Source: a virus
Strand: one strand, 5' to 3'
IMG/VR virus record: IMGVR_UViG_3300030107_006392
Location: 1-57,247 of that record
Length of the DNA: 57,247 bases
The notes below the pieces were generated by a model. That model did no database searches, was not told where the DNA came from, and saw only the letters and a program-made list of their open reading frames with translations. Below are positions 1 through 57,247 of the stretch, piece by piece; position 1 is the stretch's first letter, and each line of letters starts with the position of its first letter. The translations under genes were made by a program, and so were the position numbers.

Positions 1-333
1 AGGCATCATAGATGAATCAGCAACCGTTCCTCCTAATGCTCCGAATGATGCACCTGTACTAAGCGGATTATTAAGCATAGATTCAGTTACCTTTTGAGCG
101 CCAGTTGTTAAACCAGGAGAAATATCTATTGCTGGCTTTCCAAATTGTATTGCTGGAAAATTACCTGATGCTGAACTTAGTATCTCCGCCACACTATCAC
201 CATTATTTGCTAATGCAGCGCTTGCTGCATCTGTTGGTTTTCCTCCTAAAGCTTGTGTTGGTTTTCCTCCTAAAGCTTGGCTAAGACCACCAAGAGCGGC
301 GCTTCCAATTCCTGCCGTAAGACCAGCAGTCAT
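1..333. repeat. left copy of the terminal overlap
   Basis: The first ~102 bases match 56876-56977 with about two mismatches, and 274-333 match 57188-57247 exactly. Between these conserved flanks the two copies are unrelated (171 bases here, about 210 at the right end), yet both stay open in the same reading frame. This is seen directly. It implies that the contig closes on itself through a region with two sequence variants, either population microdiversity or a real duplication. Confidence 0.85.
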
Positions 334-1179
334 TCCTTTCTTTAAAGGATCATCTTCTCCAAGAGCAAAACTTTGAAGAGCCTGCCCTCCTCCTGCTCCT
401 AAACCAGTAGCCAGAGCAGTTCCTAAAACTCCTCCACCAAATGCCCCACTCAAAAGTCCTGGTGCAAATGCAGCACCAAGAGCAGGCATCAAGAACCCTT
501 CAGGCAATCCCGTCACAGGATTTCTCGTAACTCCTCCCAAAGAAGCAAGTCCAGCTACCTCATCAGGACGCATATGCATAAGCATAGTATCACCGCCACG
601 CCCTTGAGCAGCTAACATATTAGCTTGATTGCGTAAATTAACCATACCGCCTCCTTCTGCAACTCTTCTTATTTTATAAGGTTCTGGTGCTCCCTCTGGA
701 TCAACAGTATCAAAAATATTCCTACTAGGAGTGGACGGAATACTAGGTATTAATTGACCTGAACCCAATTCTTCACCCCCTTTTATTGAAAAATTTCCAA
801 CTGAAACACTTGGTTTATCTCCTAAATTAATACTAGCCAAATTAGGATTTGTATCACTTGGAGAAGTAAGGCCTGTAATACTTCTAGCAATATTAGAAAA
901 AGCACCTATTCCTAATTTAGCTGGAATACTTAATCCTGCTGTAAGAATACCTAAAGGCACATCAATCAGAGCATCTCTAACTGTATAATTATATCCAAGT
1001 CCAGTTGATGGATCAGGAATATCATCTACAGACATAGATGCCCCATACTTTACATCTCCAGCTTGATTAGCACCTTCTGCTCCATAACCCATTCCATAAC
1101 CTAGTGGTCCCTCAAATGACTGTGTAGCATCATCCATGCCTGCACTGTACTCACCACCAAATTCTTCTCCAATTGCCAT
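1..1179 (-). CDS. N-terminal part of a Gly/Ala-rich virion (ejection-block) protein, cut by the window edge
   Basis: Reading leftward from the ATG at 1179, the frame is open to base 1 (393 residues, MAIGEEFGGEYSAGMDD...). Residues 283 onward (MTAGLTAGIGSAALGGLSQA) recur as the start of the fragment at 56180-57247, so the intact gene should encode about 637 residues across the circular junction. It has long Gly/Ala-rich hydrophobic stretches (around residues 230-300) and no enzyme motif. It follows the tail genes and precedes a GNAT protein and a gp14-like protein, which suggests an internal or ejection role. I do not recognise the family. The variable segment lies just after residue 302. Confidence 0.75.
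   Translation of the reverse strand, partial: MAIGEEFGGEYSAGMDDATQSFEGPLGYGMGYGAEGANQAGDVKYGASMSVDDIPDPSTGLGYNYTVRDALIDVPLGILTAGLSIPAKLGIGAFSNIARSITGLTSPSDTNPNLASINLGDKPSVSVGNFSIKGGEELGSGQLIPSIPSTPSRNIFDTVDPEGAPEPYKIRRVAEGGGMVNLRNQANMLAAQGRGGDTMLMHMRPDEVAGLASLGGVTRNPVTGLPEGFLMPALGAAFAPGLLSGAFGGGVLGTALATGLGAGGGQALQSFALGEDDPLKKGMTAGLTAGIGSAALGGLSQALGGKPTQALGGKPTDAASAALANNGDSVAEILSSASGNFPAIQFGKPAIDISPGLTTGAQKVTESMLNNPLSTGASFGALGGTVADSSMMP
232..279. repeat. two perfect 24-base tandem repeats inside the variable segment
   Basis: Bases 232-255 and 256-279 are identical, and each encodes eight residues (QALGGKPT-type) of the truncated protein. The right-end variant lacks the repeat. It is an in-frame expansion in the polymorphic segment. 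Confidence 0.85.
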
Positions 1180-1188
1180 ATTTAATTC

Positions 1189-1485
1189 CTAAGAAGTAGT
1201 AACTGTTACTGTCCCAATACCAGAAGAAGCAGTAACCGAACTGCCGTACCCAATATTAGGTAATACAATTTTTAATATTCCATTATCATTATACACTGAA
1301 CCAGTTTCTAACTGTGCCCCGCTTGTAGGAAGATCCGTTAAAACTAAAGTTGTTCCACGAATAGGACCAGGATTACCTACCTGTTCTACTAAATAATTTA
1401 AAGTACGAATTAAATCATACATATATTGCGAATCATATTCCTTAGTAGGAACAGGAAAAACAGGAACTCCTGCTGTAAATGTCAT
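1189..1485 (-). CDS. small virion-associated protein of unknown function (98 aa)
   Basis: No domain is recognised. The C-terminus ends in SSGIGTVTVTTS, nearly the same as the end of the 117-residue protein at 10344-10697 (SSSIGTVTIKTS). The 200-residue repeat protein at 8287 also contains an IGTVSI stretch. The start overlaps the stop of the 765-residue gene upstream by four bases, so it is translationally coupled within the late leftward operon. The context and the shared beta-type tail suggest a minor structural protein; this is inference. Confidence 0.7.
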   Translation of the reverse strand: MTFTAGVPVFPVPTKEYDSQYMYDLIRTLNYLVEQVGNPGPIRGTTLVLTDLPTSGAQLETGSVYNDNGILKIVLPNIGYGSSVTASSGIGTVTVTTS

Positions 1486-3779
1486 CGCCTTCCATCCGCA
1501 CGAATATTAATACGTGGAACTCCCAATCTCCACTGAACCCCTTCATTATCACTTGCAACTTTTAAAGCAATGCTTCGACCTCTAACCCTAATAAATGCTT
1601 GATTAGTAAACTGCTCAATGGGCGTTGTAGAGGTTCTAGTTACTGAAGCATCCTGTGACTGATCATATGTAGAGCCAGGAAAATTACGAGCTTTTATTGT
1701 AAAAGTTGCACTTGGATCAGAAGAAGTAGAACCATCAAAAGTCATATCAGGAATTAATCTATCAACAAAACTAAACACCTCTCCCTGTCCTATATCAAAT
1801 TGAGAACTTTCAACATAAGATGTAATAGGGTCTCCATCATTATCATTTCCGTTCTCATGATTAAAAAGATACGGATTAGATTCAATGCCCGTAGCTTGTG
1901 GGAAAGAACGTATGCCTCTATCAATCCAAGCTGTTCTAGCTAACGAACCATAGTACCAGACATTTTCTCCATAATTATAAATAATATAAGAATCATTTTC
2001 TTGTGATTCAGATGAAGGATAGAACCAAATAGCTTCCGTAAACTCTGAATTAATTCCTGCATAAATTGTACGAAGTCTGTTACTATTTAAATTTCCAAAT
2101 ACTTTAAATCTTACAGGGCATGGTAGTTGCTGAACCCTTCCATCGTACTTGTAAAAAGTTTCACGACCCATCCAAAACAATACATCATCAACATTGCCTA
2201 CAGCATTCGGTGAAATAATAGTAGTGTTATTAGAAATTTGAGTAAATGCAAAAGTATCTGGCGCTCCGACAAATGTCATGGAATACATCGCAGTATCTGT
2301 CCAGATAATAATTTCACGTTTAGTTTCTACTGCTTTTACAAATTCAGACCCAGAACCCAAAGGCATATCCCCTGCCGTAGCACCCGTAATGTCCCAATCT
2401 GTTACGCTTTCTGCATTTGACCAGCGAACAAGCAATGCGTCTTGTTGCGTAGATCCTGCTGGATTTGTACCAAAACAAATAACATGTCCGTCTCTATCCG
2501 AAGTAAGAACTTGACGTGCCACTACAGGCACATCAATTCCTCCAGACAAACTAGTTAAATTAACTCCTCTAGTTAAAACTCCATTTGTTTTTTGCCATAT
2601 ATAAACAGCACCATCGCGCACATTAAACAACAAGTCTTCTTCATAATTATCTTGTGACCACAACCTTATTTCATTTAATACAGTTGTATCTGCTCCTTGA
2701 CCCCAACCAATAAAACTTCTTGCATCCTGAACAGTTGATCCATCACTATGAGTAGCACCTGTGGTTCCCCTTGTTGCACGAGCAATACCCGTTAAATCAT
2801 TAGTAGAAATTCCCGTGTACGTTATCAACTCACTGTTAATTAACACAACACCTAAATATGTAACAGTAGCCCCTGCGGTGTGACCTGCGGCTGTAGTTCC
2901 AAACGCCCCTCTAGTAAGATCAGTAAAAACATTCCCATTTAAAGTTCCGTATTTTATTACCTCTGACCCAATAGTAATTGTTCCTTTATCAGCAAATCCT
3001 GTAGAACTAGCTACCGTAATAGAGGTATCGCTATCTAAAATTGTAGAACTTAAAGAAGAAGATCCAGAAGAAAAATCTGTAGCACTCGTTAAAGTAATGT
3101 TAGAAGTGCTTGAAGTGCTGGATATAGCGCCATTAAGAGTGGTTGCTGCTTCTCCTAAAACTTGTCCTCCCCATAATCCAGCGCCCCATCCATTTCCACC
3201 TGATGAGGAATTAAGCCCAGTATTTATTTGATAGATTGCGGTAAAAGAATCTCCTCCTGATCCCGCACCCGATGAGGTGGCCGCGGAGTCAACAGTTATT
3301 ACATAAACATTAGAATCAGTAACACTTGTTATTTGATGCTCTATATTTAAAGAAGCCGCAGGAATACCATTAACTGCGCTTAGTCCTGTGAAGGAAACAA
3401 AATCATTAACTACAGCACCATGACCTATATCAGTAACCGTAATAGTTTTTTCGGTATTAACTGTAACCAAAGCCGCCGCTGTTAAAGTAACAGTTCGACT
3501 TATAGGCGTTATGTCATAAAAAGAATTTCCTTCTTCTAGGTAAAATTTAAGATTAGTTCCAAGACCTAAAAAATTTGACCCATCTAATGTTACCCAATTA
3601 TGCAAAGATCGACAGGCTCCTTGAAAAGAAGAAGGAGAAGCCTTAGTCCAACCACCTATTTTTTCTGGCAACCCATATCTAAATCTAATTTTATCACAAT
3701 CAAACCATCCACCTTCATTAGCATAAGAAGTTGTATCTCTAACAATTCCTGGTCTAAATGTAATGTTCTGATAGGCCAT
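1482..3779 (-). CDS. large tail-hub / packaged-DNA stabilisation-like protein (gp10-type propeller)
   Basis: 765 residues. The N-terminus (FRPGIVRDTTSYANEGGW, then IRFRYGLPEKIGGWTK) is typical of large short-tail proteins often annotated as gp10-like DNA-stabilisation or tail proteins. The body has repeated Trp/Tyr beta-strand blocks consistent with a propeller. Residues ~215-350 hold an insertion of two related units, each with an ITIGSEVIKYG/LINSELITYTG strand followed by an LTRG..GTTAA.H..GATV-like strand. It lies between a tail-assembly-chaperone-like protein and the ejection block. The assignment rests on remembered family resemblance and context. Structural role likely, exact tail position uncertain. 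Confidence 0.7.
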   Translation of the reverse strand: MAYQNITFRPGIVRDTTSYANEGGWFDCDKIRFRYGLPEKIGGWTKASPSSFQGACRSLHNWVTLDGSNFLGLGTNLKFYLEEGNSFYDITPISRTVTLTAAALVTVNTEKTITVTDIGHGAVVNDFVSFTGLSAVNGIPAASLNIEHQITSVTDSNVYVITVDSAATSSGAGSGGDSFTAIYQINTGLNSSSGGNGWGAGLWGGQVLGEAATTLNGAISSTSSTSNITLTSATDFSSGSSSLSSTILDSDTSITVASSTGFADKGTITIGSEVIKYGTLNGNVFTDLTRGAFGTTAAGHTAGATVTYLGVVLINSELITYTGISTNDLTGIARATRGTTGATHSDGSTVQDARSFIGWGQGADTTVLNEIRLWSQDNYEEDLLFNVRDGAVYIWQKTNGVLTRGVNLTSLSGGIDVPVVARQVLTSDRDGHVICFGTNPAGSTQQDALLVRWSNAESVTDWDITGATAGDMPLGSGSEFVKAVETKREIIIWTDTAMYSMTFVGAPDTFAFTQISNNTTIISPNAVGNVDDVLFWMGRETFYKYDGRVQQLPCPVRFKVFGNLNSNRLRTIYAGINSEFTEAIWFYPSSESQENDSYIIYNYGENVWYYGSLARTAWIDRGIRSFPQATGIESNPYLFNHENGNDNDGDPITSYVESSQFDIGQGEVFSFVDRLIPDMTFDGSTSSDPSATFTIKARNFPGSTYDQSQDASVTRTSTTPIEQFTNQAFIRVRGRSIALKVASDNEGVQWRLGVPRINIRADGRR

Positions 3780-3784
3780 ACAAG

Positions 3785-4327
3785 TTACTCCACTAACTCA
3801 GGCCAATCATACAAAATACCTGTTGTTGTAGAGCTTCCATCATTGTTTGCCGTGGTCTTTAAAAACAATGCTTCTATTGCATCAGTATCTCCAGCATCAT
3901 CGATAGCTGTTTCCATTTCTGTTGCTTTAGCGCGGATAGCGTCTCGCCATGTTTGAATGTTTGAAGGGATAGCTGTACCTTTGTCTGTTTTTCTAATTAC
4001 AGCCCAATCTGTTTGTAGCAACAATTGTCGTTGCTGTTCCTTTACTTCATTTTTTAATGTTGTCTTTACTCCGTAAGTTGTCACGCCATTTGATGTAACA
4101 TCATCTAAATTTCTTTTCGTGGAGTTAACACTGCCATCTGCATTATGAGAAGAATTATATAATTTGTGATTTGGGAAAGGCTGTAGAACAATCTCTTCTA
4201 TCCCAGCTTCTTTCTTTTCTTCTTCCGACCACAACCCCCAAGTGCTAGGGTGTGTTATTCCTTCATCAGAAACCCAACTTTGACCTAAGTTAATGGTTTT
4301 ACTTCCAGCTTTAAAAATTGAAGACAT
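3785..4327 (-). CDS. tail fibre assembly chaperone-like protein (180 aa)
   Basis: The region around residues 100-140 (LLLQTDWAVIRKTDKGTAIP, then TWRDAIRAKATEME) resembles the conserved 'R..LL..TDW' segment of phage tail assembly chaperone proteins, where it precedes a short helix. The N-terminal half is a small beta-rich domain. The position downstream of the fibre genes and upstream of the large hub gene suits a fibre chaperone. The call is from the motif and context only. Confidence 0.6.
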   Translation of the reverse strand: MSSIFKAGSKTINLGQSWVSDEGITHPSTWGLWSEEEKKEAGIEEIVLQPFPNHKLYNSSHNADGSVNSTKRNLDDVTSNGVTTYGVKTTLKNEVKEQQRQLLLQTDWAVIRKTDKGTAIPSNIQTWRDAIRAKATEMETAIDDAGDTDAIEALFLKTTANNDGSSTTTGILYDWPELVE

Positions 4328-4354
4328 GATTAAAATCCTTTATTATTAAAAAGT

Positions 4355-4558
4355 TCATAACGATCCCTTCCAAGTTATCCCAGCTAACAAAAGGATAATA
4401 GCACCAGCAGAACTCATTAGAACTATTTCAAGTCGTTTTAATCGAGCAGCTACCATAGAATATCTTTCAGCGCACACAGCTTCGTGGGTTTTAAGATGAG
4501 CAGATAATTCTGCTAAATCTTTTGCTATTTGTTCTCCAAATAATTTCTTTTGTGCCAT
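4355..4558 (-). CDS. small one-TM protein (67 aa), holin/haemolysin-XhlA-like architecture
   Basis: An amphipathic helix (residues ~1-45, with HEAVCAERYSMVAARLKRLE) is followed by one transmembrane segment (~46-63, LMSSAGAIILLLAGITW). The stop/start overlaps the 835-residue fibre gene at 4558. The arrangement matches the 51-residue protein at 12560-12715, which has H-E-x2-C-A-x-R and RLE in the same order. That layout recalls XhlA-type or holin-accessory proteins, but no function is shown. Confidence 0.65.
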   Translation of the reverse strand: MAQKKLFGEQIAKDLAELSAHLKTHEAVCAERYSMVAARLKRLEIVLMSSAGAIILLLAGITWKGSL

Positions 4559-7065
4559 TATCTAGCCCTGTTATTAGACTCAAAAGGTGATCTTGCCCAA
4601 GCAATAAACATATATTCTTGTCCACTTGCATTATGTTCTGAAGCACCCGTTAAAGATTTAAAACCATTGCTATAAATATTAAAAGGACTCGATCCTAAAT
4701 TAGCATCTGTCTCATTAGAGCTAAGTCTTAAAGATCTATCCGTAGGATTTCCGTAAGCATTTGTAGTTTGCACATCGTTATAAACTGCCCAATTTGCTGT
4801 AGTATCTATTGATTTTATCCAAATCATCGAGGGTCTCATGCCCGTCCAGACAAAGGGACCCGATGTGGTTCCGTTCCCAACATAGGAACTTATCCGATTA
4901 AAACCAGGTATTTCAACAAACACATATGCTGACAGTGTATCACCAGAGCCATTTGTAAAAGTATGAGTCCCCACACCGATAGATGTGGTGCCTCCAGCCG
5001 TTGGGTCGGGACCCCATTGGCGATCATCTCCCCATACGTATTCTTGGCTTTCTGTTGCAAATCCAATATAACCTCGCGCTGGCATAACTTTGTGCCAACA
5101 AATAGAAACTGAATTTTTATTTGTTGCTTTTACAAACATAAATTCAACTTTCTTACCAAGCCCATGTAAAATTGTTGATGCGGAACCATTCCCAGTAAAT
5201 TGAATTATGCTTAATCCATTATCTGGATTAGCAGCTCTTGTTATATTGGTTTGCGAACTGTCACTAATTTTAGTCATGCCATTTGTAACTGTTCCGCTAG
5301 ATCCAGTTTTCCAATTAAATGCTAAATATTTTTCGGCAGAAGTATTTACTTGAGCAAAAGTTCCTAATGTAAAGCCATCAGAATCAAAACTTTTAAGCGA
5401 TTGTGCCGTTGTTACTATCCCGCCCAGATCGCTTCTGTTTGGACTCCAATGTTTTGTAGCTCCATTGACATTATCGAACAGCATCCAATCATCTGTTGCA
5501 TCAAGATTTTTAATAAGAACAAATCCAGGTTGAAAGCTTAAACTAGATATTTCTAGTTCGCTTCCTGTTCCTGTATATTGAAGTGGTTCGCATTGGTCAG
5601 TAGATTTGGGGACAGTAGGTGTTGTTATATTGGCAACATTTAAAGTTTTGAAACCAGTTGGCGGGGTGTATGATAGAGTCTGTTGACCACAGTTTAATTC
5701 AATCGTGCCCGCTGCACCATACCCAAGAACAGGCGTGTAATCCGTATCTGTCAAATCCGTATATGCGGCATTAGTTCCAGCGGCTGGATCACCTGATGCT
5801 TGCCAAGTATTATTAAGGCCCCACCAAATCTTATTGTTATCTAAATCTACTGCACACTGAAGAATATCATCCGCACTTGCGCCACTACCGTAAGAGGTTT
5901 GAGACCCATCTTTCACTTTGGCGCCACTGTAGGGGTTATAGTAATAAATCCCAGTGGAGTTCATATTGGCAGACGTGTCTAAACTACCATAATAGGTACC
6001 TGCGAGAACGCCTGTACTAGCTAAGTTAACTCCAGAAACTTTGGTTTCCCAGTACCATTGTCCACTAGTAAGTCTGGCAATAGAAAACTGTGCAACATAA
6101 TCTGCAACATATACACCTTTTAAATTACCTAAAGAAATTGTAACATCATTGTTTCCTGCAACATTAACTGCTTCTGGATTTATTCTTCCATAGTTTCCTA
6201 AAGAACTATCCGCATCGTTTGTAGTTACATCTACCTGTCTGTTTTTCGCAGCAGTTATTGTCGAACTATGAAGCAATGCAAAATGACCATCGTTTCCAGA
6301 AGTATCCGCACCCATGCCACTGGCGTTTTGACCTGTGCCTGTTTCTTTAAATTGCAATCTAAAACCATTGTTTCCATATGTTACAGAATTAGGATCTATA
6401 GGAGTCCATATGCCTGTATCTGAATTTATTTCTCCAAATGAAGTTGGATCATAAGCAGTACCGTCTATAAAGATGCAATCTCCTGCAAGCACAAACCCCG
6501 CCTCGTTACGTGATGAAGTACTAGAATGGTCCACATCTGTACCTAGTACTTGAGTGGGTGCTGTCCCTGAACCAGTATAAGCAAACCCTCGAAATACTTG
6601 ATCTTCGGCGGGCCAGCTAGCAGAAGATGTATCCGTAACTTGTACGCCATTAACATATAGTTTTACTCTATTTGTATCAGTGCTTTGAGTAGTATCAATA
6701 GCTAAAACAAAATGGTAAAATGCTGAAGTATCTTGAAATTTAGGAGACCATGTAATATCGGCATTGTTACCTGCACCAAGCCACATATTTATTTGATCAA
6801 TTGAATTAAAAATAAATGCATCATGCCCACCACTTCCAGCAGCCACACCATTATTAGCAGCAAAAATACCTTGGGATGCGGTTCCAATAACAGATCTTTT
6901 TATCCACGCGGATAAAGTCATTTTAGTAGTGCTTGTTGAAGTACTTGACAATTGCCTTTGCATGGCTTCATCGTTAGCTCTAAAAAAGGCAAACGAATTA
7001 GATACAGTGTAACTACCTGACCCTGCAGCTCCACTTCCAAACCATTGTGATCCAAACATAGGCAT
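4558..7065 (-). CDS. lectin-like tail fibre / adhesin (LamG + SPRY-like + DUF7483-like)
   Basis: 835 residues in three recognisable parts. Residues ~20-170 form a concanavalin-A/LamG-like sandwich (MTLSAWIKR..., then FYHFVLAID, then VKLYVNGVQV). Residues ~325-470 look SPRY-like (SGQWYWETKV, then WWGLNNTWQ, then GFKTLN). Residues ~500-830 carry the paired 'GFVLIKN...DWMLFD' and 'FMFVKATNKN' pattern I associate with DUF7483 of marine phage fibres. It follows the 404-residue repeat fibre with an exact junction at 7065. Host-surface glycan binding is inferred from the lectin folds. No depolymerase motif is seen. Confidence 0.75.
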   Translation of the reverse strand: MPMFGSQWFGSGAAGSGSYTVSNSFAFFRANDEAMQRQLSSTSTSTTKMTLSAWIKRSVIGTASQGIFAANNGVAAGSGGHDAFIFNSIDQINMWLGAGNNADITWSPKFQDTSAFYHFVLAIDTTQSTDTNRVKLYVNGVQVTDTSSASWPAEDQVFRGFAYTGSGTAPTQVLGTDVDHSSTSSRNEAGFVLAGDCIFIDGTAYDPTSFGEINSDTGIWTPIDPNSVTYGNNGFRLQFKETGTGQNASGMGADTSGNDGHFALLHSSTITAAKNRQVDVTTNDADSSLGNYGRINPEAVNVAGNNDVTISLGNLKGVYVADYVAQFSIARLTSGQWYWETKVSGVNLASTGVLAGTYYGSLDTSANMNSTGIYYYNPYSGAKVKDGSQTSYGSGASADDILQCAVDLDNNKIWWGLNNTWQASGDPAAGTNAAYTDLTDTDYTPVLGYGAAGTIELNCGQQTLSYTPPTGFKTLNVANITTPTVPKSTDQCEPLQYTGTGSELEISSLSFQPGFVLIKNLDATDDWMLFDNVNGATKHWSPNRSDLGGIVTTAQSLKSFDSDGFTLGTFAQVNTSAEKYLAFNWKTGSSGTVTNGMTKISDSSQTNITRAANPDNGLSIIQFTGNGSASTILHGLGKKVEFMFVKATNKNSVSICWHKVMPARGYIGFATESQEYVWGDDRQWGPDPTAGGTTSIGVGTHTFTNGSGDTLSAYVFVEIPGFNRISSYVGNGTTSGPFVWTGMRPSMIWIKSIDTTANWAVYNDVQTTNAYGNPTDRSLRLSSNETDANLGSSPFNIYSNGFKSLTGASEHNASGQEYMFIAWARSPFESNNRAR

Positions 7066-8279
7066 TAGCTAAACGCCAACTGTGGGGTGCCAAGTTGAAT
7101 AGAACCAGAAGCCTTTACAAAGTACGGAACCACATCTACTGCACTTGCTGCTGTACTAAGGGTAATTCCTGCTCCAGCAGGACTTTCATAATCCGTACCA
7201 AGGCTTAAAGTTCTTGATCCAGTACCATCTTGAATAAAAACAAATACTCCTGATTGACCCACAGATTCAGTGGATGGATTATCAAGTGTTACATTGCCTG
7301 TAAGGGTTAAAACAAAATTTTGATGAGCAGAAAAATCAATGGTCACATTACCAGTGTTTGATGTATCCGTATCAGTTTCTGCAAGTATAATTGTGCCACC
7401 ATTTAATTGACCAGCAATTGTTACATTTGTGGTTCCTGTAGGAATTTCAATAACATCTGCATCCGCATCATTTTTAATCGTGACATCGTTAGTTGCACCT
7501 TGACCCGTAAGAATAAGACCTTCCGCAGCAGTGTACCCCATTGCCGCGTTATCTCCCGCAGAGGTGTCTCCATCAGCATTAACCGTAGATGCTGTGACAT
7601 CTCCAACTATGTCTACATTTGTAGCTCCTGTAGCAATTGTAATTACATCAGCGTCTGCGTCATTTTTAATTGTTACATCATTACTAGAACCTTGTCCTGT
7701 AAGAATTAAACCTTCAGCAGCAGTATACCCAACAGCCGCTTTGTCACTAGCCGCAGTATCTCCTAAAGCATTAAAAGTACCACTTGAAGTAACATCTCCA
7801 GAAGCAGTTAAAGTAGCTAATTGTAAATTGGATAGAGCATCTACAACAGCCGCTCCTGACCCTGCTCCGTCCATGTAAACAATGGCAGACTTGCCATTTT
7901 CTATTGTTATATTTGCTCCAGACCCTTGCGTTAAAATAACAGAATAAGGTCCACTAGATCCTGAATCTGTGGTTGCATTTATTATAATAAAAAAGGCAGC
8001 AGTAGTGTTAGGAGCCACCGTTACAGTGTTATTTGCACCGAGTGCTCCCGTAAATTTAATTACGCGATACATGCCATCCTGAAGATTTTCAGTTCCAGAT
8101 CCAGGCGCAGCCTCTCTTACTGTTAACGTATGCGTAGTTCCAGAAAGACCTACCGCTTTGTAAGAAGCTATTCTATCAAGAATATCAAGATTGTGGTTGG
8201 TGGTAGTTCCCCACGCCCCAGACTGCTCACCAGAACCTATTTTCTCTATACCAAAACTTGTTGTATAAGTGCTTGCCAT
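7065..8279 (-). CDS. repeat-containing tail fibre/spike protein (404 aa)
   Basis: The start is placed at 8279 because the minus strand reads GAGGTAATT before that ATG; the longer frame to 8309 has no better signal and overlaps the upstream gene more. The N-terminus (TTSFGIEKIGSGEQSGAWGT) is a common attachment domain of marine phage fibres. The centre has two copies of a ~60-residue unit containing GYTAAEGLILTGQG and VTIKNDADADVI. The C-terminal part is beta-rich (NVTIDFSAHQNFVLTL). Probably a trimeric beta-helical fibre. Confidence 0.75.
   Translation of the reverse strand: MASTYTTSFGIEKIGSGEQSGAWGTTTNHNLDILDRIASYKAVGLSGTTHTLTVREAAPGSGTENLQDGMYRVIKFTGALGANNTVTVAPNTTAAFFIIINATTDSGSSGPYSVILTQGSGANITIENGKSAIVYMDGAGSGAAVVDALSNLQLATLTASGDVTSSGTFNALGDTAASDKAAVGYTAAEGLILTGQGSSNDVTIKNDADADVITIATGATNVDIVGDVTASTVNADGDTSAGDNAAMGYTAAEGLILTGQGATNDVTIKNDADADVIEIPTGTTNVTIAGQLNGGTIILAETDTDTSNTGNVTIDFSAHQNFVLTLTGNVTLDNPSTESVGQSGVFVFIQDGTGSRTLSLGTDYESPAGAGITLSTAASAVDVVPYFVKASGSIQLGTPQLAFS
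7450..7730. repeat. two ~90-base diverged repeats in the fibre gene
   Basis: Bases 7450-7539 and 7641-7730 encode almost the same 30 residues (GYTAAEGLILTGQG...DADADVI) but differ at many third positions. The protein repeat is therefore kept by selection rather than being a recent DNA copy. Confidence 0.8.
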
Positions 8280-8286
8280 AATTACC

Positions 8287-8889
8287 TCACGCCACGTCCC
8301 TGTTTCCAATTTCTACCCAGTTAGGTGTTTGGCTTGGGACAATAGGTTGCCAAACAACTGAGGAATTAATTATACTTGTAATTTCTAAACCTGTAACTCC
8401 TACTGTCATTTCCGTAATAGATACCGTGCCAATAGCACTAGAAGCTTGTACCCCAGTTTCAACAACAGTAACACCTGTTCCTTCAGTTACTGATTCTGTT
8501 CCAGTTGTTCCTGCAGCTTGAACACCAGTTACACTAAAACTAATGCCACCTTCTATATCAAAAGTGCCAATGCTAAAACTAGAAGAAACACTAGTAGGAC
8601 TAATAGTAGCATCACCTGAGACAGTATAGCCTGTGCCTATAGCAAAAGAACCTGATACACCACTCTCAACAATGGTTATACCAGTACCTTGACCTACAGA
8701 ATAACTTCCAAAAGAATACTGAGCAAGTATTCCTGTCTCTGAAACAGTAACACCTGTTCCCTCAACAACAGATTCCGAGCCAACATTCATTGACATGGAA
8801 AGGCTAGACAGCCCTCCTTCATTCCACGCCCCTTGATTCCATCCAGCACGGCCCCAGCCTGTGCCAAAAATAATGGTGACGCTTGACAT
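8287..8889 (-). CDS. Gly/Val-rich repeat structural protein (200 aa)
   Basis: The N-terminus (GWGRAGWNQGAWNEGG) followed by strands of the type G-T-G-V-T-V-x-E-T-G-V, repeated about six times at 20-27 residue spacing, is typical of a beta-rich family common in marine podovirus tail clusters. No catalytic motif. It sits between a 169-residue structural protein and the 404-residue fibre, four bases from the former. Probably a fibre or tail decoration component; the exact role is unknown. Confidence 0.65.
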   Translation of the reverse strand: MSSVTIIFGTGWGRAGWNQGAWNEGGLSSLSMSMNVGSESVVEGTGVTVSETGILAQYSFGSYSVGQGTGITIVESGVSGSFAIGTGYTVSGDATISPTSVSSSFSIGTFDIEGGISFSVTGVQAAGTTGTESVTEGTGVTVVETGVQASSAIGTVSITEMTVGVTGLEITSIINSSVVWQPIVPSQTPNWVEIGNRDVA

Positions 8890-8892
8890 AAT

Positions 8893-9402
8893 TTAAGCTA
8901 AACGAATGATCGCATTATTAGCATCGTTTGCTGGATACTGAATAGTAAAGTCTCCTGAACTAGAGGATTTGTTTCCTCCAAAATCCAATACTGCAACAGA
9001 TGGATAAGCTGCGTGACCCACATCACCACCTGTTCCCGAAGTGCTTAAAGTATAATTATAAATTACAGCACAACGAGCATTGGAGATTGTAGACGAACTC
9101 CAAGTTGTATCAGCAAAATCTAAAAAAGCTGTAGGCACAGCGCTACTGTTATCAGAAAGTCCTAGTGTAACGCTACCTAAAGCTTGACCCTTAGCAGTAT
9201 AATTGGTTCCACTAACTTCATTAGTGGCCGTATATCCTGTTAAGTCTTCATTTGCATCGGTACGACTAGCAGTAAACATGGCGATATAAAAAGTATCTGC
9301 TGCTATAGAGCTTGAACCAGTGCGCGAATGCGACATCCAAAAGTGAATACCGCAAGTGATTTCTTTTTTATAAGAACCACACATTGCTTGATTAATTGCC
9401 AT
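8893..9402 (-). CDS. structural protein of the tail region (169 aa)
   Basis: Contains FYIAMFTASRTDANEDLTGY and YPSVAVLDFGGNKSSSSGDF, a pattern I recall in many phage hypothetical structural proteins where a beta-sandwich is encoded upstream of the fibres. The start overlaps the preceding stop at 9402. No enzymatic residues. Function is inferred from the neighbourhood. Confidence 0.65.
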   Translation of the reverse strand: MAINQAMCGSYKKEITCGIHFWMSHSRTGSSSIAADTFYIAMFTASRTDANEDLTGYTATNEVSGTNYTAKGQALGSVTLGLSDNSSAVPTAFLDFADTTWSSSTISNARCAVIYNYTLSTSGTGGDVGHAAYPSVAVLDFGGNKSSSSGDFTIQYPANDANNAIIRLA

Positions 9403-9701
9403 TACAATCTCCTTATAATTTCAGCTTCCTTATGAAAGCCTTCTTTTTTTAAAATGTTCCACAAGGTGGTACGGTCCGATGTTATAGCCCTCTGTAAATA
9501 CTCCGCAATAACTGCTTTAACTTTTTCACGAAAAGCGAGAGCTTGCTCACGAACATGAGGCGGAGCATCATTTGAAATAGAACAAATTTTATTAACGCAC
9601 ATTTCAGCCATCTCTTCTGAAGAGTGCCCTCGATCATTTGTAGTAAATACTTTAACAGGACCAATCTCCCCTGTTCCTACAGAACTATTATCAAATGTCA
9701 T
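9402..9701 (-). CDS. small helical conserved phage protein (99 aa)
   Basis: Predicted mainly helical after residue 25 (EEMAEMCVNKICS, then REQALAFREKVKAVIAEYLQRAI). It overlaps the upstream adaptor gene by four bases and touches the downstream structural gene at 9402, so coupled translation is likely. No domain name can be given; it may be an assembly factor or minor tail component. Confidence 0.6.
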   Translation of the reverse strand: MTFDNSSVGTGEIGPVKVFTTNDRGHSSEEMAEMCVNKICSISNDAPPHVREQALAFREKVKAVIAEYLQRAITSDRTTLWNILKKEGFHKEAEIIRRL

Positions 9702-10339
9702 GTAACTTCAATCCTCAACTGACCTGATCTATAAACATCTTTTCTATCTCTACCTTCACCAAGATTTTTAAGTCTTGGCAAGCACTCTTGGTAACGACCT
9801 TGATAATAACTTAATAATTCAGGATCGCCTTTCATAAATATATAAGCTTCTATTAAACAAGCATAAAGCAATGTATCCGAAGCATTTGTTCCTAGCCATG
9901 TAGTTGTATTAGTGGAAGATAAACCTTCAGGAGAATAAACATAATGAAACTCCATTGTATAATCTACATCAGGCAACGGAGCTACAATTAAATTTGTATC
10001 ATTAAAAATTGCATAGAACTTTGGTCTTCCTGTTTCTGTTGTATCAGGATAGGACTCTTGAATAAAATTAACATCTTTGTTAAGGAGGAAATGATATGTG
10101 TTGGAAGAAATAACCGATAAAGAAAAAGGCGCTAAAAAATCATTAGGCAACGCTAAGTATTTATTTGACGCAGATAAAGTTCCTTGTTGGTTTTTACGAA
10201 ACACCGCCAGTTGAGTTTCTAATAAAATTCGTTGTTCTGCATTAGAAATAAACTGATCAATCTGAGAAACAAAAACTGTTTCTGTATTGTCCGTATAATC
10301 TTTAATTGCTTGCACCAAAGTAGAATAAGTTAAAGACAT
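9698..10339 (-). CDS. neck/tail adaptor protein (213 aa, tail-tubular-A-like)
   Basis: The N-terminal helical region (AIKDYTDNTETVFVSQIDQFISNAEQRI), the middle LALPNDFLAPFSL with YAIFNDTNLIVAPLP, and the C-terminal helices (YACLIEAYIFMKGDPELLSYYQGRYQ) match the helix/sandwich/helix plan of short-tail adaptor proteins. This pattern is often annotated as tail tubular protein A or a phage adaptor. It sits two genes after another adaptor-like protein (10694-11395), as expected for the neck. Confidence 0.65.
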   Translation of the reverse strand: MSLTYSTLVQAIKDYTDNTETVFVSQIDQFISNAEQRILLETQLAVFRKNQQGTLSASNKYLALPNDFLAPFSLSVISSNTYHFLLNKDVNFIQESYPDTTETGRPKFYAIFNDTNLIVAPLPDVDYTMEFHYVYSPEGLSSTNTTTWLGTNASDTLLYACLIEAYIFMKGDPELLSYYQGRYQECLPRLKNLGEGRDRKDVYRSGQLRIEVT

Positions 10340-10343
10340 ATTG

Positions 10344-10697
10344 CTAACTCGTTTTAATAGTTACAGTTCCAATAGAAGAACTTATTTGCATTGTTGTAAG
10401 ACCTTCAGTTCCTAAAACCTTAGCACTATTACCATCCCCTACTGGGTCCCAAGAAAACAAACCACGACCTGCTGTAGCTCCATTGGGACGAGGATCAAAT
10501 AATGCTTGAGGATCAGTAATAGGAATTACACCTACCCAGTTCTGAGGTTGATCAGGATCAAAAACGTCTTTGCCAACACGAAGTCCAGTGCGTATTCCTT
10601 TTTCCACTTCATAAACTAAATCACTTAAAGGATAACGGAACCCTGTTTTATCACAATAACCATAAGCATACTTGCCTCGTGCGTAAGGATAACTCAT
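10344..10697 (-). CDS. small conserved virion protein (117 aa)
   Basis: N-terminal YARGKYAYGYCDKTGFRYPLSDL is conserved in my memory of podovirus neck regions: a small protein between two adaptor genes. The C-terminus SSSIGTVTIKTS repeats the tail of the 98-residue protein at 1189-1485. It overlaps the 233-residue gene by four bases. Structural role by context only. Confidence 0.6.
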   Translation of the reverse strand: MSYPYARGKYAYGYCDKTGFRYPLSDLVYEVEKGIRTGLRVGKDVFDPDQPQNWVGVIPITDPQALFDPRPNGATAGRGLFSWDPVGDGNSAKVLGTEGLTTMQISSSIGTVTIKTS

Positions 10698-11395
10698 GCT
10701 GAATAATACTCCGCTAAAGGAATTAATCTAAAAGGAGCCTTAACTCTATTTTCTTCAGCCGCTAATTGAAACTGCTCCTCATAAATTTGTTTTAAAAGAG
10801 GAACCCTTTGAGAGGCTTCAGGTTTTTTTAAAGAAATATAGTACGCTAAACCTGCTACCATTGCTGGCAAAAACAAAGCTGGAATATCATAATTATTCGA
10901 TCCCTTTATTCCTGTATCAGTCATTCTTCTTACACGCCAATATACAAACTGTGCGCTGTCAAACTCACTGCTTGCTGTCGGGTAAATGTAAATTACAGGA
11001 GCAGATCTTTGTCTATCAACCCAATATTGATTTGGACGGCCTTGCTCTAACTTGTCTGGGATTGTTGCATATGTAACAGGAGATACACGCGAAAGACTTG
11101 AATCAATTTGAAGGTTTTGAGTTCCTGGATTAGTACGAACCACCGCTTCAATAAGATCAATAGTATCGTCATCTAGAGTATAACTTTGTGTGCCTTGAGT
11201 AAAAGCAAAAGACTTTTCTTCAATACACCACAAGTTAAGACCTCTGTTCTGCCACTCAAGCCCCATAAGATTTAAACTACGCCTAGCTGTTTTAAGATCA
11301 TATCCAGTACGCATCTCTAAACCACAACGCTCAAATGCCTCTTCAGCCATTTCGTTTATATCCAGATTAAAAGTAGCTGTTGTTTCAACCGCCAT
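10694..11395 (-). CDS. head-to-tail connector / gp4-like adaptor (233 aa)
   Basis: Residues 10-60 form helices with AEEAFERCGLEMRTGYDLKTARRSLNLM (shown only as landmarks); a central segment has YIYPTASSEFDSAQFVYWRV, and C-terminal helices end in PLLKQIYEEQFQLAAEENR. Helix-sandwich-helix proteins with 'R..LN.M..EWQNRG..LW' are typical P22 gp4/tail-accessory-type adaptors. It is the first neck gene after the capsid-decoration block, the expected place for a portal-binding adaptor. Confidence 0.65.
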   Translation of the reverse strand: MAVETTATFNLDINEMAEEAFERCGLEMRTGYDLKTARRSLNLMGLEWQNRGLNLWCIEEKSFAFTQGTQSYTLDDDTIDLIEAVVRTNPGTQNLQIDSSLSRVSPVTYATIPDKLEQGRPNQYWVDRQRSAPVIYIYPTASSEFDSAQFVYWRVRRMTDTGIKGSNNYDIPALFLPAMVAGLAYYISLKKPEASQRVPLLKQIYEEQFQLAAEENRVKAPFRLIPLAEYYSA

Positions 11396-11406
11396 TTTAA
11401 TTCCTT

Positions 11407-11949
11407 TTATTTATTTTTATTATTAAAGCGGCGATTGTAAGAACTAGAAGCTACTCCACCACCACCTTGCATACCGCGTTTGCGTTTACTAAGTTCGTAC
11501 ATATCCTCACCAGCCTCACGCACAGACATAGAACCTTTTTTGCCAAGCTCACCAGCCATAGTTCCACGACCACTCATAGTGTCTCCACTAAAATATCCAC
11601 CAGCTTCCATAAGAATTTTTGAATCATCCATTCTAGGAATACGAGTGCGACCTGCCATAGCCATGCCATCACGTCTATCTCTAATCATACCGCCCCCTTC
11701 TTTAGGATTTTTACCACCAATTTTCATTTTTTTAACAGCGTTTCTTGCATGTCTTCTGCCTGTCGCTGTTTCATCATCGCTGAAAGCATCTATTATTTTG
11801 CTTACTCCTGACAATATAGCTGCACGAGGAGAAAATTTACCAAGAGGACTTACTCTTCTAGTGTACTCTGCTTCTTTTTCAGCAGGCAAAGCTGTATCAA
11901 AACCTCGACCTACTTTAGGATTTTTGCTAAACCTAGAAATATCTGCCAT
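11407..11949 (-). CDS. basic Gly/Arg-rich hypothetical protein (180 aa)
   Basis: Strongly basic, with R/K/G-rich low-complexity stretches (RRHARNAVKKMKIGGKNPK, then YELSKRKRGMQGGGG) and no clear fold. One of three consecutive basic proteins (with 11959-12162 and 12162-12560) between the structural genes. Possibly an internal DNA-binding or packaged protein; this is inference from charge and position. Confidence 0.55.
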   Translation of the reverse strand: MADISRFSKNPKVGRGFDTALPAEKEAEYTRRVSPLGKFSPRAAILSGVSKIIDAFSDDETATGRRHARNAVKKMKIGGKNPKEGGGMIRDRRDGMAMAGRTRIPRMDDSKILMEAGGYFSGDTMSGRGTMAGELGKKGSMSVREAGEDMYELSKRKRGMQGGGGVASSSYNRRFNNKNK

Positions 11950-11958
11950 GTTAATCTC

Positions 11959-12162
11959 CTAAGCCATAGGACCATAGGTAAAAAGTCCTTTGGTTTGCCT
12001 GATTACATTTCCACCTTGATTGACTCCATAGGCCGCTACACGACGCTGCTTGGCTTCCCCAACATCACCGCCATCTCCTTCTACAGCAACAGGCATATTA
12101 CCATATGCATCTTTGGTATTAACCTTGTTCTTAGAAGCAGTCTTTGGATTTAATGTAGGCAT
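11959..12162 (-). CDS. small hypothetical protein (67 aa)
   Basis: Starts MPTLNPKTASKNKVNTKD and contains VGEAKQRRVAAYGVNQGG. The start at 12162 shares its base with the stop of the DUF6496-like gene, so coupled. It lies between two basic proteins. No family recognised. Confidence 0.5.
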   Translation of the reverse strand: MPTLNPKTASKNKVNTKDAYGNMPVAVEGDGGDVGEAKQRRVAAYGVNQGGNVIRQTKGLFTYGPMA

Positions 12163-12560
12163 TATTTCTTCCTTTTCTTTCTACCCTTGTCCATGGTTTT
12201 AACCGCAGCAAATTTTCTGCGACCCATTGCTTTTTCCATACCTTCACTCTCACGTCTTCTACCAGCAAGTTTTCCTTTAGTCTTGCGATTACGTGAACCT
12301 AAAGATTCATCAAGCCGTGCATTAAATCCCTGTGTTTTCTTTTTCTTTAATGCACCTCCCTTGCTCATGGTTTTTTTTGGTCGCCCTACTTTTGAACCAT
12401 ATGTACCTTTACCGTGCGGCATAATTCTATCTCCTTCACTGTTTGCTATTGCCAATGCTTGTTTACGATTAGTAACTTTTTTACCTGAACTGCTTTTAAG
12501 AGTTCCGCGTTTAAATTCACCCATAACCTTAGACACCTTTGCATCACGGGCAGTAGCCAT
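12162..12560 (-). CDS. basic DUF6496-like protein (132 aa)
   Basis: Residues 11-45 (VMGEFKRGTLKSSSGKKVTN, then RKQALAIANSE) match the conserved block I know as DUF6496, a small lysine-rich family found in phages and bacteria. The rest is an Arg/Lys-rich tail (GRRRESEGMEKAMGRRKFAA, KGRKKRKK). Stop and start overlap with both neighbours (TAATG upstream). A nucleic-acid-binding or packaged role is plausible but unproven. Confidence 0.65.
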   Translation of the reverse strand: MATARDAKVSKVMGEFKRGTLKSSSGKKVTNRKQALAIANSEGDRIMPHGKGTYGSKVGRPKKTMSKGGALKKKKTQGFNARLDESLGSRNRKTKGKLAGRRRESEGMEKAMGRRKFAAVKTMDKGRKKRKK

Positions 12561-12715
12561 TAAACAAACCTCATTACTATCGTAAACAATGCAAAAATTA
12601 TTGCTACATTAAATCCCCACATCATTATCTCTAAACGATTTAAGTAGCGATCCATTGCATCCCATCTTACTGCACATTTTTTTTCATGTGCCATAAATTG
12701 TGAGACTACGTTCAT
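12560..12715 (-). CDS. 51-residue one-TM protein
   Basis: Too short for most gene callers. Minus-strand ATG at 12715, three bases after the stop of the upstream gene, ending in a TAA that overlaps the next ATG (TAATG). The product has a helix (SQFMAHEKKCAVRWDAMDRY) and a C-terminal membrane segment (MWGFNVAIIFALFTIVM). Its layout parallels the 67-residue protein at 4355-4558, and both carry H-E-x2-C-A-x-R and RLE. Exact fitting into the gene string supports it as real. Confidence 0.65.
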   Translation of the reverse strand: MNVVSQFMAHEKKCAVRWDAMDRYLNRLEIMMWGFNVAIIFALFTIVMRFV

Positions 12716-12716
12716 A

Positions 12717-13697
12717 TCAACCATCAAACATAAATGTAGCAGAGGTTAACAAGTCAGCATCCACAGGCATATCAAAACTCATGCTTGCAGGAAACCGAAT
12801 GCCACTTCCTCCAATGTTAGGATAATTAACAACTCCATCACCTTGACCAGGATTAAACACTAACTTTGCTGTTCCTGAAGCAGACGATGTTGCGCCATTC
12901 TCCATAGATATTTCAGCCTTGCCTGCGTTTGCTCCTTGCACCATATACCAGTTCTTTAAACGAGTATCCTGATTATTAATCATAATTCTAATACCCGCTA
13001 TAACTCCAGCACTAACACTGTTGCTATCAGAAGCCGAAGCTTTAATTGAAGAGATAAATTTAAAATATTTAGAACCTGCTGTTGTCGCAGAGCTTGGTCC
13101 TGTTATATCTTCTGTCTGATATTTTCCGTAAACATCTAACCCTGTTACCGTGTATGTAATAGAACTAGAGTTTCCATCTGAAGTTATATTAACTTTTCTA
13201 CACAAGCTACCTAAATCAACATGATTAGCATTGTCACCTACAGTAACGGCATTTGTTGTACCACTACTGTAAATTAAATCCACCCGTGAATACAAATTTG
13301 CTGTGTAAACACTTGCTGAATTAGGTCCCGTTAATGTTTCACTTACTTCACGACCAGACTCATTAAGACCTTTGACCGTAAAAGTTAATGAAGAATTATT
13401 GTTGCTTGAAGAAATTGAAACGCGGCGAGGAGAAAACACGGTAAAGTTTACTCGTCTCTGTCCATCTTTTTCCTCTGAATCAGCGCCATTAATAGAAAGC
13501 TGACCTGCTACACTTTGAGAAGCACAGATGCCATCACCATCTCCAGCCGTTGCCATGCCCCCATCTAAAAGGACATAAAACTGATCATCAGTTACAGCTG
13601 CTGCATCAGCTAACGCATCACTATCTGCAGCAGGATTGCTTTGGTTTTCAGCCGAGCCTGAGTAGGTATATGTAAATGACTTTAACGTAGTCATCAA
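12717..13697 (-). CDS. structural protein with repeated Ig-like units (326 aa)
   Basis: Two similar beta-sandwich units are visible: FTVKGLNESGREVSETLTGP (around residues 106-125) and YTVTGLDVYGKYQTEDITGP (around 186-205), each followed by an Ala/Ser/Thr strand. The C-terminal part (GIRFPASMSFDMPVDADLLT) looks like a third. It follows the 153-residue putative decoration protein. A head-surface or tail-surface Ig-like decoration role is inferred. Confidence 0.65.
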   Translation of the reverse strand: MMTTLKSFTYTYSGSAENQSNPAADSDALADAAAVTDDQFYVLLDGGMATAGDGDGICASQSVAGQLSINGADSEEKDGQRRVNFTVFSPRRVSISSSNNNSSLTFTVKGLNESGREVSETLTGPNSASVYTANLYSRVDLIYSSGTTNAVTVGDNANHVDLGSLCRKVNITSDGNSSSITYTVTGLDVYGKYQTEDITGPSSATTAGSKYFKFISSIKASASDSNSVSAGVIAGIRIMINNQDTRLKNWYMVQGANAGKAEISMENGATSSASGTAKLVFNPGQGDGVVNYPNIGGSGIRFPASMSFDMPVDADLLTSATFMFDG

Positions 13698-13714
13698 AAC
13701 CTCCTTCTAGTTCG

Positions 13715-14176
13715 TTAGGAATAATTAGTATTTTGCTGATAAAGAACAGTAAGCCTTACTTCGCCAGCAGATGTTGCCGCTGAGTTAGTAACATTCAGTC
13801 TTACATCACTTGTTCCGACATCTTCCCACGCTAAGGCACCCCCAGCTTTTGTAGTGGGATACTGCCTGCCAGCCGTTGTGCCAATGGTATAGGCATTAAC
13901 AAAAGCAGTAGCTGAACCGCCAACTGCTCCCACACTGATATTGGTTGTGCCACTCGCCGCAGTAATAATATCAAAAACAATGTCGATGATTTGCGAATTT
14001 GCTGGAATGATTACATCCGTTGCAGACGCTGCAATAGCACCGCTTGACAAATCAATGGCTAAAGACTGAGCCATTACCACCTGACCGACATTTTTCATAT
14101 CAGTGCCAACGGTTGTCCCTGTTGTCTGGCTAATAGTGCCTGCTTTAATTGGACCAGAAAAAGTTGTTGAACCCAT
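13715..14176 (-). CDS. putative head decoration/structural protein (153 aa)
   Basis: Beta-rich protein with ATDVIIPANSQIIDIVFDII and AGEVRLTVLYQQNTNYS, a common arrangement for small capsid- or tail-tube-associated phage proteins. Clear ribosome site AGGAG before the ATG at 14176. It is the first gene after the terminator that follows the capsid gene, so it may be expressed at a lower level by read-through. Confidence 0.65.
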   Translation of the reverse strand: MGSTTFSGPIKAGTISQTTGTTVGTDMKNVGQVVMAQSLAIDLSSGAIAASATDVIIPANSQIIDIVFDIITAASGTTNISVGAVGGSATAFVNAYTIGTTAGRQYPTTKAGGALAWEDVGTSDVRLNVTNSAATSAGEVRLTVLYQQNTNYS

Positions 14177-14253
14177 TTTATTCTCCTATGAGAGATAAGC
14201 CAAACTGTCTTCATAGAGTCTGCTGGGACAGTCAGTAAGGCTAGTTAACCCCA

Positions 14254-14282
14254 GAAAAAAAAAGGGGGCATAAAGCCCCCTT
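14254..14282 (-). terminator. rho-independent terminator after the capsid gene
   Basis: On the minus strand GGGGGC-TTTAT-GCCCCC is followed directly by nine T residues: a six-pair all-GC stem, five-base loop and perfect U-tract. It lies 7 bases beyond the capsid stop and before the 153-residue gene. It should give high capsid/scaffold mRNA with partial read-through into the tail genes. Confidence 0.9.
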
Positions 14283-14288
14283 CCATTA

Positions 14289-15206
14289 TTAAGATCCACC
14301 TTCGCAACCAAAAATTCCGAGAGGATCAGAAACGCCAAACGAATAACGCTCCCTTGCTTTGTAACGCACGTTACCCGTATCAAAGTCACCATCCATAGAC
14401 TGCTGGAGAGGAACACGAGTAAAGTGTTTCATGCCATTAGGCACATCAGTAACAATGTACCAAGAGTTTGAATCAGTAAGATAATGGTTTACTGCATACC
14501 CCTCTGGAACCGTACCATTGTGCTTGATAGCGTTGATGTCATTATCTGCCGTACCTGTGCGACCATCCGAATCTAGGATACGAGTTGCCACAAACATGTT
14601 GTTTGGCGGGACAATAAGTTTACGAGGACGGGCAGCGATCAACAAACCCTTCTCATCAACCCAACCAGCAATTTGAATTACAGCGGCCTCAAGCGAGGTC
14701 TCATTCAAATCAGCCTGCGTTGTTGGAGTGTTTGAGTTCGTGCCACCAGCAACTGTAGGATGAGCAGTGTTGAAAAGAGAAACACCGTCACCTGAGTTAT
14801 AGTTGTTGGTTGTTGGAAGACCTTGGTTAAGAGGAACCGCAGCTTTTACCTGTTTGGTATAAGCCATGGCTCTTGCCAAAGCTTTTGTATAACGGGCTGA
14901 AAGAGAGTCATACAAGTTATCTTCCATTGCCTCTTCCGTAATAGCAAAGCCCATCGCAATGGTTTCATTGTTATAACGGACGGAAAAGCTTTCGCTTGCA
15001 GTATCGTAAGCAATAGCTTCGCCTTCTGGTTTAACAGGAGCTTGCCCGAAACCCGTTAACTTTACTTCTTCCTCGAATGAACGATCAGAAGTTTCAGTCT
15101 CATAGATTTCTGCACTCTCATCTTCGTAGGTTTCATAACTCAAACCAAACAAAGCATTGAGACCAGGAAGCAGCTCCTTCAGCATTTGTGCTCGTGAAAT
15201 AGCCAT
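14289..15206 (-). CDS. major capsid protein (HK97-type)
   Basis: 305 residues. An N-terminal acidic helix (YETYEDESAEIYETETSDRS) is followed by beta-strand and spine-helix type segments (YNNETIAMGFAITEEAMEDN, then YTKALARAMAYTKQVKAAV), LFNTAHPTV and a C-terminal FGVSDPLGIFG. The LFNTAHP and 'PRKLIVPPNNMFVA' patterns recur in Mu-gpT-like and other HK97-fold capsid proteins. It lies downstream of portal, scaffold and a small head protein, before a strong terminator. Confidence 0.85.
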   Translation of the reverse strand: MAISRAQMLKELLPGLNALFGLSYETYEDESAEIYETETSDRSFEEEVKLTGFGQAPVKPEGEAIAYDTASESFSVRYNNETIAMGFAITEEAMEDNLYDSLSARYTKALARAMAYTKQVKAAVPLNQGLPTTNNYNSGDGVSLFNTAHPTVAGGTNSNTPTTQADLNETSLEAAVIQIAGWVDEKGLLIAARPRKLIVPPNNMFVATRILDSDGRTGTADNDINAIKHNGTVPEGYAVNHYLTDSNSWYIVTDVPNGMKHFTRVPLQQSMDGDFDTGNVRYKARERYSFGVSDPLGIFGCEGGS

Positions 15207-15218
15207 TTCTCAGCCTCC

Positions 15219-15833
15219 TTATGCTAATGTGCTCGTATCGTACTGATGCACACCTGGGTTCCATGTAACAAGAACATCAGGATATGTATCAGTCCAATTA
15301 TTATTAGGCGCATCAAATAGCCCAATAATACGAACAGCTAGGGTTGCGGTTGTAGCAGCATCAGCGTCAACTGTCATTTTACTTTGTTTACTTAAATCCA
15401 AAGTATTAACAGAAGTAATGTTCGTCAAAGCAGAGTTTTTCCCTGCATCTGCCGAAGTCATTGCTGCATCTGACTGTACCTTGAAGACAGCACGAGGATT
15501 GTCCCAGACAAAAACTTGAACATCACTATGTCCACTGGCAGTCATCGCGCTTGCTACAAGATGATTAGAAAACGTAAGTGCTCCTGTGCTTCCGTCAATA
15601 TAACGAAAACCACAGGCTATCCCTATAGGAGTATTCGTTGCCGAAAACGTAGTCGTAGGGGTAGCTGCAATAGCAGTTGTAACACCAGCAGCAAAATGTA
15701 CAGGCTGACCTGAATAAATTGCGTTAGTGTTATTGGAACCCAAAGGATACATGGTTTGACCACTTGTATTGTATCCCTGACCCAGTATTCCGACTTGAAC
15801 CATCCCATAAGGAGCTTGTACTGAACCAGCCAT
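15219..15833 (-). CDS. putative capsid decoration protein (204 aa)
   Basis: All-beta appearance with many Ala/Thr/Gly residues (VHFAAGVTTAIAATPTTTFS, then IGIACGFRYIDGSTG). It sits between the scaffold-side genes and the capsid gene with a good ribosome site (AAGGAG). Decoration proteins often occupy this slot. No sequence motif proves it. Confidence 0.6.
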   Translation of the reverse strand: MAGSVQAPYGMVQVGILGQGYNTSGQTMYPLGSNNTNAIYSGQPVHFAAGVTTAIAATPTTTFSATNTPIGIACGFRYIDGSTGALTFSNHLVASAMTASGHSDVQVFVWDNPRAVFKVQSDAAMTSADAGKNSALTNITSVNTLDLSKQSKMTVDADAATTATLAVRIIGLFDAPNNNWTDTYPDVLVTWNPGVHQYDTSTLA

Positions 15834-15864
15834 GATTCACTTTCTCCTTATAAAATGCGGAGAG

Positions 15865-16332
15865 CTATTGCCCTCCTTTGCCAAAATCTACCCTTGTCTT
15901 CCTCTCAGGTTTAAGGAGAGGCATACGAGGGTCCTGTTCCCGCATGAAATTTGAATCCACTGCTGCCATCTGTTGATCAGCAATAGTTCTGTAATGATCT
16001 GCTCTATTCTTACTAGTCTCCGCAGGCATCTTGCACAAAAGCAATCCCCCTACTTCGATGTTTCCATCCGAGCCAAAACGCGAATCTACATCAGACTGGA
16101 TGCATAGTTCAGGATGATCTTCCGCTTTACATGGAACCCATCCACCCCTAAACATTTTAGAAACATTAGTATTGTCTGCATGACCTATCACAGAGGTACG
16201 AACCCACCTAAATACCCATCCCTCTTGCGGATCAGGATTAGGTAATATTGATGGTGGAACCCACCCAGTTTCTTTGCGTGACTCTACATCACGAGTTTCA
16301 TGCTCTCTACGAGTCCGAGAATCATCTTCCAT
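15865..16332 (-). CDS. conserved head-region protein of unknown function (155 aa)
   Basis: Residues 20-110 contain KETGWVPPSILPNPDPQEGW, FRWVRTSVIGHADNTNVSK, GWVPCKAEDHPEL and GGLLLCKMP, a Trp-rich pattern I recall from marine podovirus head clusters without known function. The start overlaps the scaffold-like gene by 11 bases. A short hairpin (GGAG/CTCC arms) lies between its stop and the next gene. A head assembly role is likely. Confidence 0.6.
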   Translation of the reverse strand: MEDDSRTRREHETRDVESRKETGWVPPSILPNPDPQEGWVFRWVRTSVIGHADNTNVSKMFRGGWVPCKAEDHPELCIQSDVDSRFGSDGNIEVGGLLLCKMPAETSKNRADHYRTIADQQMAAVDSNFMREQDPRMPLLKPERKTRVDFGKGGQ

Positions 16333-17239
16333 GCGCCATTTCCTTTGCTATTTGGTTTGCATATTGCTCAACAGTAATACCAAGTTTTTTGGCGAGATTA
16401 ACCTGATGATTGTTAAGCGTTACTTTGCGTGGGGTCTTAGCGTTTCGTGTCGCTGGAGCCACCACGGATTTGCGGGGAACTTCAACTTTCTCTAAAGCTC
16501 CATCCTCAAAACGGTCAGGAAAAACTTCCCTAACTCTCTGATCCACTCGTTCATAATAGTGTTCACTTCGTGGATCAACTCTTTCTTTAATAAGCTTGTC
16601 ATGAACCGCATACGCTACTGCGGTCATTTCTGTATCCTTGCCAAACCATTCATTTTGCCTAAGCCATTCAATAGCCCTAGGATCAGGCGGGGCAACATAC
16701 TGTTGTTGCTGTTGAGGTTGCGGTTGCGGTTGCGGATTTGCAACCTGCGATTGTTCTTTAGGAGGACGCACCTCCTCTACCCTTTTCTGAGAATACTGTG
16801 CATCATTAATCTGCTTTTGAGCAGCTACAATACGATCTGTATCTCCAGCATCATAAGCTTCTCTAAATTCTTTTTCTGCCATCTGAAGTTCCGTATTAGC
16901 TTTAGATTCCGTGGCATTAAACAGCGCTTGATTTCCTTGCTGTATAAGATTTTTTAAATCACGGTTTTCCGCTAACATTCTTTGAGCATGAGCCAGCGCT
17001 TCTTGATTTTCTTTTTGCGCCACCTCCTTCGCACGGCGTTGCTCGTGAAACTCGTACTTCAGTCTTTTGATACGCTTCTGTACCCGATCCGAGTACTGCC
17101 CTATCTCCTCTTCCGAGATATCAAAGTCTGCCGCGGCTTCCGCATCTTTCGGGGAAACTTTATCTTCTTCAGGCGTATCATCTACTACTTCAATTTCAAT
17201 ATCGCTTTCGGCTGCGACTGCCGTTTCTTTTTCAATCAT
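16322..17239 (-). CDS. scaffolding-like protein (305 aa)
   Basis: Acidic N-terminus, long predicted coiled coil (residues ~50-150: YSDRVQKRIKRLKYEFHEQR, AEKEFREAYDAGDTDRIVA), a Pro/Gln linker (~175-185, QPQPQPQQQQQ) and a basic C-terminal helical segment (KVTLNNHQVNLAKKLGI). This is the composition of T7/P22-type scaffolds, with a charged helical middle and a basic capsid-binding tail. It is placed between the co-chaperonin and the capsid gene. Function inferred from composition and order. Confidence 0.7.
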   Translation of the reverse strand: MIEKETAVAAESDIEIEVVDDTPEEDKVSPKDAEAAADFDISEEEIGQYSDRVQKRIKRLKYEFHEQRRAKEVAQKENQEALAHAQRMLAENRDLKNLIQQGNQALFNATESKANTELQMAEKEFREAYDAGDTDRIVAAQKQINDAQYSQKRVEEVRPPKEQSQVANPQPQPQPQQQQQYVAPPDPRAIEWLRQNEWFGKDTEMTAVAYAVHDKLIKERVDPRSEHYYERVDQRVREVFPDRFEDGALEKVEVPRKSVVAPATRNAKTPRKVTLNNHQVNLAKKLGITVEQYANQIAKEMAHGR

Positions 17240-17601
17240 TATGCCCTCGTATATCCGCGTGGATCATCTACCACTGCTTCAACTAAATCGTCATTAATAA
17301 GACGAAACTCTTTACCATGAATTTTAATACGTGTTCCTTGAAACGCCCTAAAGATAACGAAGTCACCTTTCTTGCACCAAGGTCCCGATGGAAACCGTTT
17401 CTTATCTGCATAAGCATCAGGTCCCATTGCTAACACCAATCCATAGACACTGGACACAGCCTCATTCTCTCTCGCCTGGTCGGTTTTTATAATACCGCCA
17501 GCAGTCTTTTCCTCCACTTCAGGAAGACCAATCAACAACCTGTACCCCTGTGGATCAGGAAGCTGAGTTGGTTCTTTCTTTAACTCAACCACTTCTGACA
17601 T
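17239..17601 (-). CDS. GroES-like co-chaperonin (Cpn10 family)
   Basis: 120 residues, slightly longer than bacterial GroES (~97). Residues ~19-26 give the first strand (YRLLIGLP), then EEKTAGGII forms the mobile loop with the hydrophobic GGII tripeptide that contacts GroEL. GLVLAMGPDAY, CKKGDFVIFRAFQGTRIK and DDLVEAVV follow the Cpn10 barrel order. No GroEL is encoded, so it would work with the host GroEL. It sits between the portal-side genes and the scaffold, which points to capsid or portal folding, as in other phages with gp31-type substitutes (known). The family call is firm; the client is inferred. Confidence 0.85.
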   Translation of the reverse strand: MSEVVELKKEPTQLPDPQGYRLLIGLPEVEEKTAGGIIKTDQARENEAVSSVYGLVLAMGPDAYADKKRFPSGPWCKKGDFVIFRAFQGTRIKIHGKEFRLINDDLVEAVVDDPRGYTRA

Positions 17602-17626
17602 AACTCACCTTTTATCTGCGTTGCAT

Positions 17627-17648
17627 AAAAGGGGGCAACGATTCCCCT
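17627..17648 (-). terminator. weak hairpin with short U-tract between two head genes
   Basis: The minus strand shows AGGGG-AATCGTTG-CCCCC followed by TTTT. Four to five GC pairs and only four T residues make it at best a partial terminator or processing site. Confidence 0.3.
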
Positions 17649-17651
17649 GCG

Positions 17652-17846
17652 CTACTCCTCTTCCTCGTCAACACCGACAATGTCGAGAAGCTCACGTTCT
17701 GCAAGGGCTATACCATCAATACGTCCAACCATACGCTGGTATTCCCCGAAATCCTTTGCGCCTCCTGTAGCCAAATGATCTGCCCCTTCGTTGAGGTAAT
17801 CACGAAGACGTTTTTGTAAAAGACTGGCTAACTGATGTGCATCCAT
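17652..17846 (-). CDS. small helical head-region protein (64 aa)
   Basis: Helical throughout with LLQKRLRDYLNEGADHLATG and an acidic C-terminus (DEEEE). It shares the stop/start base at 17846 with the upstream gene. Short helical acidic proteins next to portal genes are common, but I do not recognise a named family. Confidence 0.6.
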   Translation of the reverse strand: MDAHQLASLLQKRLRDYLNEGADHLATGGAKDFGEYQRMVGRIDGIALAERELLDIVGVDEEEE

Positions 17847-18106
17847 CAGGAAGCTATTTTTTTAATTTTTGCCCAGTACTTCTTTGCCTGCTCAGGATAC
17901 ATCCTGTCACCCTCCAGAGTTACAAGAGGGACAGCATCTTCTTTGGAAGTCTCTTTCTTTTTAGTTTTTGCTTTTGCACCTACACCCTGCACCCCGACAT
18001 CAACCGAAACAAAAGCTTCGTTTACGTCAGTTGTAGAGGGATCATCTGCCGCATAATGTCCTTTAGCAGTACGGGCACGAACTTTCTTTATTGCCTTTTT
18101 AGCCAT
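17846..18106 (-). CDS. small basic protein (86 aa)
   Basis: Lysine-rich ends (MAKKAIKKVRARTAKG, AKAKTKKKETSKED, YWAKIKKIAS) around an acidic middle. The start overlaps the portal stop at 18106 and the stop overlaps the next start, so it belongs to the tightly packed head operon. No function assigned. Confidence 0.55.
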   Translation of the reverse strand: MAKKAIKKVRARTAKGHYAADDPSTTDVNEAFVSVDVGVQGVGAKAKTKKKETSKEDAVPLVTLEGDRMYPEQAKKYWAKIKKIAS

Positions 18107-20574
18107 TAACCTTCTCTCCCTTCTTTATCCATCACAGCTTTAGCAATCTCTACGCCCAAACGAGCGCCTTCCATTTTTTCTTTTTCTGCCAGTTCCACGC
18201 CTTGAAACTCTCCTTCAAGAACGTCACTTGCAATACGTGCTCCAATTTGAGCACCTGTAATTTTTTCCTGCGAGGCTATACGCTCACGCTCACGGGCATC
18301 TGTCATCTCCGCTTTGTCCATATCAACCTTGGCTCTCATCATATCAGCCTGAGCTTTGCGCTCTACTTCCATGCGGCGAATATTAAGCTCTTCCTGTTGT
18401 TGCTGAACAATTGGATCTTGAAGCATCTGTTGCGCTTGTTGCTGTTGTACTTCCGCTTGATCCTTGGCAAGAAGTTTATCAGATGCCTGAGCAAGCAACA
18501 CCGACAGTTCTTTTTCCACATCACGAGGCAACGGTTCACCTTCTGGTGGCAAAGGTACACCCAGTTGTTTTTCTATTTCATTTCTATATTCAAACGTCAA
18601 ATGCTCACGTATATGAGATTCAGCAGCGGATTGAATAGCCCCTGCTCTGGGAGACTGGGATACCAATTCCATAATCTTTGGATCTTTTATAGCGTTCATG
18701 TGAACGGTAATGTGAGCCTTGTGATCTTGATAAGAAAAAGCTTTAACAGGTTTTTCGTTAATAAGGTTTTCATTTTCCGTAACAGGATCTGTGGGTTTGA
18801 CATCGTCTTTGTCTGGAACAATTTTGTTTACATCCTGCAAGCCCATCGTCATTAACATCTGCCTGTGCAATTCTGGCAGATCATACATCTGAGGAGCCTG
18901 CGAAGCCAACTGCAAAGCTGCCTGATACTGCATTACCCTTTGCGCCATTGTTGTTGCATTCGGGTCAGAAACAGGAATAACATCTACCCGTCCATCAAAG
19001 TCTTCCGCCCGTGAAGCCCCCGTCTCATATGCATAGTCTGCTGGTAAAAAAGTTTTAATCAAGTTAGATATGATACCAAACTCTTTACGCATGGATGCAT
19101 GAAGACGAGCTTGAACTGCTGACATTACTTTCATGCCACGCTCAATAATCGCAAGCGTAGTACCAACAGGTGCTTCGTTATTCATATCGCTGATCTTCAT
19201 ATCAGCAAGAGAAGCAAACCTTCGGCCTTCCTCTACAATATTCCCCAGCAACTGGTAAAGAACATTGCTGGGTTCTTTGTACGGCATAAAGGTAATGTTG
19301 TCCCGTATAGCTCCACCAGGTACATCCACATCCCTAAACTCGCCTGGCATGATAGGAGTTTCATCTCCCTTGATCCTTAGTCCTCTTGCCTTTAACCCAG
19401 CAGGAAGATTAGACAATGTCCCTGCATCTACCAACTGACGCAGAATAGATGTTGCCGATTTTGTCAAACCGCCAATGCAATGGATTAATCCGTATCCATA
19501 AAAACCTAATGATGGCAAGTACTTATAATGAACAAAATGAAGCATCTTCTTTTTTAAAGGATCTGTTTCTTCCCAGTTGCGATAAATGGAAAGGATTGTT
19601 CCTGAAGACTTGTCCAGTGTTACCACGTAAGGTAACGCTATTCCTGTAGGCTCACCATCTTTTTCATCTTCAAAATTTGCAAGATCAAGATCAACATGGC
19701 ATTCCAAAAGAGTATAGCGATCATCATATTCAAAAGCAGGACGCTCCCCCTGCAAAGCATTATACTGTTCTTGAACTTTAGTATAATCAGGAGATGGCTC
19801 CCCTAATTCAACATCTCGATAAAACCCGCCTATCTGAAGCTTGCGAATTTCGTTCTTTGTTTTTTTCATTACATGGGTATAGCGCCCACAGCTATTTAAA
19901 TCGGAAGCGCCATAAGCTACAACCATATCCTCCGCAGGAACAAACACGGCTGTCGGACGCTCCATATCAGGATCATAATAAACTTTCTTGAAAGCTGAAC
20001 CTGCCAACGGCAATGCGAACAGCATGTTCTCGTGCTCACTCCTGTAATCAGGCATACCTTCCGTAAGCTGATAGTTCATTTCATTCTGGACACGAACCGC
20101 CTGCTCTTCTTTTTCTTCATTGAGATCGCCAATGATTTGTGTACGCACAGGACCTTTCGCAGGAAAGGTTTCCATAATAGACTGCGCCTGAAAACGAATT
20201 ACCGCTTCGGAAAGAACAGGATGAAATACACCACAGGCACCTGGCCATGGCGTTGTCCTGTCTTCTATTTTTAAACCAAGCAGATCCAAACCTTTTATAT
20301 ACGTTTCTTCCCAGTCGCTTCGGGAACTACGATCAGCTTCAAAAGCCCCTATTAATTCAGACTTGATATTTCCCAGTTCCGATTCTTCCAGATACTCCGC
20401 AAGGTTGGAACCAAAATCTTCTTCGCTTTCCATATCGGGATCAAAATCAATAACCATACCGCCATCAGGCGTTTCAATAGATACAGCTTCAGGATTAACA
20501 ATTTCAATCTCAACCTCATCAATAGATGCATCGGCAGGTTCCCCTACTCCAATCATAGCTTTTTCAACTGCCAT
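18106..20574 (-). CDS. portal protein (822 aa)
   Basis: The start at 20574 is chosen because terL ends in TAA overlapping this ATG (TAATG); the frame extends to 20607 only inside terL. Landmarks: WPGACGVFHPVLSEAVIRFQ (~105-125), ETFPAKGPVRTQI (~130-142), LPSLGFYGYGLIHCIGG (~330-350) and a long C-terminal helical barrel-like part rich in Gln/Glu (ILAQ..., QQQAQQMLQD). The size fits P22-type portals with a C-terminal barrel. It directly follows the large terminase, as in most short-tailed phages. Confidence 0.8.
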   Translation of the reverse strand: MAVEKAMIGVGEPADASIDEVEIEIVNPEAVSIETPDGGMVIDFDPDMESEEDFGSNLAEYLEESELGNIKSELIGAFEADRSSRSDWEETYIKGLDLLGLKIEDRTTPWPGACGVFHPVLSEAVIRFQAQSIMETFPAKGPVRTQIIGDLNEEKEEQAVRVQNEMNYQLTEGMPDYRSEHENMLFALPLAGSAFKKVYYDPDMERPTAVFVPAEDMVVAYGASDLNSCGRYTHVMKKTKNEIRKLQIGGFYRDVELGEPSPDYTKVQEQYNALQGERPAFEYDDRYTLLECHVDLDLANFEDEKDGEPTGIALPYVVTLDKSSGTILSIYRNWEETDPLKKKMLHFVHYKYLPSLGFYGYGLIHCIGGLTKSATSILRQLVDAGTLSNLPAGLKARGLRIKGDETPIMPGEFRDVDVPGGAIRDNITFMPYKEPSNVLYQLLGNIVEEGRRFASLADMKISDMNNEAPVGTTLAIIERGMKVMSAVQARLHASMRKEFGIISNLIKTFLPADYAYETGASRAEDFDGRVDVIPVSDPNATTMAQRVMQYQAALQLASQAPQMYDLPELHRQMLMTMGLQDVNKIVPDKDDVKPTDPVTENENLINEKPVKAFSYQDHKAHITVHMNAIKDPKIMELVSQSPRAGAIQSAAESHIREHLTFEYRNEIEKQLGVPLPPEGEPLPRDVEKELSVLLAQASDKLLAKDQAEVQQQQAQQMLQDPIVQQQQEELNIRRMEVERKAQADMMRAKVDMDKAEMTDARERERIASQEKITGAQIGARIASDVLEGEFQGVELAEKEKMEGARLGVEIAKAVMDKEGREG

Positions 20575-22067
20575 TAATAATACTCCGCATGTCTTGGAGG
20601 CATCCATTCATCTTCCTCATCGGAAGGATTACGAATAAACCCGCCCTGCCTAAACCTCATTAAAGCCTGTGTCGAACTGTCTACAAGGTCATCATGATCA
20701 CCTGCTGGAAAAGATGCAAACTCTTCGATAACTTCTTCAGCCCATCGAGTAGACGGTGCCCATACCATTCCTGAAGCAAACATATCTGCTACAGAATTTA
20801 CCCGTGCTATTTTATCATTTCCTTTTGAAGGGACATACTCCGATACAGGTATTCCCATTTGACGCAACTCAAACACCAAAGGCATACCTGAAGCCTTCCC
20901 TTCAACAATAAATGCATCAGGATCAAAATCCTTCCACATTTCAAAAGCTCGTTTCTTCAACTCTGGAAATTCCATTCTTTCCTTAAACGCATCAAGAAGA
21001 ATAATATGCATGGCATCTTTTTCTTCGTTTAAAAAAACACCCCATGTCGTACAGGCAGAATAATCTGACCTTTCGGTTTTCAGAAAAGCCGTGTCCCAGC
21101 TTTGGATAACAAACTCACAGGGAGGCGGGTACTTGCCCGTCCATTCCTGCCACCATTCCCTTTTTACCAGAGCGCCTTCTTCTGAAGTCGGGTCCTGCTG
21201 GTACTGGGCTGTCCACTTGGACAACGGCAGTTCCGAGCGTAACGCCTCCAGTTCCTTAATGCCCCAGTACTCAGGCCACAAAGGATTGCCCGAAGGCATA
21301 ATAGCAGGAAGCTCAATAACCTCCCATTCATCGGAACCGCTTCGCTTGACGGAGTTATCTATAATCTTTCCCGTAAGATCCCGCTTGCTCCAGCGTGTCA
21401 TCACAACAATAATCGAACCACCAGGCTGTAGTCTCTGTCGAGGACCTGATGTGTACCACTCATACACCCGATCAAAAACTTCAGGATGGTACTGACCTTG
21501 TGCGGCATCCTGTTCCGAATGCGGATCATCAATAATCAAAATATCCGCACCCTTACCTGTAACAGCACCACCAACACCGATAGCAAAGTACTCACCGCCC
21601 TTGTTTGTATTCCAACGCCCAGCAGCCTTGCTGTCAGACTGCAATTGAGACTTGGGGAATATATCTTTAAACCCCTGATCATTAAACAAGTTACGCACCT
21701 TCCTGCCGAAGCCTACCGCCAGTTCTGCCGTGTGCGCTGTTTGAATAACTTTTTTTTCGGGAGACTTTCCTAAAAACCATGCAGGAAGAAGATAGGAAGC
21801 AAACTCCGACTTCGTGTGTCTGGGCGGCATATTGACAATCAGCCTTTTAAGCTTTCCTTCCGCTACCCGTTCAAAGGCTTCAGCCATGGTCTTATGATGC
21901 TTGCCCTCAATAAATGCAGGCCATACAGCTTTTACAAACGACAAAAAATTATGCTGGCTTGCCTCGCGTTTTTTTGCTGTCTCAAGTTTTTCAATAAGAT
22001 CAAGAAGCTCACACTGCTCATGATGAGGCAAAGATGCTATATGTGTCTGCATTGCCTGAAGGTTCAT
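20574..22067 (-). CDS. terL: terminase large subunit (DNA packaging ATPase-nuclease)
   Basis: 497 residues. Walker A-like PPRHTKS at 81-87, Walker B ILIIDD at 176-181, and a C-terminal RNase-H-type nuclease with D325 (SWDTAF), E389 (IVEGKASG) and HDDLVDS at 458-464. This is the complete two-domain TerL plan. Upstream are a 54-residue zinc protein and a membrane peptide; the stop overlaps the portal start. It pumps DNA into the prohead at the portal. Whether cutting is headful or at cos sites cannot be read from this, although overlapping genome ends would fit circular permutation. Confidence 0.95.
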   Translation of the reverse strand: MNLQAMQTHIASLPHHEQCELLDLIEKLETAKKREASQHNFLSFVKAVWPAFIEGKHHKTMAEAFERVAEGKLKRLIVNMPPRHTKSEFASYLLPAWFLGKSPEKKVIQTAHTAELAVGFGRKVRNLFNDQGFKDIFPKSQLQSDSKAAGRWNTNKGGEYFAIGVGGAVTGKGADILIIDDPHSEQDAAQGQYHPEVFDRVYEWYTSGPRQRLQPGGSIIVVMTRWSKRDLTGKIIDNSVKRSGSDEWEVIELPAIMPSGNPLWPEYWGIKELEALRSELPLSKWTAQYQQDPTSEEGALVKREWWQEWTGKYPPPCEFVIQSWDTAFLKTERSDYSACTTWGVFLNEEKDAMHIILLDAFKERMEFPELKKRAFEMWKDFDPDAFIVEGKASGMPLVFELRQMGIPVSEYVPSKGNDKIARVNSVADMFASGMVWAPSTRWAEEVIEEFASFPAGDHDDLVDSSTQALMRFRQGGFIRNPSDEEDEWMPPRHAEYY

Positions 22068-22122
22068 CTATGCCATTACCCCGACACATACCCAGTGCAT
22101 CCGTATGTAAATTATAAAACTG

Positions 22123-22287
22123 TCAATCATTTGATGCCGTCCCTTCACTGGAATAATAAACCAGCACAAACGAATTACATGCGGGACAACTAAGGTTGGT
22201 TACCATGTCATGATCCTCATGATCTTCGATATCATGATCCCCGCCCCATATTAATTGCGTACCGCAATGCCAGCAATCCATCGTCAT
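22123..22287 (-). CDS. 54-residue zinc-ribbon protein
   Basis: ATG at 22287 overlaps the stop of the tiny membrane gene (ATGA). The product has two Cys pairs, CWHCGTQLIWGGDHD near the N-terminus and LSCPACNSFVLVYY near the C-terminus, i.e. a CxxC-x~26-CxxC zinc ribbon. I recall close relatives beside terminase genes in marine phages. The role is unknown; DNA or terminase association is possible by position. There is no gene between its stop and terL except ~55 bases of spacer. Confidence 0.75.
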   Translation of the reverse strand: MTMDCWHCGTQLIWGGDHDIEDHEDHDMVTNLSCPACNSFVLVYYSSEGTASND

Positions 22288-22379
22288 CTTCTCGCCAGCA
22301 TTACAATGATAACCACCAGAAGGGCGATCTGAATTGCATCAACCCAAGGAACAGCCATAGCATTAGGAATCGCAGCCAT
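22284..22379 (-). CDS. 31-residue membrane peptide
   Basis: ATG at 22379 overlaps the methyltransferase stop (ATGA), and its own TGA overlaps the next ATG. The peptide is a short polar start, one hydrophobic helix (VDAIQIALLVVIIVMLA) and RR at the end. Exact coupling on both sides supports translation. Function unknown; it could be a small holin-like or membrane-anchoring peptide. Confidence 0.6.
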   Translation of the reverse strand: MAAIPNAMAVPWVDAIQIALLVVIIVMLARR

Positions 22380-22873
22380 CAAGATGATCTGCTCCAGACT
22401 TCATAACGACATTGTTCCCCATGAGGTTTCTCCCATATTGCTACAGCAAGCGCCCGATCAGGGGAGCCTCCCTTCTGAAGATAGTCTTCGCGCCAGTCCA
22501 TATTAACCCAGCATGTAGGAGTAAAACGAATAAACTGATCCCTTCCCTTCCTGCAAGCCCATAGTCTTTCGGGACAGACAAGCGCCATCTTCTGTACGCC
22601 AATCGCAAACGCATGGTCAATAAACGGACGTATATCCTTGAACGGGGGATTGGTCACCACCGTCTGCGACATGGTCCGTGTGTAATCAAAGAAATTCTGG
22701 CCTGTGGAAATATCCGTGGTCAGAACCCTGCACCCTGTCTTACGCATCTCATGGGCAAACCGCCCGTCTCCAGAACATGGCTCCCACACAGTGCTGTCAG
22801 GAGCCACCCATCTGTTTACCAACTCCTTAACAATACTCAAGGGTGTTGGATAGTTGTCGTGCATCTTTCGCAT
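22379..22873 (-). CDS. DNA adenine-N6 methyltransferase-like protein (164 aa)
   Basis: The start at 22873 has GGAGAG five bases upstream; the frame extends to 22951 without a good ribosome site. Motif I is WEPCSGDGRFA (30-40), motif IV is NPPF (75-78), and the N-terminal HDNYPTP segment is typical of phage Dam-like or 'site-specific' adenine methyltransferases. It lacks a clear target-recognition domain, so it may be non-specific or protective. It lies upstream of terL, so it could modify DNA before packaging. A second, unrelated methyltransferase is at 38558-39586. Confidence 0.8.
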   Translation of the reverse strand: MRKMHDNYPTPLSIVKELVNRWVAPDSTVWEPCSGDGRFAHEMRKTGCRVLTTDISTGQNFFDYTRTMSQTVVTNPPFKDIRPFIDHAFAIGVQKMALVCPERLWACRKGRDQFIRFTPTCWVNMDWREDYLQKGGSPDRALAVAIWEKPHGEQCRYEVWSRSS

Positions 22874-23059
22874 TCTAAGCTCTCCAAAAATTAGAGCTGC
22901 CATCAAGTCAGTGCGAGACCTAGCTTGATGGACAGCCCTTGAGTTTTTCATAATAGCAACAAGGAACTTGAAAAAACCCTATTACTACTACGAGCACCTT
23001 ACCTTTGGGAGGTTTAAAAAGATGACATGTACCCACACCACTGTGCAAGTGTATCAAAT

Positions 23060-23347
23060 CTACCCCCCTTGACCTGGTTCTGTCAACTCTTTATGCAGTT
23101 TTTTTCCCAGCCGTGAGTATCCCTCGATATCATCCCAGTGATCATCGGTGTAGGAGCCTGAGATAATCCGCGCCACCTTATGAAGAATATTTATAATAGC
23201 AAACTCATGGGGCTGTATCTCACATCCTTCCTTGTGGATCATCAAAGAGGTAATAAGCTCCGAAGCCAAAGTAAAAGTTTTATGGGCATCTCCATGCGTG
23301 GCTTCCCTTCTATCGAGAAGCCCGCGTATTCTTTCCTCCTCGGTCAA
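23060..23347 (-). CDS. DUF6378-like protein (95 aa)
   Basis: The pattern LLDRREATHGDAHKTFTLAS, then PHEFAIINILHKVARIISG, then DHWDDIEGYSRLG matches what I know as DUF6378, a small helical phage family of unknown function (HGD start, K-x-AR-x2-G middle, D-x2-GY end). The overall pattern recalls MazG/dCTPase-like helical folds, but I see no complete catalytic set. It overlaps the upstream gene stop by four bases. Confidence 0.7.
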   Translation of the reverse strand: MTEEERIRGLLDRREATHGDAHKTFTLASELITSLMIHKEGCEIQPHEFAIINILHKVARIISGSYTDDHWDDIEGYSRLGKKLHKELTEPGQGG

Positions 23348-23772
23348 TGGAGCAAACCTTTCCTGTCAACAACAAACTGCTGTCCTACACCAGAACTGAC
23401 AACGCACAGCTTTCCCTTGCCAACACCCATAAACAACGTCCAGTTGTCATTCCTCTCGTTAATATGCAACATGAACGTCACACCATGATGCCCTTCGCCC
23501 CACCAAACAGGCTCAAGACGATGATGGTACTTAATTTTTTTTAGAATATCATCAGGCAATTTACAATCAAGAGACAGATACTCACCTGGTGCAAGCCGAT
23601 TTGAATTTGATTTTGATTTTATTAAGTCCTTAGTACCTGGTACCTTTTTAGGTACAAGTTCTAATCCTGTATCTGTACTAAAACTAGAAGAATATAAAAT
23701 ACCTGGTACTAATATAGTACATAGTACTAGTATAGTACATAGTACAGGTGTGTGTAAAAATAATCTAGACAT
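23344..23772 (-). CDS. membrane-anchored hypothetical protein (142 aa)
   Basis: The start at 23772 is set by AAGGAGG seven bases upstream; the longer frame to 23868 runs into the predicted promoter. The N-terminus is one hydrophobic segment built from a repeated VLCTIL unit (LHTPVLCTILVLCTILVPGI), encoded by GTAC-rich repeats. The C-terminal ~90 residues are globular (EYLSLDCKLPDDILKKIKYH, VWWGEGHHGVTFMLHI). No family recognised. Confidence 0.55.
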   Translation of the reverse strand: MSRLFLHTPVLCTILVLCTILVPGILYSSSFSTDTGLELVPKKVPGTKDLIKSKSNSNRLAPGEYLSLDCKLPDDILKKIKYHHRLEPVWWGEGHHGVTFMLHINERNDNWTLFMGVGKGKLCVVSSGVGQQFVVDRKGLLH

Positions 23773-23795
23773 GAAACCTCCTTGGTACATGGTAC
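23633..23795. repeat. cluster of eleven GTAC palindromes
   Basis: Eleven GTAC tetramers occur in 163 bases, several within larger palindromes (GGTACC twice) or in a near-tandem unit (ATAGTACATAGTACTAGT). Less than one would be expected by chance. They cover the 5' end and leader of the 142-residue gene. It could be a protein-binding array, a methylation target or repeat expansion. Confidence 0.7.
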
Positions 23796-23838
23796 CATTT
23801 TTAAAATATGGAGGACAGATTGCCCTCTTCCCGTAACC

Positions 23839-23868
23839 AGAATAACAAAAAAGGGGTGGGGGTGTCAA
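23839..23868 (-). promoter_or_regulatory. sigma70-type promoter for the leftward late operon
   Basis: The minus strand reads TTGACA (23868-23863), an 18-base spacer with C-tract and T-tract, then TATTCT (23844-23839). It leaves a ~60-base leader before the ATG at 23772. A perfect -35 with a 5/6-type -10 makes it the best candidate for driving the methyltransferase-terminase-portal string. Confidence 0.55.
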
Positions 23869-24160
23869 CTATTAAAGACTCCTGTAAGAAGAATAGGTAG
23901 GGGGGTATGAAAAAGAAGGAATTGTTTGAGGGGATTAGCGTGCGGTGGTGGCGGGGGAGCCAAGGTCAGCCAAGGGGGGGTCGGGGGTGGGTGCCCTCTC
24001 CCTGCGGGGGCGTATCAAGTGCAGGTGCCAGAAAGATTCGAGCATTGTTCAGCAGTGCCACCAGAACAATTACCTAGCGCTCCAGTGCAATCCGGCACGA
24101 GTGAAACCATCATCGCAGGTGTGGGGGCATGCTCCCCATCATTAGGGGTAGGGGGTGGGG
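23869..24160. other. G-run-rich gap downstream of terS, no convincing gene
   Basis: Plus strand with many runs of four to seven G (around 23912, 23953, 23975-23990, 24122 and 24147-24160), including GGGGGGGTCGGGGGTGGG and a hairpin GGGG-GCATGC-TCCCC near 24122. No coding frame looks real. It lies between the terminase small subunit and the late promoter. A packaging start (pac/cos) or quadruplex-forming element is possible; this is inference. Confidence 0.45.
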
Positions 24161-24688
24161 TTATTCTGCGCTGTTCCCTGCCAGTAGTCGGGACAGACGC
24201 TGTTCGAGTTCATGTTGAAGCGTTTCGCTGTCGCGATTGTCTTCTGTTGCGATGCGCTCTTGGAACAGTGAACCACCGCCATGCGCTAGCTTGCCAAGCA
24301 GTTCCAGTGCGCGAACACGACTCGCGCTGTTACTGTCTGCACCTTTGCCCAATGCTTCTAATTCAAGCTGAGATATCACGAACTCCAGTCGGGAGTGCGC
24401 GGAGCGCAGTGATTTTGCATCAGCCTGTGCTTCTAACGCTTTTACCCTACTCCTTACCTTATCCTGATTAGCCAATAGTGATGCCTTAGTCCAAATGGTC
24501 TGAGGTGACATGTTCTTTGTGTCGTAACAATTACGATATGCCTGCGATAGAGACTGAGGTTTAGCGTCTGCGTCCTTGCTCACTAATTCGCGAATAAAAC
24601 AGGATTGCTTAGCAGTCAATTTTGTATCCCTCTGTGCCACCAGTGAACCATCTACAAGAACCAAGTGCCCTTTCTTTTTCTTGCTCAT
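24161..24688 (-). CDS. terS: terminase small subunit
   Basis: 175 residues. Residues 20-85 hold a helix-turn-helix-like region (LTAKQSCFIRELVSKDADAK, SQAYRNCYDTKNMSPQTIWT) followed by a long helix (VRSRVKALEAQADAKSLRSA) for oligomerisation and a C-terminal charged tail. 'T.KQ..FI.E', 'AYR..Y', 'KAS.L' are standard in the Terminase_2-type small subunits. It is the first gene of the leftward arm, ~2 kb before terL. Ribosome site AAAGAGG precedes the ATG. Confidence 0.8.
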   Translation of the reverse strand: MSKKKKGHLVLVDGSLVAQRDTKLTAKQSCFIRELVSKDADAKPQSLSQAYRNCYDTKNMSPQTIWTKASLLANQDKVRSRVKALEAQADAKSLRSAHSRLEFVISQLELEALGKGADSNSASRVRALELLGKLAHGGGSLFQERIATEDNRDSETLQHELEQRLSRLLAGNSAE

Positions 24689-24704
24689 GTTATACCTCTT
24701 TAAA

Positions 24705-24710
24705 ATTATA
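24705..24710 (-). promoter_or_regulatory. -10 hexamer upstream of terS
   Basis: A perfect TATAAT on the minus strand lies 17 bases before the terS ATG. No good -35 is seen at 16-18 bases, so it would need an activator or be weak. Confidence 0.3.
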
Positions 24711-25068
24711 TTTATCTATTACCACAGGTATATGGATGAGTACAAGCGCCCAAGGGAAAAATGGGATTTTTCTAAACGGAAATTAATTTTTTGCGGAGCA
24801 TTCCAGAACAAATGTCCAATTAAAAAAAAAGCGGCTCTAGGAAAAACTTTTCGCATTTTATAGGGATTATTTCACATCAAATACAACTTTTTACTTGACA
24901 TGCCCTATACGCCCCAAAGAAGCCCATACAAGAGGATTAGGCATTCTCTATGCCCTACTATTCAGAAAGGGTCTTCCGCGATTTTAGCCCTTAACTTATT
25001 GAAATCATTACATCTTTTTTAGAGCATTAGCTAAGTACTTGATATCATTACCTTTTATTATCGCAGGT

Positions 25069-25100
25069 TTTAACCCCAATTTAACCCCCAGTTTAACCCA
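25069..25100. repeat. three tandem TTTAACCC(CC)A repeats
   Basis: Units start at 25069, 25080 and 25092 (11, 12 and 9 bases), placing identical TTTAACCC cores on about one face of the helix. This is an operator- or iteron-like array upstream of the early promoter. Confidence 0.6.
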
Positions 25101-25126
25101 TGATTTGTGTAAGATTTATTTTTGAT

Positions 25127-25143
25127 TATCGTCTAATACGATA
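25127..25143. promoter_or_regulatory. operator-like inverted repeat TATCGT-N5-ACGATA
   Basis: Perfect six-base arms separated by CTAAT, about 50 bases upstream of the predicted -35. The size and symmetry suit a dimeric repressor or activator. No cognate regulator is encoded next to it. Confidence 0.4.
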
Positions 25144-25191
25144 TGAGAATATCTGTTGCCTACTTAATAAGAAGTATTCCGACTAAAGGGG

Positions 25192-25220
25192 TTTACATAT
25201 TCTTATGAGTGTAGTAGATT
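25192..25220 (+). promoter_or_regulatory. candidate early promoter of the rightward arm
   Basis: TTTACA (25192-25197), 17-base spacer, TAGATT (25215-25220). The start would fall near 25227, giving a ~247-base leader before the first gene at 25474. Hexamers are 5/6 and 4/6 matches. Confidence 0.45.
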
Positions 25221-25224
25221 GTCA

Positions 25225-25262
25225 GCGAATCCCTCTCGCTAACCCAGTTGAGAACGATTCGC
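25225..25262 (+). ncRNA. long hairpin at the predicted 5' end of the early transcript
   Basis: GCGAATC (25225-25231) pairs with GATTCGC (25256-25262), TCTC (25234-25237) with GAGA (25250-25253), and AAC with GTT around a CCA loop. Fourteen pairs with one small internal loop and one bulge. It starts where transcription from the 25192 promoter should begin. Confidence 0.5.
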
Positions 25263-25344
25263 AACTAGAAAGGAGCATAATTAAGCAGTCTATGTGATTT
25301 GTAGGATAGCAAGCCCTGCACGCTGGCACTTGATCCACTGGGGC

Positions 25345-25368
25345 GATTCGGCAACTACGGTACGAATC
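25345..25368 (+). ncRNA. second leader hairpin using the same arm sequence
   Basis: GATTCG (25345-25350) pairs with CGAATC (25363-25368) around a 12-base loop. The flanks CGATTCGCAACTA (25255) and CGATTCGGCAACTA (25344) are near-copies, so the leader contains four GATTCG/CGAATC elements in two hairpins. Confidence 0.45.
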
Positions 25369-25473
25369 AAAATTTGCTAAAACTGGTTTCGGTCACAGTT
25401 AAAAAACCCAAGTTTTCGGGACTGCTTACCTATGTTCCTTTTTTACTTCAACCAACTATAGGAGATTACTGCC

Positions 25474-25668
25474 ATGGTTAACCCAATACAAAGCCCAGAC
25501 CAATATGCTCAAACGCTTTTTAAGGCTGGTTACAGGGCCACCAACAGCCAAGATTCAAGTGACATAGTCGAAGGTTTAAAAGCAGATTACGGTTTTTTAA
25601 ATTACAATTATACGCTCGAAGTTTTGAGTGAATTAGAAGAAATCGAACACAAGATGGAGGGAAAATAA
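25474..25668 (+). CDS. first early gene, small protein of unknown function (64 aa)
   Basis: AGGAG nine bases before the ATG. The product is acidic and mostly helical (LEVLSELEEIEHKMEGK). One base separates it from the next gene. First-position early genes of this size are often host-takeover proteins, but nothing in the sequence tells the target. Confidence 0.6.
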   Translation: MVNPIQSPDQYAQTLFKAGYRATNSQDSSDIVEGLKADYGFLNYNYTLEVLSELEEIEHKMEGK

Positions 25669-25669
25669 A

Positions 25670-26071
25670 ATGGCATGGATTGATGAAGCAGAAGCCGAAA
25701 TGAGATTTAAAGCGAACTTTAAAACCATGAGATTTAACAAAACAAAATCAGGAACAGTCCAACTAATCGATTCATATGGTCATGGTAAATCTGCGCGAGG
25801 TAACTGGTCATCTGCCCCAGCGACTTTAATCTGTGACGATGGCGATGGGCATTATGATGTCTGGAGGTTTACAGGGAAGCTAGATGATGCAGTAGAGGAA
25901 GTAGCATGTCTTTATACTGGCAATGACGGCCTGTATATTGTGGAGCATGTTACTAGAGGCCGACTCGATGCCGTACCTGTTCCAGACGATTTTTGGATCG
26001 AGGATACCTCCGACAGTTGGAGTGACGTTAAACCAAATTTGGATAAATACCCTCACGTAATTTGTTGGTAA
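25670..26071 (+). CDS. early protein of unknown function (133 aa)
   Basis: Contains an aromatic and acidic C-terminal half (DDFWIEDTSDSWSDVKPNLD) and a middle with LICDDGDGHYDVWRFTGKLD. Good ribosome site at the end of the previous gene (GGAGG). No family recognised. It precedes the AAA ATPase and may act with that module. Confidence 0.55.
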   Translation: MAWIDEAEAEMRFKANFKTMRFNKTKSGTVQLIDSYGHGKSARGNWSSAPATLICDDGDGHYDVWRFTGKLDDAVEEVACLYTGNDGLYIVEHVTRGRLDAVPVPDDFWIEDTSDSWSDVKPNLDKYPHVICW

Positions 26072-26085
26072 AGGAGAATACTATC

Positions 26086-27138
26086 ATGGAATATATCTTA
26101 TCAATAGCCGATCTGCCCGACTACATTCGCTTTGCGATGGTGAAGCAGTGTAACAGCATTAAGGGAAAAAGCGTTTTAATATTAGGTCCTGTGGGTGTGG
26201 GAAAATCCCAGATCCCAGTGCAGGTGGCCGAATCCGAAAACTGGAAAGTAGTAACGGTAAATCTGAGCAATTATCAACCAAGTGAAGTTAGTGGTTGGGT
26301 CACTCAAGTTGGCGATACCATGCAACAGCTAATCCCTGATTGGGCTAAACAAATATTCGATCACGCCAATGAGAGTTCCGACAAGACTCTCTTGATTTTC
26401 GAAGAGTTCCCACAGTGTGATATAGACGTACAGAAGTCCACATCGCAAATAATTTGGGATCGAAGGGTGGCAGGTCTACGATTGCCGGAAGATTGCTTGA
26501 TAATTGCAAATGGCAACAGGAAAAAAGATAAATCAGCAGTCAAGTCAATCCCTGAGCATTTGATCTCACGATTCAATATCGTAAACATCGAGGCAGAATT
26601 GGCTCCAACATTGGCACATTTTGCCAAAATCGGTGTTGCCCCAGAAGTGCAGATGTATTTGACCCAGTTCGCGGATAGTCTGCACAAGCATGAGGCAAAT
26701 GGAACATCGTTCCCATGTCCTCGAACATGGGTGGACGTCAGCGATACCTTGAAACTGAAAGCACCAAAGGCCATCGAGTCTGCCATGATTGCAGGAGCAA
26801 TTGGCGTTGGGGAAGGGGCGAAGCTATCTGGGTTTCTCAGAGTATGGAGAGACCTAGTGCCACCGTCTCAAGTATTTGCTAATCCTGAGACTGCCCCAGT
26901 TCCTGAGAAAGCAGACGTGCGATATGCAATGATCGGGAGTCTGGTTGCTTCATGCACCAACAAAGATGCGAAAGCACTCGCTACTTACATCAAGAGACTA
27001 CCACCCGAATATCATTCTGTGGCAGGGGCTACGATCAAGCGAAAAAACGAGGGTGTGTCTGATCCCTCGAAAAAATTATCGTGTAAAGAATTTACAGATA
27101 TCTTAATTCAAACCGCTCAACTTTTAAATGGGGAGTAA
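26086..27138 (+). CDS. MoxR-type AAA+ ATPase (350 aa)
   Basis: The start at 26086 follows AAGGAG; an upstream TTG at 26062 overlaps the previous gene and is less likely. Walker A GPVGVGKS (34-41), Walker B LLIFEE (102-107), sensor 1 IIANGN (139-144) and SRFN (161-164) as arginine-finger region are all in MoxR order. The C-terminal lid is less clear. MoxR ATPases are known to work with VWA-domain partners on metal insertion or protein remodelling. Here the VWA partner is two genes downstream, so the three genes probably form one complex. Confidence 0.85.
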   Translation: MEYILSIADLPDYIRFAMVKQCNSIKGKSVLILGPVGVGKSQIPVQVAESENWKVVTVNLSNYQPSEVSGWVTQVGDTMQQLIPDWAKQIFDHANESSDKTLLIFEEFPQCDIDVQKSTSQIIWDRRVAGLRLPEDCLIIANGNRKKDKSAVKSIPEHLISRFNIVNIEAELAPTLAHFAKIGVAPEVQMYLTQFADSLHKHEANGTSFPCPRTWVDVSDTLKLKAPKAIESAMIAGAIGVGEGAKLSGFLRVWRDLVPPSQVFANPETAPVPEKADVRYAMIGSLVASCTNKDAKALATYIKRLPPEYHSVAGATIKRKNEGVSDPSKKLSCKEFTDILIQTAQLLNGE

Positions 27139-27140
27139 TC

Positions 27141-28049
27141 ATGGATATATTACAGAAAAACGCAATGCTAGTTCAGTTGAATATCAATTCGGCTGGCTTC
27201 TGTCGTAAAGATAAATCAGTCACAGATCAGGTGAACAATGAACACGGTGCTTCCTACGATGCAGGGAAATACAACAAGAATTTGTTCAGCACCAAAGATA
27301 CTGAGGTACCCAAGCAGTTAGCACGTCAGGCTCGATCAGTGGTTGATCACTTCTGTCTTCACTGGTCTGGCAACCAACGCCTGTTGCCTGTTGCAAATTA
27401 TGAGAAATTTCTGGAGCGAATCACCGCCATCAAATCTAAGTTCTATCAGGCGGTGGATGACCTAGACCAGAAAATTCCCTCACTAATTGAGCAGAGACGC
27501 ACTCAGTTGAATGGCATGTTCAAAGAATCGGACTATGAGTGCTATAAAGATTTAAAATCTTTGTATAAATTCAATGTCAACTTTTCGCCCATCCCCAGCG
27601 GGGATCATTTCCTAGTCGATTTAGTCGAAGAGGAAACAGCGATCATTAAGCAGGAGATCGAGGAAAGTAATGCCCAGTTGTTAGGGACGGCTACTGAAGA
27701 AAGTTTCGAGAGACTTCACAAAGCAGTTAACCATATCGCTACATGCCTCAAAGACTTTGAAGCAGTCGAGGTTTATAAAGCGGGTGGTAAGAAAAAAGTC
27801 GAGACGACTCGCAGGCTTTACGACACGATGACAAGTAACCTCAGCGACTTAGTCGACATTCTGCCAGCCTTAAACATCACAGGCGATGCCAGACTTGCAG
27901 GCTTGATTGATGATGTGAGGGCAAGCTCTTTGCTCAAGCACAGTGTCGAGGATTTTCGTGATCCAAAACAAAAACACGTTGTTGCAACCGTTCAGACTGA
28001 GGCTCAGGAAATTGCTGAGAAAATGTCTGGATTTTTTGGGGGGGTATAA
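27141..28049 (+). CDS. helical middle component of the AAA/VWA trio (302 aa)
   Basis: Two bases after the ATPase and one base before the VWA gene. Mostly helical with coiled-coil-like stretches (ITAIKSKFYQAVDDLDQKIP, EEETAIIKQEIEESNAQLLG). No enzymatic motif. Size, position and helicity recall the DUF3150-like or other adaptor proteins that often sit between a CobS/MoxR-like ATPase and a VWA protein in phages; I cannot confirm membership. Probably a scaffold or substrate adaptor. Confidence 0.6.
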   Translation: MDILQKNAMLVQLNINSAGFCRKDKSVTDQVNNEHGASYDAGKYNKNLFSTKDTEVPKQLARQARSVVDHFCLHWSGNQRLLPVANYEKFLERITAIKSKFYQAVDDLDQKIPSLIEQRRTQLNGMFKESDYECYKDLKSLYKFNVNFSPIPSGDHFLVDLVEEETAIIKQEIEESNAQLLGTATEESFERLHKAVNHIATCLKDFEAVEVYKAGGKKKVETTRRLYDTMTSNLSDLVDILPALNITGDARLAGLIDDVRASSLLKHSVEDFRDPKQKHVVATVQTEAQEIAEKMSGFFGGV

Positions 28050-28050
28050 T

Positions 28051-29370
28051 ATGAGCGGATTAGTTAGTCAACTAAGGGATGGGGCCATTGCCCCATCCGA
28101 CAAGGTGCTGAGACATGTTAGCCGTGCAAAAATTCGGCTTCAGATATCAGACCCTTTTAGCGGTGCCATTGTGATGCAAATGCCCACAGTTTTCACTGGA
28201 GCATTACCAACCATGGCAACTGATGGAACTTCTCTCTACATCAATCCAGAATTTGCCGAAAGTTTGAGCGGTGATGAAATAGTTGGGGTTCTCACTCACG
28301 AAGTGATGCACAAAATATTCTTCCATCACTTGCGTAGAAACAATCGGGACTCAAAAATCTGGAATGTGTCGGGAGATGTGATTATCAATCACTTGCTACG
28401 CAAGGACGGTAAGACATTGCCAGAGTCTGGTCTGGATTGGGATAGCGTTGGGGAACTGAAAAAATCACGAGAGGATTATTCCACAGAGATTCTTGCTGAT
28501 GAACTAATCTCAAACAAGCAAGAAGAGAAGCAAGACCAAGACCAAGATCAAGATCAAGGCCAGAGCAATGATCAAGAACAGGATCAGGATCAGGATCAGG
28601 ATCAGGATCAGGATCAAGACCAAGGTCAAGGTCAAGGTCAGGATCAAGACCAAGGTGATCCCTTTGCCGATGAGGGTGGCACTGGGATTGTGATCGATGC
28701 TGAGAGCGATAGCGGTGAGCCTTTGAATGCCACTGAAATTTCACAGGCAGAGCGAGAACTTGCCTCGGAAATTCAGAACTGTGCCCAGATTGCAAAGGCT
28801 CAGGGAAAATTACCTGCACATGTTGCTGAGTATGTCAAAGACTTAGCTTCATCAACAGTTGACTGGTGTGATGAGTTTGCGAGATTCTTGGGGAAAGGCT
28901 CTGATCATCGATCAGACTGGAACATCCCCGATAAGAAGTGGCTCAAGCGAGGAATATTCCAACCGCGCAGAGTGCGCGAAGGAACTGGTCACGTAGTGAT
29001 CGCCATCGATACGAGTGCCAGTGTCAGTACCAAAGAATACAAGGCACTGATGGCAGAAGCTAAGTCTATATGCTTGGACATAGATGCTGAGAAAGTCACG
29101 GTCATCTACTGTGATACCCGCATCGCTCATGTCGATAACTTTGACGATCCCTCTGACATCACAGAGCGCGATCTTGGGCGCTATGGCGGTGGTGGCACTG
29201 ACTTTGCCCCACCATTTCAATACGTTTATGAGAACGAGATTGATGTGGACTCTTTTGTCTATCTCACAGACCTCGAAGCACGTATGCCAGAGGAGCCAGA
29301 CTATCCTGTACTCTGGGTATCAACCACCAAACTCGAAGCAGATTTTGGAAAAACCATCCACATTAACTAG
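28051..29370 (+). CDS. metallopeptidase-VWA protein (DUF2201-like, 439 aa)
   Basis: The start at 28051 is the first ATG after the upstream stop. N-terminal zinc-peptidase-like domain with THEVMHKIFFHH (HExxH at 83-87). An Asp/Gln repeat linker follows (~160-206). C-terminal VWA domain with the MIDAS DTSAS at 320-324, GGTDF at 382-385 and TDLEA near 405. The combination is that of 'VWA-like putative metallopeptidase' proteins paired with MoxR ATPases. The active-site motif is intact. It probably binds and cuts or remodels a target protein with the ATPase supplying force. Confidence 0.8.
   Translation: MSGLVSQLRDGAIAPSDKVLRHVSRAKIRLQISDPFSGAIVMQMPTVFTGALPTMATDGTSLYINPEFAESLSGDEIVGVLTHEVMHKIFFHHLRRNNRDSKIWNVSGDVIINHLLRKDGKTLPESGLDWDSVGELKKSREDYSTEILADELISNKQEEKQDQDQDQDQGQSNDQEQDQDQDQDQDQDQDQGQGQGQDQDQGDPFADEGGTGIVIDAESDSGEPLNATEISQAERELASEIQNCAQIAKAQGKLPAHVAEYVKDLASSTVDWCDEFARFLGKGSDHRSDWNIPDKKWLKRGIFQPRRVREGTGHVVIAIDTSASVSTKEYKALMAEAKSICLDIDAEKVTVIYCDTRIAHVDNFDDPSDITERDLGRYGGGGTDFAPPFQYVYENEIDVDSFVYLTDLEARMPEEPDYPVLWVSTTKLEADFGKTIHIN
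28528..28662. repeat. low-complexity six-base repeats encoding (Asp-Gln)n
   Basis: Runs of CAAGAC, CAAGAT and CAGGAT units, including a central array of at least five identical GATCAG units, encode an Asp-Gln/Gly-Gln linker. Many units contain GATC. This is slippage-prone, so linker length should vary among relatives. Confidence 0.85.
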
Positions 29371-29376
29371 AGGAGC

Positions 29377-29392
29377 GGGGGCTAACGCCCCC
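29377..29392 (+). terminator. GGGGGC-TAAC-GCCCCC hairpin between operon genes
   Basis: A perfect six-pair GC stem just after the VWA stop, followed by GAATTATTATC rather than a U-tract. More likely an mRNA 3'-end stabiliser or partial terminator than a strong stop. Confidence 0.45.
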
Positions 29393-29403
29393 GAATTATT
29401 ATC

Positions 29404-30270
29404 ATGGATAAAGAAGCTTATAAAAAATACAAAGACAACCTCACTGCTTTGAATGAGGTCACCGCACTCGTGGAGAGATTAGCAGAAAATAAAATTAAAG
29501 TTTTTTCAGGTGGGGACAATGCCCCATTTGATAAGGACAAGTATATAACAAGTTGGCAATTAGGAAAACGATTTAAAGAGATGGGCGGTTCGTCTTTGGG
29601 GGAGTTTGATAGCGTGATATCAAGCCTCTACAGACAAGTTAAAAATTGGAGGCGTGAGAGCAAACCTAAAGGTCAACTATCTTTTAAACAAAAATGGGCA
29701 CAAAAAGTTGGCAACCTAGAAAAATCCCTTTCAGAGTGGCGTGAGGAGGTCGTGGTTGAAGTTAAAATTGGAAATCTTATCCCCAACGTACCTGAGTGGC
29801 ATGTGGGATTTGAGAATGGGGCAACCTGTGATCAGTTCCCTTTTAAATTATCCACTGAAAAACCCAGAGGATATGGGTGCTTCAAGGTCAGAGTCGCTAT
29901 CACTACAAACTTTTTAAAAAAGGTGGTTCCTTTTTTTAAATCTGGTGAATATTGTGAACCATTTGTCGAGAGAGTATGCAAGAAAGCATATGGAGACTCG
30001 ACATACCAATACCTCGTTCTTCACATCGATGAGCCAATGTTTGAGGCTGAAGGTCAAAGTTTTGATCATGGGATTAAGGTTAGAAAATTTCATGGGCTTG
30101 AGACTTACGGACGCAAGGCTAATCGTGAGGTTGTGCCAGTGACTCGATATCTTGCATACACTGGAGACACCTGTAAATACGATTCAATTATTGGAACAGC
30201 AACCAGTGCCATTAAAGCATATAAACTTTTGAAGTCTCGCATTGCCAGAGATTTGTTAAAGAAGTTATGA
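29404..30270 (+). CDS. unknown early protein (288 aa)
   Basis: Helical N-terminal ~110 residues (ALVERLAENKIKVFSGGDNA, LYRQVKNWRRE) and a beta/alpha C-terminal part (GYGCFKVRVAITTNFLKKVV, YQYLVLHIDEPMFEA). I do not recognise it. It follows the AAA/VWA trio after the GC hairpin and overlaps the next start (ATGA), so it may belong to the same functional group. Confidence 0.55.
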   Translation: MDKEAYKKYKDNLTALNEVTALVERLAENKIKVFSGGDNAPFDKDKYITSWQLGKRFKEMGGSSLGEFDSVISSLYRQVKNWRRESKPKGQLSFKQKWAQKVGNLEKSLSEWREEVVVEVKIGNLIPNVPEWHVGFENGATCDQFPFKLSTEKPRGYGCFKVRVAITTNFLKKVVPFFKSGEYCEPFVERVCKKAYGDSTYQYLVLHIDEPMFEAEGQSFDHGIKVRKFHGLETYGRKANREVVPVTRYLAYTGDTCKYDSIIGTATSAIKAYKLLKSRIARDLLKKL

Positions 30271-30446
30271 GTAGTATTAAAAATATTAACTGGGAAATTG
30301 ATGCGAAGAAAATTGTATCCAATCCCAGTGATTATAGCCCCACCCTGAGATACTTAGCGTGGGGCTATCTTTATCAGAAGAAGACAGGTAAATCTATCCG
30401 CCAGATTAATCTGCCTGATTGTTCTGAAACAACCCCTGACAAGTAG
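30267..30446 (+). CDS. 59-residue protein of unknown function
   Basis: Its ATG overlaps the upstream stop (ATGA at 30267-30270) and the frame runs to TAG at 30444. The product (NWEIDAKKIVSNPSDYSPTL, then YLAWGYLYQKKTGKSIR) looks folded and is not a shadow of another frame. An AGAGGAG ribosome site for the next gene follows its stop. Confidence 0.6.
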   Translation: MSSIKNINWEIDAKKIVSNPSDYSPTLRYLAWGYLYQKKTGKSIRQINLPDCSETTPDK

Positions 30447-30458
30447 AGGAGAATAATA

Positions 30459-30773
30459 ATGACTAGAGCATTTAGTTCTGAAGACAAAATTGGACTACCA
30501 TTTCATAAATCCAAACTCACAGCCGAACAACTCATAGACATAGCAGATCGCTTTGAAGACATCTTGAAGGAAGTGGAAAGAACACTCGATTCAACCACTC
30601 TTACGAGTAAAGAAAAGAAACAAGAACGACTCTTACAGATGTGTTATAACATAGCTAAAGATTATAAATCTCACTGGATGGGTAGCACTTTTTCTCAGAA
30701 GGGAAAATTGATTGGGAGAAATAATGAGGGTGAGGTGGTCATTGTCGATGACCATGTCTTCATATCGAAATGA
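30459..30773 (+). CDS. small protein with duplicated C-terminal motif (104 aa)
   Basis: Helical body (AEQLIDIADRFEDILKEVER) ending in EGEVVIVDDHVFISK. The same ending appears in the next protein, from a 47-base DNA repeat. AGGAGAAT ribosome site upstream. Function unknown. Confidence 0.55.
   Translation: MTRAFSSEDKIGLPFHKSKLTAEQLIDIADRFEDILKEVERTLDSTTLTSKEKKQERLLQMCYNIAKDYKSHWMGSTFSQKGKLIGRNNEGEVVIVDDHVFISK
30724..30770 (+). repeat. 47-base direct repeat, copy 1
   Basis: 45 of 47 bases match 30897-30943. It encodes NEGEVVIVDDHVFISK at the end of the 104-residue protein. The near identity at all codon positions shows a recent duplication. Confidence 0.85.
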
Positions 30774-30985
30774 CAGTGCTTTTTTATTACGACAGAGACT
30801 CGAAAAAATTAATTGATCGAGTTCCATTAGACGAGTTCATTCGTGAGAATAATTACGATGAGCTTGAGAGAGATGTGGAGTTTATTCACCATGCCCATGA
30901 GGGTGAGGTGGTCATTATCGATCACCATGTCTTCATATCGAAAGGTAAACTTGCCAAAGAAATAACATCTAACAAAATGATCTAG
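30770..30985 (+). CDS. small protein sharing a tail with its neighbour (71 aa)
   Basis: The start overlaps the stop of the previous gene. N-terminal part YYDRDSKKLIDRVPLDEFIR is unrelated to the neighbour, but HEGEVVIIDHHVFISK is the duplicated tail, followed by 13 extra residues. The last gene before the terminator at 30991. Function unknown. Confidence 0.5.
   Translation: MTVLFYYDRDSKKLIDRVPLDEFIRENNYDELERDVEFIHHAHEGEVVIIDHHVFISKGKLAKEITSNKMI
30897..30943 (+). repeat. 47-base direct repeat, copy 2
   Basis: Pairs with 30724-30770 (two substitutions, both in the VDD/IDH codons). The distance between copies is 173 bases. Confidence 0.85.
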
Positions 30986-31536
30986 TGTTTAGCCCCTATT
31001 CCCTCGCTGGGAATGGGGGCTTTTTTTATGTCCAAATCTGGCAACGCATCCCATCCATATCGATCTGAAAAAAATTCGCCCACTATATTTAGTGCCTTGA
31101 TAACCCGCAAGACACAAGCCCCACTTGTTGTGGGCTTATCCTCAAGTAGTAGGCTAATGAGAGCCTCCTTGCACGGGTTCCCCCCCCTATGTTTTACATA
31201 CGCAATGATTCTATTTGCTTCAGCATAAGCATTTGCTTGACGTTCAGATATATCTTTATCCCCACCAATGCCACCGCTAGACCAGTTAGATCCCTTAATG
31301 CCTAGCATTCTCGCACGATGTAACACACCCAGAACCTCTTCACCTATCTGGTGTTGGTGTGGTGAAATTTTCTTCTTCAGCAATAGCCTATCTAATTCAG
31401 TCGTGTCTACTTGTCGGAAGCGCAAATCCCCTGCTCTTGTGGAAGCTTCCTCAACAATAAACTCACCGTGATTTAGTGACTCAACTGTCGGAATCCCAAT
31501 GTGCGAATCCGCTGAGATCAATTTCTTTTTCTTCAT
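30982..31536 (-). CDS. unknown protein downstream of the primase-helicase (184 aa)
   Basis: The start at 31536 (MKKKKLISADSHIG) is preferred because GGGGTG precedes it. It overlaps the end of the primase-helicase by 56 bases. Motif-like stretches are KISPHQHQIGEEVLGVLHRA and AYAEANRIIAYVKHRGG. A helical DNA-binding or antitermination-type regulator is possible, but no family is recognised. Its last codons form the arm of the terminator used by the opposite strand. Confidence 0.5.
   Translation of the reverse strand: MKKKKLISADSHIGIPTVESLNHGEFIVEEASTRAGDLRFRQVDTTELDRLLLKKKISPHQHQIGEEVLGVLHRARMLGIKGSNWSSGGIGGDKDISERQANAYAEANRIIAYVKHRGGNPCKEALISLLLEDKPTTSGACVLRVIKALNIVGEFFSDRYGWDALPDLDIKKAPIPSEGIGAKH
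30991..31027 (+). terminator. rho-independent terminator of the first early block
   Basis: AGCCCC-T-ATTCCC then TCGCT then GGGAAT-G-GGGGCT followed by seven T. Twelve pairs with one T/G position. It lies inside the last codons of the converging minus-strand gene (stop at 30982), so the stop of one transcript is coded within the other gene. Confidence 0.9.
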
Positions 31537-33250
31537 AGTAACACCCCGATGGTACATCAAAATCAATAACTCGTTCACCCTGCGCCCCCAACCAACGATA
31601 GCGCATCTTCCAACAAATAATTTTCACTCGCTCTCGTTCACAAAACGAATCGTGAAATCTCGCCACAGTCAAACCAGCGTCAGCAAAATTAAACCAATGA
31701 GCCGAACCACTGAGGTCATAGCCTTTCGGTATTGGTGTGGTGCCTTCCTCTCTTCTCATCTTAGCTGGGTGGGCAACGAACCACACATGAATATCGTGAA
31801 GCTTGGCGAACATACGCACGTCAGTGAGCATGTCGCTTATCTGTTGCGTCTCACTCTTTGACTTATCAGGCAGAGATAAATAACTGAAAGGATCAATTAC
31901 GAGTCCTCTTATACCCATGCGTTGGACAGCAGCTGCGGCTCTGTCGAGGACACTTGATAGGGAGGCTTTCTCACCATCGTTGTGATCGATAAACATGAAA
32001 TGTTCTTTAACAAAGGTCTTGGCTTCACCCAGTTCTTCTCTTGACAGTCGAGGTGTAACACCATCAAAGAATGGTTTGCCCGAAAACTTTTCCATCAGTT
32101 GCGTGATATGAGTGGGGGGGTCATTCTCAAACGAGCATATGGCAAACTTCCAGTGCTTTTCTTTTGCTAAATTAACCATCATATGATCAATGAACGATGA
32201 TTTTCCAGACGATGGAATGCCCGTGACCACAGTCACGAGACCAGTTTTCACGGAATAAATCTGGTCAACTGACGGAAAACCTGTCCCCTCCCCGCGCACA
32301 ACCCCCCGATGATAAAGATTATCTACAGCTTCATTATAATGATCGGCATGATTCAAACCTGTTAACGGATAAGGTGTGGCGGATTCTATTGCTTCACGCA
32401 AAGCTTCTTTGCCGTGCTTTACAAGCACATCATTCGCATCCTTACAATCGTTAGGCCAGTGAACAGTAAAGCATTTAGCCTTTCCAATTCTTCTGGCTAA
32501 CTCCTCTGCCAAAGCTGTTCCTGACTGATCCCCATCAACTGCGAGGACGATACGATCCATACGTTTAAAAAGATCTCTGGCATTCCACACATACGAAAAC
32601 TTCTTATCTTCAGTAGGATCGACTCGGTTCTCGCTAATCTTTTGAGGTGCGCCATTGGGAACGGAAACACTGGCTACACCAGCCGACCATAGAGAAAGAC
32701 TGTCAATCTCCCCTTCGCAAATGGTAAGAGTAGTTTCACCATTTATAAGATGCCCACCGAATAAAGTGTTGGCACCGCCACCGTTCTGGGTGTGAGCCTT
32801 AGCTTCAACGGCACGAAATTTGGTGGCGTAGACTTCTCCATCTTCAATGTACGGAAACCCAATCGCTTCAACCTTTTTCTCAAGCTTAGGGAAATAAATT
32901 GCCGTGCTGAAAACCTGATGTTTCCCCAGCATCTCTTCGCTTATCTTTCTATTTGATGTGAGATATTCCTTAGCAACTGGGGATAAACTTCCCTCCCGAA
33001 CCTGAGCTTTTTCTTTTGGTTTTAAAGTAGCCTTAGGTGTGGTGGATTGGTGCGGAATACAACCAGAGATTCCACAGTGATGGCAATCGTATACTAATCG
33101 GTCAGATTTAATTAAGACTGACAGCACTGGCTCTTTTTTATTACTTCCCTTACGCAAATGCGAACACGCGGGGCATGTGACCCTAATGTTCTCGTTAATG
33201 CGGTGGTGTGCATTTCGACTCGCAACGCGAATCTCTTCATCCAATGTCAT
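31481..33250 (-). CDS. Toprim primase - RecA-fold helicase (T7 gp4/Twinkle-like)
   Basis: 589 residues. Zinc-binding C26-x2-C29 and C56-x2-C59, Toprim with EGEIDS (E179), VDGDQSG (D239, D241) and DANDV (271-275). Linker, then helicase with Walker A GIPSSGKSS (344-352), Walker B LVIDPFSYL near 445 and an arginine-containing VAHPAKMRREEG motif. Both primase zinc ribbon and helicase are intact, giving bifunctional fork opening and priming. No DNA polymerase is encoded in the window, so the host replisome should supply synthesis. It is the third gene of a leftward island starting at 33959. Confidence 0.9.
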   Translation of the reverse strand: MTLDEEIRVASRNAHHRINENIRVTCPACSHLRKGSNKKEPVLSVLIKSDRLVYDCHHCGISGCIPHQSTTPKATLKPKEKAQVREGSLSPVAKEYLTSNRKISEEMLGKHQVFSTAIYFPKLEKKVEAIGFPYIEDGEVYATKFRAVEAKAHTQNGGGANTLFGGHLINGETTLTICEGEIDSLSLWSAGVASVSVPNGAPQKISENRVDPTEDKKFSYVWNARDLFKRMDRIVLAVDGDQSGTALAEELARRIGKAKCFTVHWPNDCKDANDVLVKHGKEALREAIESATPYPLTGLNHADHYNEAVDNLYHRGVVRGEGTGFPSVDQIYSVKTGLVTVVTGIPSSGKSSFIDHMMVNLAKEKHWKFAICSFENDPPTHITQLMEKFSGKPFFDGVTPRLSREELGEAKTFVKEHFMFIDHNDGEKASLSSVLDRAAAAVQRMGIRGLVIDPFSYLSLPDKSKSETQQISDMLTDVRMFAKLHDIHVWFVAHPAKMRREEGTTPIPKGYDLSGSAHWFNFADAGLTVARFHDSFCERERVKIICWKMRYRWLGAQGERVIDFDVPSGCYYEEKEIDLSGFAHWDSDS

Positions 33251-33278
33251 TTTCTTACTCCTTCAATTCCCACTTGCC

Positions 33279-33306
33279 ATGATAGCACAAAAATGCTACA
33301 TGACAA
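33279..33306 (-). promoter_or_regulatory. promoter upstream of the primase-helicase
   Basis: The minus strand reads TTGTCA (33306-33301), a 16-base spacer, then TATCAT (33284-33279), ~30 bases before the ATG at 33250. A nine-base direct repeat CTATCATGG covers the -10 (33286-33278) and recurs at 33320-33312, so a regulator may bind there. Confidence 0.4.
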
Positions 33307-33367
33307 ATTATCCATGATAGAAAAAGGTGAGGGTATTAAAATTTTCTTCCTTCTTCCCTTAAATCCC

Positions 33368-33622
33368 TCACCTTTTATCATCAAAAATTTCTTTAACATA
33401 ATATCTTCTTTGGGCGCGACTTCGCTTTGAAAGTTTGAAAACGATTCGTTTAACCTCACCAATCTCATAGCCGATCAAAGAACAAATGTCTTCAGCTTGT
33501 CGGGTTTTAAACCAAAGAACTGCTCGTGCTAAATCAGGCGATGTGTTAGCATTTACCACGTCCTTGATCGCGGATAACATAACCGCTTTCCATAAGCGAT
33601 ACTCAGCGTCAGCGTTTTGCAA
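33368..33622 (-). CDS. small DNA-transaction-region protein (84 aa)
   Basis: Helical: YRLWKAVMLSAIKDVVNANT, then LARAVLWFKTRQAEDICSLI, then YEIGEVKRIVFKLSKR. The 'W..F.....IC.L.G' pattern is common in small phage proteins next to replication genes, possibly a DNA-binding accessory. It overlaps the RusA gene end by 14 bases. A 117-base gap with a promoter follows. Confidence 0.6.
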   Translation of the reverse strand: MQNADAEYRLWKAVMLSAIKDVVNANTSPDLARAVLWFKTRQAEDICSLIGYEIGEVKRIVFKLSKRSRAQRRYYVKEIFDDKR

Positions 33623-33959
33623 TCGACACCTCTACTCTAGGATTGATCTTGTCCAGCCCCCAGTAAATATGTTTCTCTTTTATTTGGCGATCATTCTTAT
33701 AGATGTATCCCTGCATTGCATCAAGCACCACCGACTCGTCAAGGTCAGGACGGCGAGATGAGTAGTATATTGTCATGGTTATGGAGAGATCGTCCTCAAG
33801 AAGTGGGTTAACTTTTGGACACTGGAGTTGAAAGGATTCTAAAAAGGATAAAGCTTTGGCACTTTTAATAAACCGTGGTCTTTTTCCATGAATGACAAGT
33901 CTTCTGCTATTCGCTTTGGATGCTGGCTCTCCCACTGTCGTAAAATCTATAGTTGACAT
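33609..33959 (-). CDS. rusA: RusA-like Holliday junction resolvase (116 aa)
   Basis: Residues 72-94 show the RusA acidic set: RPDLDES (D72, D74), D80 in VLDAMQG and KNDRQIKEK (D90, K94). The N-terminal GEPASKANSRRLV and C-terminal PRVEVSI strands complete the fold. Length fits the family (~120). Resolves four-way junctions formed by recombination-dependent replication before packaging. First gene of the leftward replication island. The ATG at 33959 overlaps the -35 of the opposite promoter. Confidence 0.85.
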   Translation of the reverse strand: MSTIDFTTVGEPASKANSRRLVIHGKRPRFIKSAKALSFLESFQLQCPKVNPLLEDDLSITMTIYYSSRRPDLDESVVLDAMQGYIYKNDRQIKEKHIYWGLDKINPRVEVSIAKR

Positions 33960-33983
33960 TCATCAGTAATCCGCTTATATAAT
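33953..33983 (+). promoter_or_regulatory. strong sigma70 promoter for the recombination operon
   Basis: Perfect TTGACA (33953-33958), 17 bases, TATATA (33976-33981), with TATAAT also present two bases later (33978-33983, 19-base spacing). It points at the PD-(D/E)XK gene starting at 34001, whose AAGGAAG ribosome site follows directly. The -35 lies inside the first codons of rusA. Confidence 0.65.
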
Positions 33984-34001
33984 ATTAAGGAAGGAAGACA
34001 A
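33974..34001 (-). promoter_or_regulatory. divergent promoter for rusA
   Basis: The minus strand reads TTGTCT (34001-33996), 16 bases, TATAAG (33979-33974). It overlaps the rightward promoter, so the two would compete for polymerase. Confidence 0.4.
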
Positions 34002-34897
34002 TGAAAATAACAAATCGAAATAAACTACCGTCCACTATAGCTGATGCGATGGTCTCAACGCAAGCACGTTATTCCAAGGGTGACGCTTGGATGAGCGTGA
34101 CAGGGCTTCAACGCCCACCTCGCATCAGTATTCTTTCGAGAAGACACTGGAAAGACTTGTCGGAAGATGTAAGCGATGGCGTATGGAAACTTTTCGGCAG
34201 TGCTATTCATCAAATACTAGAGGATGGAAAAAGCAGAAACTCTGTTATAAAAGAGGAGCGCTTTTTCACTGAGATATTAGGAAAGACAATCTCAGGTGCG
34301 GTAGACGTACAAGAAGTAAGTGATTTTGGGATTGAGGTCAGTGACTATAAGGTCACTCGTGCAATCAGCGTGATGCCAAACTCATTCTCGTTACCTTCGT
34401 GGACAGAGCAACTCAACGCTTACGCGGAGTTAGTTGAGCGCACCAAGGGTATCCCTGTTACCCGTCTTTTTATATGCGCGATCATCAGGGATCATTCCCT
34501 CAGAGAAGCGGAACGCAATCCTGACTACCCTAAATCTCCAATTCACATCGTTGAAATAGAACTCTGGCCTCAGTCCAAAAGAGAAGACTGGCTTAAAGAG
34601 CGTGTTGCCATTCATCTTAATTCTGAGACGGATGAGAGTCTTATGGATGTATTGCCGGAGTGTACGCCCGAAGAAACATGGAGTCGTGGCGAGAAATGGG
34701 CGGTCAAAGCTTCGCCTAATTCTGTGCGGGCTAAGAAAGTTTTTGACAGCGAAGACGAGGCTATAGCGATGGCTTCAACCAACGCGAACTGGATAGTCGA
34801 ACACCGTCCATCTCAGCCACTGCGATGCCAGAAGTATTGTGAAGTTTCAAAATTTTGCGATCAATTTAAAACTTGGGAGACTGAAAATGAAACGTAA
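34001..34897 (+). CDS. PD-(D/E)XK nuclease, Cas4/RecB-like (298 aa)
   Basis: H70 (FGSAIHQILEDG), D102 (SGAVDVQ), D115-x-K117 (SDYKVT) and Q137-x3-Y141 (EQLNAY) are the full RecB-family motif set. The C-terminus has C276, C280 and C286 (CQKYCEVSKFC), recalling the iron-sulphur cysteine cluster of Cas4/AddB-type nucleases, with only three close cysteines visible. It probably resects DNA ends to load the annealing protein encoded three genes later. Confidence 0.8.
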   Translation: MKITNRNKLPSTIADAMVSTQARYSKGDAWMSVTGLQRPPRISILSRRHWKDLSEDVSDGVWKLFGSAIHQILEDGKSRNSVIKEERFFTEILGKTISGAVDVQEVSDFGIEVSDYKVTRAISVMPNSFSLPSWTEQLNAYAELVERTKGIPVTRLFICAIIRDHSLREAERNPDYPKSPIHIVEIELWPQSKREDWLKERVAIHLNSETDESLMDVLPECTPEETWSRGEKWAVKASPNSVRAKKVFDSEDEAIAMASTNANWIVEHRPSQPLRCQKYCEVSKFCDQFKTWETENET

Positions 34898-35183
34898 AAA
34901 CAAAGTTACACGCGACAAGTTACTTGTCGATAACTATATACTGCAGAAGTCCATGGGTAAAACAAACATAGTCAAGGGGTTGGCGAAGGCTTTCTCCTTG
35001 ACTCCAACTTATATTTATAAGTTGATTAAAAGAAGTCGAGATGAGTCTCCTCGACTCTGGGAAGACAAGAACCTCGAAGCCTCTCCATTTAAGGGTGATC
35101 GTTTAATCGTATCCAATGCCATGACCCCTGCGATCACACCATCATCTTGGTGGAAGCGTTTTCTTAACAAAATTTTTGGTTGA
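34887..35183 (+). CDS. helix-turn-helix-like small protein (98 aa)
   Basis: Start at 34887, overlapping the nuclease stop by 11 bases. Basic N-terminus (MKRKNKVTRDKLLVD) and an HTH-like stretch (GKTNIVKGLAKAFSLTPTY, then IYKLIKRSR). It ends in a Trp/Lys tail (SSWWKRFLNKIFG). Probably DNA-binding; regulator or recombination accessory not decided. Confidence 0.55.
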   Translation: MKRKNKVTRDKLLVDNYILQKSMGKTNIVKGLAKAFSLTPTYIYKLIKRSRDESPRLWEDKNLEASPFKGDRLIVSNAMTPAITPSSWWKRFLNKIFG

Positions 35184-35190
35184 GGTACCC

Positions 35191-35358
35191 ATGTTTAACA
35201 CCAAACATTACCATAAAAACTGTGTAAAAATTTACACGAAACTTATGGAAGAGATTGAGTCTCTTGATGAAGAGCGTGATGAAAAATATCAGCCGAAAAT
35301 TGTTAACAAAGAAGCGGAACAAATTAATGTCTTCGCTTTTCAGAAAAGGAGAGATTAA
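35191..35358 (+). CDS. small charged helical protein (55 aa)
   Basis: ATG at 35191 follows GAGGT; a TTG at 35176 is less likely. Acidic/basic helix (KLMEEIESLDEERDEKYQPK). Its TAA overlaps the start of the annealing protein (TAATG at 35358), so it is coupled to it and might be its small partner. Confidence 0.5.
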   Translation: MFNTKHYHKNCVKIYTKLMEEIESLDEERDEKYQPKIVNKEAEQINVFAFQKRRD

Positions 35359-36278
35359 TGACAGCAAAAAAATCAACATGGGAAACTCTCACGACAGATG
35401 AGATGAAACTGGAAGTCGATCAGTATCGACAGCAGAAAGGTAATCTTGACTACATTTCATGGGCGTGGGCGTGGGGAAAGCTGAAAGATAAATTTCCAAA
35501 TGCTACATTTGAGAAGCACTGGTTTGACGATGTTCCCTATACTATGGACGCAAAGGGTTATGCCTATGTACAAGTAACAGTTACAGTGGAAGGCTCCTCA
35601 CTAACTGAGATTCTTCCTGTGCTGGATCACAAAAATAAACCTGTTACTAATCCTGATTCGTTTCAAGTTAACACGACTCTTCAACGGTGTTTGTGTAAGG
35701 CCATCGCTTACCACGGACTTGGATTCCACATCTACGCTGGCGAAGACTTAGAAGATTATACACCAGAAAAAAACTCCAAACAAAAAGAGACTAAACCCTC
35801 ACCACCCTCAAAGCAAAAAGAAGAAATTCAAAAAGTTTTGGATGACCCGTTGTTGAAAAAAATAACACAAACCTTTGATATCGACTCTATCCGTGGGGCC
35901 GATGGCATGTGGGGATCGATCTGTGATGAACAGGGTAACATTATCAGTGGCTATGACGAGGCTGAATCAACAATTATTCTTGATCCGAAAGACTCTCCCG
36001 ATCAGAGACTTAAATACATTAACGATTATTGGCCCGCTATTCTCAGCACTATAAATAATATAGATGATTTACTGAGATTGTACACACGGTCATTCAAACA
36101 AGACCCTAAAATTTACGAAAAAGAAAAAAGGAAATGCTGTCCCACAGGGTTGCGCCACCTCGCATTTGAACTCAACATCAATACAAAAGAAGAACTCGGC
36201 AAATGGGAACCGATGAAATTACTCTCCCATAAAAAAGCAAATATATTAGAAAGTTCATTAACAAAGGAGAAAAAGTGA
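35358..36278 (+). CDS. Sak3-type single-strand annealing protein (DUF1071-like)
   Basis: 306 residues. The N-terminal domain has NLDYISWAWAWGKLKDKFPN, VLDHKNKPVTNPDSFQVNTT and LQRCLCKAIAYHGLGFHIYA, GEDL: the conserved order of DUF1071/Sak3 RAD52-like annealases. The C-terminal ~150 residues are a separate, less conserved helical domain. It pairs complementary DNA during recombination, probably with the upstream nuclease and the small acidic-tail protein downstream. Confidence 0.8.
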   Translation: MTAKKSTWETLTTDEMKLEVDQYRQQKGNLDYISWAWAWGKLKDKFPNATFEKHWFDDVPYTMDAKGYAYVQVTVTVEGSSLTEILPVLDHKNKPVTNPDSFQVNTTLQRCLCKAIAYHGLGFHIYAGEDLEDYTPEKNSKQKETKPSPPSKQKEEIQKVLDDPLLKKITQTFDIDSIRGADGMWGSICDEQGNIISGYDEAESTIILDPKDSPDQRLKYINDYWPAILSTINNIDDLLRLYTRSFKQDPKIYEKEKRKCCPTGLRHLAFELNINTKEELGKWEPMKLLSHKKANILESSLTKEKK

Positions 36279-36619
36279 TGGCTATTGGAAATATTTTTGA
36301 TAATCGTGGCAAACGTGAACGTGGTGGCGAACCTGTTCCATCGTGGCGAGAATGGTCGGGTGATATATCTTTTCGTGAGGAAGATATTAAATATTTAGTA
36401 TCTGAATTTAAAAGCGGAAATAAAGAACCTAAGATGACCGTCAATGGCGAAACAAGACAGAGCAAAGCTGGAAAGGATTATATCAATGTTAAGCTTAAAA
36501 AACATTATAATCCCAATTCTCAAGATAATTATCAGTCCAGTGCTGCTGGTGAGAAGTCTGTTCCAGATACTGAGGAACCTTCCCCAGAAAGTTCTGAGAT
36601 CAACTTTGACGATCTCTAG
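36278..36619 (+). CDS. small acidic-tail protein, possible ssDNA-binding partner (113 aa)
   Basis: The start ATG at 36278 overlaps the previous stop (TGATG) with AAAGGAG upstream; a GTG at 36275 is the alternative. N-terminal part GNIFDNRGKRERGGEPVPSW, a strand-like DYINVKLKKHY, and an acidic end (EPSPESSEINFDDL) like the protein-interacting tips of single-strand-binding proteins. No OB fold is certain. SSB or annealase accessory is inferred from tail and position. Confidence 0.5.
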   Translation: MAIGNIFDNRGKRERGGEPVPSWREWSGDISFREEDIKYLVSEFKSGNKEPKMTVNGETRQSKAGKDYINVKLKKHYNPNSQDNYQSSAAGEKSVPDTEEPSPESSEINFDDL

Positions 36620-36908
36620 GTTTAAATCAAAACGTGTGCGAGACAAGAAATATCTAGCACACATTCGACAGCTTGGGTGTTTGGTTTGCAGAACGCCTTG
36701 GTGTGGTGACGCTCATCACATAACTTTTGCAGAACCGAATGCTTTAAGCATGAAGGTGGGAGATAACTGGGTAGTTCCTATGTGCAGAAACTGTCACCAT
36801 GACTTGCACATGAATGGAAACGAAAGAAAATTTTGGGAGATCGTTGATCGTGATCCTATCACATGGGCAACAAGAGAATGGAAGGAGTGGAATAGTGGAA
36901 ATACGTGA
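36606..36908 (+). CDS. HNH-type nuclease, DUF968/Ref-like (101 aa)
   Basis: A TTG start at 36606 is proposed, just before the previous stop; the in-frame region upstream belongs to the previous gene. Zinc and catalytic residues: CLVC (C25, C28), DAHHIT (H37, H38), MCRNCHHDLH (C60, C63, H64, H65, H68). This is the compact HNH arrangement of DUF968 and Ref-type RecA-dependent nucleases. A role in recombination or DNA processing fits the neighbours. Confidence 0.7.
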   Translation: MTISRFKSKRVRDKKYLAHIRQLGCLVCRTPWCGDAHHITFAEPNALSMKVGDNWVVPMCRNCHHDLHMNGNERKFWEIVDRDPITWATREWKEWNSGNT

Positions 36909-37323
36909 CGCGACATTTACATTTGAGGCACAGCTTCACAGCGTCCTCAATAATATGAAGGCACAGACAGGAGTGATAATAAAATTATTAATCCATCCTG
37001 ACGATGTACCTGTGGGGCTGTTGTCCCACACAACAGCGACTCGCTTTGGTGTGGCGATGGTTGAACTGGATGACCATGAAGAACCAGTCGCACCTAAAGA
37101 AGCAAACCTTGTAGCCAGTGCAAGTATTCTGTGTAGAGAGGGAGCATTCCAGAGACATCTAGGAGTGAATGCAGATAATGTTCAGAAAGGAGAGGGGAGA
37201 ACAAGAGAAAAACTCCGTGAGAAGATAGGTGTTTCTTCTTTATCTGAACTTAAAGAAAACAAAACAGCACAAAGATTATTTCGTGAACTTAAATCAAACT
37301 ATGAGAAGGAATTAGAACTATGA
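36895..37323 (+). CDS. recombination-operon protein of unknown function (142 aa)
   Basis: GTG start at 36895 with GGAG seven bases upstream, overlapping the HNH stop. Beta-rich start (VEIRDATFTFEAQLHSVL, GVIIKLLIHPDDVP) and helical C-terminus (LKENKTAQRLFRELKSNYEK). I do not recognise it. It is tightly linked with nuclease and annealase genes and may be part of that pathway. Confidence 0.55.
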   Translation: MEIRDATFTFEAQLHSVLNNMKAQTGVIIKLLIHPDDVPVGLLSHTTATRFGVAMVELDDHEEPVAPKEANLVASASILCREGAFQRHLGVNADNVQKGEGRTREKLREKIGVSSLSELKENKTAQRLFRELKSNYEKELEL

Positions 37324-37337
37324 CTTTAGGAAATCAC

Positions 37338-37529
37338 ATGGACAGACCATCTAAACTGGAAGAAGAAACAACCAAGTATAGCATTTTGTTGCCTACATAT
37401 ACACTTGATGCTCTCAAAGCTATATCTCAGAGTGAGGAAAGAACTACCGCTACAGTGATACGAAAAGCTTTGCACGAATTTATTATCAAACATCCTGCGC
37501 TTAATCTTACAGGAGAAAACAATGACTGA
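37338..37529 (+). CDS. ribbon-helix-helix regulator (63 aa)
   Basis: The start at 37338 follows AGGA; an earlier ATG at 37320 overlaps the previous gene. Strand TKYSILLPTYTLDALKAISQ and helix ERTTATVIRKALHEFI fit the Arc/MetJ/CopG RHH fold. Probably a dimeric transcription regulator of this arm; TATCGT-N5-ACGATA or other operators could be its targets, untested. Confidence 0.65.
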   Translation: MDRPSKLEEETTKYSILLPTYTLDALKAISQSEERTTATVIRKALHEFIIKHPALNLTGENND

Positions 37530-37863
37530 AATATATACCCTTTATAGAAGAGATGCTGAGGAGACTAGCATCGAAGCCGCAGAGAAACTTGATACAACTA
37601 AACTGGAAACAATAGTTTTTAACACCATTAAACTATTTCCAAATGGATGTATCAGCGATCAGGTAAGGAAACATTGTGCCCAACACCACAATATTTTTTC
37701 TTATTCCTCTGTTACTGCACGATATAAAGCCCTCAAGGAAAAAGGATTGATTGAATATCTCATGGATGAAGAGGGTAATCATGTGAAACGTGCAGGGAAT
37801 AGTGGAAGAAACCAGAAAGTAATGGTTCTTAAAAAGAAACAAATGGAAATTCATTATGAGTAA
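37522..37863 (+). CDS. winged-helix DNA-binding protein (113 aa)
   Basis: Helix and wing pattern: ETIVFNTIKLFPNGCISDQV, YSSVTARYKALKEKGLIEYL, then KRAGNSGRNQKVMVL as wing. The recognition helix (SVTARYKALKEKG) and downstream 'LIEY' strand are typical of phage winged-helix proteins. It overlaps the RHH stop and the GIY-YIG start. Transcription control or replication role not separable. Confidence 0.65.
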   Translation: MTEIYTLYRRDAEETSIEAAEKLDTTKLETIVFNTIKLFPNGCISDQVRKHCAQHHNIFSYSSVTARYKALKEKGLIEYLMDEEGNHVKRAGNSGRNQKVMVLKKKQMEIHYE

Positions 37864-38305
37864 AACAAAAACAACGCACATACTTTATCGTATGTGGAAT
37901 GCTAAAGAGGAACTCATATACATTGGTATTTCTAGATCGGCAATTGTTCGATTAAGTCAGCATCAACAAACAAAAGAATGGGCTACGGAAATCCATAACA
38001 TAACTTTGGAGTATTTTTATAGTAGAGAATTATGTAAACTTGCAGAAACTAAAGCAATCAAATCAGAAAAACCAAAGTATAACATAGTTCATAATCAGAA
38101 TTGGGATTATATTCCGCAACGAATAATAGAGATGCCAATGCCTTCTATTGAGTCTCTCAATGAAGAGCGTAAAGAATTGTTATCTGCAATGGAAAAGGCT
38201 AGTTCGGACAAGGTTCCTTATTGGCCTGAGTATATTGATTACCTTTACAGTGAGAAGATTCGTTTAGACAAACTTGAACAGCATCTTATTCGGTTTAAAA
38301 AATGA
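37856..38305 (+). CDS. GIY-YIG nuclease-like protein (149 aa)
   Basis: ILYRMWNAKEELIYIGISR (LYR...YIG), R27/R31 region, EYFYSRELCKLAETKAIKSE with the conserved Glu, and PKYNI near 80. The first strand has LYR in place of GIY. The C-terminal helices are extra. It could be a stand-alone endonuclease or a homing relative; no intron is seen nearby. Its stop falls in the first 29-base repeat. Confidence 0.65.
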   Translation: MSKTKTTHILYRMWNAKEELIYIGISRSAIVRLSQHQQTKEWATEIHNITLEYFYSRELCKLAETKAIKSEKPKYNIVHNQNWDYIPQRIIEMPMPSIESLNEERKELLSAMEKASSDKVPYWPEYIDYLYSEKIRLDKLEQHLIRFKK

Positions 38306-38321
38306 TGACAATTAAAACTGG
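38293..38321 (+). repeat. 29-base direct repeat, copy 1
   Basis: 28 of 29 bases match 38549-38577. It covers the end of the GIY-YIG gene and the codons for MMTIKTG, a copy of the start of the methyltransferase (MITIKTG). Confidence 0.9.
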
Positions 38322-38331
38322 AGTGAGTGAA

Positions 38332-38571
38332 ATGAACAAAAAAATTTCCCGACCAAGACTTACCAACAAGGTAATTGAAGCTCTTAGAGATGCGTCTACC
38401 GTTTTAGATGCTCAACTTATGGTAATGACACAATATGATAATGATGATTCATACTTTGACACAGAAATTCGCCCACATTCTGATAAGGAAGAAGTAGCTA
38501 CACTAGATAGGGCGACAAAATATATTGATGATCTTATAAAGTGGCATCGTTTAAAAAATGATCACAATTAA
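38332..38571 (+). CDS. small gene enclosed by direct repeats (79 aa)
   Basis: The start at 38332 has GGAGTGAG upstream. The frame also extends back to 38302, where it encodes MMTIKTGVSE, a remnant of the methyltransferase N-terminus. Product is helical (RLTNKVIEALRDASTVLDAQ, DRATKYIDDLIKWHRLKN). Unknown function. It appears inserted between the two repeat copies. Confidence 0.5.
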   Translation: MNKKISRPRLTNKVIEALRDASTVLDAQLMVMTQYDNDDSYFDTEIRPHSDKEEVATLDRATKYIDDLIKWHRLKNDHN

Positions 38572-38577
38572 AACTGG
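38549..38577 (+). repeat. 29-base direct repeat, copy 2
   Basis: It covers the end of the 79-residue gene and the first codons of the methyltransferase. Copies are 256 bases apart. Confidence 0.9.
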
Positions 38578-39586
38578 CGATTGCCGTGATGTATTAAAGG
38601 AGATACCTGACCAAACCTTTAACTGTGTAGTTACCTCTCCCCCTTACTGGGGACTGCGTGACTACAACACAGGGACATGGGAAGGTGGTGATCCTAATTG
38701 CCCTCACAAACGCCTATCTAAAATCAGCAAGGATACATCGACAGGACATCTGGCTATGCATGATCAGGGAGATGTGGTGGGAGATGCTATATATAAAAAG
38801 AAGTGTCCACTGTGTGGGGCAGTAAGAAAAGATAAACAAGTAGGACTAGAAGAAAGCCCACACGATTATGTAAAGAATATGGTTAACATTTTTAAAGAGA
38901 TCAAGCGTGTGCTCCGTGACGATGGAACTGTATGGTTAAACTTGGGGGATACTTACTCATCATATAAGGACAGCAAGTCTGTATCACAGACAGTAGCTAA
39001 AGGAACCTTGTCCGAAGAAGCACACATTATGGAAACAAACCATAGCCGTAACATGCATCTGTTAAAGAGAGCAGGGTTTAAGAATAAAGAACTTATTGGA
39101 ATACCTTGGCGTGTTGCGTTTGCTCTGCAAGAAGATGGCTGGTATTTAAGACAGGATATTATTTGGAGCAAACCTAACCCCATGCCTGAGAGTGTGAAGG
39201 ATAGATGCACCAAGTCACATGAGTATATTTTTTTATTAACAAAACAATCTCATTATTATTTTAATCCGCTTACAGAAAACAACGGCACAGAAATTAAAAA
39301 CAAAAGAAGTGTTTGGAATATAACGCCTGCTTCATTGAAAGAAACACACTTCGCTGTGTTCCCTACATCTTTAGTAGAGCCATGTATCTTAGCTGGATGC
39401 CCCGAAGATGGTAATGTATTAGACCCATTTGGTGGGGCGGGAACTACTGCATTAGTTGCAGATAGATTGAAAAGAAATGCAACAATAATTGAACTCAATC
39501 CTAAGTATATAAATATTGCAGAGAAAAGAATTAACAATGACGCTCCATTGTTTACAACTTTAACAGTCGAAAAGGGAGTAAGTTAA
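38558..39586 (+). CDS. beta-class DNA methyltransferase (N4-cytosine or N6-adenine, 342 aa)
   Basis: The catalytic motif SPPYWGLRDY (27-36) precedes the AdoMet motif DPFGGAGTT (289-297), the order of beta-class enzymes. Between them are a zinc-like pair (CPHK and CPLC) and WSKPNPMPESVKDRCTKSHE, EYIFLLTK. It is complete and lacks a fused restriction domain. Protective or regulatory DNA modification; S-P-P-Y is seen in both N4C and N6A enzymes so the base is not decided. Start overlaps the 79-residue gene. Confidence 0.85.
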   Translation: MITIKTGDCRDVLKEIPDQTFNCVVTSPPYWGLRDYNTGTWEGGDPNCPHKRLSKISKDTSTGHLAMHDQGDVVGDAIYKKKCPLCGAVRKDKQVGLEESPHDYVKNMVNIFKEIKRVLRDDGTVWLNLGDTYSSYKDSKSVSQTVAKGTLSEEAHIMETNHSRNMHLLKRAGFKNKELIGIPWRVAFALQEDGWYLRQDIIWSKPNPMPESVKDRCTKSHEYIFLLTKQSHYYFNPLTENNGTEIKNKRSVWNITPASLKETHFAVFPTSLVEPCILAGCPEDGNVLDPFGGAGTTALVADRLKRNATIIELNPKYINIAEKRINNDAPLFTTLTVEKGVS

Positions 39587-39589
39587 ACA

Positions 39590-39763
39590 ATGAAAAATAT
39601 TTCTACATCTAAAAAGCTAAAAGAGTTTCATAGAAATAAAATAAAATTTCCAGAAGTAAACAAAGCTGTGTTCGATGAAAGAATGGCTGAGAAAAAAAGA
39701 AGGTTCGATGAACCTGGAATGGAGATCAAATATAAAAAGAGCTTATCTAATAATGATAAATAA
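39590..39763 (+). CDS. 57-residue basic protein
   Basis: GGGAG ten bases before the ATG at 39590. The product is charged (KLKEFHRNKIKFPEVNKAVF, RMAEKKRRFDEPGMEIKYKK). It overlaps the next gene by 11 bases. No family recognised. Confidence 0.5.
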   Translation: MKNISTSKKLKEFHRNKIKFPEVNKAVFDERMAEKKRRFDEPGMEIKYKKSLSNNDK

Positions 39764-39920
39764 AAAAAAAGAATGTCCTACTTGTGATGGAACAGGCCGT
39801 GTTATGTCAGAAGAAATTAGTTTTATGCCACAAAATTATGACAGGTTTGCCGAACCTGTATACGAGGAAGTAGAAATAGAATGCCCTGACTGTGAGTCGT
39901 TTATTTTATTTATTTTTTAA
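39753..39920 (+). CDS. DnaJ-type zinc-finger protein (55 aa)
   Basis: ATG at 39753 within the end of the previous gene. CPTCDGTGRVM and IECPDCESF form two CxxC knuckles with the CxxCxGxG start typical of DnaJ-like central domains. Only one zinc site is present. Last gene before the origin-like region. Role unknown. Confidence 0.6.
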   Translation: MINKKKECPTCDGTGRVMSEEISFMPQNYDRFAEPVYEEVEIECPDCESFILFIF

Positions 39921-39924
39921 AAAG

Positions 39925-39933
39925 TTATCCACA
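39925..39933 (+). promoter_or_regulatory. perfect DnaA box TTATCCACA
   Basis: An exact consensus DnaA box directly after the last gene of the methyltransferase block, followed by more than 80 bases of AT-rich DNA. One box only; no second consensus copy was seen nearby. Confidence 0.6.
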
Positions 39934-40046
39934 AGCAAAAATGCAACCAAGCGTTTTTTTAAAAAAAATTCTCATTTTATTTTCAATAAGTTATTTTTTT
40001 GAAATGCCGTTTTTGGTTGGTTTCTGCGATTTTCAAAAACCCAATA
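39934..40046. other. AT-rich segment, candidate DNA unwinding element
   Basis: Long T and A runs (GTTTTTTTAAAAAAAATTC, TTATTTTCAATAAG, TTATTTTTTTG) between the DnaA box and the promoter. No coding frame. Fits an origin's unwinding region; inferred. Confidence 0.4.
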
Positions 40047-40055
40047 TGTTATAAT
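40047..40055 (+). promoter_or_regulatory. extended -10 promoter TGTTATAAT
   Basis: A perfect TATAAT (40050-40055) preceded by TG at the extended position. No clear -35, as usual for this class. It would start the single-gene transcript of 40153-40710 near 40062. Confidence 0.55.
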
Positions 40056-40066
40056 AGTAAAAATAG

Positions 40067-40084
40067 TCGAGGAACCAACCTCGA
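40067..40084 (+). ncRNA. leader hairpin TCGAGG-AACCAA-CCTCGA
   Basis: A perfect six-pair stem with six-base loop near the predicted 5' end of the mRNA, a few bases after the start. Could protect the 5' end. Confidence 0.45.
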
Positions 40085-40104
40085 TACTTGCTGAATGTCA
40101 TTTT

Positions 40105-40129
40105 AAATATAGAGCCGTGTTGCCGTAGC
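40105..40129 (+). repeat. left arm of an inverted repeat around one gene
   Basis: AAATA-T-AGAGCCGTGT-TGCC-GTAGC. The 10-base core and both 5-base flanks are complementary to 40747-40770 (20 pairs in total). The arm lies in the 5' leader of the gene. Confidence 0.75.
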
Positions 40130-40152
40130 CTTAACCATGAAAGGATAAGACT

Positions 40153-40710
40153 ATGAGAAACAAACACGTTTGGGATGCGGTCAACAATGTTTGGCCTAAA
40201 GACGTTAATCTTGTTCCAACTGAGCGTGAAGCCGTGATAGGCGTTAAACGTCTTTATAAAAAATTTATGGGACACGCTTGGTCTGGCGAAATTAAAATAA
40301 CGTCTGGAAACCGACACACTTGGATAAGACGAAACACTTTATCCATAAACCCCGATCACGGATATTATGGTGGTTGGCGTGATATTGTGCATGGTCTTTC
40401 GCATTATATTTTTATGCGACAAAACCCAAACCTTAAACCACATAACCCAAAACAAGCCTATCTTGAAAGAGCAATAGCTGAGTATGTTGTTGCATCTGGT
40501 TTTCTTGAAGGCCGACACGTTAGGCCACTAAAAGAAAAACCAAAAATATCTTTTAAAGAAAAACCAAAAATATCTTTGGTTGAAAAACGATCTAATCATG
40601 CCAAAGATATGCTGAAAAAACATCAAGATAACTTAAAGCGCACCGCAAAACTTGTCACAAAATGGCAGAAAAAAGTGCGTTACTACGAAAAACGAAACGC
40701 CCCAAGCTGA
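40153..40710 (+). CDS. H-x3-H (metallopeptidase-like) phage protein (185 aa)
   Basis: GAAAGGATAAG precedes the ATG. The core GGWRDIVHGLSHYIFMRQNP has H80 and H84, with the usual HExxH Glu replaced by Gly81, and H97 (KPHNPKQAYLER, E105) follows. I recall relatives of unknown function in marine phages with 'H-[DE]-x-S-H' here. After residue 125 comes a duplicated KEKPKIS segment and a lysine-rich coiled-coil tail. It has its own promoter and is enclosed by inverted repeats. Metal binding likely; protease activity doubtful because of the Glu loss. Confidence 0.65.
   Translation: MRNKHVWDAVNNVWPKDVNLVPTEREAVIGVKRLYKKFMGHAWSGEIKITSGNRHTWIRRNTLSINPDHGYYGGWRDIVHGLSHYIFMRQNPNLKPHNPKQAYLERAIAEYVVASGFLEGRHVRPLKEKPKISFKEKPKISLVEKRSNHAKDMLKKHQDNLKRTAKLVTKWQKKVRYYEKRNAPS
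40531..40578 (+). repeat. tandem 24-base repeat encoding KEKPKISF/KEKPKISL
   Basis: Two nearly identical units start at 40531 and 40555 inside the H-x3-H gene, at the border between the globular core and the basic tail. Confidence 0.85.
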
Positions 40711-40746
40711 CACTTGGAACGCTTCTAAGAAATAACACTAAACACC

Positions 40747-40770
40747 GCTACAGTACACGGCTCTTTATTT
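40747..40770 (+). repeat. right arm of the inverted repeat
   Basis: GCTAC-AGT-ACACGGCTCT-T-TATTT, complementary to 40105-40129. It lies 36 bases after the stop codon, in the 3' untranslated region between converging genes. No classic terminator hairpin is seen in this gap. Confidence 0.75.
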
Positions 40771-40806
40771 ATAATTGTTACCCTATCAAATGTAAACCTT
40801 GAACAG

Positions 40807-41346
40807 TTATTTGTGGTGATAAGCCCACGATAGATACCAGTATATTCCCCCCACTACTAATAATATTATTATTGTTTTCCCACCTTCAACAAAAATTTTA
40901 TCCCAAAATGCTTTATCTGCCTTAGCTTTTTTCTTAGCTTTCTCCATAGCCAATGCATCTCTTTCTTTCTTAGCACGAATCCTTTCTTCCCGAACCTTGA
41001 GGATTTCGTCCCAAGTACTAGGACCATACTTGTTATTAAGCATGACCTTTAAATTTCTCATTTGAGCATCAAGAAGTTTTTGATGAACGACAGTATCCAT
41101 TGCCGCCGCCATTGAGGTCTCATCATTAGTATCCTCTTCAGTTTTCCTACTGAAGAAAGACAACATGCCTTTATCTTTTTTCTTATCTTGTTCCTTTAAT
41201 TTTTTTTCAAGGGCATCTTTATGATTAAAAACTGTATTGATTTGATTGGCGATTTCAGAAATATCTTTGGCAGTATCCATGCCAGATTTAACAGCAGAAA
41301 CAGCAGCCTTCAATCCTGCAGCTATGGCAACGACTTCAACTACCAT
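40807..41346 (-). CDS. membrane-anchored coiled-coil protein (179 aa)
   Basis: The start at 41346 follows GGAG eight bases upstream; a TTG at 41385 and an even longer frame encoding an extra membrane segment are possible. Ala-rich N-terminal helix (VVAIAAGLKAAVSAVKSG), charged coiled coil (REERIRAKKERDALAMEKAK) and a C-terminal membrane segment (KTIIILLVVGGIYWYL). Last gene of the leftward arm, near lysis genes; perhaps a spanin-like or membrane structural protein. Not recognised. Confidence 0.6.
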   Translation of the reverse strand: MVVEVVAIAAGLKAAVSAVKSGMDTAKDISEIANQINTVFNHKDALEKKLKEQDKKKDKGMLSFFSRKTEEDTNDETSMAAAMDTVVHQKLLDAQMRNLKVMLNNKYGPSTWDEILKVREERIRAKKERDALAMEKAKKKAKADKAFWDKIFVEGGKTIIILLVVGGIYWYLSWAYHHK

Positions 41347-41464
41347 GATCTTTGCTCCACATTTTTCTCCACAACCATGAATCAAAACGCCCCAATATAC
41401 GAGATAACCAATACATAAAAGGAGAATGCCAAAGCCAGTGGTTATATCTTCTATAACTTGCCAT
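41336..41464 (-). CDS. 42-residue aromatic/basic peptide
   Basis: ATG at 41464 with AGAGG eight bases upstream, overlapping the stop of the 149-residue gene and the next start. The product is Trp/Arg-rich (RRYNHWLWHSPFMYWLSRIL, then WLWRKMWSKDHG), possibly amphipathic and membrane-active. A competing in-frame reading extends the next gene; so support is moderate. Confidence 0.4.
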   Translation of the reverse strand: MASYRRYNHWLWHSPFMYWLSRILGRFDSWLWRKMWSKDHGS

Positions 41465-41900
41465 TGCTCAAACCTCTTTGTTTGTCTTTTAACTTTTCAA
41501 CGTCCTGTCTCAAAGCCTGTACGTCTTCCTGTAACCGCTTAATGTTAACACCGTTACTCATGCCCTGTTCTAATCGGGACTGTATTTTTTCTACTTGTTT
41601 ACCAAGATGTTCAATTAACATGAACTGCTCCCCATCAGCAGGGGGCTGACCAAGTTCTCCCCTAGGCCATTTAATTCGGAACTCGTTGTTCTTTTCTATG
41701 TCTGCTTTTAATTCGTTTATACCTGTGTTTAAATCTTTCTGAACTAACTGCTCAAAGGTTTCTAATCTATTAAGTCTTTCTACCACCCCGAAGTAACTCC
41801 ATACACCCACACCAACAGCTAACACAATAGAAATAAGATTGCGTACAGGCATAGAGATAGCAGTGCTATCACTCATACTCACAGGTTTATCAACCATCAT
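41451..41900 (-). CDS. one-TM coiled-coil protein (149 aa)
   Basis: Membrane segment near residues 20-42 (VRNLISIVLAVGVGVWSYFG) and a long coiled coil to the end (FEQLVQKDLNTGINELKADI, IKRLQEDVQALRQDVEKLKD), interrupted by FRIKWPRGELGQPPADGEQF, a segment I recall in similar marine phage proteins. The shape suits an inner-membrane spanin component but no outer partner is certain. Start overlaps the upstream stop. Confidence 0.6.
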   Translation of the reverse strand: MMVDKPVSMSDSTAISMPVRNLISIVLAVGVGVWSYFGVVERLNRLETFEQLVQKDLNTGINELKADIEKNNEFRIKWPRGELGQPPADGEQFMLIEHLGKQVEKIQSRLEQGMSNGVNIKRLQEDVQALRQDVEKLKDKQRGLSNGKL

Positions 41901-42202
41901 TCATTCCCAAGATGTTCCACAGGCAACCATTTTTTTCCGATTACCCCACCGTCAAATTTCTTGAGTACCAGTCTACCTTTCTTACATTCCCACCGCACCC
42001 CTGCGCCACCTTGGGATCTCATGATCTTGCGTTTAACTTTCAGGCATTCACTCATCCCACCTCGTGGGGTGTACTCCTTCAGTTGTCCACTAAGAAACAT
42101 GTGAAGTATCCATCCTGAGAATACTTTCTCTTCAGCGAAAGAAGAATTAATTTTGCCAAAAGATATGGTACAACAAAAGACCAATAATAATAATCTTGCC
42201 AT
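41897..42202 (-). CDS. secreted/periplasmic small protein (101 aa)
   Basis: N-terminal signal-like segment (MARLLLLVFCCTISF, cleavage perhaps after NSSFA at ~23). The Cys pair could be lipidated, but a clean lipobox is absent. The mature part has two cysteines (SECLKVKRKIM, VRWECKKGRL) able to form a disulphide. Next to the coiled-coil membrane protein, so a periplasmic lysis partner is possible; unproven. Confidence 0.55.
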   Translation of the reverse strand: MARLLLLVFCCTISFGKINSSFAEEKVFSGWILHMFLSGQLKEYTPRGGMSECLKVKRKIMRSQGGAGVRWECKKGRLVLKKFDGGVIGKKWLPVEHLGNE

Positions 42203-42269
42203 AATCTATATTCCATATTGAATTGTTACCACCGAATGTGTTTTCCCACCATATTAAAATTTTGTCCAT
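42147..42269 (-). CDS. 40-residue membrane peptide
   Basis: ATG at 42269 overlaps the upstream stop (TAATG). Product MDKILIWWENTFGG then a membrane-like YGKIIIIGLLLYHIFWQ. It overlaps the start of the 101-residue gene by 56 bases. Coupling supports it, but its small size keeps it uncertain. Confidence 0.4.
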   Translation of the reverse strand: MDKILIWWENTFGGNNSIWNIDYGKIIIIGLLLYHIFWQN

Positions 42270-42430
42270 TATTTCCCCACCTTTTTCATTGCGTTTTTAT
42301 GTGCTTGAGTAAATGTTTTACCCGCCCTCATATCATTACGCATCATTGCCATGTGTTTGGAGCTATGATGTTTACTATGTTCTTTAAGAGAATCTATTTG
42401 ACGTTGTGTTAGTTTTTTTCTTTTAATCAT
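42269..42430 (-). CDS. 53-residue basic phage protein
   Basis: ATG at 42430 overlaps the upstream stop; TAA at 42269 overlaps the next ATG. The product (LTQRQIDSLKEHSKHHSSKH, then MAMMRNDMRAGKTFTQAHKN) matches a small family I have seen in marine phages with 'KHHS.KHM..M...M..GK.F..AH..A...VGK'. Function unknown. Confidence 0.65.
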   Translation of the reverse strand: MIKRKKLTQRQIDSLKEHSKHHSSKHMAMMRNDMRAGKTFTQAHKNAMKKVGK

Positions 42431-42806
42431 TTCTAAACTTTCTTGTTTTTTTAGCTATCTTCTTAGGTTGTTTAACATATTGCTTCCCTGCTTTCGTTCC
42501 TTTTCTTTTTGCTCTAGTGGTGGAAGCATACTCTTTAGATGACAAAGACTTTATAGCTTTTTCTGGAAGATATCTTTCTCCTGTTTTACTGGAAGGTTTA
42601 CCAGATTTAGTTTTCCATTTTTGTTTAGTCCATTTAGAAAGTTTATTAGTGGATTTCTTTTTTCCTGAGTACGTTCCACCAGCATCCTTATAATACTTAG
42701 TAGCTAATTGCATAGCTCTAGCACTATGCTTACCTCCCATTTTTGCTTTTGCCTTTGCCTTTGCCCTAGCCCATTTAGCAGGGTCACGCTTTTTTGCTAC
42801 ACTCAT
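42423..42806 (-). CDS. basic DUF5872-like protein (127 aa)
   Basis: The start at 42806 is used (a TTG lies one codon earlier). DPAKWARAKAKAKAKMGG, SARAMQLATKYYKDAGGTY, LSKWTKQKWKTKSGKPSSKT and GERYLPEKAIKSLSSKEYAS form the conserved order I know as DUF5872, found in marine phages and giant viruses. Very basic; possibly DNA-associated in the virion. Family name is from memory. Confidence 0.7.
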   Translation of the reverse strand: MSVAKKRDPAKWARAKAKAKAKMGGKHSARAMQLATKYYKDAGGTYSGKKKSTNKLSKWTKQKWKTKSGKPSSKTGERYLPEKAIKSLSSKEYASTTRAKRKGTKAGKQYVKQPKKIAKKTRKFRND

Positions 42807-42818
42807 CAAACATTTCCC

Positions 42819-43067
42819 TTACCACTTTTTACAACTCCAATACCTAGCACTCAATTTACTTGGAGGACTAGTGTCACACTTATGTCTAGCTCTAAAAGAT
42901 TTTCTACGTTTCGGCTGATCTTTCTTGATGCTCATGTTAGGATCACCAAACCTAATTAATTTTACTTGATTGTTTTGTTTTGCTAATACCGCAAATTTTT
43001 TATTTTTCTTTGGAGTTCTTTTTGGTTTGTTGTACCCACTAAACTTCTCGCCTCTATATTCTATCAT
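42819..43067 (-). CDS. conserved small basic phage protein (82 aa)
   Basis: FSGYNKPKRTPKKNKKFAVL, VKLIRFGDPNMSIKKDQPKR and SFRARHKCDTSPPSKLSARY, W match a widely conserved phage family whose end is 'RR.SFRARH......G..SA.YW'. The usual 'A.YWA.K.KW' end is here ARYWSCKKW. Start overlaps the upstream stop (ATGA). Function unknown; common in T4-like and podoviral structural clusters. Confidence 0.65.
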   Translation of the reverse strand: MIEYRGEKFSGYNKPKRTPKKNKKFAVLAKQNNQVKLIRFGDPNMSIKKDQPKRRKSFRARHKCDTSPPSKLSARYWSCKKW

Positions 43068-43399
43068 TTGTTTTTCCCATTTGATTTCATAGCTGAAAAC
43101 CCCATGTATGCACCCACTACTCCTGCCATGGAAACATAGAAAAGACTAGAAAGATTCCCCAGTAACTGGACACGGTCATCAGGAACAATAGGCAAAAACA
43201 CAAAGACAGTAAAAACAAGCATGGATACAAGAGCAACCCATGCCATATGTCTTTGAGCATCAGCCTTTTCCTCGATGGTTTCTTGTTCATGCATGGCTGT
43301 GACTGCGGAGAGTTCCACATCGCTAACCACACCGTCTCCGTCCAGATCATATTGTGCATACTCACTTTTGTTCTGTAGTTTTTTCTGCTCTTTCCCCAT
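43064..43399 (-). CDS. EF-hand two-TM membrane protein (111 aa)
   Basis: Start at 43399 (a GTG lies one codon earlier). Canonical EF-hand loop at residues 18-29 (DLDGDGVVSDVE: D18, D20, D22, E29), then two membrane segments (MAWVALVSMLVFTVFVFLPI and LFYVSMAGVVGAYMGFSAM). It lies beside holin and lysozyme, so it may be a second, calcium-responsive holin-like protein; the loop and TMs are visible, the role is inferred. Confidence 0.7.
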   Translation of the reverse strand: MGKEQKKLQNKSEYAQYDLDGDGVVSDVELSAVTAMHEQETIEEKADAQRHMAWVALVSMLVFTVFVFLPIVPDDRVQLLGNLSSLFYVSMAGVVGAYMGFSAMKSNGKNK

Positions 43400-43517
43400 C
43401 ACAACAATCCATCACTGGCCTATGACATGAGTTACATTCATAGTGCGATTTAACAAACAACATGTGTCCATATTGACCACACCAAGGACACAAAAATTCT
43501 TCACCTTCAGGTATCAC
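43362..43517 (-). CDS. 51-residue zinc-ribbon protein, GTG start
   Basis: GTG at 43517, overlapping the lysozyme stop by 11 bases, TGA at 43362 within the next gene. Cysteines: LCPWCGQYG and YECNSCHRPVMDCC. Two CxxC pairs plus CC. A similar 'CPWC..YGH..F' small protein is known to me from marine phages. It has no strong ribosome site, and a TTG at the LCPWC Leu is the other possible start. Confidence 0.55.
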   Translation of the reverse strand: MIPEGEEFLCPWCGQYGHMLFVKSHYECNSCHRPVMDCCDGERAEKTTEQK

Positions 43518-43959
43518 AAAGAAACAAGGCTTTTTCTGCAGCCCTCCTCCTCACTAATCCAGCAAGTATTCTTCCTCCAGCCCTTCGCCATTTAGGAAAC
43601 TCTGATGCTACCATTTCTCTAGGAGCATTCCTGTTTAAAAGGGAACGAAGTGTGCTGCTTTGCAACCTGCCGCTACCTAAGTTATATACAAAAGAAACGA
43701 GACTGCTAAATTCATTATTGTTTAATCGGACTTTAATGAGTCTATCAACTGCTTTTTCGCTATTATTGATTTCTCGTAGAAGTAACTCCTCGGCTTCTGC
43801 TTCATCAATCGGGGCGTGAGATAAGGTGACACGACTGCCGTCAAAGGTGCGAGTACTGCCGAACCCAATAGTCGCAACATTTGCTGAACACAGGTACGGG
43901 GCAGAACGAAATCCTTCAAACAGTTTTATTATCTGCAAACCCCGTTCATTTATATTCAT
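43507..43959 (-). CDS. GH24 endolysin (T4/P22-type lysozyme)
   Basis: 150 residues. Catalytic set E15-8-C24-5-T30 in LFEGFRSAPYLCSANVATIG, the E-x8-[DC]-x5-T arrangement of phage GH24 lysozymes with Cys in the Asp position. FSSLVSFVYNLGSG and GLVRRRAAEKALF are the family's C-terminal marks. No signal-anchor at the N-terminus, so it needs a holin; the holin gene lies directly upstream with overlapping start. Cuts peptidoglycan at lysis. Confidence 0.9.
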   Translation of the reverse strand: MNINERGLQIIKLFEGFRSAPYLCSANVATIGFGSTRTFDGSRVTLSHAPIDEAEAEELLLREINNSEKAVDRLIKVRLNNNEFSSLVSFVYNLGSGRLQSSTLRSLLNRNAPREMVASEFPKWRRAGGRILAGLVRRRAAEKALFLCDT

Positions 43960-44405
43960 TTACTTCCACGAGCTATTGCTCTTCCTCCAAACCAAAACGA
44001 TATGACCGCTGCAAACAAGGCTTTTGTTTCTTCATCCCAAACGGCATTGAGAGCATCAAGACCGCTGACTCCTGATGCGGTGAGCGCCAAGTAAGCTGAG
44101 ATTTCGACAAAACAAAACAACATGAAGAAAGCGTAAGTAATAACAGGACGGACACTACCACGCAGACCATCGACCCACTTGACCCCAGTCGGTTGCATGG
44201 ATTTATGGAGCGATTCAATTTCTCTAATGTCTGCCTCCACATTGATAGCCTCCAGTTTCTGTGATGCTAACTCTTTTTGTTGACGTATCTGAACATCCAT
44301 TACTGCAAGTTCATGTTTTTTATCTGACTTGTCTTGAAAGTAGTCCATAACTTTGGGCAAAAAAGAAGTACCAAAGCCCATTAAAGACCCAAGTAAACTT
44401 AACAT
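43956..44405 (-). CDS. holin of the 3-TM (GTA-type) family
   Basis: 149 residues. GGAGG upstream of the ATG. Coiled-coil N-terminal half (KKHELAVMDVQIRQQKELAS), then RPVITYAFFMLFCFVEISAY and ALFAAVISFWFGGRAIARG as membrane segments with the WFG-x-RA ending typical of GTA-type holins. Four-base overlap with the lysozyme. Makes the membrane lesions that release the endolysin. Confidence 0.75.
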   Translation of the reverse strand: MLSLLGSLMGFGTSFLPKVMDYFQDKSDKKHELAVMDVQIRQQKELASQKLEAINVEADIREIESLHKSMQPTGVKWVDGLRGSVRPVITYAFFMLFCFVEISAYLALTASGVSGLDALNAVWDEETKALFAAVISFWFGGRAIARGSK

Positions 44406-44426
44406 ACGTGCCTCCTTATTAATCTT

Positions 44427-47400
44427 TTATTGAAATGCCTCTTGACGCAGTTCAGGAATAGCTTCTACTGCCAGCAACTCTTCGGCTGTTATCTCTTTAA
44501 TTAAATCTCTCTTTGCTTCAGCGCTGAGATTTGATCGCAGTATATCTAAACGCTCTTTCCTAAGCTCCGAAAGAACTCCAGCAATAGCTTCTACTTCTAT
44601 CTCCAAATCTAAAAGTTCAAGGCGCTTTTCTTCAAACTTTTCTGCCTCACTTACAGTTAGCTCCCCCTGTTCCAAATCTTTTAAGGTATTCACCGCCTGC
44701 CCTACGGCCTCTCTAAGATCATAGAACTGTGTTACTAATCCACGAGCATCTGGTCTCGCAAAGAATCTTTTAATAAACGGATACTCACTGAGTTGCTTGC
44801 TAGGACGTTCTCCCAGTTCTTCAGAAGTCTGCCTCATCACCTGATCTATTGTATCAAACAACACTGTCCCTAAAGTCCCGCTATATCCCTTTATCATATG
44901 GTCTATCTTTACAGGAGAAGCATTGAGTGCCTGCCCAAGTTCTATCGCCAGCGCAGATGTACGACTGTTTGCCCTGTATCCTGGCTCTAACCGTTCCAAA
45001 TAAGACCCTTCAATTTCACGGCCTGTCCAAAAACTAAAGTTTGTAATAGCCTCACCGATAGGAAGCACTGCTTGTGGGATAGGATTAAACTCAAAAGTAT
45101 TTGCTAAACCTCTCGTCAAAGCAGTTACAGTATCTCTAGGCACATCTTTTCCAAACATAAGTGCCATTGTTCTTTCAGGTAAAGTCTTAAATAAAAACCC
45201 TACTTCAAACGGGATCGGTATTCTGAGGGGCGGTCCCTCATAACCAGGTATGAACTTGGATGGGATGATCCAATAGTTGTCTTTTATTTCTGGGTTCTGG
45301 TTGATATATTCTTCGTCATCATGAACTAGCGCCCAGTATGCTGCGCTGCTCATCCCCACTAACAATGCCCGTGTAATAAAGCGTCTTTTAACAATATCAG
45401 ATTCTACTCGTGGGGTGAAACCTTTAGCTCCCATTGAGGCTCGATAAAGAACATCAAGCCCCTGTAAACGTGCATTTAAAAACGGAACCATCACTGCTAA
45501 ATTCTGAATAACTGCGGATGATCCCCGTGCTGAAAAGTTAATAACTTCCTGAGCTTCGTAAATTGCCTGCACCTCATCGCCAGTTTCTTGCAATACCTTT
45601 TCATATACAGCAATTCGTGTGGCTGCATCCGATGCCCGTGATGCGGTGCCTGATGCATCCCATATAGCTTTAAGGGGATTGCGTATTATCCTTCCCATTT
45701 TGGATGGATACTTATATTTCAACAATTCTTTTTCAATAAAGTCTGTCATCTTGGAAGGATCACCACCAAAATCAAAGCCTGTCATTAATCCTGCGGAAGC
45801 TATTGCATCAGCCGATGTACTGCCTTTAAGCGCCTTTACAAAACCACTGGTTGTTCCAGCTAATGCCCCTGTATTACGACCACTCGTTGCCCAAGCAGAA
45901 AGAGAATCACGCAACATATTGGCTACCATGAAGTCAGGTGAACGAGTAACCATTTCTCTTAAAAACCTAGCAGGCATTCCTAAAAAATTAACAAAAGGAT
46001 TTATCTGTTGATTAGAGTTATAGTTTGCTAATGCAGAATACATAGCCTGATCACTGATATGCAGTGTCATTTCCTTGCCTTTAACTCTAAACGTAATAGA
46101 ATTAGTAGAACCCTTCTTAACTTTAACAGTTTGCGTGGGGTCTAGAATAGCCATGTTCCGCATAGCACGTTGCACACCTACGTTAAGCATTCCAGTCTGA
46201 ACAGCGCTTAATGCATTCTCAGTTACAGTATCAAGGAACCCCCCAATAGGCATCCCTTTCCTAGAAACTCTGGTACTTACCCCAGTTTCATCTGTATATT
46301 TTTTAGCATAAGCTTCCGCTATAGTTTTTTCTTTCGCATCAAATGTAGTAGGGAGCATGGTCTCATTGCCATCAGCATCCGTAGCAATAACCGCATAAAC
46401 CGTTCCCGTTCCTTTTAGTACAGGAGGAACATGGGTAGTAATGCCAGCGAACATATTGCCTTCACCAGAAATTTCCCCTAGATTTTCTTCCTTCTGATAT
46501 TTGCTGTCTAGCTGTCTATAGAATGGAATATAATCCCCTGTTTCCTTCCATTTCTCTGCTTGGGTTGCATCAAGCACCCCAGTATCTACAAGGAAATCTA
46601 CAAAATAACTATTCCATACCTGATAGTCTTGAAAGATATCAGAGAAATCTTTATTAAACTTAATATTTTTGTCCCCTATAAGCGTGTTAACCTGAGCAAC
46701 ATCAACGCCCATGATTTGAGCTATCTCAGATACGCTGTTTCCCAATGCTAAATACTGTGCAATCTGCTCCTGAGTAAGAAGTTTCTCTCTTCCTTCTTGT
46801 ATTAATCGTGCAGCCCTTCGGGCAATAGAATAAAAATGAAATGCTTTAAAACGATTGCCGTTTCGCAAAGGTTCAATAATTGGAATAAGTCCTGTATCAG
46901 TTCCAGCGATACGACTACGCTCTCTTGTGCCATCAAAATTAATCTGCTCTGCATCTTCAGGAATTGCTTCTACTTTTGTACCGCCACCTCGATAAACAGG
47001 AACCCCTTTTGATAGGGCATACGCCGTAATAGCTGTGCCTCTACGAGCCATGCGTAACGCAGCATGAGCAGAACCACTCGCACTCAAGGCACCAGCATAT
47101 CTTGCATCCTTCTCGGATATTGCTACATCCCCCCGTCTGGCAGGGTCCCAATTATCAATAACATTCTGACGAAACCATTTTCCAAACTCACCAAAACTAT
47201 CCAGCTTTGTCCCGCCTAACATGCCCAAGCTTCCCAGAAACTTTTGGCCTAATGTTTCATGGCGATTTTCTTCCACAGTCCCTGAAGGAAACTCCACCCC
47301 CATCTCCATCGGAGCGCTCTTAATAGAATAATTTTGAGATATAGGACGTGCCTGTTTTGATGGAAGGGTTAACGTATTAGGTCCAACTTTTTTGGGCATG

Positions 47401-50400
47401 TTAATTTCAATGGCTGTTCTTTTTGCCAAAGGGGATACTCCATTCAGATTATAAGTACCGTTTCTGGCAAGACGTGAAGCAGTGTCTACATACTCTCTTT
47501 CAAAATTAGCAGGACGTGATCTTCTTTCAGAGTATGTAGGTCCTTCAGGAAAAATAGTTGCCAGTGCAAAATAAGGTCTTCTCTGTCCTTCTAAAATTCC
47601 TTCGGGCAAGAACTGAAACCCTGCTTTAATTATCTTTTCAGACTCAGGATCTTTCCATGAAATCTCGTAAGCTCCGTACTCTCCTCTTTCATTAGCTTCT
47701 GTACGAAATTCCCCCTTACGAACAGGGTCTGCATACGCATCCATCATTGAACCTAAAGCTTGCCCTACATTTTCATAAGGAGTGTACGCTAAGAAGTCAG
47801 GTTCATGTTCTTGAGCATGTTCATACCCTACTGTTCTCCTGTCTCCTCTAGGCATAATGACAGGTATAGACTGGCCTTTATATTGTTTAGGAACGCCAGT
47901 TGATGTAATTCTTCCCCATACACGGGACACCTCTCCATCAGGAAGTCTGCGCCCAACTAATGCTTGTTGTCGTGGGGATAAGTTTCTAAAGTTTCGAGCC
48001 TGTTTGTCTGGTGTTAAATCTTCAACAACTTGTTTATCAAGACGAGATATTTTTCCATCAAGTATTTTAACTCTTCTTGTAGCAGTAGGTTCATATTCAG
48101 TACCTAAGATATCCCAAAACTTTTTTGCTTTCTTTTGAATGTCATATATACGCAAGTCATTATCTGCATTAGCAAATAAATTTTCTACTATTTTTCGACC
48201 TGCCCCTTGTCCACGTTTATTTTTTGCTACTTCTATATTAACCAGTCCTTCAATTTCGTCAGTAGCATTTCCTGTTTCTTCGTCAACAACTAAATTAATT
48301 TCTACTCTTCCAAGCCTAGCTTCTTTTAAAGTTTCTTTAGATGGGCGACCTCCATCAGGAGGAAGGTTATTTTCTATAAACTTTTTATCATAAACCTCAA
48401 ACCCTAATCTAGCCACACCAGGTGCAGAACTACCTGCTCTTATGCCAGCAGTGAAGATTAAATTTTCATTTTCTAGTTGATCAAAAAAACCTGACTTTAA
48501 TTCTAAACGTGGGGCGATAGGAGATTGATTGATAGGTCTAGCTTGTTTATCTCCAGCATCAACTTCTGTGGGCTGTTGAGTTTCAAGAACTTCATCAACA
48601 GGATTGAACTGTTGGTCTACTTCTGGTTCAGTTCTATATCGACTGTTGTATCTATCGTTTCTTGTCCATCCATATCGTTCAGCAATTTCTTGCTCTGCTG
48701 CTTCAATCCTGTCTGCATATTTGGTGACGATAGAACGAACCCTGTCTTGAAGATCGGGTCGTCCTCCAAAGGTTCCTTCAAGGTAAATTTCGCCATTAGG
48801 ATTTTCCTTCCAACCTCCAAAGTTGCCTACATAAACATTTTGGGATGCTGCTTTATTAACAACCATCCCTTCAGGGTTAGGTATATCAGATATCTCGAAA
48901 CTGTTCAATGCATTAATAACTTTGTTCTGAAACTGGCGATTGTCTGTTTTTTCTATGCCATCCTTAGTTTGATAGGTATCACCCATCTCCATAAAGTTAA
49001 TAATATTTGCTCCATTTTCTGTAGATACAGGAGAAAAATCTGTACTATCAAATTCTTGTTGCAATATAGAATCTAAATTAGTTATCTCTTCATTAGTAAA
49101 AGGTCTTCCTATATTTACAGCTACCGCATTCTTGTCTCTTAATGGAACACTTTTGTTAAAAAATAAACGATGTGCTCCAACACCATCTTGTTTTAATAAA
49201 ATACCCCTAGCTGTCATGTACATCTTAACTAAATCAAGAGTAGCCTCATCAACTTCACCAGGCTGTCCCTTATACTTCATAGGCATCAATGCATACGTTT
49301 GAGTTCCTGGACTTACTACTCCTTCATAAACACCTGGTGCATCAAAACTTCTTGGTGAAAGCAACCCAACTTCTTGCGCCAACAAATCTCTACCATTATC
49401 ATCAGTAAGAGCCTTGGACATGGTGAAGTGATAGTCTGCCTGTTCATTCATAGGAGCATTAAATATTTCAGGAAAGTGACCACTTTCTTGAGAAGGTTTA
49501 GTCTCCCAAGATATTTGACCAAGGTTTTTTTCTAGTGCATCTTGGTAGTCAAAAGTCATTTCTGACACAGGCTTGCCATCTCTACTAGCTTTTTGAACTA
49601 CCCACATAGCCGCTTGAACTTGGTAAGGAGTCCATCCTAATTGATCTGCTATACGAGTAACTTCATTTTCAACAAAGTCATATTGTGCAGGGGTAGGAGT
49701 TCCCCCCTCAGATGGAAAACCAAAAACCCTCATCATGTGCATATCAACAGTAACACCCTGTGATCGTGACGGATCAATACTTGCCATGATATTATTATAA
49801 AAGGTATTAGTTTTACGTCCAGGCCAGTCAATTCCATCAAATAATTTTTCTAACCTTGGAACCATAGCTGAAGGAAACTTGCCAGTTAGTATAGGTCTGC
49901 CAGCTTTCCATTGATTATAAGCTTGAATAGCAAATTGAAAGTTTGCTAACACTGGAGTAGAGCCAGCACTAGTAATAGCAATGGCTTGGGCTATTTTATC
50001 TGCCTCTTCTTTATTTCCATCTACTAAATCTAATATTGAATTGCCTGATCGTTCATACCAAAACCTGCCAGGCTCCCCTTCTTCAGCAATTTTCAACATA
50101 TTTTTACGCAATGTTCTTAACTTCTGAGGGCTATCTATTCCTTTAGGAGCACCAACATATTGACCTGTTGTTCCAATTCTTCTGGCTTGTTTATCGCCTT
50201 CACTTGATTGGAAGAAAGGTCTGTAGAACTTGACACTGGACTCACCGCCTCTAAGCCGTGGAGGAACAGCACTCAACCCATCACTTCTACCTACACTATC
50301 CACAAAGTTATTAAGATTATCAATGTCTGTAGAGTCTATAGAAAGTCTATCATTAGCAATTTTTAAAGATGGAACTTGTTCTAAGAGTTCTTCACGATTA

Positions 50401-52403
50401 GCTCTGTTCTCCATTAAGCTATCAAAAAATTCTACTTCTTTCTTAGTTAAAGCAACACTTCCAGCTTCTTCAAATGTTCGTGCTTGTCTATCAGGGGCAG
50501 CTTCTACTACTACATCTTCATCTACCAACAAATCTTCGGGTTTAAAATCTTCTAACGCTACTTCAGGAGTAATTCGCCCCGTAAAATCAGGGGCAAACTC
50601 CACCCTTTCAAATATTTGCTTGGCTTTAAAAATGTCAGCCTCTGCCAAGCCTCCCTTGACAGACCTGAAGAAATTAAGAATACGTTGCCATATTGACAGG
50701 GGTCGCCCCTTGAGAGGTGCCTGACCACTCACATGTCCCCTGAACATTTCAGCCGCCGCTTCTTCTATCTGTGCAGTCTCATCAAGATCTCTATAAGTTT
50801 TTCTTATAACCTCCATTACGGTCTTATCAGGATCAGACCAATGCTTGGCAGTTGATGCCGCCTTAGCAAGGAAGTTCATGTCCTTGTCGTTAAGAACTCC
50901 AAGGTCTACCCATGAATGGACAGTCTCGTGATCGGTAAGACCAGCAAGATATTGCGCCATAAGCTTAGGTTTTTTAAGAGTTTCTTCGGGAAGGGCATCG
51001 AGACTAAGCATGATAGCCGCTTTAGCCGATTGATTCTGGGGAGTGAACTGTGCTTCTGATGGAGCAACCTGCACTTCGCCTGCAATTTCAGGGCGGTTAA
51101 GGCTTTCGGTTATGATTAAAGCAACCTTTTTTGAAATGCCACGAACCTGTAACCTCTTGGTTAGATTGGCTCTCATTTTTTCTAAAACTTCAGGGGGGTA
51201 TGTTTGCTTAGGCGAGACATTGGGTGTTGCATTTTTAATTTTCTGCAAGGTGGATGTACTATCTTCTACATCCAAATCCCCAATCTCACCTTGTTCACTC
51301 ACATATAAAGTGTCAGGAGTACTGACTATTTCTTCAGACGCTATCAATTGTTGAGGAGGCTGAGGTGTTACCTCTTCTACTTCAGGTAATTCATCGGGTA
51401 AACCTTCGGTAACATCGGGGAGTATCTGCGATGTGGGTTGGTCAGTAGGTCGAGCCAATGGAGAAGTAACAGTACCAACAGTACCACCAGTAAGACCACC
51501 AACAATACCAGCATTAACAACATTACGAAGACGTTGGTTAAGCTCAATGTCATTTCCTGCCACACCCGCAAGCTCAGTTCCTTCACCTGTTAACTCCTGT
51601 ATAATTTGTTGAGCTAATTCTGTAGCACCTTCTGTTGTAAATCCTCTCGTACCTAACTGTAAAAATCTTTTAGTAATGGATCGGGAAATTTCCTGTTTAG
51701 TTTTGTTACGGAATGGAGCGGATAAAGCACTCAATCCCACCATGTCCAAAGCAGCCATAATAATGCCAGGACCTACTGCAACCTTGGAAGCTAAATCAGC
51801 TTCCACCTTTTCCTGCTCTAGCAAATAATCATAAGTATCACCGTAATTAAGAGCAAAAGAACCTAACCCAGCACCTGCTCTTGCTCCTACAGCCATACCT
51901 CCTGGCCCCAAAGGTGCGCCTACAATAGCACCAGGAATTGCAGTAGCTACAGGTACAGCAAGAGAAGCAAGACCTTGACCTAATCCAGAACCAAAAGCAT
52001 CACCAATACGATCAAGATCACCAGACATTATAGCTTCCAAAGCATCTGGCTCACGAGGAACAAATTCATCAGGAGAGTCTTTGTATTCCTGTGCTGTTTC
52101 AGCACCCCAATCCCTCATAGAATCACTGCCAAACGCACGACCAAGACCTTCAATAGCCCTTGCGCCTAGTTTGGGATTGCCTTCGGTAAGGGTAGATAGA
52201 AAGCTGCCTTTTAGCTGAGAGAAAAACCCTTCTTCAGAAGGTTGCTCTGGCGGTGCATCTATAACTTGGTCACTGGAAGTCTGACCCGCAAGTAATTGCT
52301 GATGGATGTTATTAACTGTTTGTTGTTGCTCATCAGGAGAAAGCTGTAGAAAAGAATCATCAACATTAATTCCTGAAAATTCCCCTATCTGTAATATAGG
52401 CAT
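44427..52403 (-). CDS. giant polyvalent virion protein (2,658 aa; metallopeptidase, GNAT and LPD38-like modules)
   Basis: The longest gene. N-terminal Gly/Ala membrane-like helices (~130-215), then a zinc-peptidase-like domain with HETVH (~491-495) and EEAAAEMF (~546). Modules follow, separated by DRQARTF (~635), DKQARRI (~735), DKQARPI (~1283), DKQARNF (~1464) and SKQARPI (~1678). Around 1400 is a GNAT-like RGQGAGRKIVENLF. The last ~980 residues include QINPFVNFLGMPARFLREM, TRSPDFMVANMLRDSLSAW and PLRIPIPFEVGFLFKTLPER, which I associate with LPD38 of polyvalent proteins. Placed after the SleB-type protein, it is probably injected with the DNA. Domain names are from memory; uninterrupted frame. 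Confidence 0.8.
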   Translation of the reverse strand: MPILQIGEFSGINVDDSFLQLSPDEQQQTVNNIHQQLLAGQTSSDQVIDAPPEQPSEEGFFSQLKGSFLSTLTEGNPKLGARAIEGLGRAFGSDSMRDWGAETAQEYKDSPDEFVPREPDALEAIMSGDLDRIGDAFGSGLGQGLASLAVPVATAIPGAIVGAPLGPGGMAVGARAGAGLGSFALNYGDTYDYLLEQEKVEADLASKVAVGPGIIMAALDMVGLSALSAPFRNKTKQEISRSITKRFLQLGTRGFTTEGATELAQQIIQELTGEGTELAGVAGNDIELNQRLRNVVNAGIVGGLTGGTVGTVTSPLARPTDQPTSQILPDVTEGLPDELPEVEEVTPQPPQQLIASEEIVSTPDTLYVSEQGEIGDLDVEDSTSTLQKIKNATPNVSPKQTYPPEVLEKMRANLTKRLQVRGISKKVALIITESLNRPEIAGEVQVAPSEAQFTPQNQSAKAAIMLSLDALPEETLKKPKLMAQYLAGLTDHETVHSWVDLGVLNDKDMNFLAKAASTAKHWSDPDKTVMEVIRKTYRDLDETAQIEEAAAEMFRGHVSGQAPLKGRPLSIWQRILNFFRSVKGGLAEADIFKAKQIFERVEFAPDFTGRITPEVALEDFKPEDLLVDEDVVVEAAPDRQARTFEEAGSVALTKKEVEFFDSLMENRANREELLEQVPSLKIANDRLSIDSTDIDNLNNFVDSVGRSDGLSAVPPRLRGGESSVKFYRPFFQSSEGDKQARRIGTTGQYVGAPKGIDSPQKLRTLRKNMLKIAEEGEPGRFWYERSGNSILDLVDGNKEEADKIAQAIAITSAGSTPVLANFQFAIQAYNQWKAGRPILTGKFPSAMVPRLEKLFDGIDWPGRKTNTFYNNIMASIDPSRSQGVTVDMHMMRVFGFPSEGGTPTPAQYDFVENEVTRIADQLGWTPYQVQAAMWVVQKASRDGKPVSEMTFDYQDALEKNLGQISWETKPSQESGHFPEIFNAPMNEQADYHFTMSKALTDDNGRDLLAQEVGLLSPRSFDAPGVYEGVVSPGTQTYALMPMKYKGQPGEVDEATLDLVKMYMTARGILLKQDGVGAHRLFFNKSVPLRDKNAVAVNIGRPFTNEEITNLDSILQQEFDSTDFSPVSTENGANIINFMEMGDTYQTKDGIEKTDNRQFQNKVINALNSFEISDIPNPEGMVVNKAASQNVYVGNFGGWKENPNGEIYLEGTFGGRPDLQDRVRSIVTKYADRIEAAEQEIAERYGWTRNDRYNSRYRTEPEVDQQFNPVDEVLETQQPTEVDAGDKQARPINQSPIAPRLELKSGFFDQLENENLIFTAGIRAGSSAPGVARLGFEVYDKKFIENNLPPDGGRPSKETLKEARLGRVEINLVVDEETGNATDEIEGLVNIEVAKNKRGQGAGRKIVENLFANADNDLRIYDIQKKAKKFWDILGTEYEPTATRRVKILDGKISRLDKQVVEDLTPDKQARNFRNLSPRQQALVGRRLPDGEVSRVWGRITSTGVPKQYKGQSIPVIMPRGDRRTVGYEHAQEHEPDFLAYTPYENVGQALGSMMDAYADPVRKGEFRTEANERGEYGAYEISWKDPESEKIIKAGFQFLPEGILEGQRRPYFALATIFPEGPTYSERRSRPANFEREYVDTASRLARNGTYNLNGVSPLAKRTAIEINMPKKVGPNTLTLPSKQARPISQNYSIKSAPMEMGVEFPSGTVEENRHETLGQKFLGSLGMLGGTKLDSFGEFGKWFRQNVIDNWDPARRGDVAISEKDARYAGALSASGSAHAALRMARRGTAITAYALSKGVPVYRGGGTKVEAIPEDAEQINFDGTRERSRIAGTDTGLIPIIEPLRNGNRFKAFHFYSIARRAARLIQEGREKLLTQEQIAQYLALGNSVSEIAQIMGVDVAQVNTLIGDKNIKFNKDFSDIFQDYQVWNSYFVDFLVDTGVLDATQAEKWKETGDYIPFYRQLDSKYQKEENLGEISGEGNMFAGITTHVPPVLKGTGTVYAVIATDADGNETMLPTTFDAKEKTIAEAYAKKYTDETGVSTRVSRKGMPIGGFLDTVTENALSAVQTGMLNVGVQRAMRNMAILDPTQTVKVKKGSTNSITFRVKGKEMTLHISDQAMYSALANYNSNQQINPFVNFLGMPARFLREMVTRSPDFMVANMLRDSLSAWATSGRNTGALAGTTSGFVKALKGSTSADAIASAGLMTGFDFGGDPSKMTDFIEKELLKYKYPSKMGRIIRNPLKAIWDASGTASRASDAATRIAVYEKVLQETGDEVQAIYEAQEVINFSARGSSAVIQNLAVMVPFLNARLQGLDVLYRASMGAKGFTPRVESDIVKRRFITRALLVGMSSAAYWALVHDDEEYINQNPEIKDNYWIIPSKFIPGYEGPPLRIPIPFEVGFLFKTLPERTMALMFGKDVPRDTVTALTRGLANTFEFNPIPQAVLPIGEAITNFSFWTGREIEGSYLERLEPGYRANSRTSALAIELGQALNASPVKIDHMIKGYSGTLGTVLFDTIDQVMRQTSEELGERPSKQLSEYPFIKRFFARPDARGLVTQFYDLREAVGQAVNTLKDLEQGELTVSEAEKFEEKRLELLDLEIEVEAIAGVLSELRKERLDILRSNLSAEAKRDLIKEITAEELLAVEAIPELRQEAFQ

Positions 52404-52416
52404 TATTTAATCGTGC

Positions 52417-54780
52417 TCATTTTTTAGTCACGCTCCACGATACAGGAGACACAATTGGCAAATTTCTACCGCCCATATAATTTTCCCGCAATATTTGTGA
52501 CGCTGCTATACGAGCATTCTGTGGATTCATTTTCCCGTAATCAAGATATGTTCCTTCTATTAACTTACGTCTAATTTCACGTTCCTGTTTTTTACCATCT
52601 CCTTTCATATAATTTTGATAAGCACTTTCTAAGCGCGATTTCTTTAATGTCTCGTCAGGCACAGTGGGAGGGGAATAAGTTGCTCTTATAGATTGTCTTA
52701 CACCAGGCTTAACACGTCCTGGCTTACCATCTTCCATAAAGAAATATTTTTCTGGATTTCTAGAGTTTCTATAATCTTCTAATATTCTATTTTCATACGC
52801 TTGATATTCACCTCCTCTTGCTAATTTTTCAGCAGCTATATCCGTAGCTCTTTTCTGATTAGCGAGAGTGGCAAGAGCTATTTGACGTTTAGCTAACGCG
52901 GCTTTGTCATCCGTAAATTGCTTAACTCCTGCCTGAGCACCAGGAATAGAACTCAGGAATGTTGCGCCAGGCTGACTGGCCTGTTGCATAATGCCAAGCC
53001 CTGCCGTTAACAAGCCCATAGCTTTAGCATCATCCTGTGACTTCGTTATATCCGCAAGCAACTGTGCATATTGACCATCGCCAGCACCAGTCGGTGAACC
53101 ATCAACAGGCTGTAAATAAGAAACTTTTTTATCAGCTTTATTATCTACATTACTTATCATTTCCTCGCCATATTTTCCCCCTTTAAAATTTTCATAAGCC
53201 TTTTGTTCTTTAAGCATATTAGTTCGGATTGGGTCTTCCAAAAATTCAGCAGTGGATCGATCGCCTAAAAAAGCATATGATTGATCGGGTGCAAGATTAG
53301 CCAAAGCGGAAAGCCCTTCCCTACCTTGCCCCGTATAAGCATCTGGAATACCCCCAAACGCTTGTTTTGTTGTTACTGATGGATGGGCTTTTTGTGCTTC
53401 ATACTTTTGTTGAGGAGTTTGCGCTGTAGCATGAACAGGTGCATTTTTTGCTTTTATCTCATTTATTATAGATTGAACAAACTGATTACCTGCGCTAGGG
53501 GTACTGATATTTTCTTGTCTAATATCCCTCGCTCTTCTTTCCTGATTTATCCTTGCTATATTCGCTTGAGCCTTAGCCAAAGCATCCGCTTTCCGTTGCT
53601 CTTTTGTATCTAAAGTAGGAGGAACAAGAAGCTCATAGTTATCAATAACTCCATCAGTTTTTCCTAAAAGTTCAGAAGGTTGGGGTGTAGTTCTTCCTAA
53701 CCGTTGCAACGCTGCTAAATTTAAATCTGGCAACTTACCCCTTGGAACAAATCCCGTTTCACTACCTGCATCATTACCAGAAGGAACTAAGCTCATAACA
53801 TACGATTTAACAAAATCCGAAGCATCACCCAAAAGATTACCTAATCCTGCCTTTTTATTTACATCTGCTACTGCTCGTGCTATTTGCTGGTTATCGTCTA
53901 CGGACGCTACTTGTCCAGCAGTCGAACCATAATAAGGAGAAAAATCCTCTGCAGCATTATTTATACTATACCGATCATAAAACACATGCTTCCCTATTCT
54001 TTTCCCAGCACTTTTATCTTGATCCATAATAGGAAATGGTGTTGCTAAATCAGGATTTTGAAACAAAACAGCATTACCCACTGGGTTTTCATTACCAAAG
54101 TCCATAAGCAATTCTTCTATTACATCTTCAGTCTCATCCGTTGCTTCCCCTAACTTAGAAAGATCGCCCTTTAAATCATTCAAAGGGGAAAACTGATATC
54201 CTTTTGCTGATGGTTGTTTCAGAACGCCTTCAAGAGTGTTAGGAAATTTTTTAGAAAGAATGCGATTAACAATAACAGACGCTACGGCTTTCTTTCCTTC
54301 TGCTGATTCACCCCCTGCTTCTGCTTCAACCATTTGTGCTAATAACTTCCTGTCAATATCACCCAGCATATTGATAAACTTATCAACGCTTTCCATGCCG
54401 CCCCCTGTCTGCATATAAACAGGACCGCCCGCTTCCATTCCCATAGAGGGCGGTGGAGCAGGAGGCATCGGCATTTGAGAAGGAGCCGAAGGAGGTATTT
54501 GCCCGGCGGACGGAGGCATTTGCATCCCATTTGATAGGGCTTGCATCATAGGAGGTGGCGCCATCATATCTTCAGGGGGCGCTATCATATCTTCTAATAC
54601 AGTTTTTTTATCTTGCTCTTTTAATTGACCAGTGTATTCATCTCTAACTTTTTTACGTCTTTCAATTTCAGTCATAACAAGATAGGTAGGAGCATTACCC
54701 GTAGGTTGTTGAACCTCCTGCATTAACTTATCATCAGGAATACCTTTTAAAATTTCCTGCATCTGTAAAATATTTGGCAT
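52417..54780 (-). CDS. virion protein with SleB-type cell-wall hydrolase domain (787 aa)
   Basis: The start at 54780 (MPNILQMQEILKG) follows the upstream stop; the open frame to 55134 overlaps another gene and is noise. Residues ~145-265 carry LLAQMVEAEAGGESAEGKKA, VASVIVNRI and YQFSPLNDL: a SleB/CwlJ (Hydrolase_2) domain with E152/E154 candidates. A Pro/Met-rich linker precedes (~66-118), and long helical disordered segments follow. It probably opens peptidoglycan during DNA ejection, like the transglycosylase of T7 gp16 (analogy). Confidence 0.8.
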   Translation of the reverse strand: MPNILQMQEILKGIPDDKLMQEVQQPTGNAPTYLVMTEIERRKKVRDEYTGQLKEQDKKTVLEDMIAPPEDMMAPPPMMQALSNGMQMPPSAGQIPPSAPSQMPMPPAPPPSMGMEAGGPVYMQTGGGMESVDKFINMLGDIDRKLLAQMVEAEAGGESAEGKKAVASVIVNRILSKKFPNTLEGVLKQPSAKGYQFSPLNDLKGDLSKLGEATDETEDVIEELLMDFGNENPVGNAVLFQNPDLATPFPIMDQDKSAGKRIGKHVFYDRYSINNAAEDFSPYYGSTAGQVASVDDNQQIARAVADVNKKAGLGNLLGDASDFVKSYVMSLVPSGNDAGSETGFVPRGKLPDLNLAALQRLGRTTPQPSELLGKTDGVIDNYELLVPPTLDTKEQRKADALAKAQANIARINQERRARDIRQENISTPSAGNQFVQSIINEIKAKNAPVHATAQTPQQKYEAQKAHPSVTTKQAFGGIPDAYTGQGREGLSALANLAPDQSYAFLGDRSTAEFLEDPIRTNMLKEQKAYENFKGGKYGEEMISNVDNKADKKVSYLQPVDGSPTGAGDGQYAQLLADITKSQDDAKAMGLLTAGLGIMQQASQPGATFLSSIPGAQAGVKQFTDDKAALAKRQIALATLANQKRATDIAAEKLARGGEYQAYENRILEDYRNSRNPEKYFFMEDGKPGRVKPGVRQSIRATYSPPTVPDETLKKSRLESAYQNYMKGDGKKQEREIRRKLIEGTYLDYGKMNPQNARIAASQILRENYMGGRNLPIVSPVSWSVTKK

Positions 54781-54784
54781 CGCA

Positions 54785-55777
54785 TTATCCTGTAAGCATT
54801 TTGTAAAGACCAAGACCACCAAGACCAGCCCCAGCCAATTGACCAGTAAACGATCCTGGTGCTTTGTATTGATAAACTTCTGATTGTGGGGTAACAGGAA
54901 CTCCCTGTAACAATCCAGCCAGATACTGAAGTTGTCTGCGCTCAAAGTCACGTTGGTTAAGAAAGTCCTGATAGGCAATATCAAGGTTTGCCTGATCCAT
55001 TTTTTGCTGGGCTGAACCAACACCTTGAAGCGCCCCTGCCTGAGCCATCTGTTGTTGGAAAAGCAATGGATCAATACCTGCTGAAGCAGCCGCTGCGTCC
55101 ATACCATACCTAGCCTCCGAAAGTCTTTCGGCACCAGTCAATTGAGCGGCTTTCATACGTGCTTCTCTGTCTCTGAGAAACTGGTCTCTAGCTTGTTGCT
55201 GGGCAGCTAAATAAGACTGTTGTCTCTGCTGAGACTCCACGTCTCCCATTCTCTGTTCAAACTTATCTCTTTCCAAAGCCTCTTCAACAGCCGCTCTACT
55301 TCCTCTACGAGTGCCTCTTGATACCCGTGCATCAGCACGTTTTCTTGCTTGTTGATCAAATATTTCTTGCCCTCTCATCCTTTGCCTATCCAGCACATCT
55401 TCTAAATAAGGGTCTTGATATTTTTTATAATCGGTACTTGGGTCATACTGATTTACTTGACCCGTGTAATCTTGCGCCTGAAAAGCCCTAGGTCCAATAT
55501 TCATAATGCCCGCATAATAATCTTGAGCATCCATCATTCCTTTGGGGGCTTGTGTTGCAGAAGCTATTGACATATCAAAAGCAGATTGTTGTTCAGGAGT
55601 AAACTGAGCTATACGAGCGCCACCATATGGATTATAAGCTTGTTGAGATAAAGACTCCCCTCGATCCAACAACCTTTCATAATATGGTTGAGCATATTGA
55701 GGAAGACTAGTTTGCGTTACTGTACTTTGCGTAGGAGTTGGACTTGGACCTCCACCACTACCACTACCTTTTCCCAT
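54785..55777 (-). CDS. internal core / ejection protein, gp14-like (330 aa)
   Basis: GGAGAAG before the ATG at 55777. Gly/Pro start, then LPQYAQPYYERLLDRGESLS, a long Arg/Gln/Ala coiled-coil region (~140-230, RQRMRGQEIFDQQARKRADA) and a hydrophobic Gly-rich C-terminus (SFTGQLAGAGLGGLGLYKM) able to enter a membrane. The position after the GNAT protein mirrors the T7 gp13-gp14-gp15-gp16 order. Ejection-complex role is inferred. Confidence 0.7.
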   Translation of the reverse strand: MGKGSGSGGGPSPTPTQSTVTQTSLPQYAQPYYERLLDRGESLSQQAYNPYGGARIAQFTPEQQSAFDMSIASATQAPKGMMDAQDYYAGIMNIGPRAFQAQDYTGQVNQYDPSTDYKKYQDPYLEDVLDRQRMRGQEIFDQQARKRADARVSRGTRRGSRAAVEEALERDKFEQRMGDVESQQRQQSYLAAQQQARDQFLRDREARMKAAQLTGAERLSEARYGMDAAAASAGIDPLLFQQQMAQAGALQGVGSAQQKMDQANLDIAYQDFLNQRDFERRQLQYLAGLLQGVPVTPQSEVYQYKAPGSFTGQLAGAGLGGLGLYKMLTG

Positions 55778-56183
55778 AAGACTTCTCCGTTATATAAAAA
55801 CTAAGGTCCCATCCAAGTTTTTTAAGGACACGAACCCATCCTCTTCGTCCAGTTAATTCAATACCTGCACACCCATTGTCACGTCCCCAGCTTTCAAGAA
55901 CATGATCTAATTTTGGCGCCCAATAACTTAAATGTTTTCCTCCTAAAAATTGCCCTGTAAGCATTCTTTTTTGAGGATACTCTGTAAAAGAAGTTGTGCA
56001 ACATGCTACAATAACTCCCTCTTCAAAAATAACCCAGAGTTGGCATTTCCCATTTCTTAACAAATGATACACATCTTCAATTAAAAACCTACCACCTGAT
56101 CTATCCACGGCTGGTTTCAAAAGGGGAGCTACTTCTTCCCAACATTCACTAATCCTATCTGGTGGTACTATTGAAACATTCAC
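55764..56183 (-). CDS. GNAT-like acetyltransferase-type protein, T7 gp13-like (139 aa)
   Basis: GTG start at 56183 overlapping the stop of the upstream gene. GNAT-type strands and helices: LWVIFEEGVIVACCTTSFTE, LTGQFLGGK, and GCAGIELTGRRGWVRVLKKL, GW at the end. The usual acetyl-CoA Q/RxxGxG/A loop is not clear, so activity is uncertain. Short GNAT-fold proteins in this place are regular in T7-like virion clusters, where they help assemble internal proteins. Confidence 0.7.
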   Translation of the reverse strand: MNVSIVPPDRISECWEEVAPLLKPAVDRSGGRFLIEDVYHLLRNGKCQLWVIFEEGVIVACCTTSFTEYPQKRMLTGQFLGGKHLSYWAPKLDHVLESWGRDNGCAGIELTGRRGWVRVLKKLGWDLSFYITEKSYGKR

Positions 56184-57247
56184 CCAACCATTGCCTCTTC
56201 TAGTATCTCTTCAGCCGCACCCTCTCCCATATAAGAAGGGCGCTCTGTAGTGCCCGTAGCTTTCTTTCTTAAATTTGCTCTAGCATTATCAAGCCTTCTT
56301 GCCCCTGCTTCTGTATTTCCATCGCCCATTAAAGCTACATCATCCGCAGAAAATATATATTCTCCACCACTAAAATTTATTTCTTGATCAGGAAAGTCGC
56401 CATTTAAAATATTACCGCGCTGTATGTCATCACGCCCCCCATCTTCCCCTGCAATAAGGCCATCTGGATTTCCAATTCTACGAGCAGATTCTTCTTGTAT
56501 AACCAAAGTCCTTAGTGCATCAAAAGCTTCAGGACCAAAGTAGGAAACAAACGATTCGATTGCTACCTCTGGTTGGGGATGCTCCCCACGAACCGCATCA
56601 ACAGCTTCTTGAGTTAACATCAAAGCTACTTCATCTTGTCCACCAGAAGGTATAGAAGCAATACCTTCAGCCATAACAGACTCTTCTTCTAAAGATCCAC
56701 CTTCCTGTCTATAAACACCTTCTCCAAAGAACATTCCTTCTGGACCAAACCCATACTGAGTTAAATCTTGTTGAGCTAATCCTGTTCTTGTTAAAGGAGA
56801 ACCTTGGAAAGTTTCTCCTGAACCACGATAGCTTCCTCCTGATGTTCCTTCACCAGGCATAGGTCCAGAATATTCAGGCATCATAGATGAATCAGCAACC
56901 GTTCCTCCTAATGCTCCGAATGATGCACCTGTACTAAGCGGATTATCAAGCATAGATTCAGTTACCTTTCGAGCGCCTTCTTTTAAACCACCAAGACCTT
57001 TTGATAACGCACTATCAATCCCAGAAACTCCAGTTAAACTAGTAGTTGTATCAATCCCTGTTAATGGATCAAATTTTCTTGTAAACGCTTTAGGATCTAA
57101 ACCTTGTGCGTCAGCTAATGTATCTATTGATTCTCTTGGACCAAAAGTTTGTGAACCAGAAACAATTCTATCAGGAGTTCCACCTATAGCTTGGCTAAGA
57201 CCACCAAGAGCGGCGCTTCCAATTCCTGCCGTAAGACCAGCAGTCAT
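56180..57247 (-). CDS. C-terminal part of the Gly/Ala-rich virion protein (continues at 1-1179)
   Basis: 355 residues in this fragment, starting at the window edge with MTAGLTAGIGSAALGGLSQA, which is an internal segment of the gene at 1-1179. After the variable part (~22-95) come the conserved ARKVTESMLDNPLSTGASF, then a Gly-rich region and INFSGGEYIFSADDVALMGD, TERPSYMGEGAAEEILEEAM at the end. The ATG at the edge is therefore not the real start. See the left-end entry for role. Confidence 0.8.
   Translation of the reverse strand: MTAGLTAGIGSAALGGLSQAIGGTPDRIVSGSQTFGPRESIDTLADAQGLDPKAFTRKFDPLTGIDTTTSLTGVSGIDSALSKGLGGLKEGARKVTESMLDNPLSTGASFGALGGTVADSSMMPEYSGPMPGEGTSGGSYRGSGETFQGSPLTRTGLAQQDLTQYGFGPEGMFFGEGVYRQEGGSLEEESVMAEGIASIPSGGQDEVALMLTQEAVDAVRGEHPQPEVAIESFVSYFGPEAFDALRTLVIQEESARRIGNPDGLIAGEDGGRDDIQRGNILNGDFPDQEINFSGGEYIFSADDVALMGDGNTEAGARRLDNARANLRKKATGTTERPSYMGEGAAEEILEEAMVG
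56876..57247. repeat. right copy of the terminal overlap
   Basis: 372 bases aligned to 1-333. Flanks match (about two mismatches in 102 bases at the left, 60/60 at the right) while the middle differs completely and is 39 bases longer, a multiple of three. Confidence 0.85.

What the first reader, a model, noticed from the sequence alone, without database searches (positions are those of the whole stretch)
44427..52403. Five [DS][KR]QAR motifs divide the giant polyvalent protein into modules
DRQARTF, DKQARRI, DKQARPI, DKQARNF and SKQARPI occur at about residues 635, 735, 1283, 1464 and 1678, each right before a new domain and each followed by a short Ser/Gly/Asn-rich start. The protein also has its own HETVH peptidase-like domain upstream. 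The repeated border motif may be a cleavage site that releases effector modules after injection, a processed polyprotein.
Basis: partly seen in the sequence, partly recalled or inferred. Interest (0 to 1): 0.7.

Follow-up and report, generated by a model that had tools for sequence, protein, structure and literature searches.

The report
Repeated border motif in giant phage protein
A giant protein of a probably marine phage carries the same five-letter motif at each junction between its exchangeable parts, related phages carry their own version of the motif at the matching places, and the likeliest reading, not yet tested at the bench, is that these are cut sites where a built-in protease releases the parts.

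Summary
ORF 44427-52403(-) has exactly five [DS][KR]QAR motifs (residues 638, 737, 1285, 1466, 1682; 0.0125 expected by shuffling), all at module borders. In 54 non-redundant relatives, homology breakpoints fall next to the motif class far more often than by chance (81 of 197; null 25.4, maximum 46 in 2000 shifts); searched without a preset motif, FSR is the most enriched tripeptide there. The letters form clade dialects: DKQAR/DKEAR, FSR, ESR, K[FY]SL. Copies inside one protein agree (0.76 vs 0.34, p=5e-5), and homologous modules in different clades carry the recipient's dialect. Synonymous codons differ, so selection is on peptide. Complete relatives have a zincin metallopeptidase motif before the first border motif. 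In cultured Pseudomonas phages H66 and USP_18, a module swap (LPD3 versus an ART) is bounded by FSR. Best reading: cleavage sites of a virion polyprotein, most likely cut by the embedded zincin. Border identity is shown; cleavage, enzyme and timing are inferred. Iyer et al. 2017 proposed zincin processing of polyvalent proteins; I found no earlier report of border motifs.

The parts
44427..52403 (-). giant polyvalent protein ORF, 2658 aa
   Evidence: LPD38 and DUF7178 Pfam hits
51204..52403 (-). N-terminal part, residues 1-400, with a Gly/Ala-rich hydrophobic stretch at about 130-315
   Evidence: sequence; weak DarB-like match 236-336
50601..51203 (-). zincin-like metallopeptidase, residues about 401-601, HETVH at 492-496
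   Evidence: HExxH plus EE invariant in 29 relatives; AF2 model with pLDDT about 90 in the core; weak top Foldseek hits to zincins
50478..50492 (-). border motif 1, DRQAR, residues 638-642
   Evidence: in a linker with pLDDT below 50
50196..50477 (-). module 1, residues 643-736, small mostly helical domain
   Evidence: model residues 283-341, pLDDT about 80
50181..50195 (-). border motif 2, DKQAR, residues 737-741
48552..50180 (-). module 2, residues 742-1284, DUF7178 (777-938) plus an uncharacterised part
48537..48551 (-). border motif 3, DKQAR, residues 1285-1289
48009..48536 (-). module 3, residues 1290-1465, probable GNAT acetyltransferase (KRGQGAG loop)
   Evidence: matches in unrelated phages start here; GNAT-like loop by eye; weak acetyltransferase hits from a low-confidence model
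47994..48008 (-). border motif 4, DKQAR, residues 1466-1470
   Evidence: K and R invariant in five relatives
47361..47993 (-). module 4, residues 1471-1681, uncharacterised domain with the motif on both sides in five relatives
47346..47360 (-). border motif 5, SKQAR, residues 1682-1686
44430..47345 (-). conserved C-terminal core, residues 1687-2658, with LPD38 (2363-2544)

Best explanation
The giant ORF is a modular phage polyvalent protein. A conserved backbone (N-terminal region, zincin metallopeptidase, LPD38 C-terminal core) carries a cassette of exchangeable modules, and a short peptide motif in a linker marks each module border (shown). The motif is most likely the recognition and cut site of a protease, so the protein acts as a polyprotein that is split into the zincin part, individual effectors and the core (inferred). 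The likeliest enzyme is the embedded zincin (inferred). All dialects share a small residue (A or S) followed by R or L, which fits a cut between these two residues, for example KQA|R, FS|R, KYS|L (inference). Splitting could occur in the head during assembly or after ejection; this is undecided.
For: Five copies at five borders, not chance. Homology breakpoints coincide with the motif. FSR density in the FSR-dialect proteins is 2.48 per 1000 aa in the module region, 0.16 in the backbone and 0 in other ORFs of the same contigs. Copies within one protein share a dialect. Modules shared across clades carry the recipient's dialect: the module B tail ends in DKEAR, EKSAR, MFSR, VFAR or KFSLR; the HEGRH module starts after DKSAR, VFSR or PLFSR. 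The dialect follows zincin and core clades (9 changes vs 24 shuffled), not the modules. Synonymous codons vary, so the peptide is selected. The zincin active site is intact and N-terminal to the first motif. Motif 1 lies in a low-confidence, probably disordered linker. A free-standing ART homologue in Dickeya phage JA29 stops where the fused F116 copy has its FSR, and lacks it. Zincin-driven processing of polyvalent proteins is an existing hypothesis, and P1 DdrB is known to be processed (PMC5512222).
Against: No cleavage product has been observed. Zincin and core trees agree, so the dialect cannot be assigned to the zincin specifically. Some zincin-bearing relatives (L071, L075, L076, L085) show no repeated motif, and only 15 of 62 breakpoints in the YSL clade are near its motif. 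P1 DdrB, which is processed, lacks a repeated motif. N4 vRNAP has a zincin and is packaged uncleaved (PMC5512222), though it also lacks the repeated motif. Zincin assignment by fold is weak (best E 0.026).
Confidence: 0.5

Rival explanations
1. The motif is a cut site, but the enzyme is another phage or host protease (for example a head maturation protease).
For: The dialect also tracks the core clade, so it could follow any phage-encoded factor.
Against: No separate protease was recognised among the structural ORFs scanned in the window (the capsid ORF matches combined protease/capsid profiles only in part). No matching [DSE][KR]QAR in other ORFs of the window and no FSR in other ORFs of FSR-dialect contigs, where a head protease would be expected to cut too.
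Confidence: 0.17
2. The motif is a docking or tethering peptide: each module is held by a common partner (portal, ejection channel, chaperone) during packaging or passage, without cleavage.
For: A short conserved peptide in a linker with clade dialects is also what a binding motif looks like.
Against: It sits at every border rather than once per protein and is absent from a free-standing module homologue; the embedded peptidase would need another role.
Confidence: 0.18
3. It is a neutral or structural linker kept as a shared joint for module exchange by recombination.
For: Module exchange happens exactly there.
Against: Copies of the same peptide are usually encoded differently (11 of 80 pairs identical, mean 74% nucleotide identity), and different dialects occur at positionally equivalent borders, so DNA homology is not what is kept.
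Confidence: 0.1
4. Chance repetition of a short peptide.
For: Only five residues long.
Against: Expected 0.0125 copies; equivalents in relatives at borders.
Confidence: 0.01

Closest known systems
Polyvalent proteins of phages and conjugative elements (Iyer et al. 2017, PMC5512222)
   Same: Large multidomain protein with zincin MPTase, LPD38 and swapped effector domains; autoproteolytic release by the MPTase was proposed there.
   Different: In the passages searched that paper reports no border motif; here each clade has a defined repeated border peptide that marks module limits.
Polyproteins of eukaryotic RNA viruses
   Same: Embedded protease and repeated cut-site-like sequences at domain borders; the analogy was already drawn in PMC5512222.
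   Different: DNA phage, metallopeptidase type, unrelated domains, no demonstrated products.
F116-like Pseudomonas phage giant protein (H66_0060, F116p60)
   Same: Zincin-like HExxH motifs, FSR at borders, module exchange (ART-PolyVal or LPD3) bounded by FSR; H66_0060 is recorded as verified by mass spectrometry.
   Different: The C-terminal part is the NCBIfam tail-700 (PLxRFG) domain rather than the LPD38 core; only one or two border copies.
Phage N4 virion RNA polymerase
   Same: Giant virion protein with a zincin HExxH.
   Different: Packaged unprocessed (PMC5512222) and has no repeated border motif; no RNA polymerase was recognised in the window protein.

Membership tests
Phage polyvalent protein (Iyer 2017) | Very large protein combining several distinct domains, including LPD domains | tested here: met
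   2658 aa; LPD38, DUF7178, zincin, GNAT-like module
Phage polyvalent protein (Iyer 2017) | Zincin-like MPTase with HExxH and a downstream glutamate | tested here: met
   H, E, H and EE invariant in 29 sequences; fold search only weakly zincin
Phage polyvalent protein (Iyer 2017) | Delivered with the genome (packaged in the virion) | not testable with these tools
   A cultured analogue, H66_0060, is recorded as a structural protein verified by mass spectrometry
Processed polyprotein | Repeated cognate site at each domain border | tested here: met
Processed polyprotein | Embedded protease with intact active-site residues | tested here: met
   activity itself not testable
Processed polyprotein | Discrete products with ends at the sites | not testable with these tools
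   needs N-terminal proteomics
N4-like virion RNA polymerase | Virion RNA polymerase domain | tested here: not met
   no polymerase family in Pfam, NCBIfam or PHROGs scans
DarB-like methylase-helicase | Methylase and helicase domains | tested here: not met
   no such family; only a weak local match 236-336

The most novel reading that the evidence does not exclude
Many tailed phages inject their early effectors as a true polyprotein whose embedded metallopeptidase cuts at a cognate border peptide; the peptide dialect coevolves with the protease and acts as a universal joint, so any effector module that acquires the local dialect can be plugged in.
Probability: 0.4. Interest if true: 0.85.

Novelty: new variant of a known kind. 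Interest (0 to 1): 0.7.

Why it matters
Processing of phage polyvalent proteins was proposed in 2017 without known cut sites. A defined border peptide, with versions per clade, turns it into a direct test and gives a simple sequence rule for finding and separating effector modules (ART, GNAT, methyltransferase, LPD domains), several of which the domain libraries used here did not recognise. It would also be a case of polyprotein logic in DNA phages.

Tried and rejected
DNA-level repeat: rejected, codons differ. Separating zincin from core as the driver of the dialect: trees congruent, not resolvable. AF2 of residues 1275-1725: pLDDT 47, not interpretable, and its Foldseek hits are not significant. 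LPD38-type isolates (Pondi, Vibrio D274, BA3, phiARM81mr, HTVC034P, CF418P1): no repeated motif; all but BA3 lack an HExxH. crAss-like zincin protein ctcc615 and Ruegeria 45A6: no clear repeated border motif. Bacterial genomes: only two loci. Papers: no earlier report of the motif, no processing data for crAss001 cargo proteins, no virion-processing data found for F116-like phages. The motif regular expressions were widened after the unbiased enrichment, so class counts are partly post hoc; the shift test uses related proteins, which are not fully independent.

Full report
WHAT IS THERE. The window is an IMG/VR virus record of 57,247 bases with terminase, portal, capsid and tail genes. ORF 44427-52403 on the minus strand encodes 2658 aa. 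It contains five [DS][KR]QAR motifs, starting at residues 638, 737, 1285, 1466 and 1682; shuffled versions average 0.0125. Pfam recognises DUF7178 (777-938) and LPD38 (2363-2544). HETVH is at 492-496. The five copies use different synonymous codons.

THE MOTIF MARKS MODULE BORDERS. Against relatives from IMG/VR, alignments stop at residue 645 and restart at 1464 and 1681, that is at motifs 1, 4 and 5. A module homologous to residues 746-1273 occurs in proteins of another clade and begins just after motif 2. GNAT-like module 3 begins after motif 3, and matches in unrelated phages start at 1283-1309. Module 4 is flanked by the motif on both sides in all five close relatives; K and R are invariant there while the linkers vary. 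In L015 and L018, 89-96% identical elsewhere, one module is present or absent exactly between two FSR motifs.

OBJECTIVE TEST. From 54 non-redundant relatives, homology breakpoints were taken without reference to any motif. FSR was the most enriched tripeptide within 20 residues (31 of 73 in about 6% of the sequence), followed by SRR; RES, FSL, YSL and KEA were also among the top. With the motif class fixed, 81 of 197 breakpoints in the module region lie within 20 residues of a copy, against 25.4 (sd 4.9, maximum 46) in 2000 within-protein shifts. In the FSR-dialect proteins FSR is 15-fold denser in the module region than in the backbone and absent from 41,207 residues of other ORFs. The proteins are related, so these numbers overstate independence.

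DIALECTS. Window: D[KR]QAR. L003 and L006: DKEAR and EKFAR. L030 (4069 aa): K[EQSAM][AS]R. L049, L016, L055, L084, L088 and others: xFSR. L042: IRESR. L033, L036, L067: K[FY]SL or RYSL. At the positionally homologous last border, directly before the core, the sequence reads SKQAR-PIS, EKFAR-PIS, SFSR-ANAP, RYSR-ANTP or KYSL-PTIP, so these are most simply forms of one element. Copies within a protein agree in class at 0.756 against 0.336 by shuffling over 16 cluster representatives (p = 5e-5). Modules shared between clades carry the dialect of the protein they sit in. On both zincin and core trees the dialects need 9 changes against 24 shuffled. The trees agree with each other, so they do not tell which part sets the dialect.

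THE ZINCIN. HExxH and a following EE are invariant in 29 relatives, and in complete proteins the zincin lies before the first motif. AF2 models residues of about 401-601 with high confidence and puts motif 1 in a stretch with pLDDT below 50, followed by a small folded module. Foldseek's leading hits include several zincins, but none is significant. Isolates with a related core but no HExxH lack the repeated motif, as do N4 vRNAP, which is packaged unprocessed, and P1 DdrB, which is processed (PMC5512222).

A CULTURED SYSTEM. In F116-like Pseudomonas phages, F116 and USP_18 have an ART domain between two FSR motifs (ART-PolyVal by Pfam in F116). H66 has LPD3 in that place. H66 and USP_18 lose homology at USP_18 residue 821 and regain it at 1032, and the FSR motifs start at 817 and 1032. 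The H66 protein is recorded as a structural protein verified by mass spectrometry. In Dickeya phage JA29 the same ART is a free-standing gene that ends where the motif would be, without it.

INTERPRETATION. Shown: a recurrent border peptide with clade dialects, selected as peptide, at sites of module exchange. Inferred: it is a protease site and the embedded zincin is the protease. All dialects share A/S followed by R/L. Motifs 3 and 5 have P after R, and most proteases do not cut directly before P (established knowledge), so A|R is the more likely bond (inference). Rivals are another protease, a docking peptide, or a plain joint. Timing (head assembly or after ejection) is open. The general idea of zincin processing of polyvalent proteins is that of Iyer et al. 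2017 (PMC5512222); I found no report of the border motif, but the library holds only open-licence papers.

Noticed in passing
window 17239-17601 (-): GroES-like co-chaperonin gene (PHROG 3188) next to the portal gene region.
   Followed up: no
window 51204-52403 (-), residues about 130-315: Gly/Ala-rich hydrophobic stretch in the N-terminal region of the giant protein, possibly membrane-active during ejection.
   Followed up: no
window 52417-55134 (-): Adjacent 905-aa ORF with a Hydrolase_2 (SleB-like) cell-wall hydrolase domain, a likely virion lysin.
   Followed up: no
L030:635-12841: 4069-aa relative with about eight K[EQSAM][AS]R motifs and a SAM methyltransferase-like module.
   Followed up: partly
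L005, L016, L078, L080, L089, L090: A roughly 200-aa module with a conserved HEGRH motif travels between clades; it may be a second metallo-enzyme.
   Followed up: partly
L104 versus L112: The giant protein is one 11.4-kb ORF in phage H66 but two adjacent ORFs in the F116 record.
   Followed up: no
L047, L057, L059: Module starts read DDFVMSKR or DFEMSKV where others have the border motif: perhaps a further dialect.
   Followed up: no
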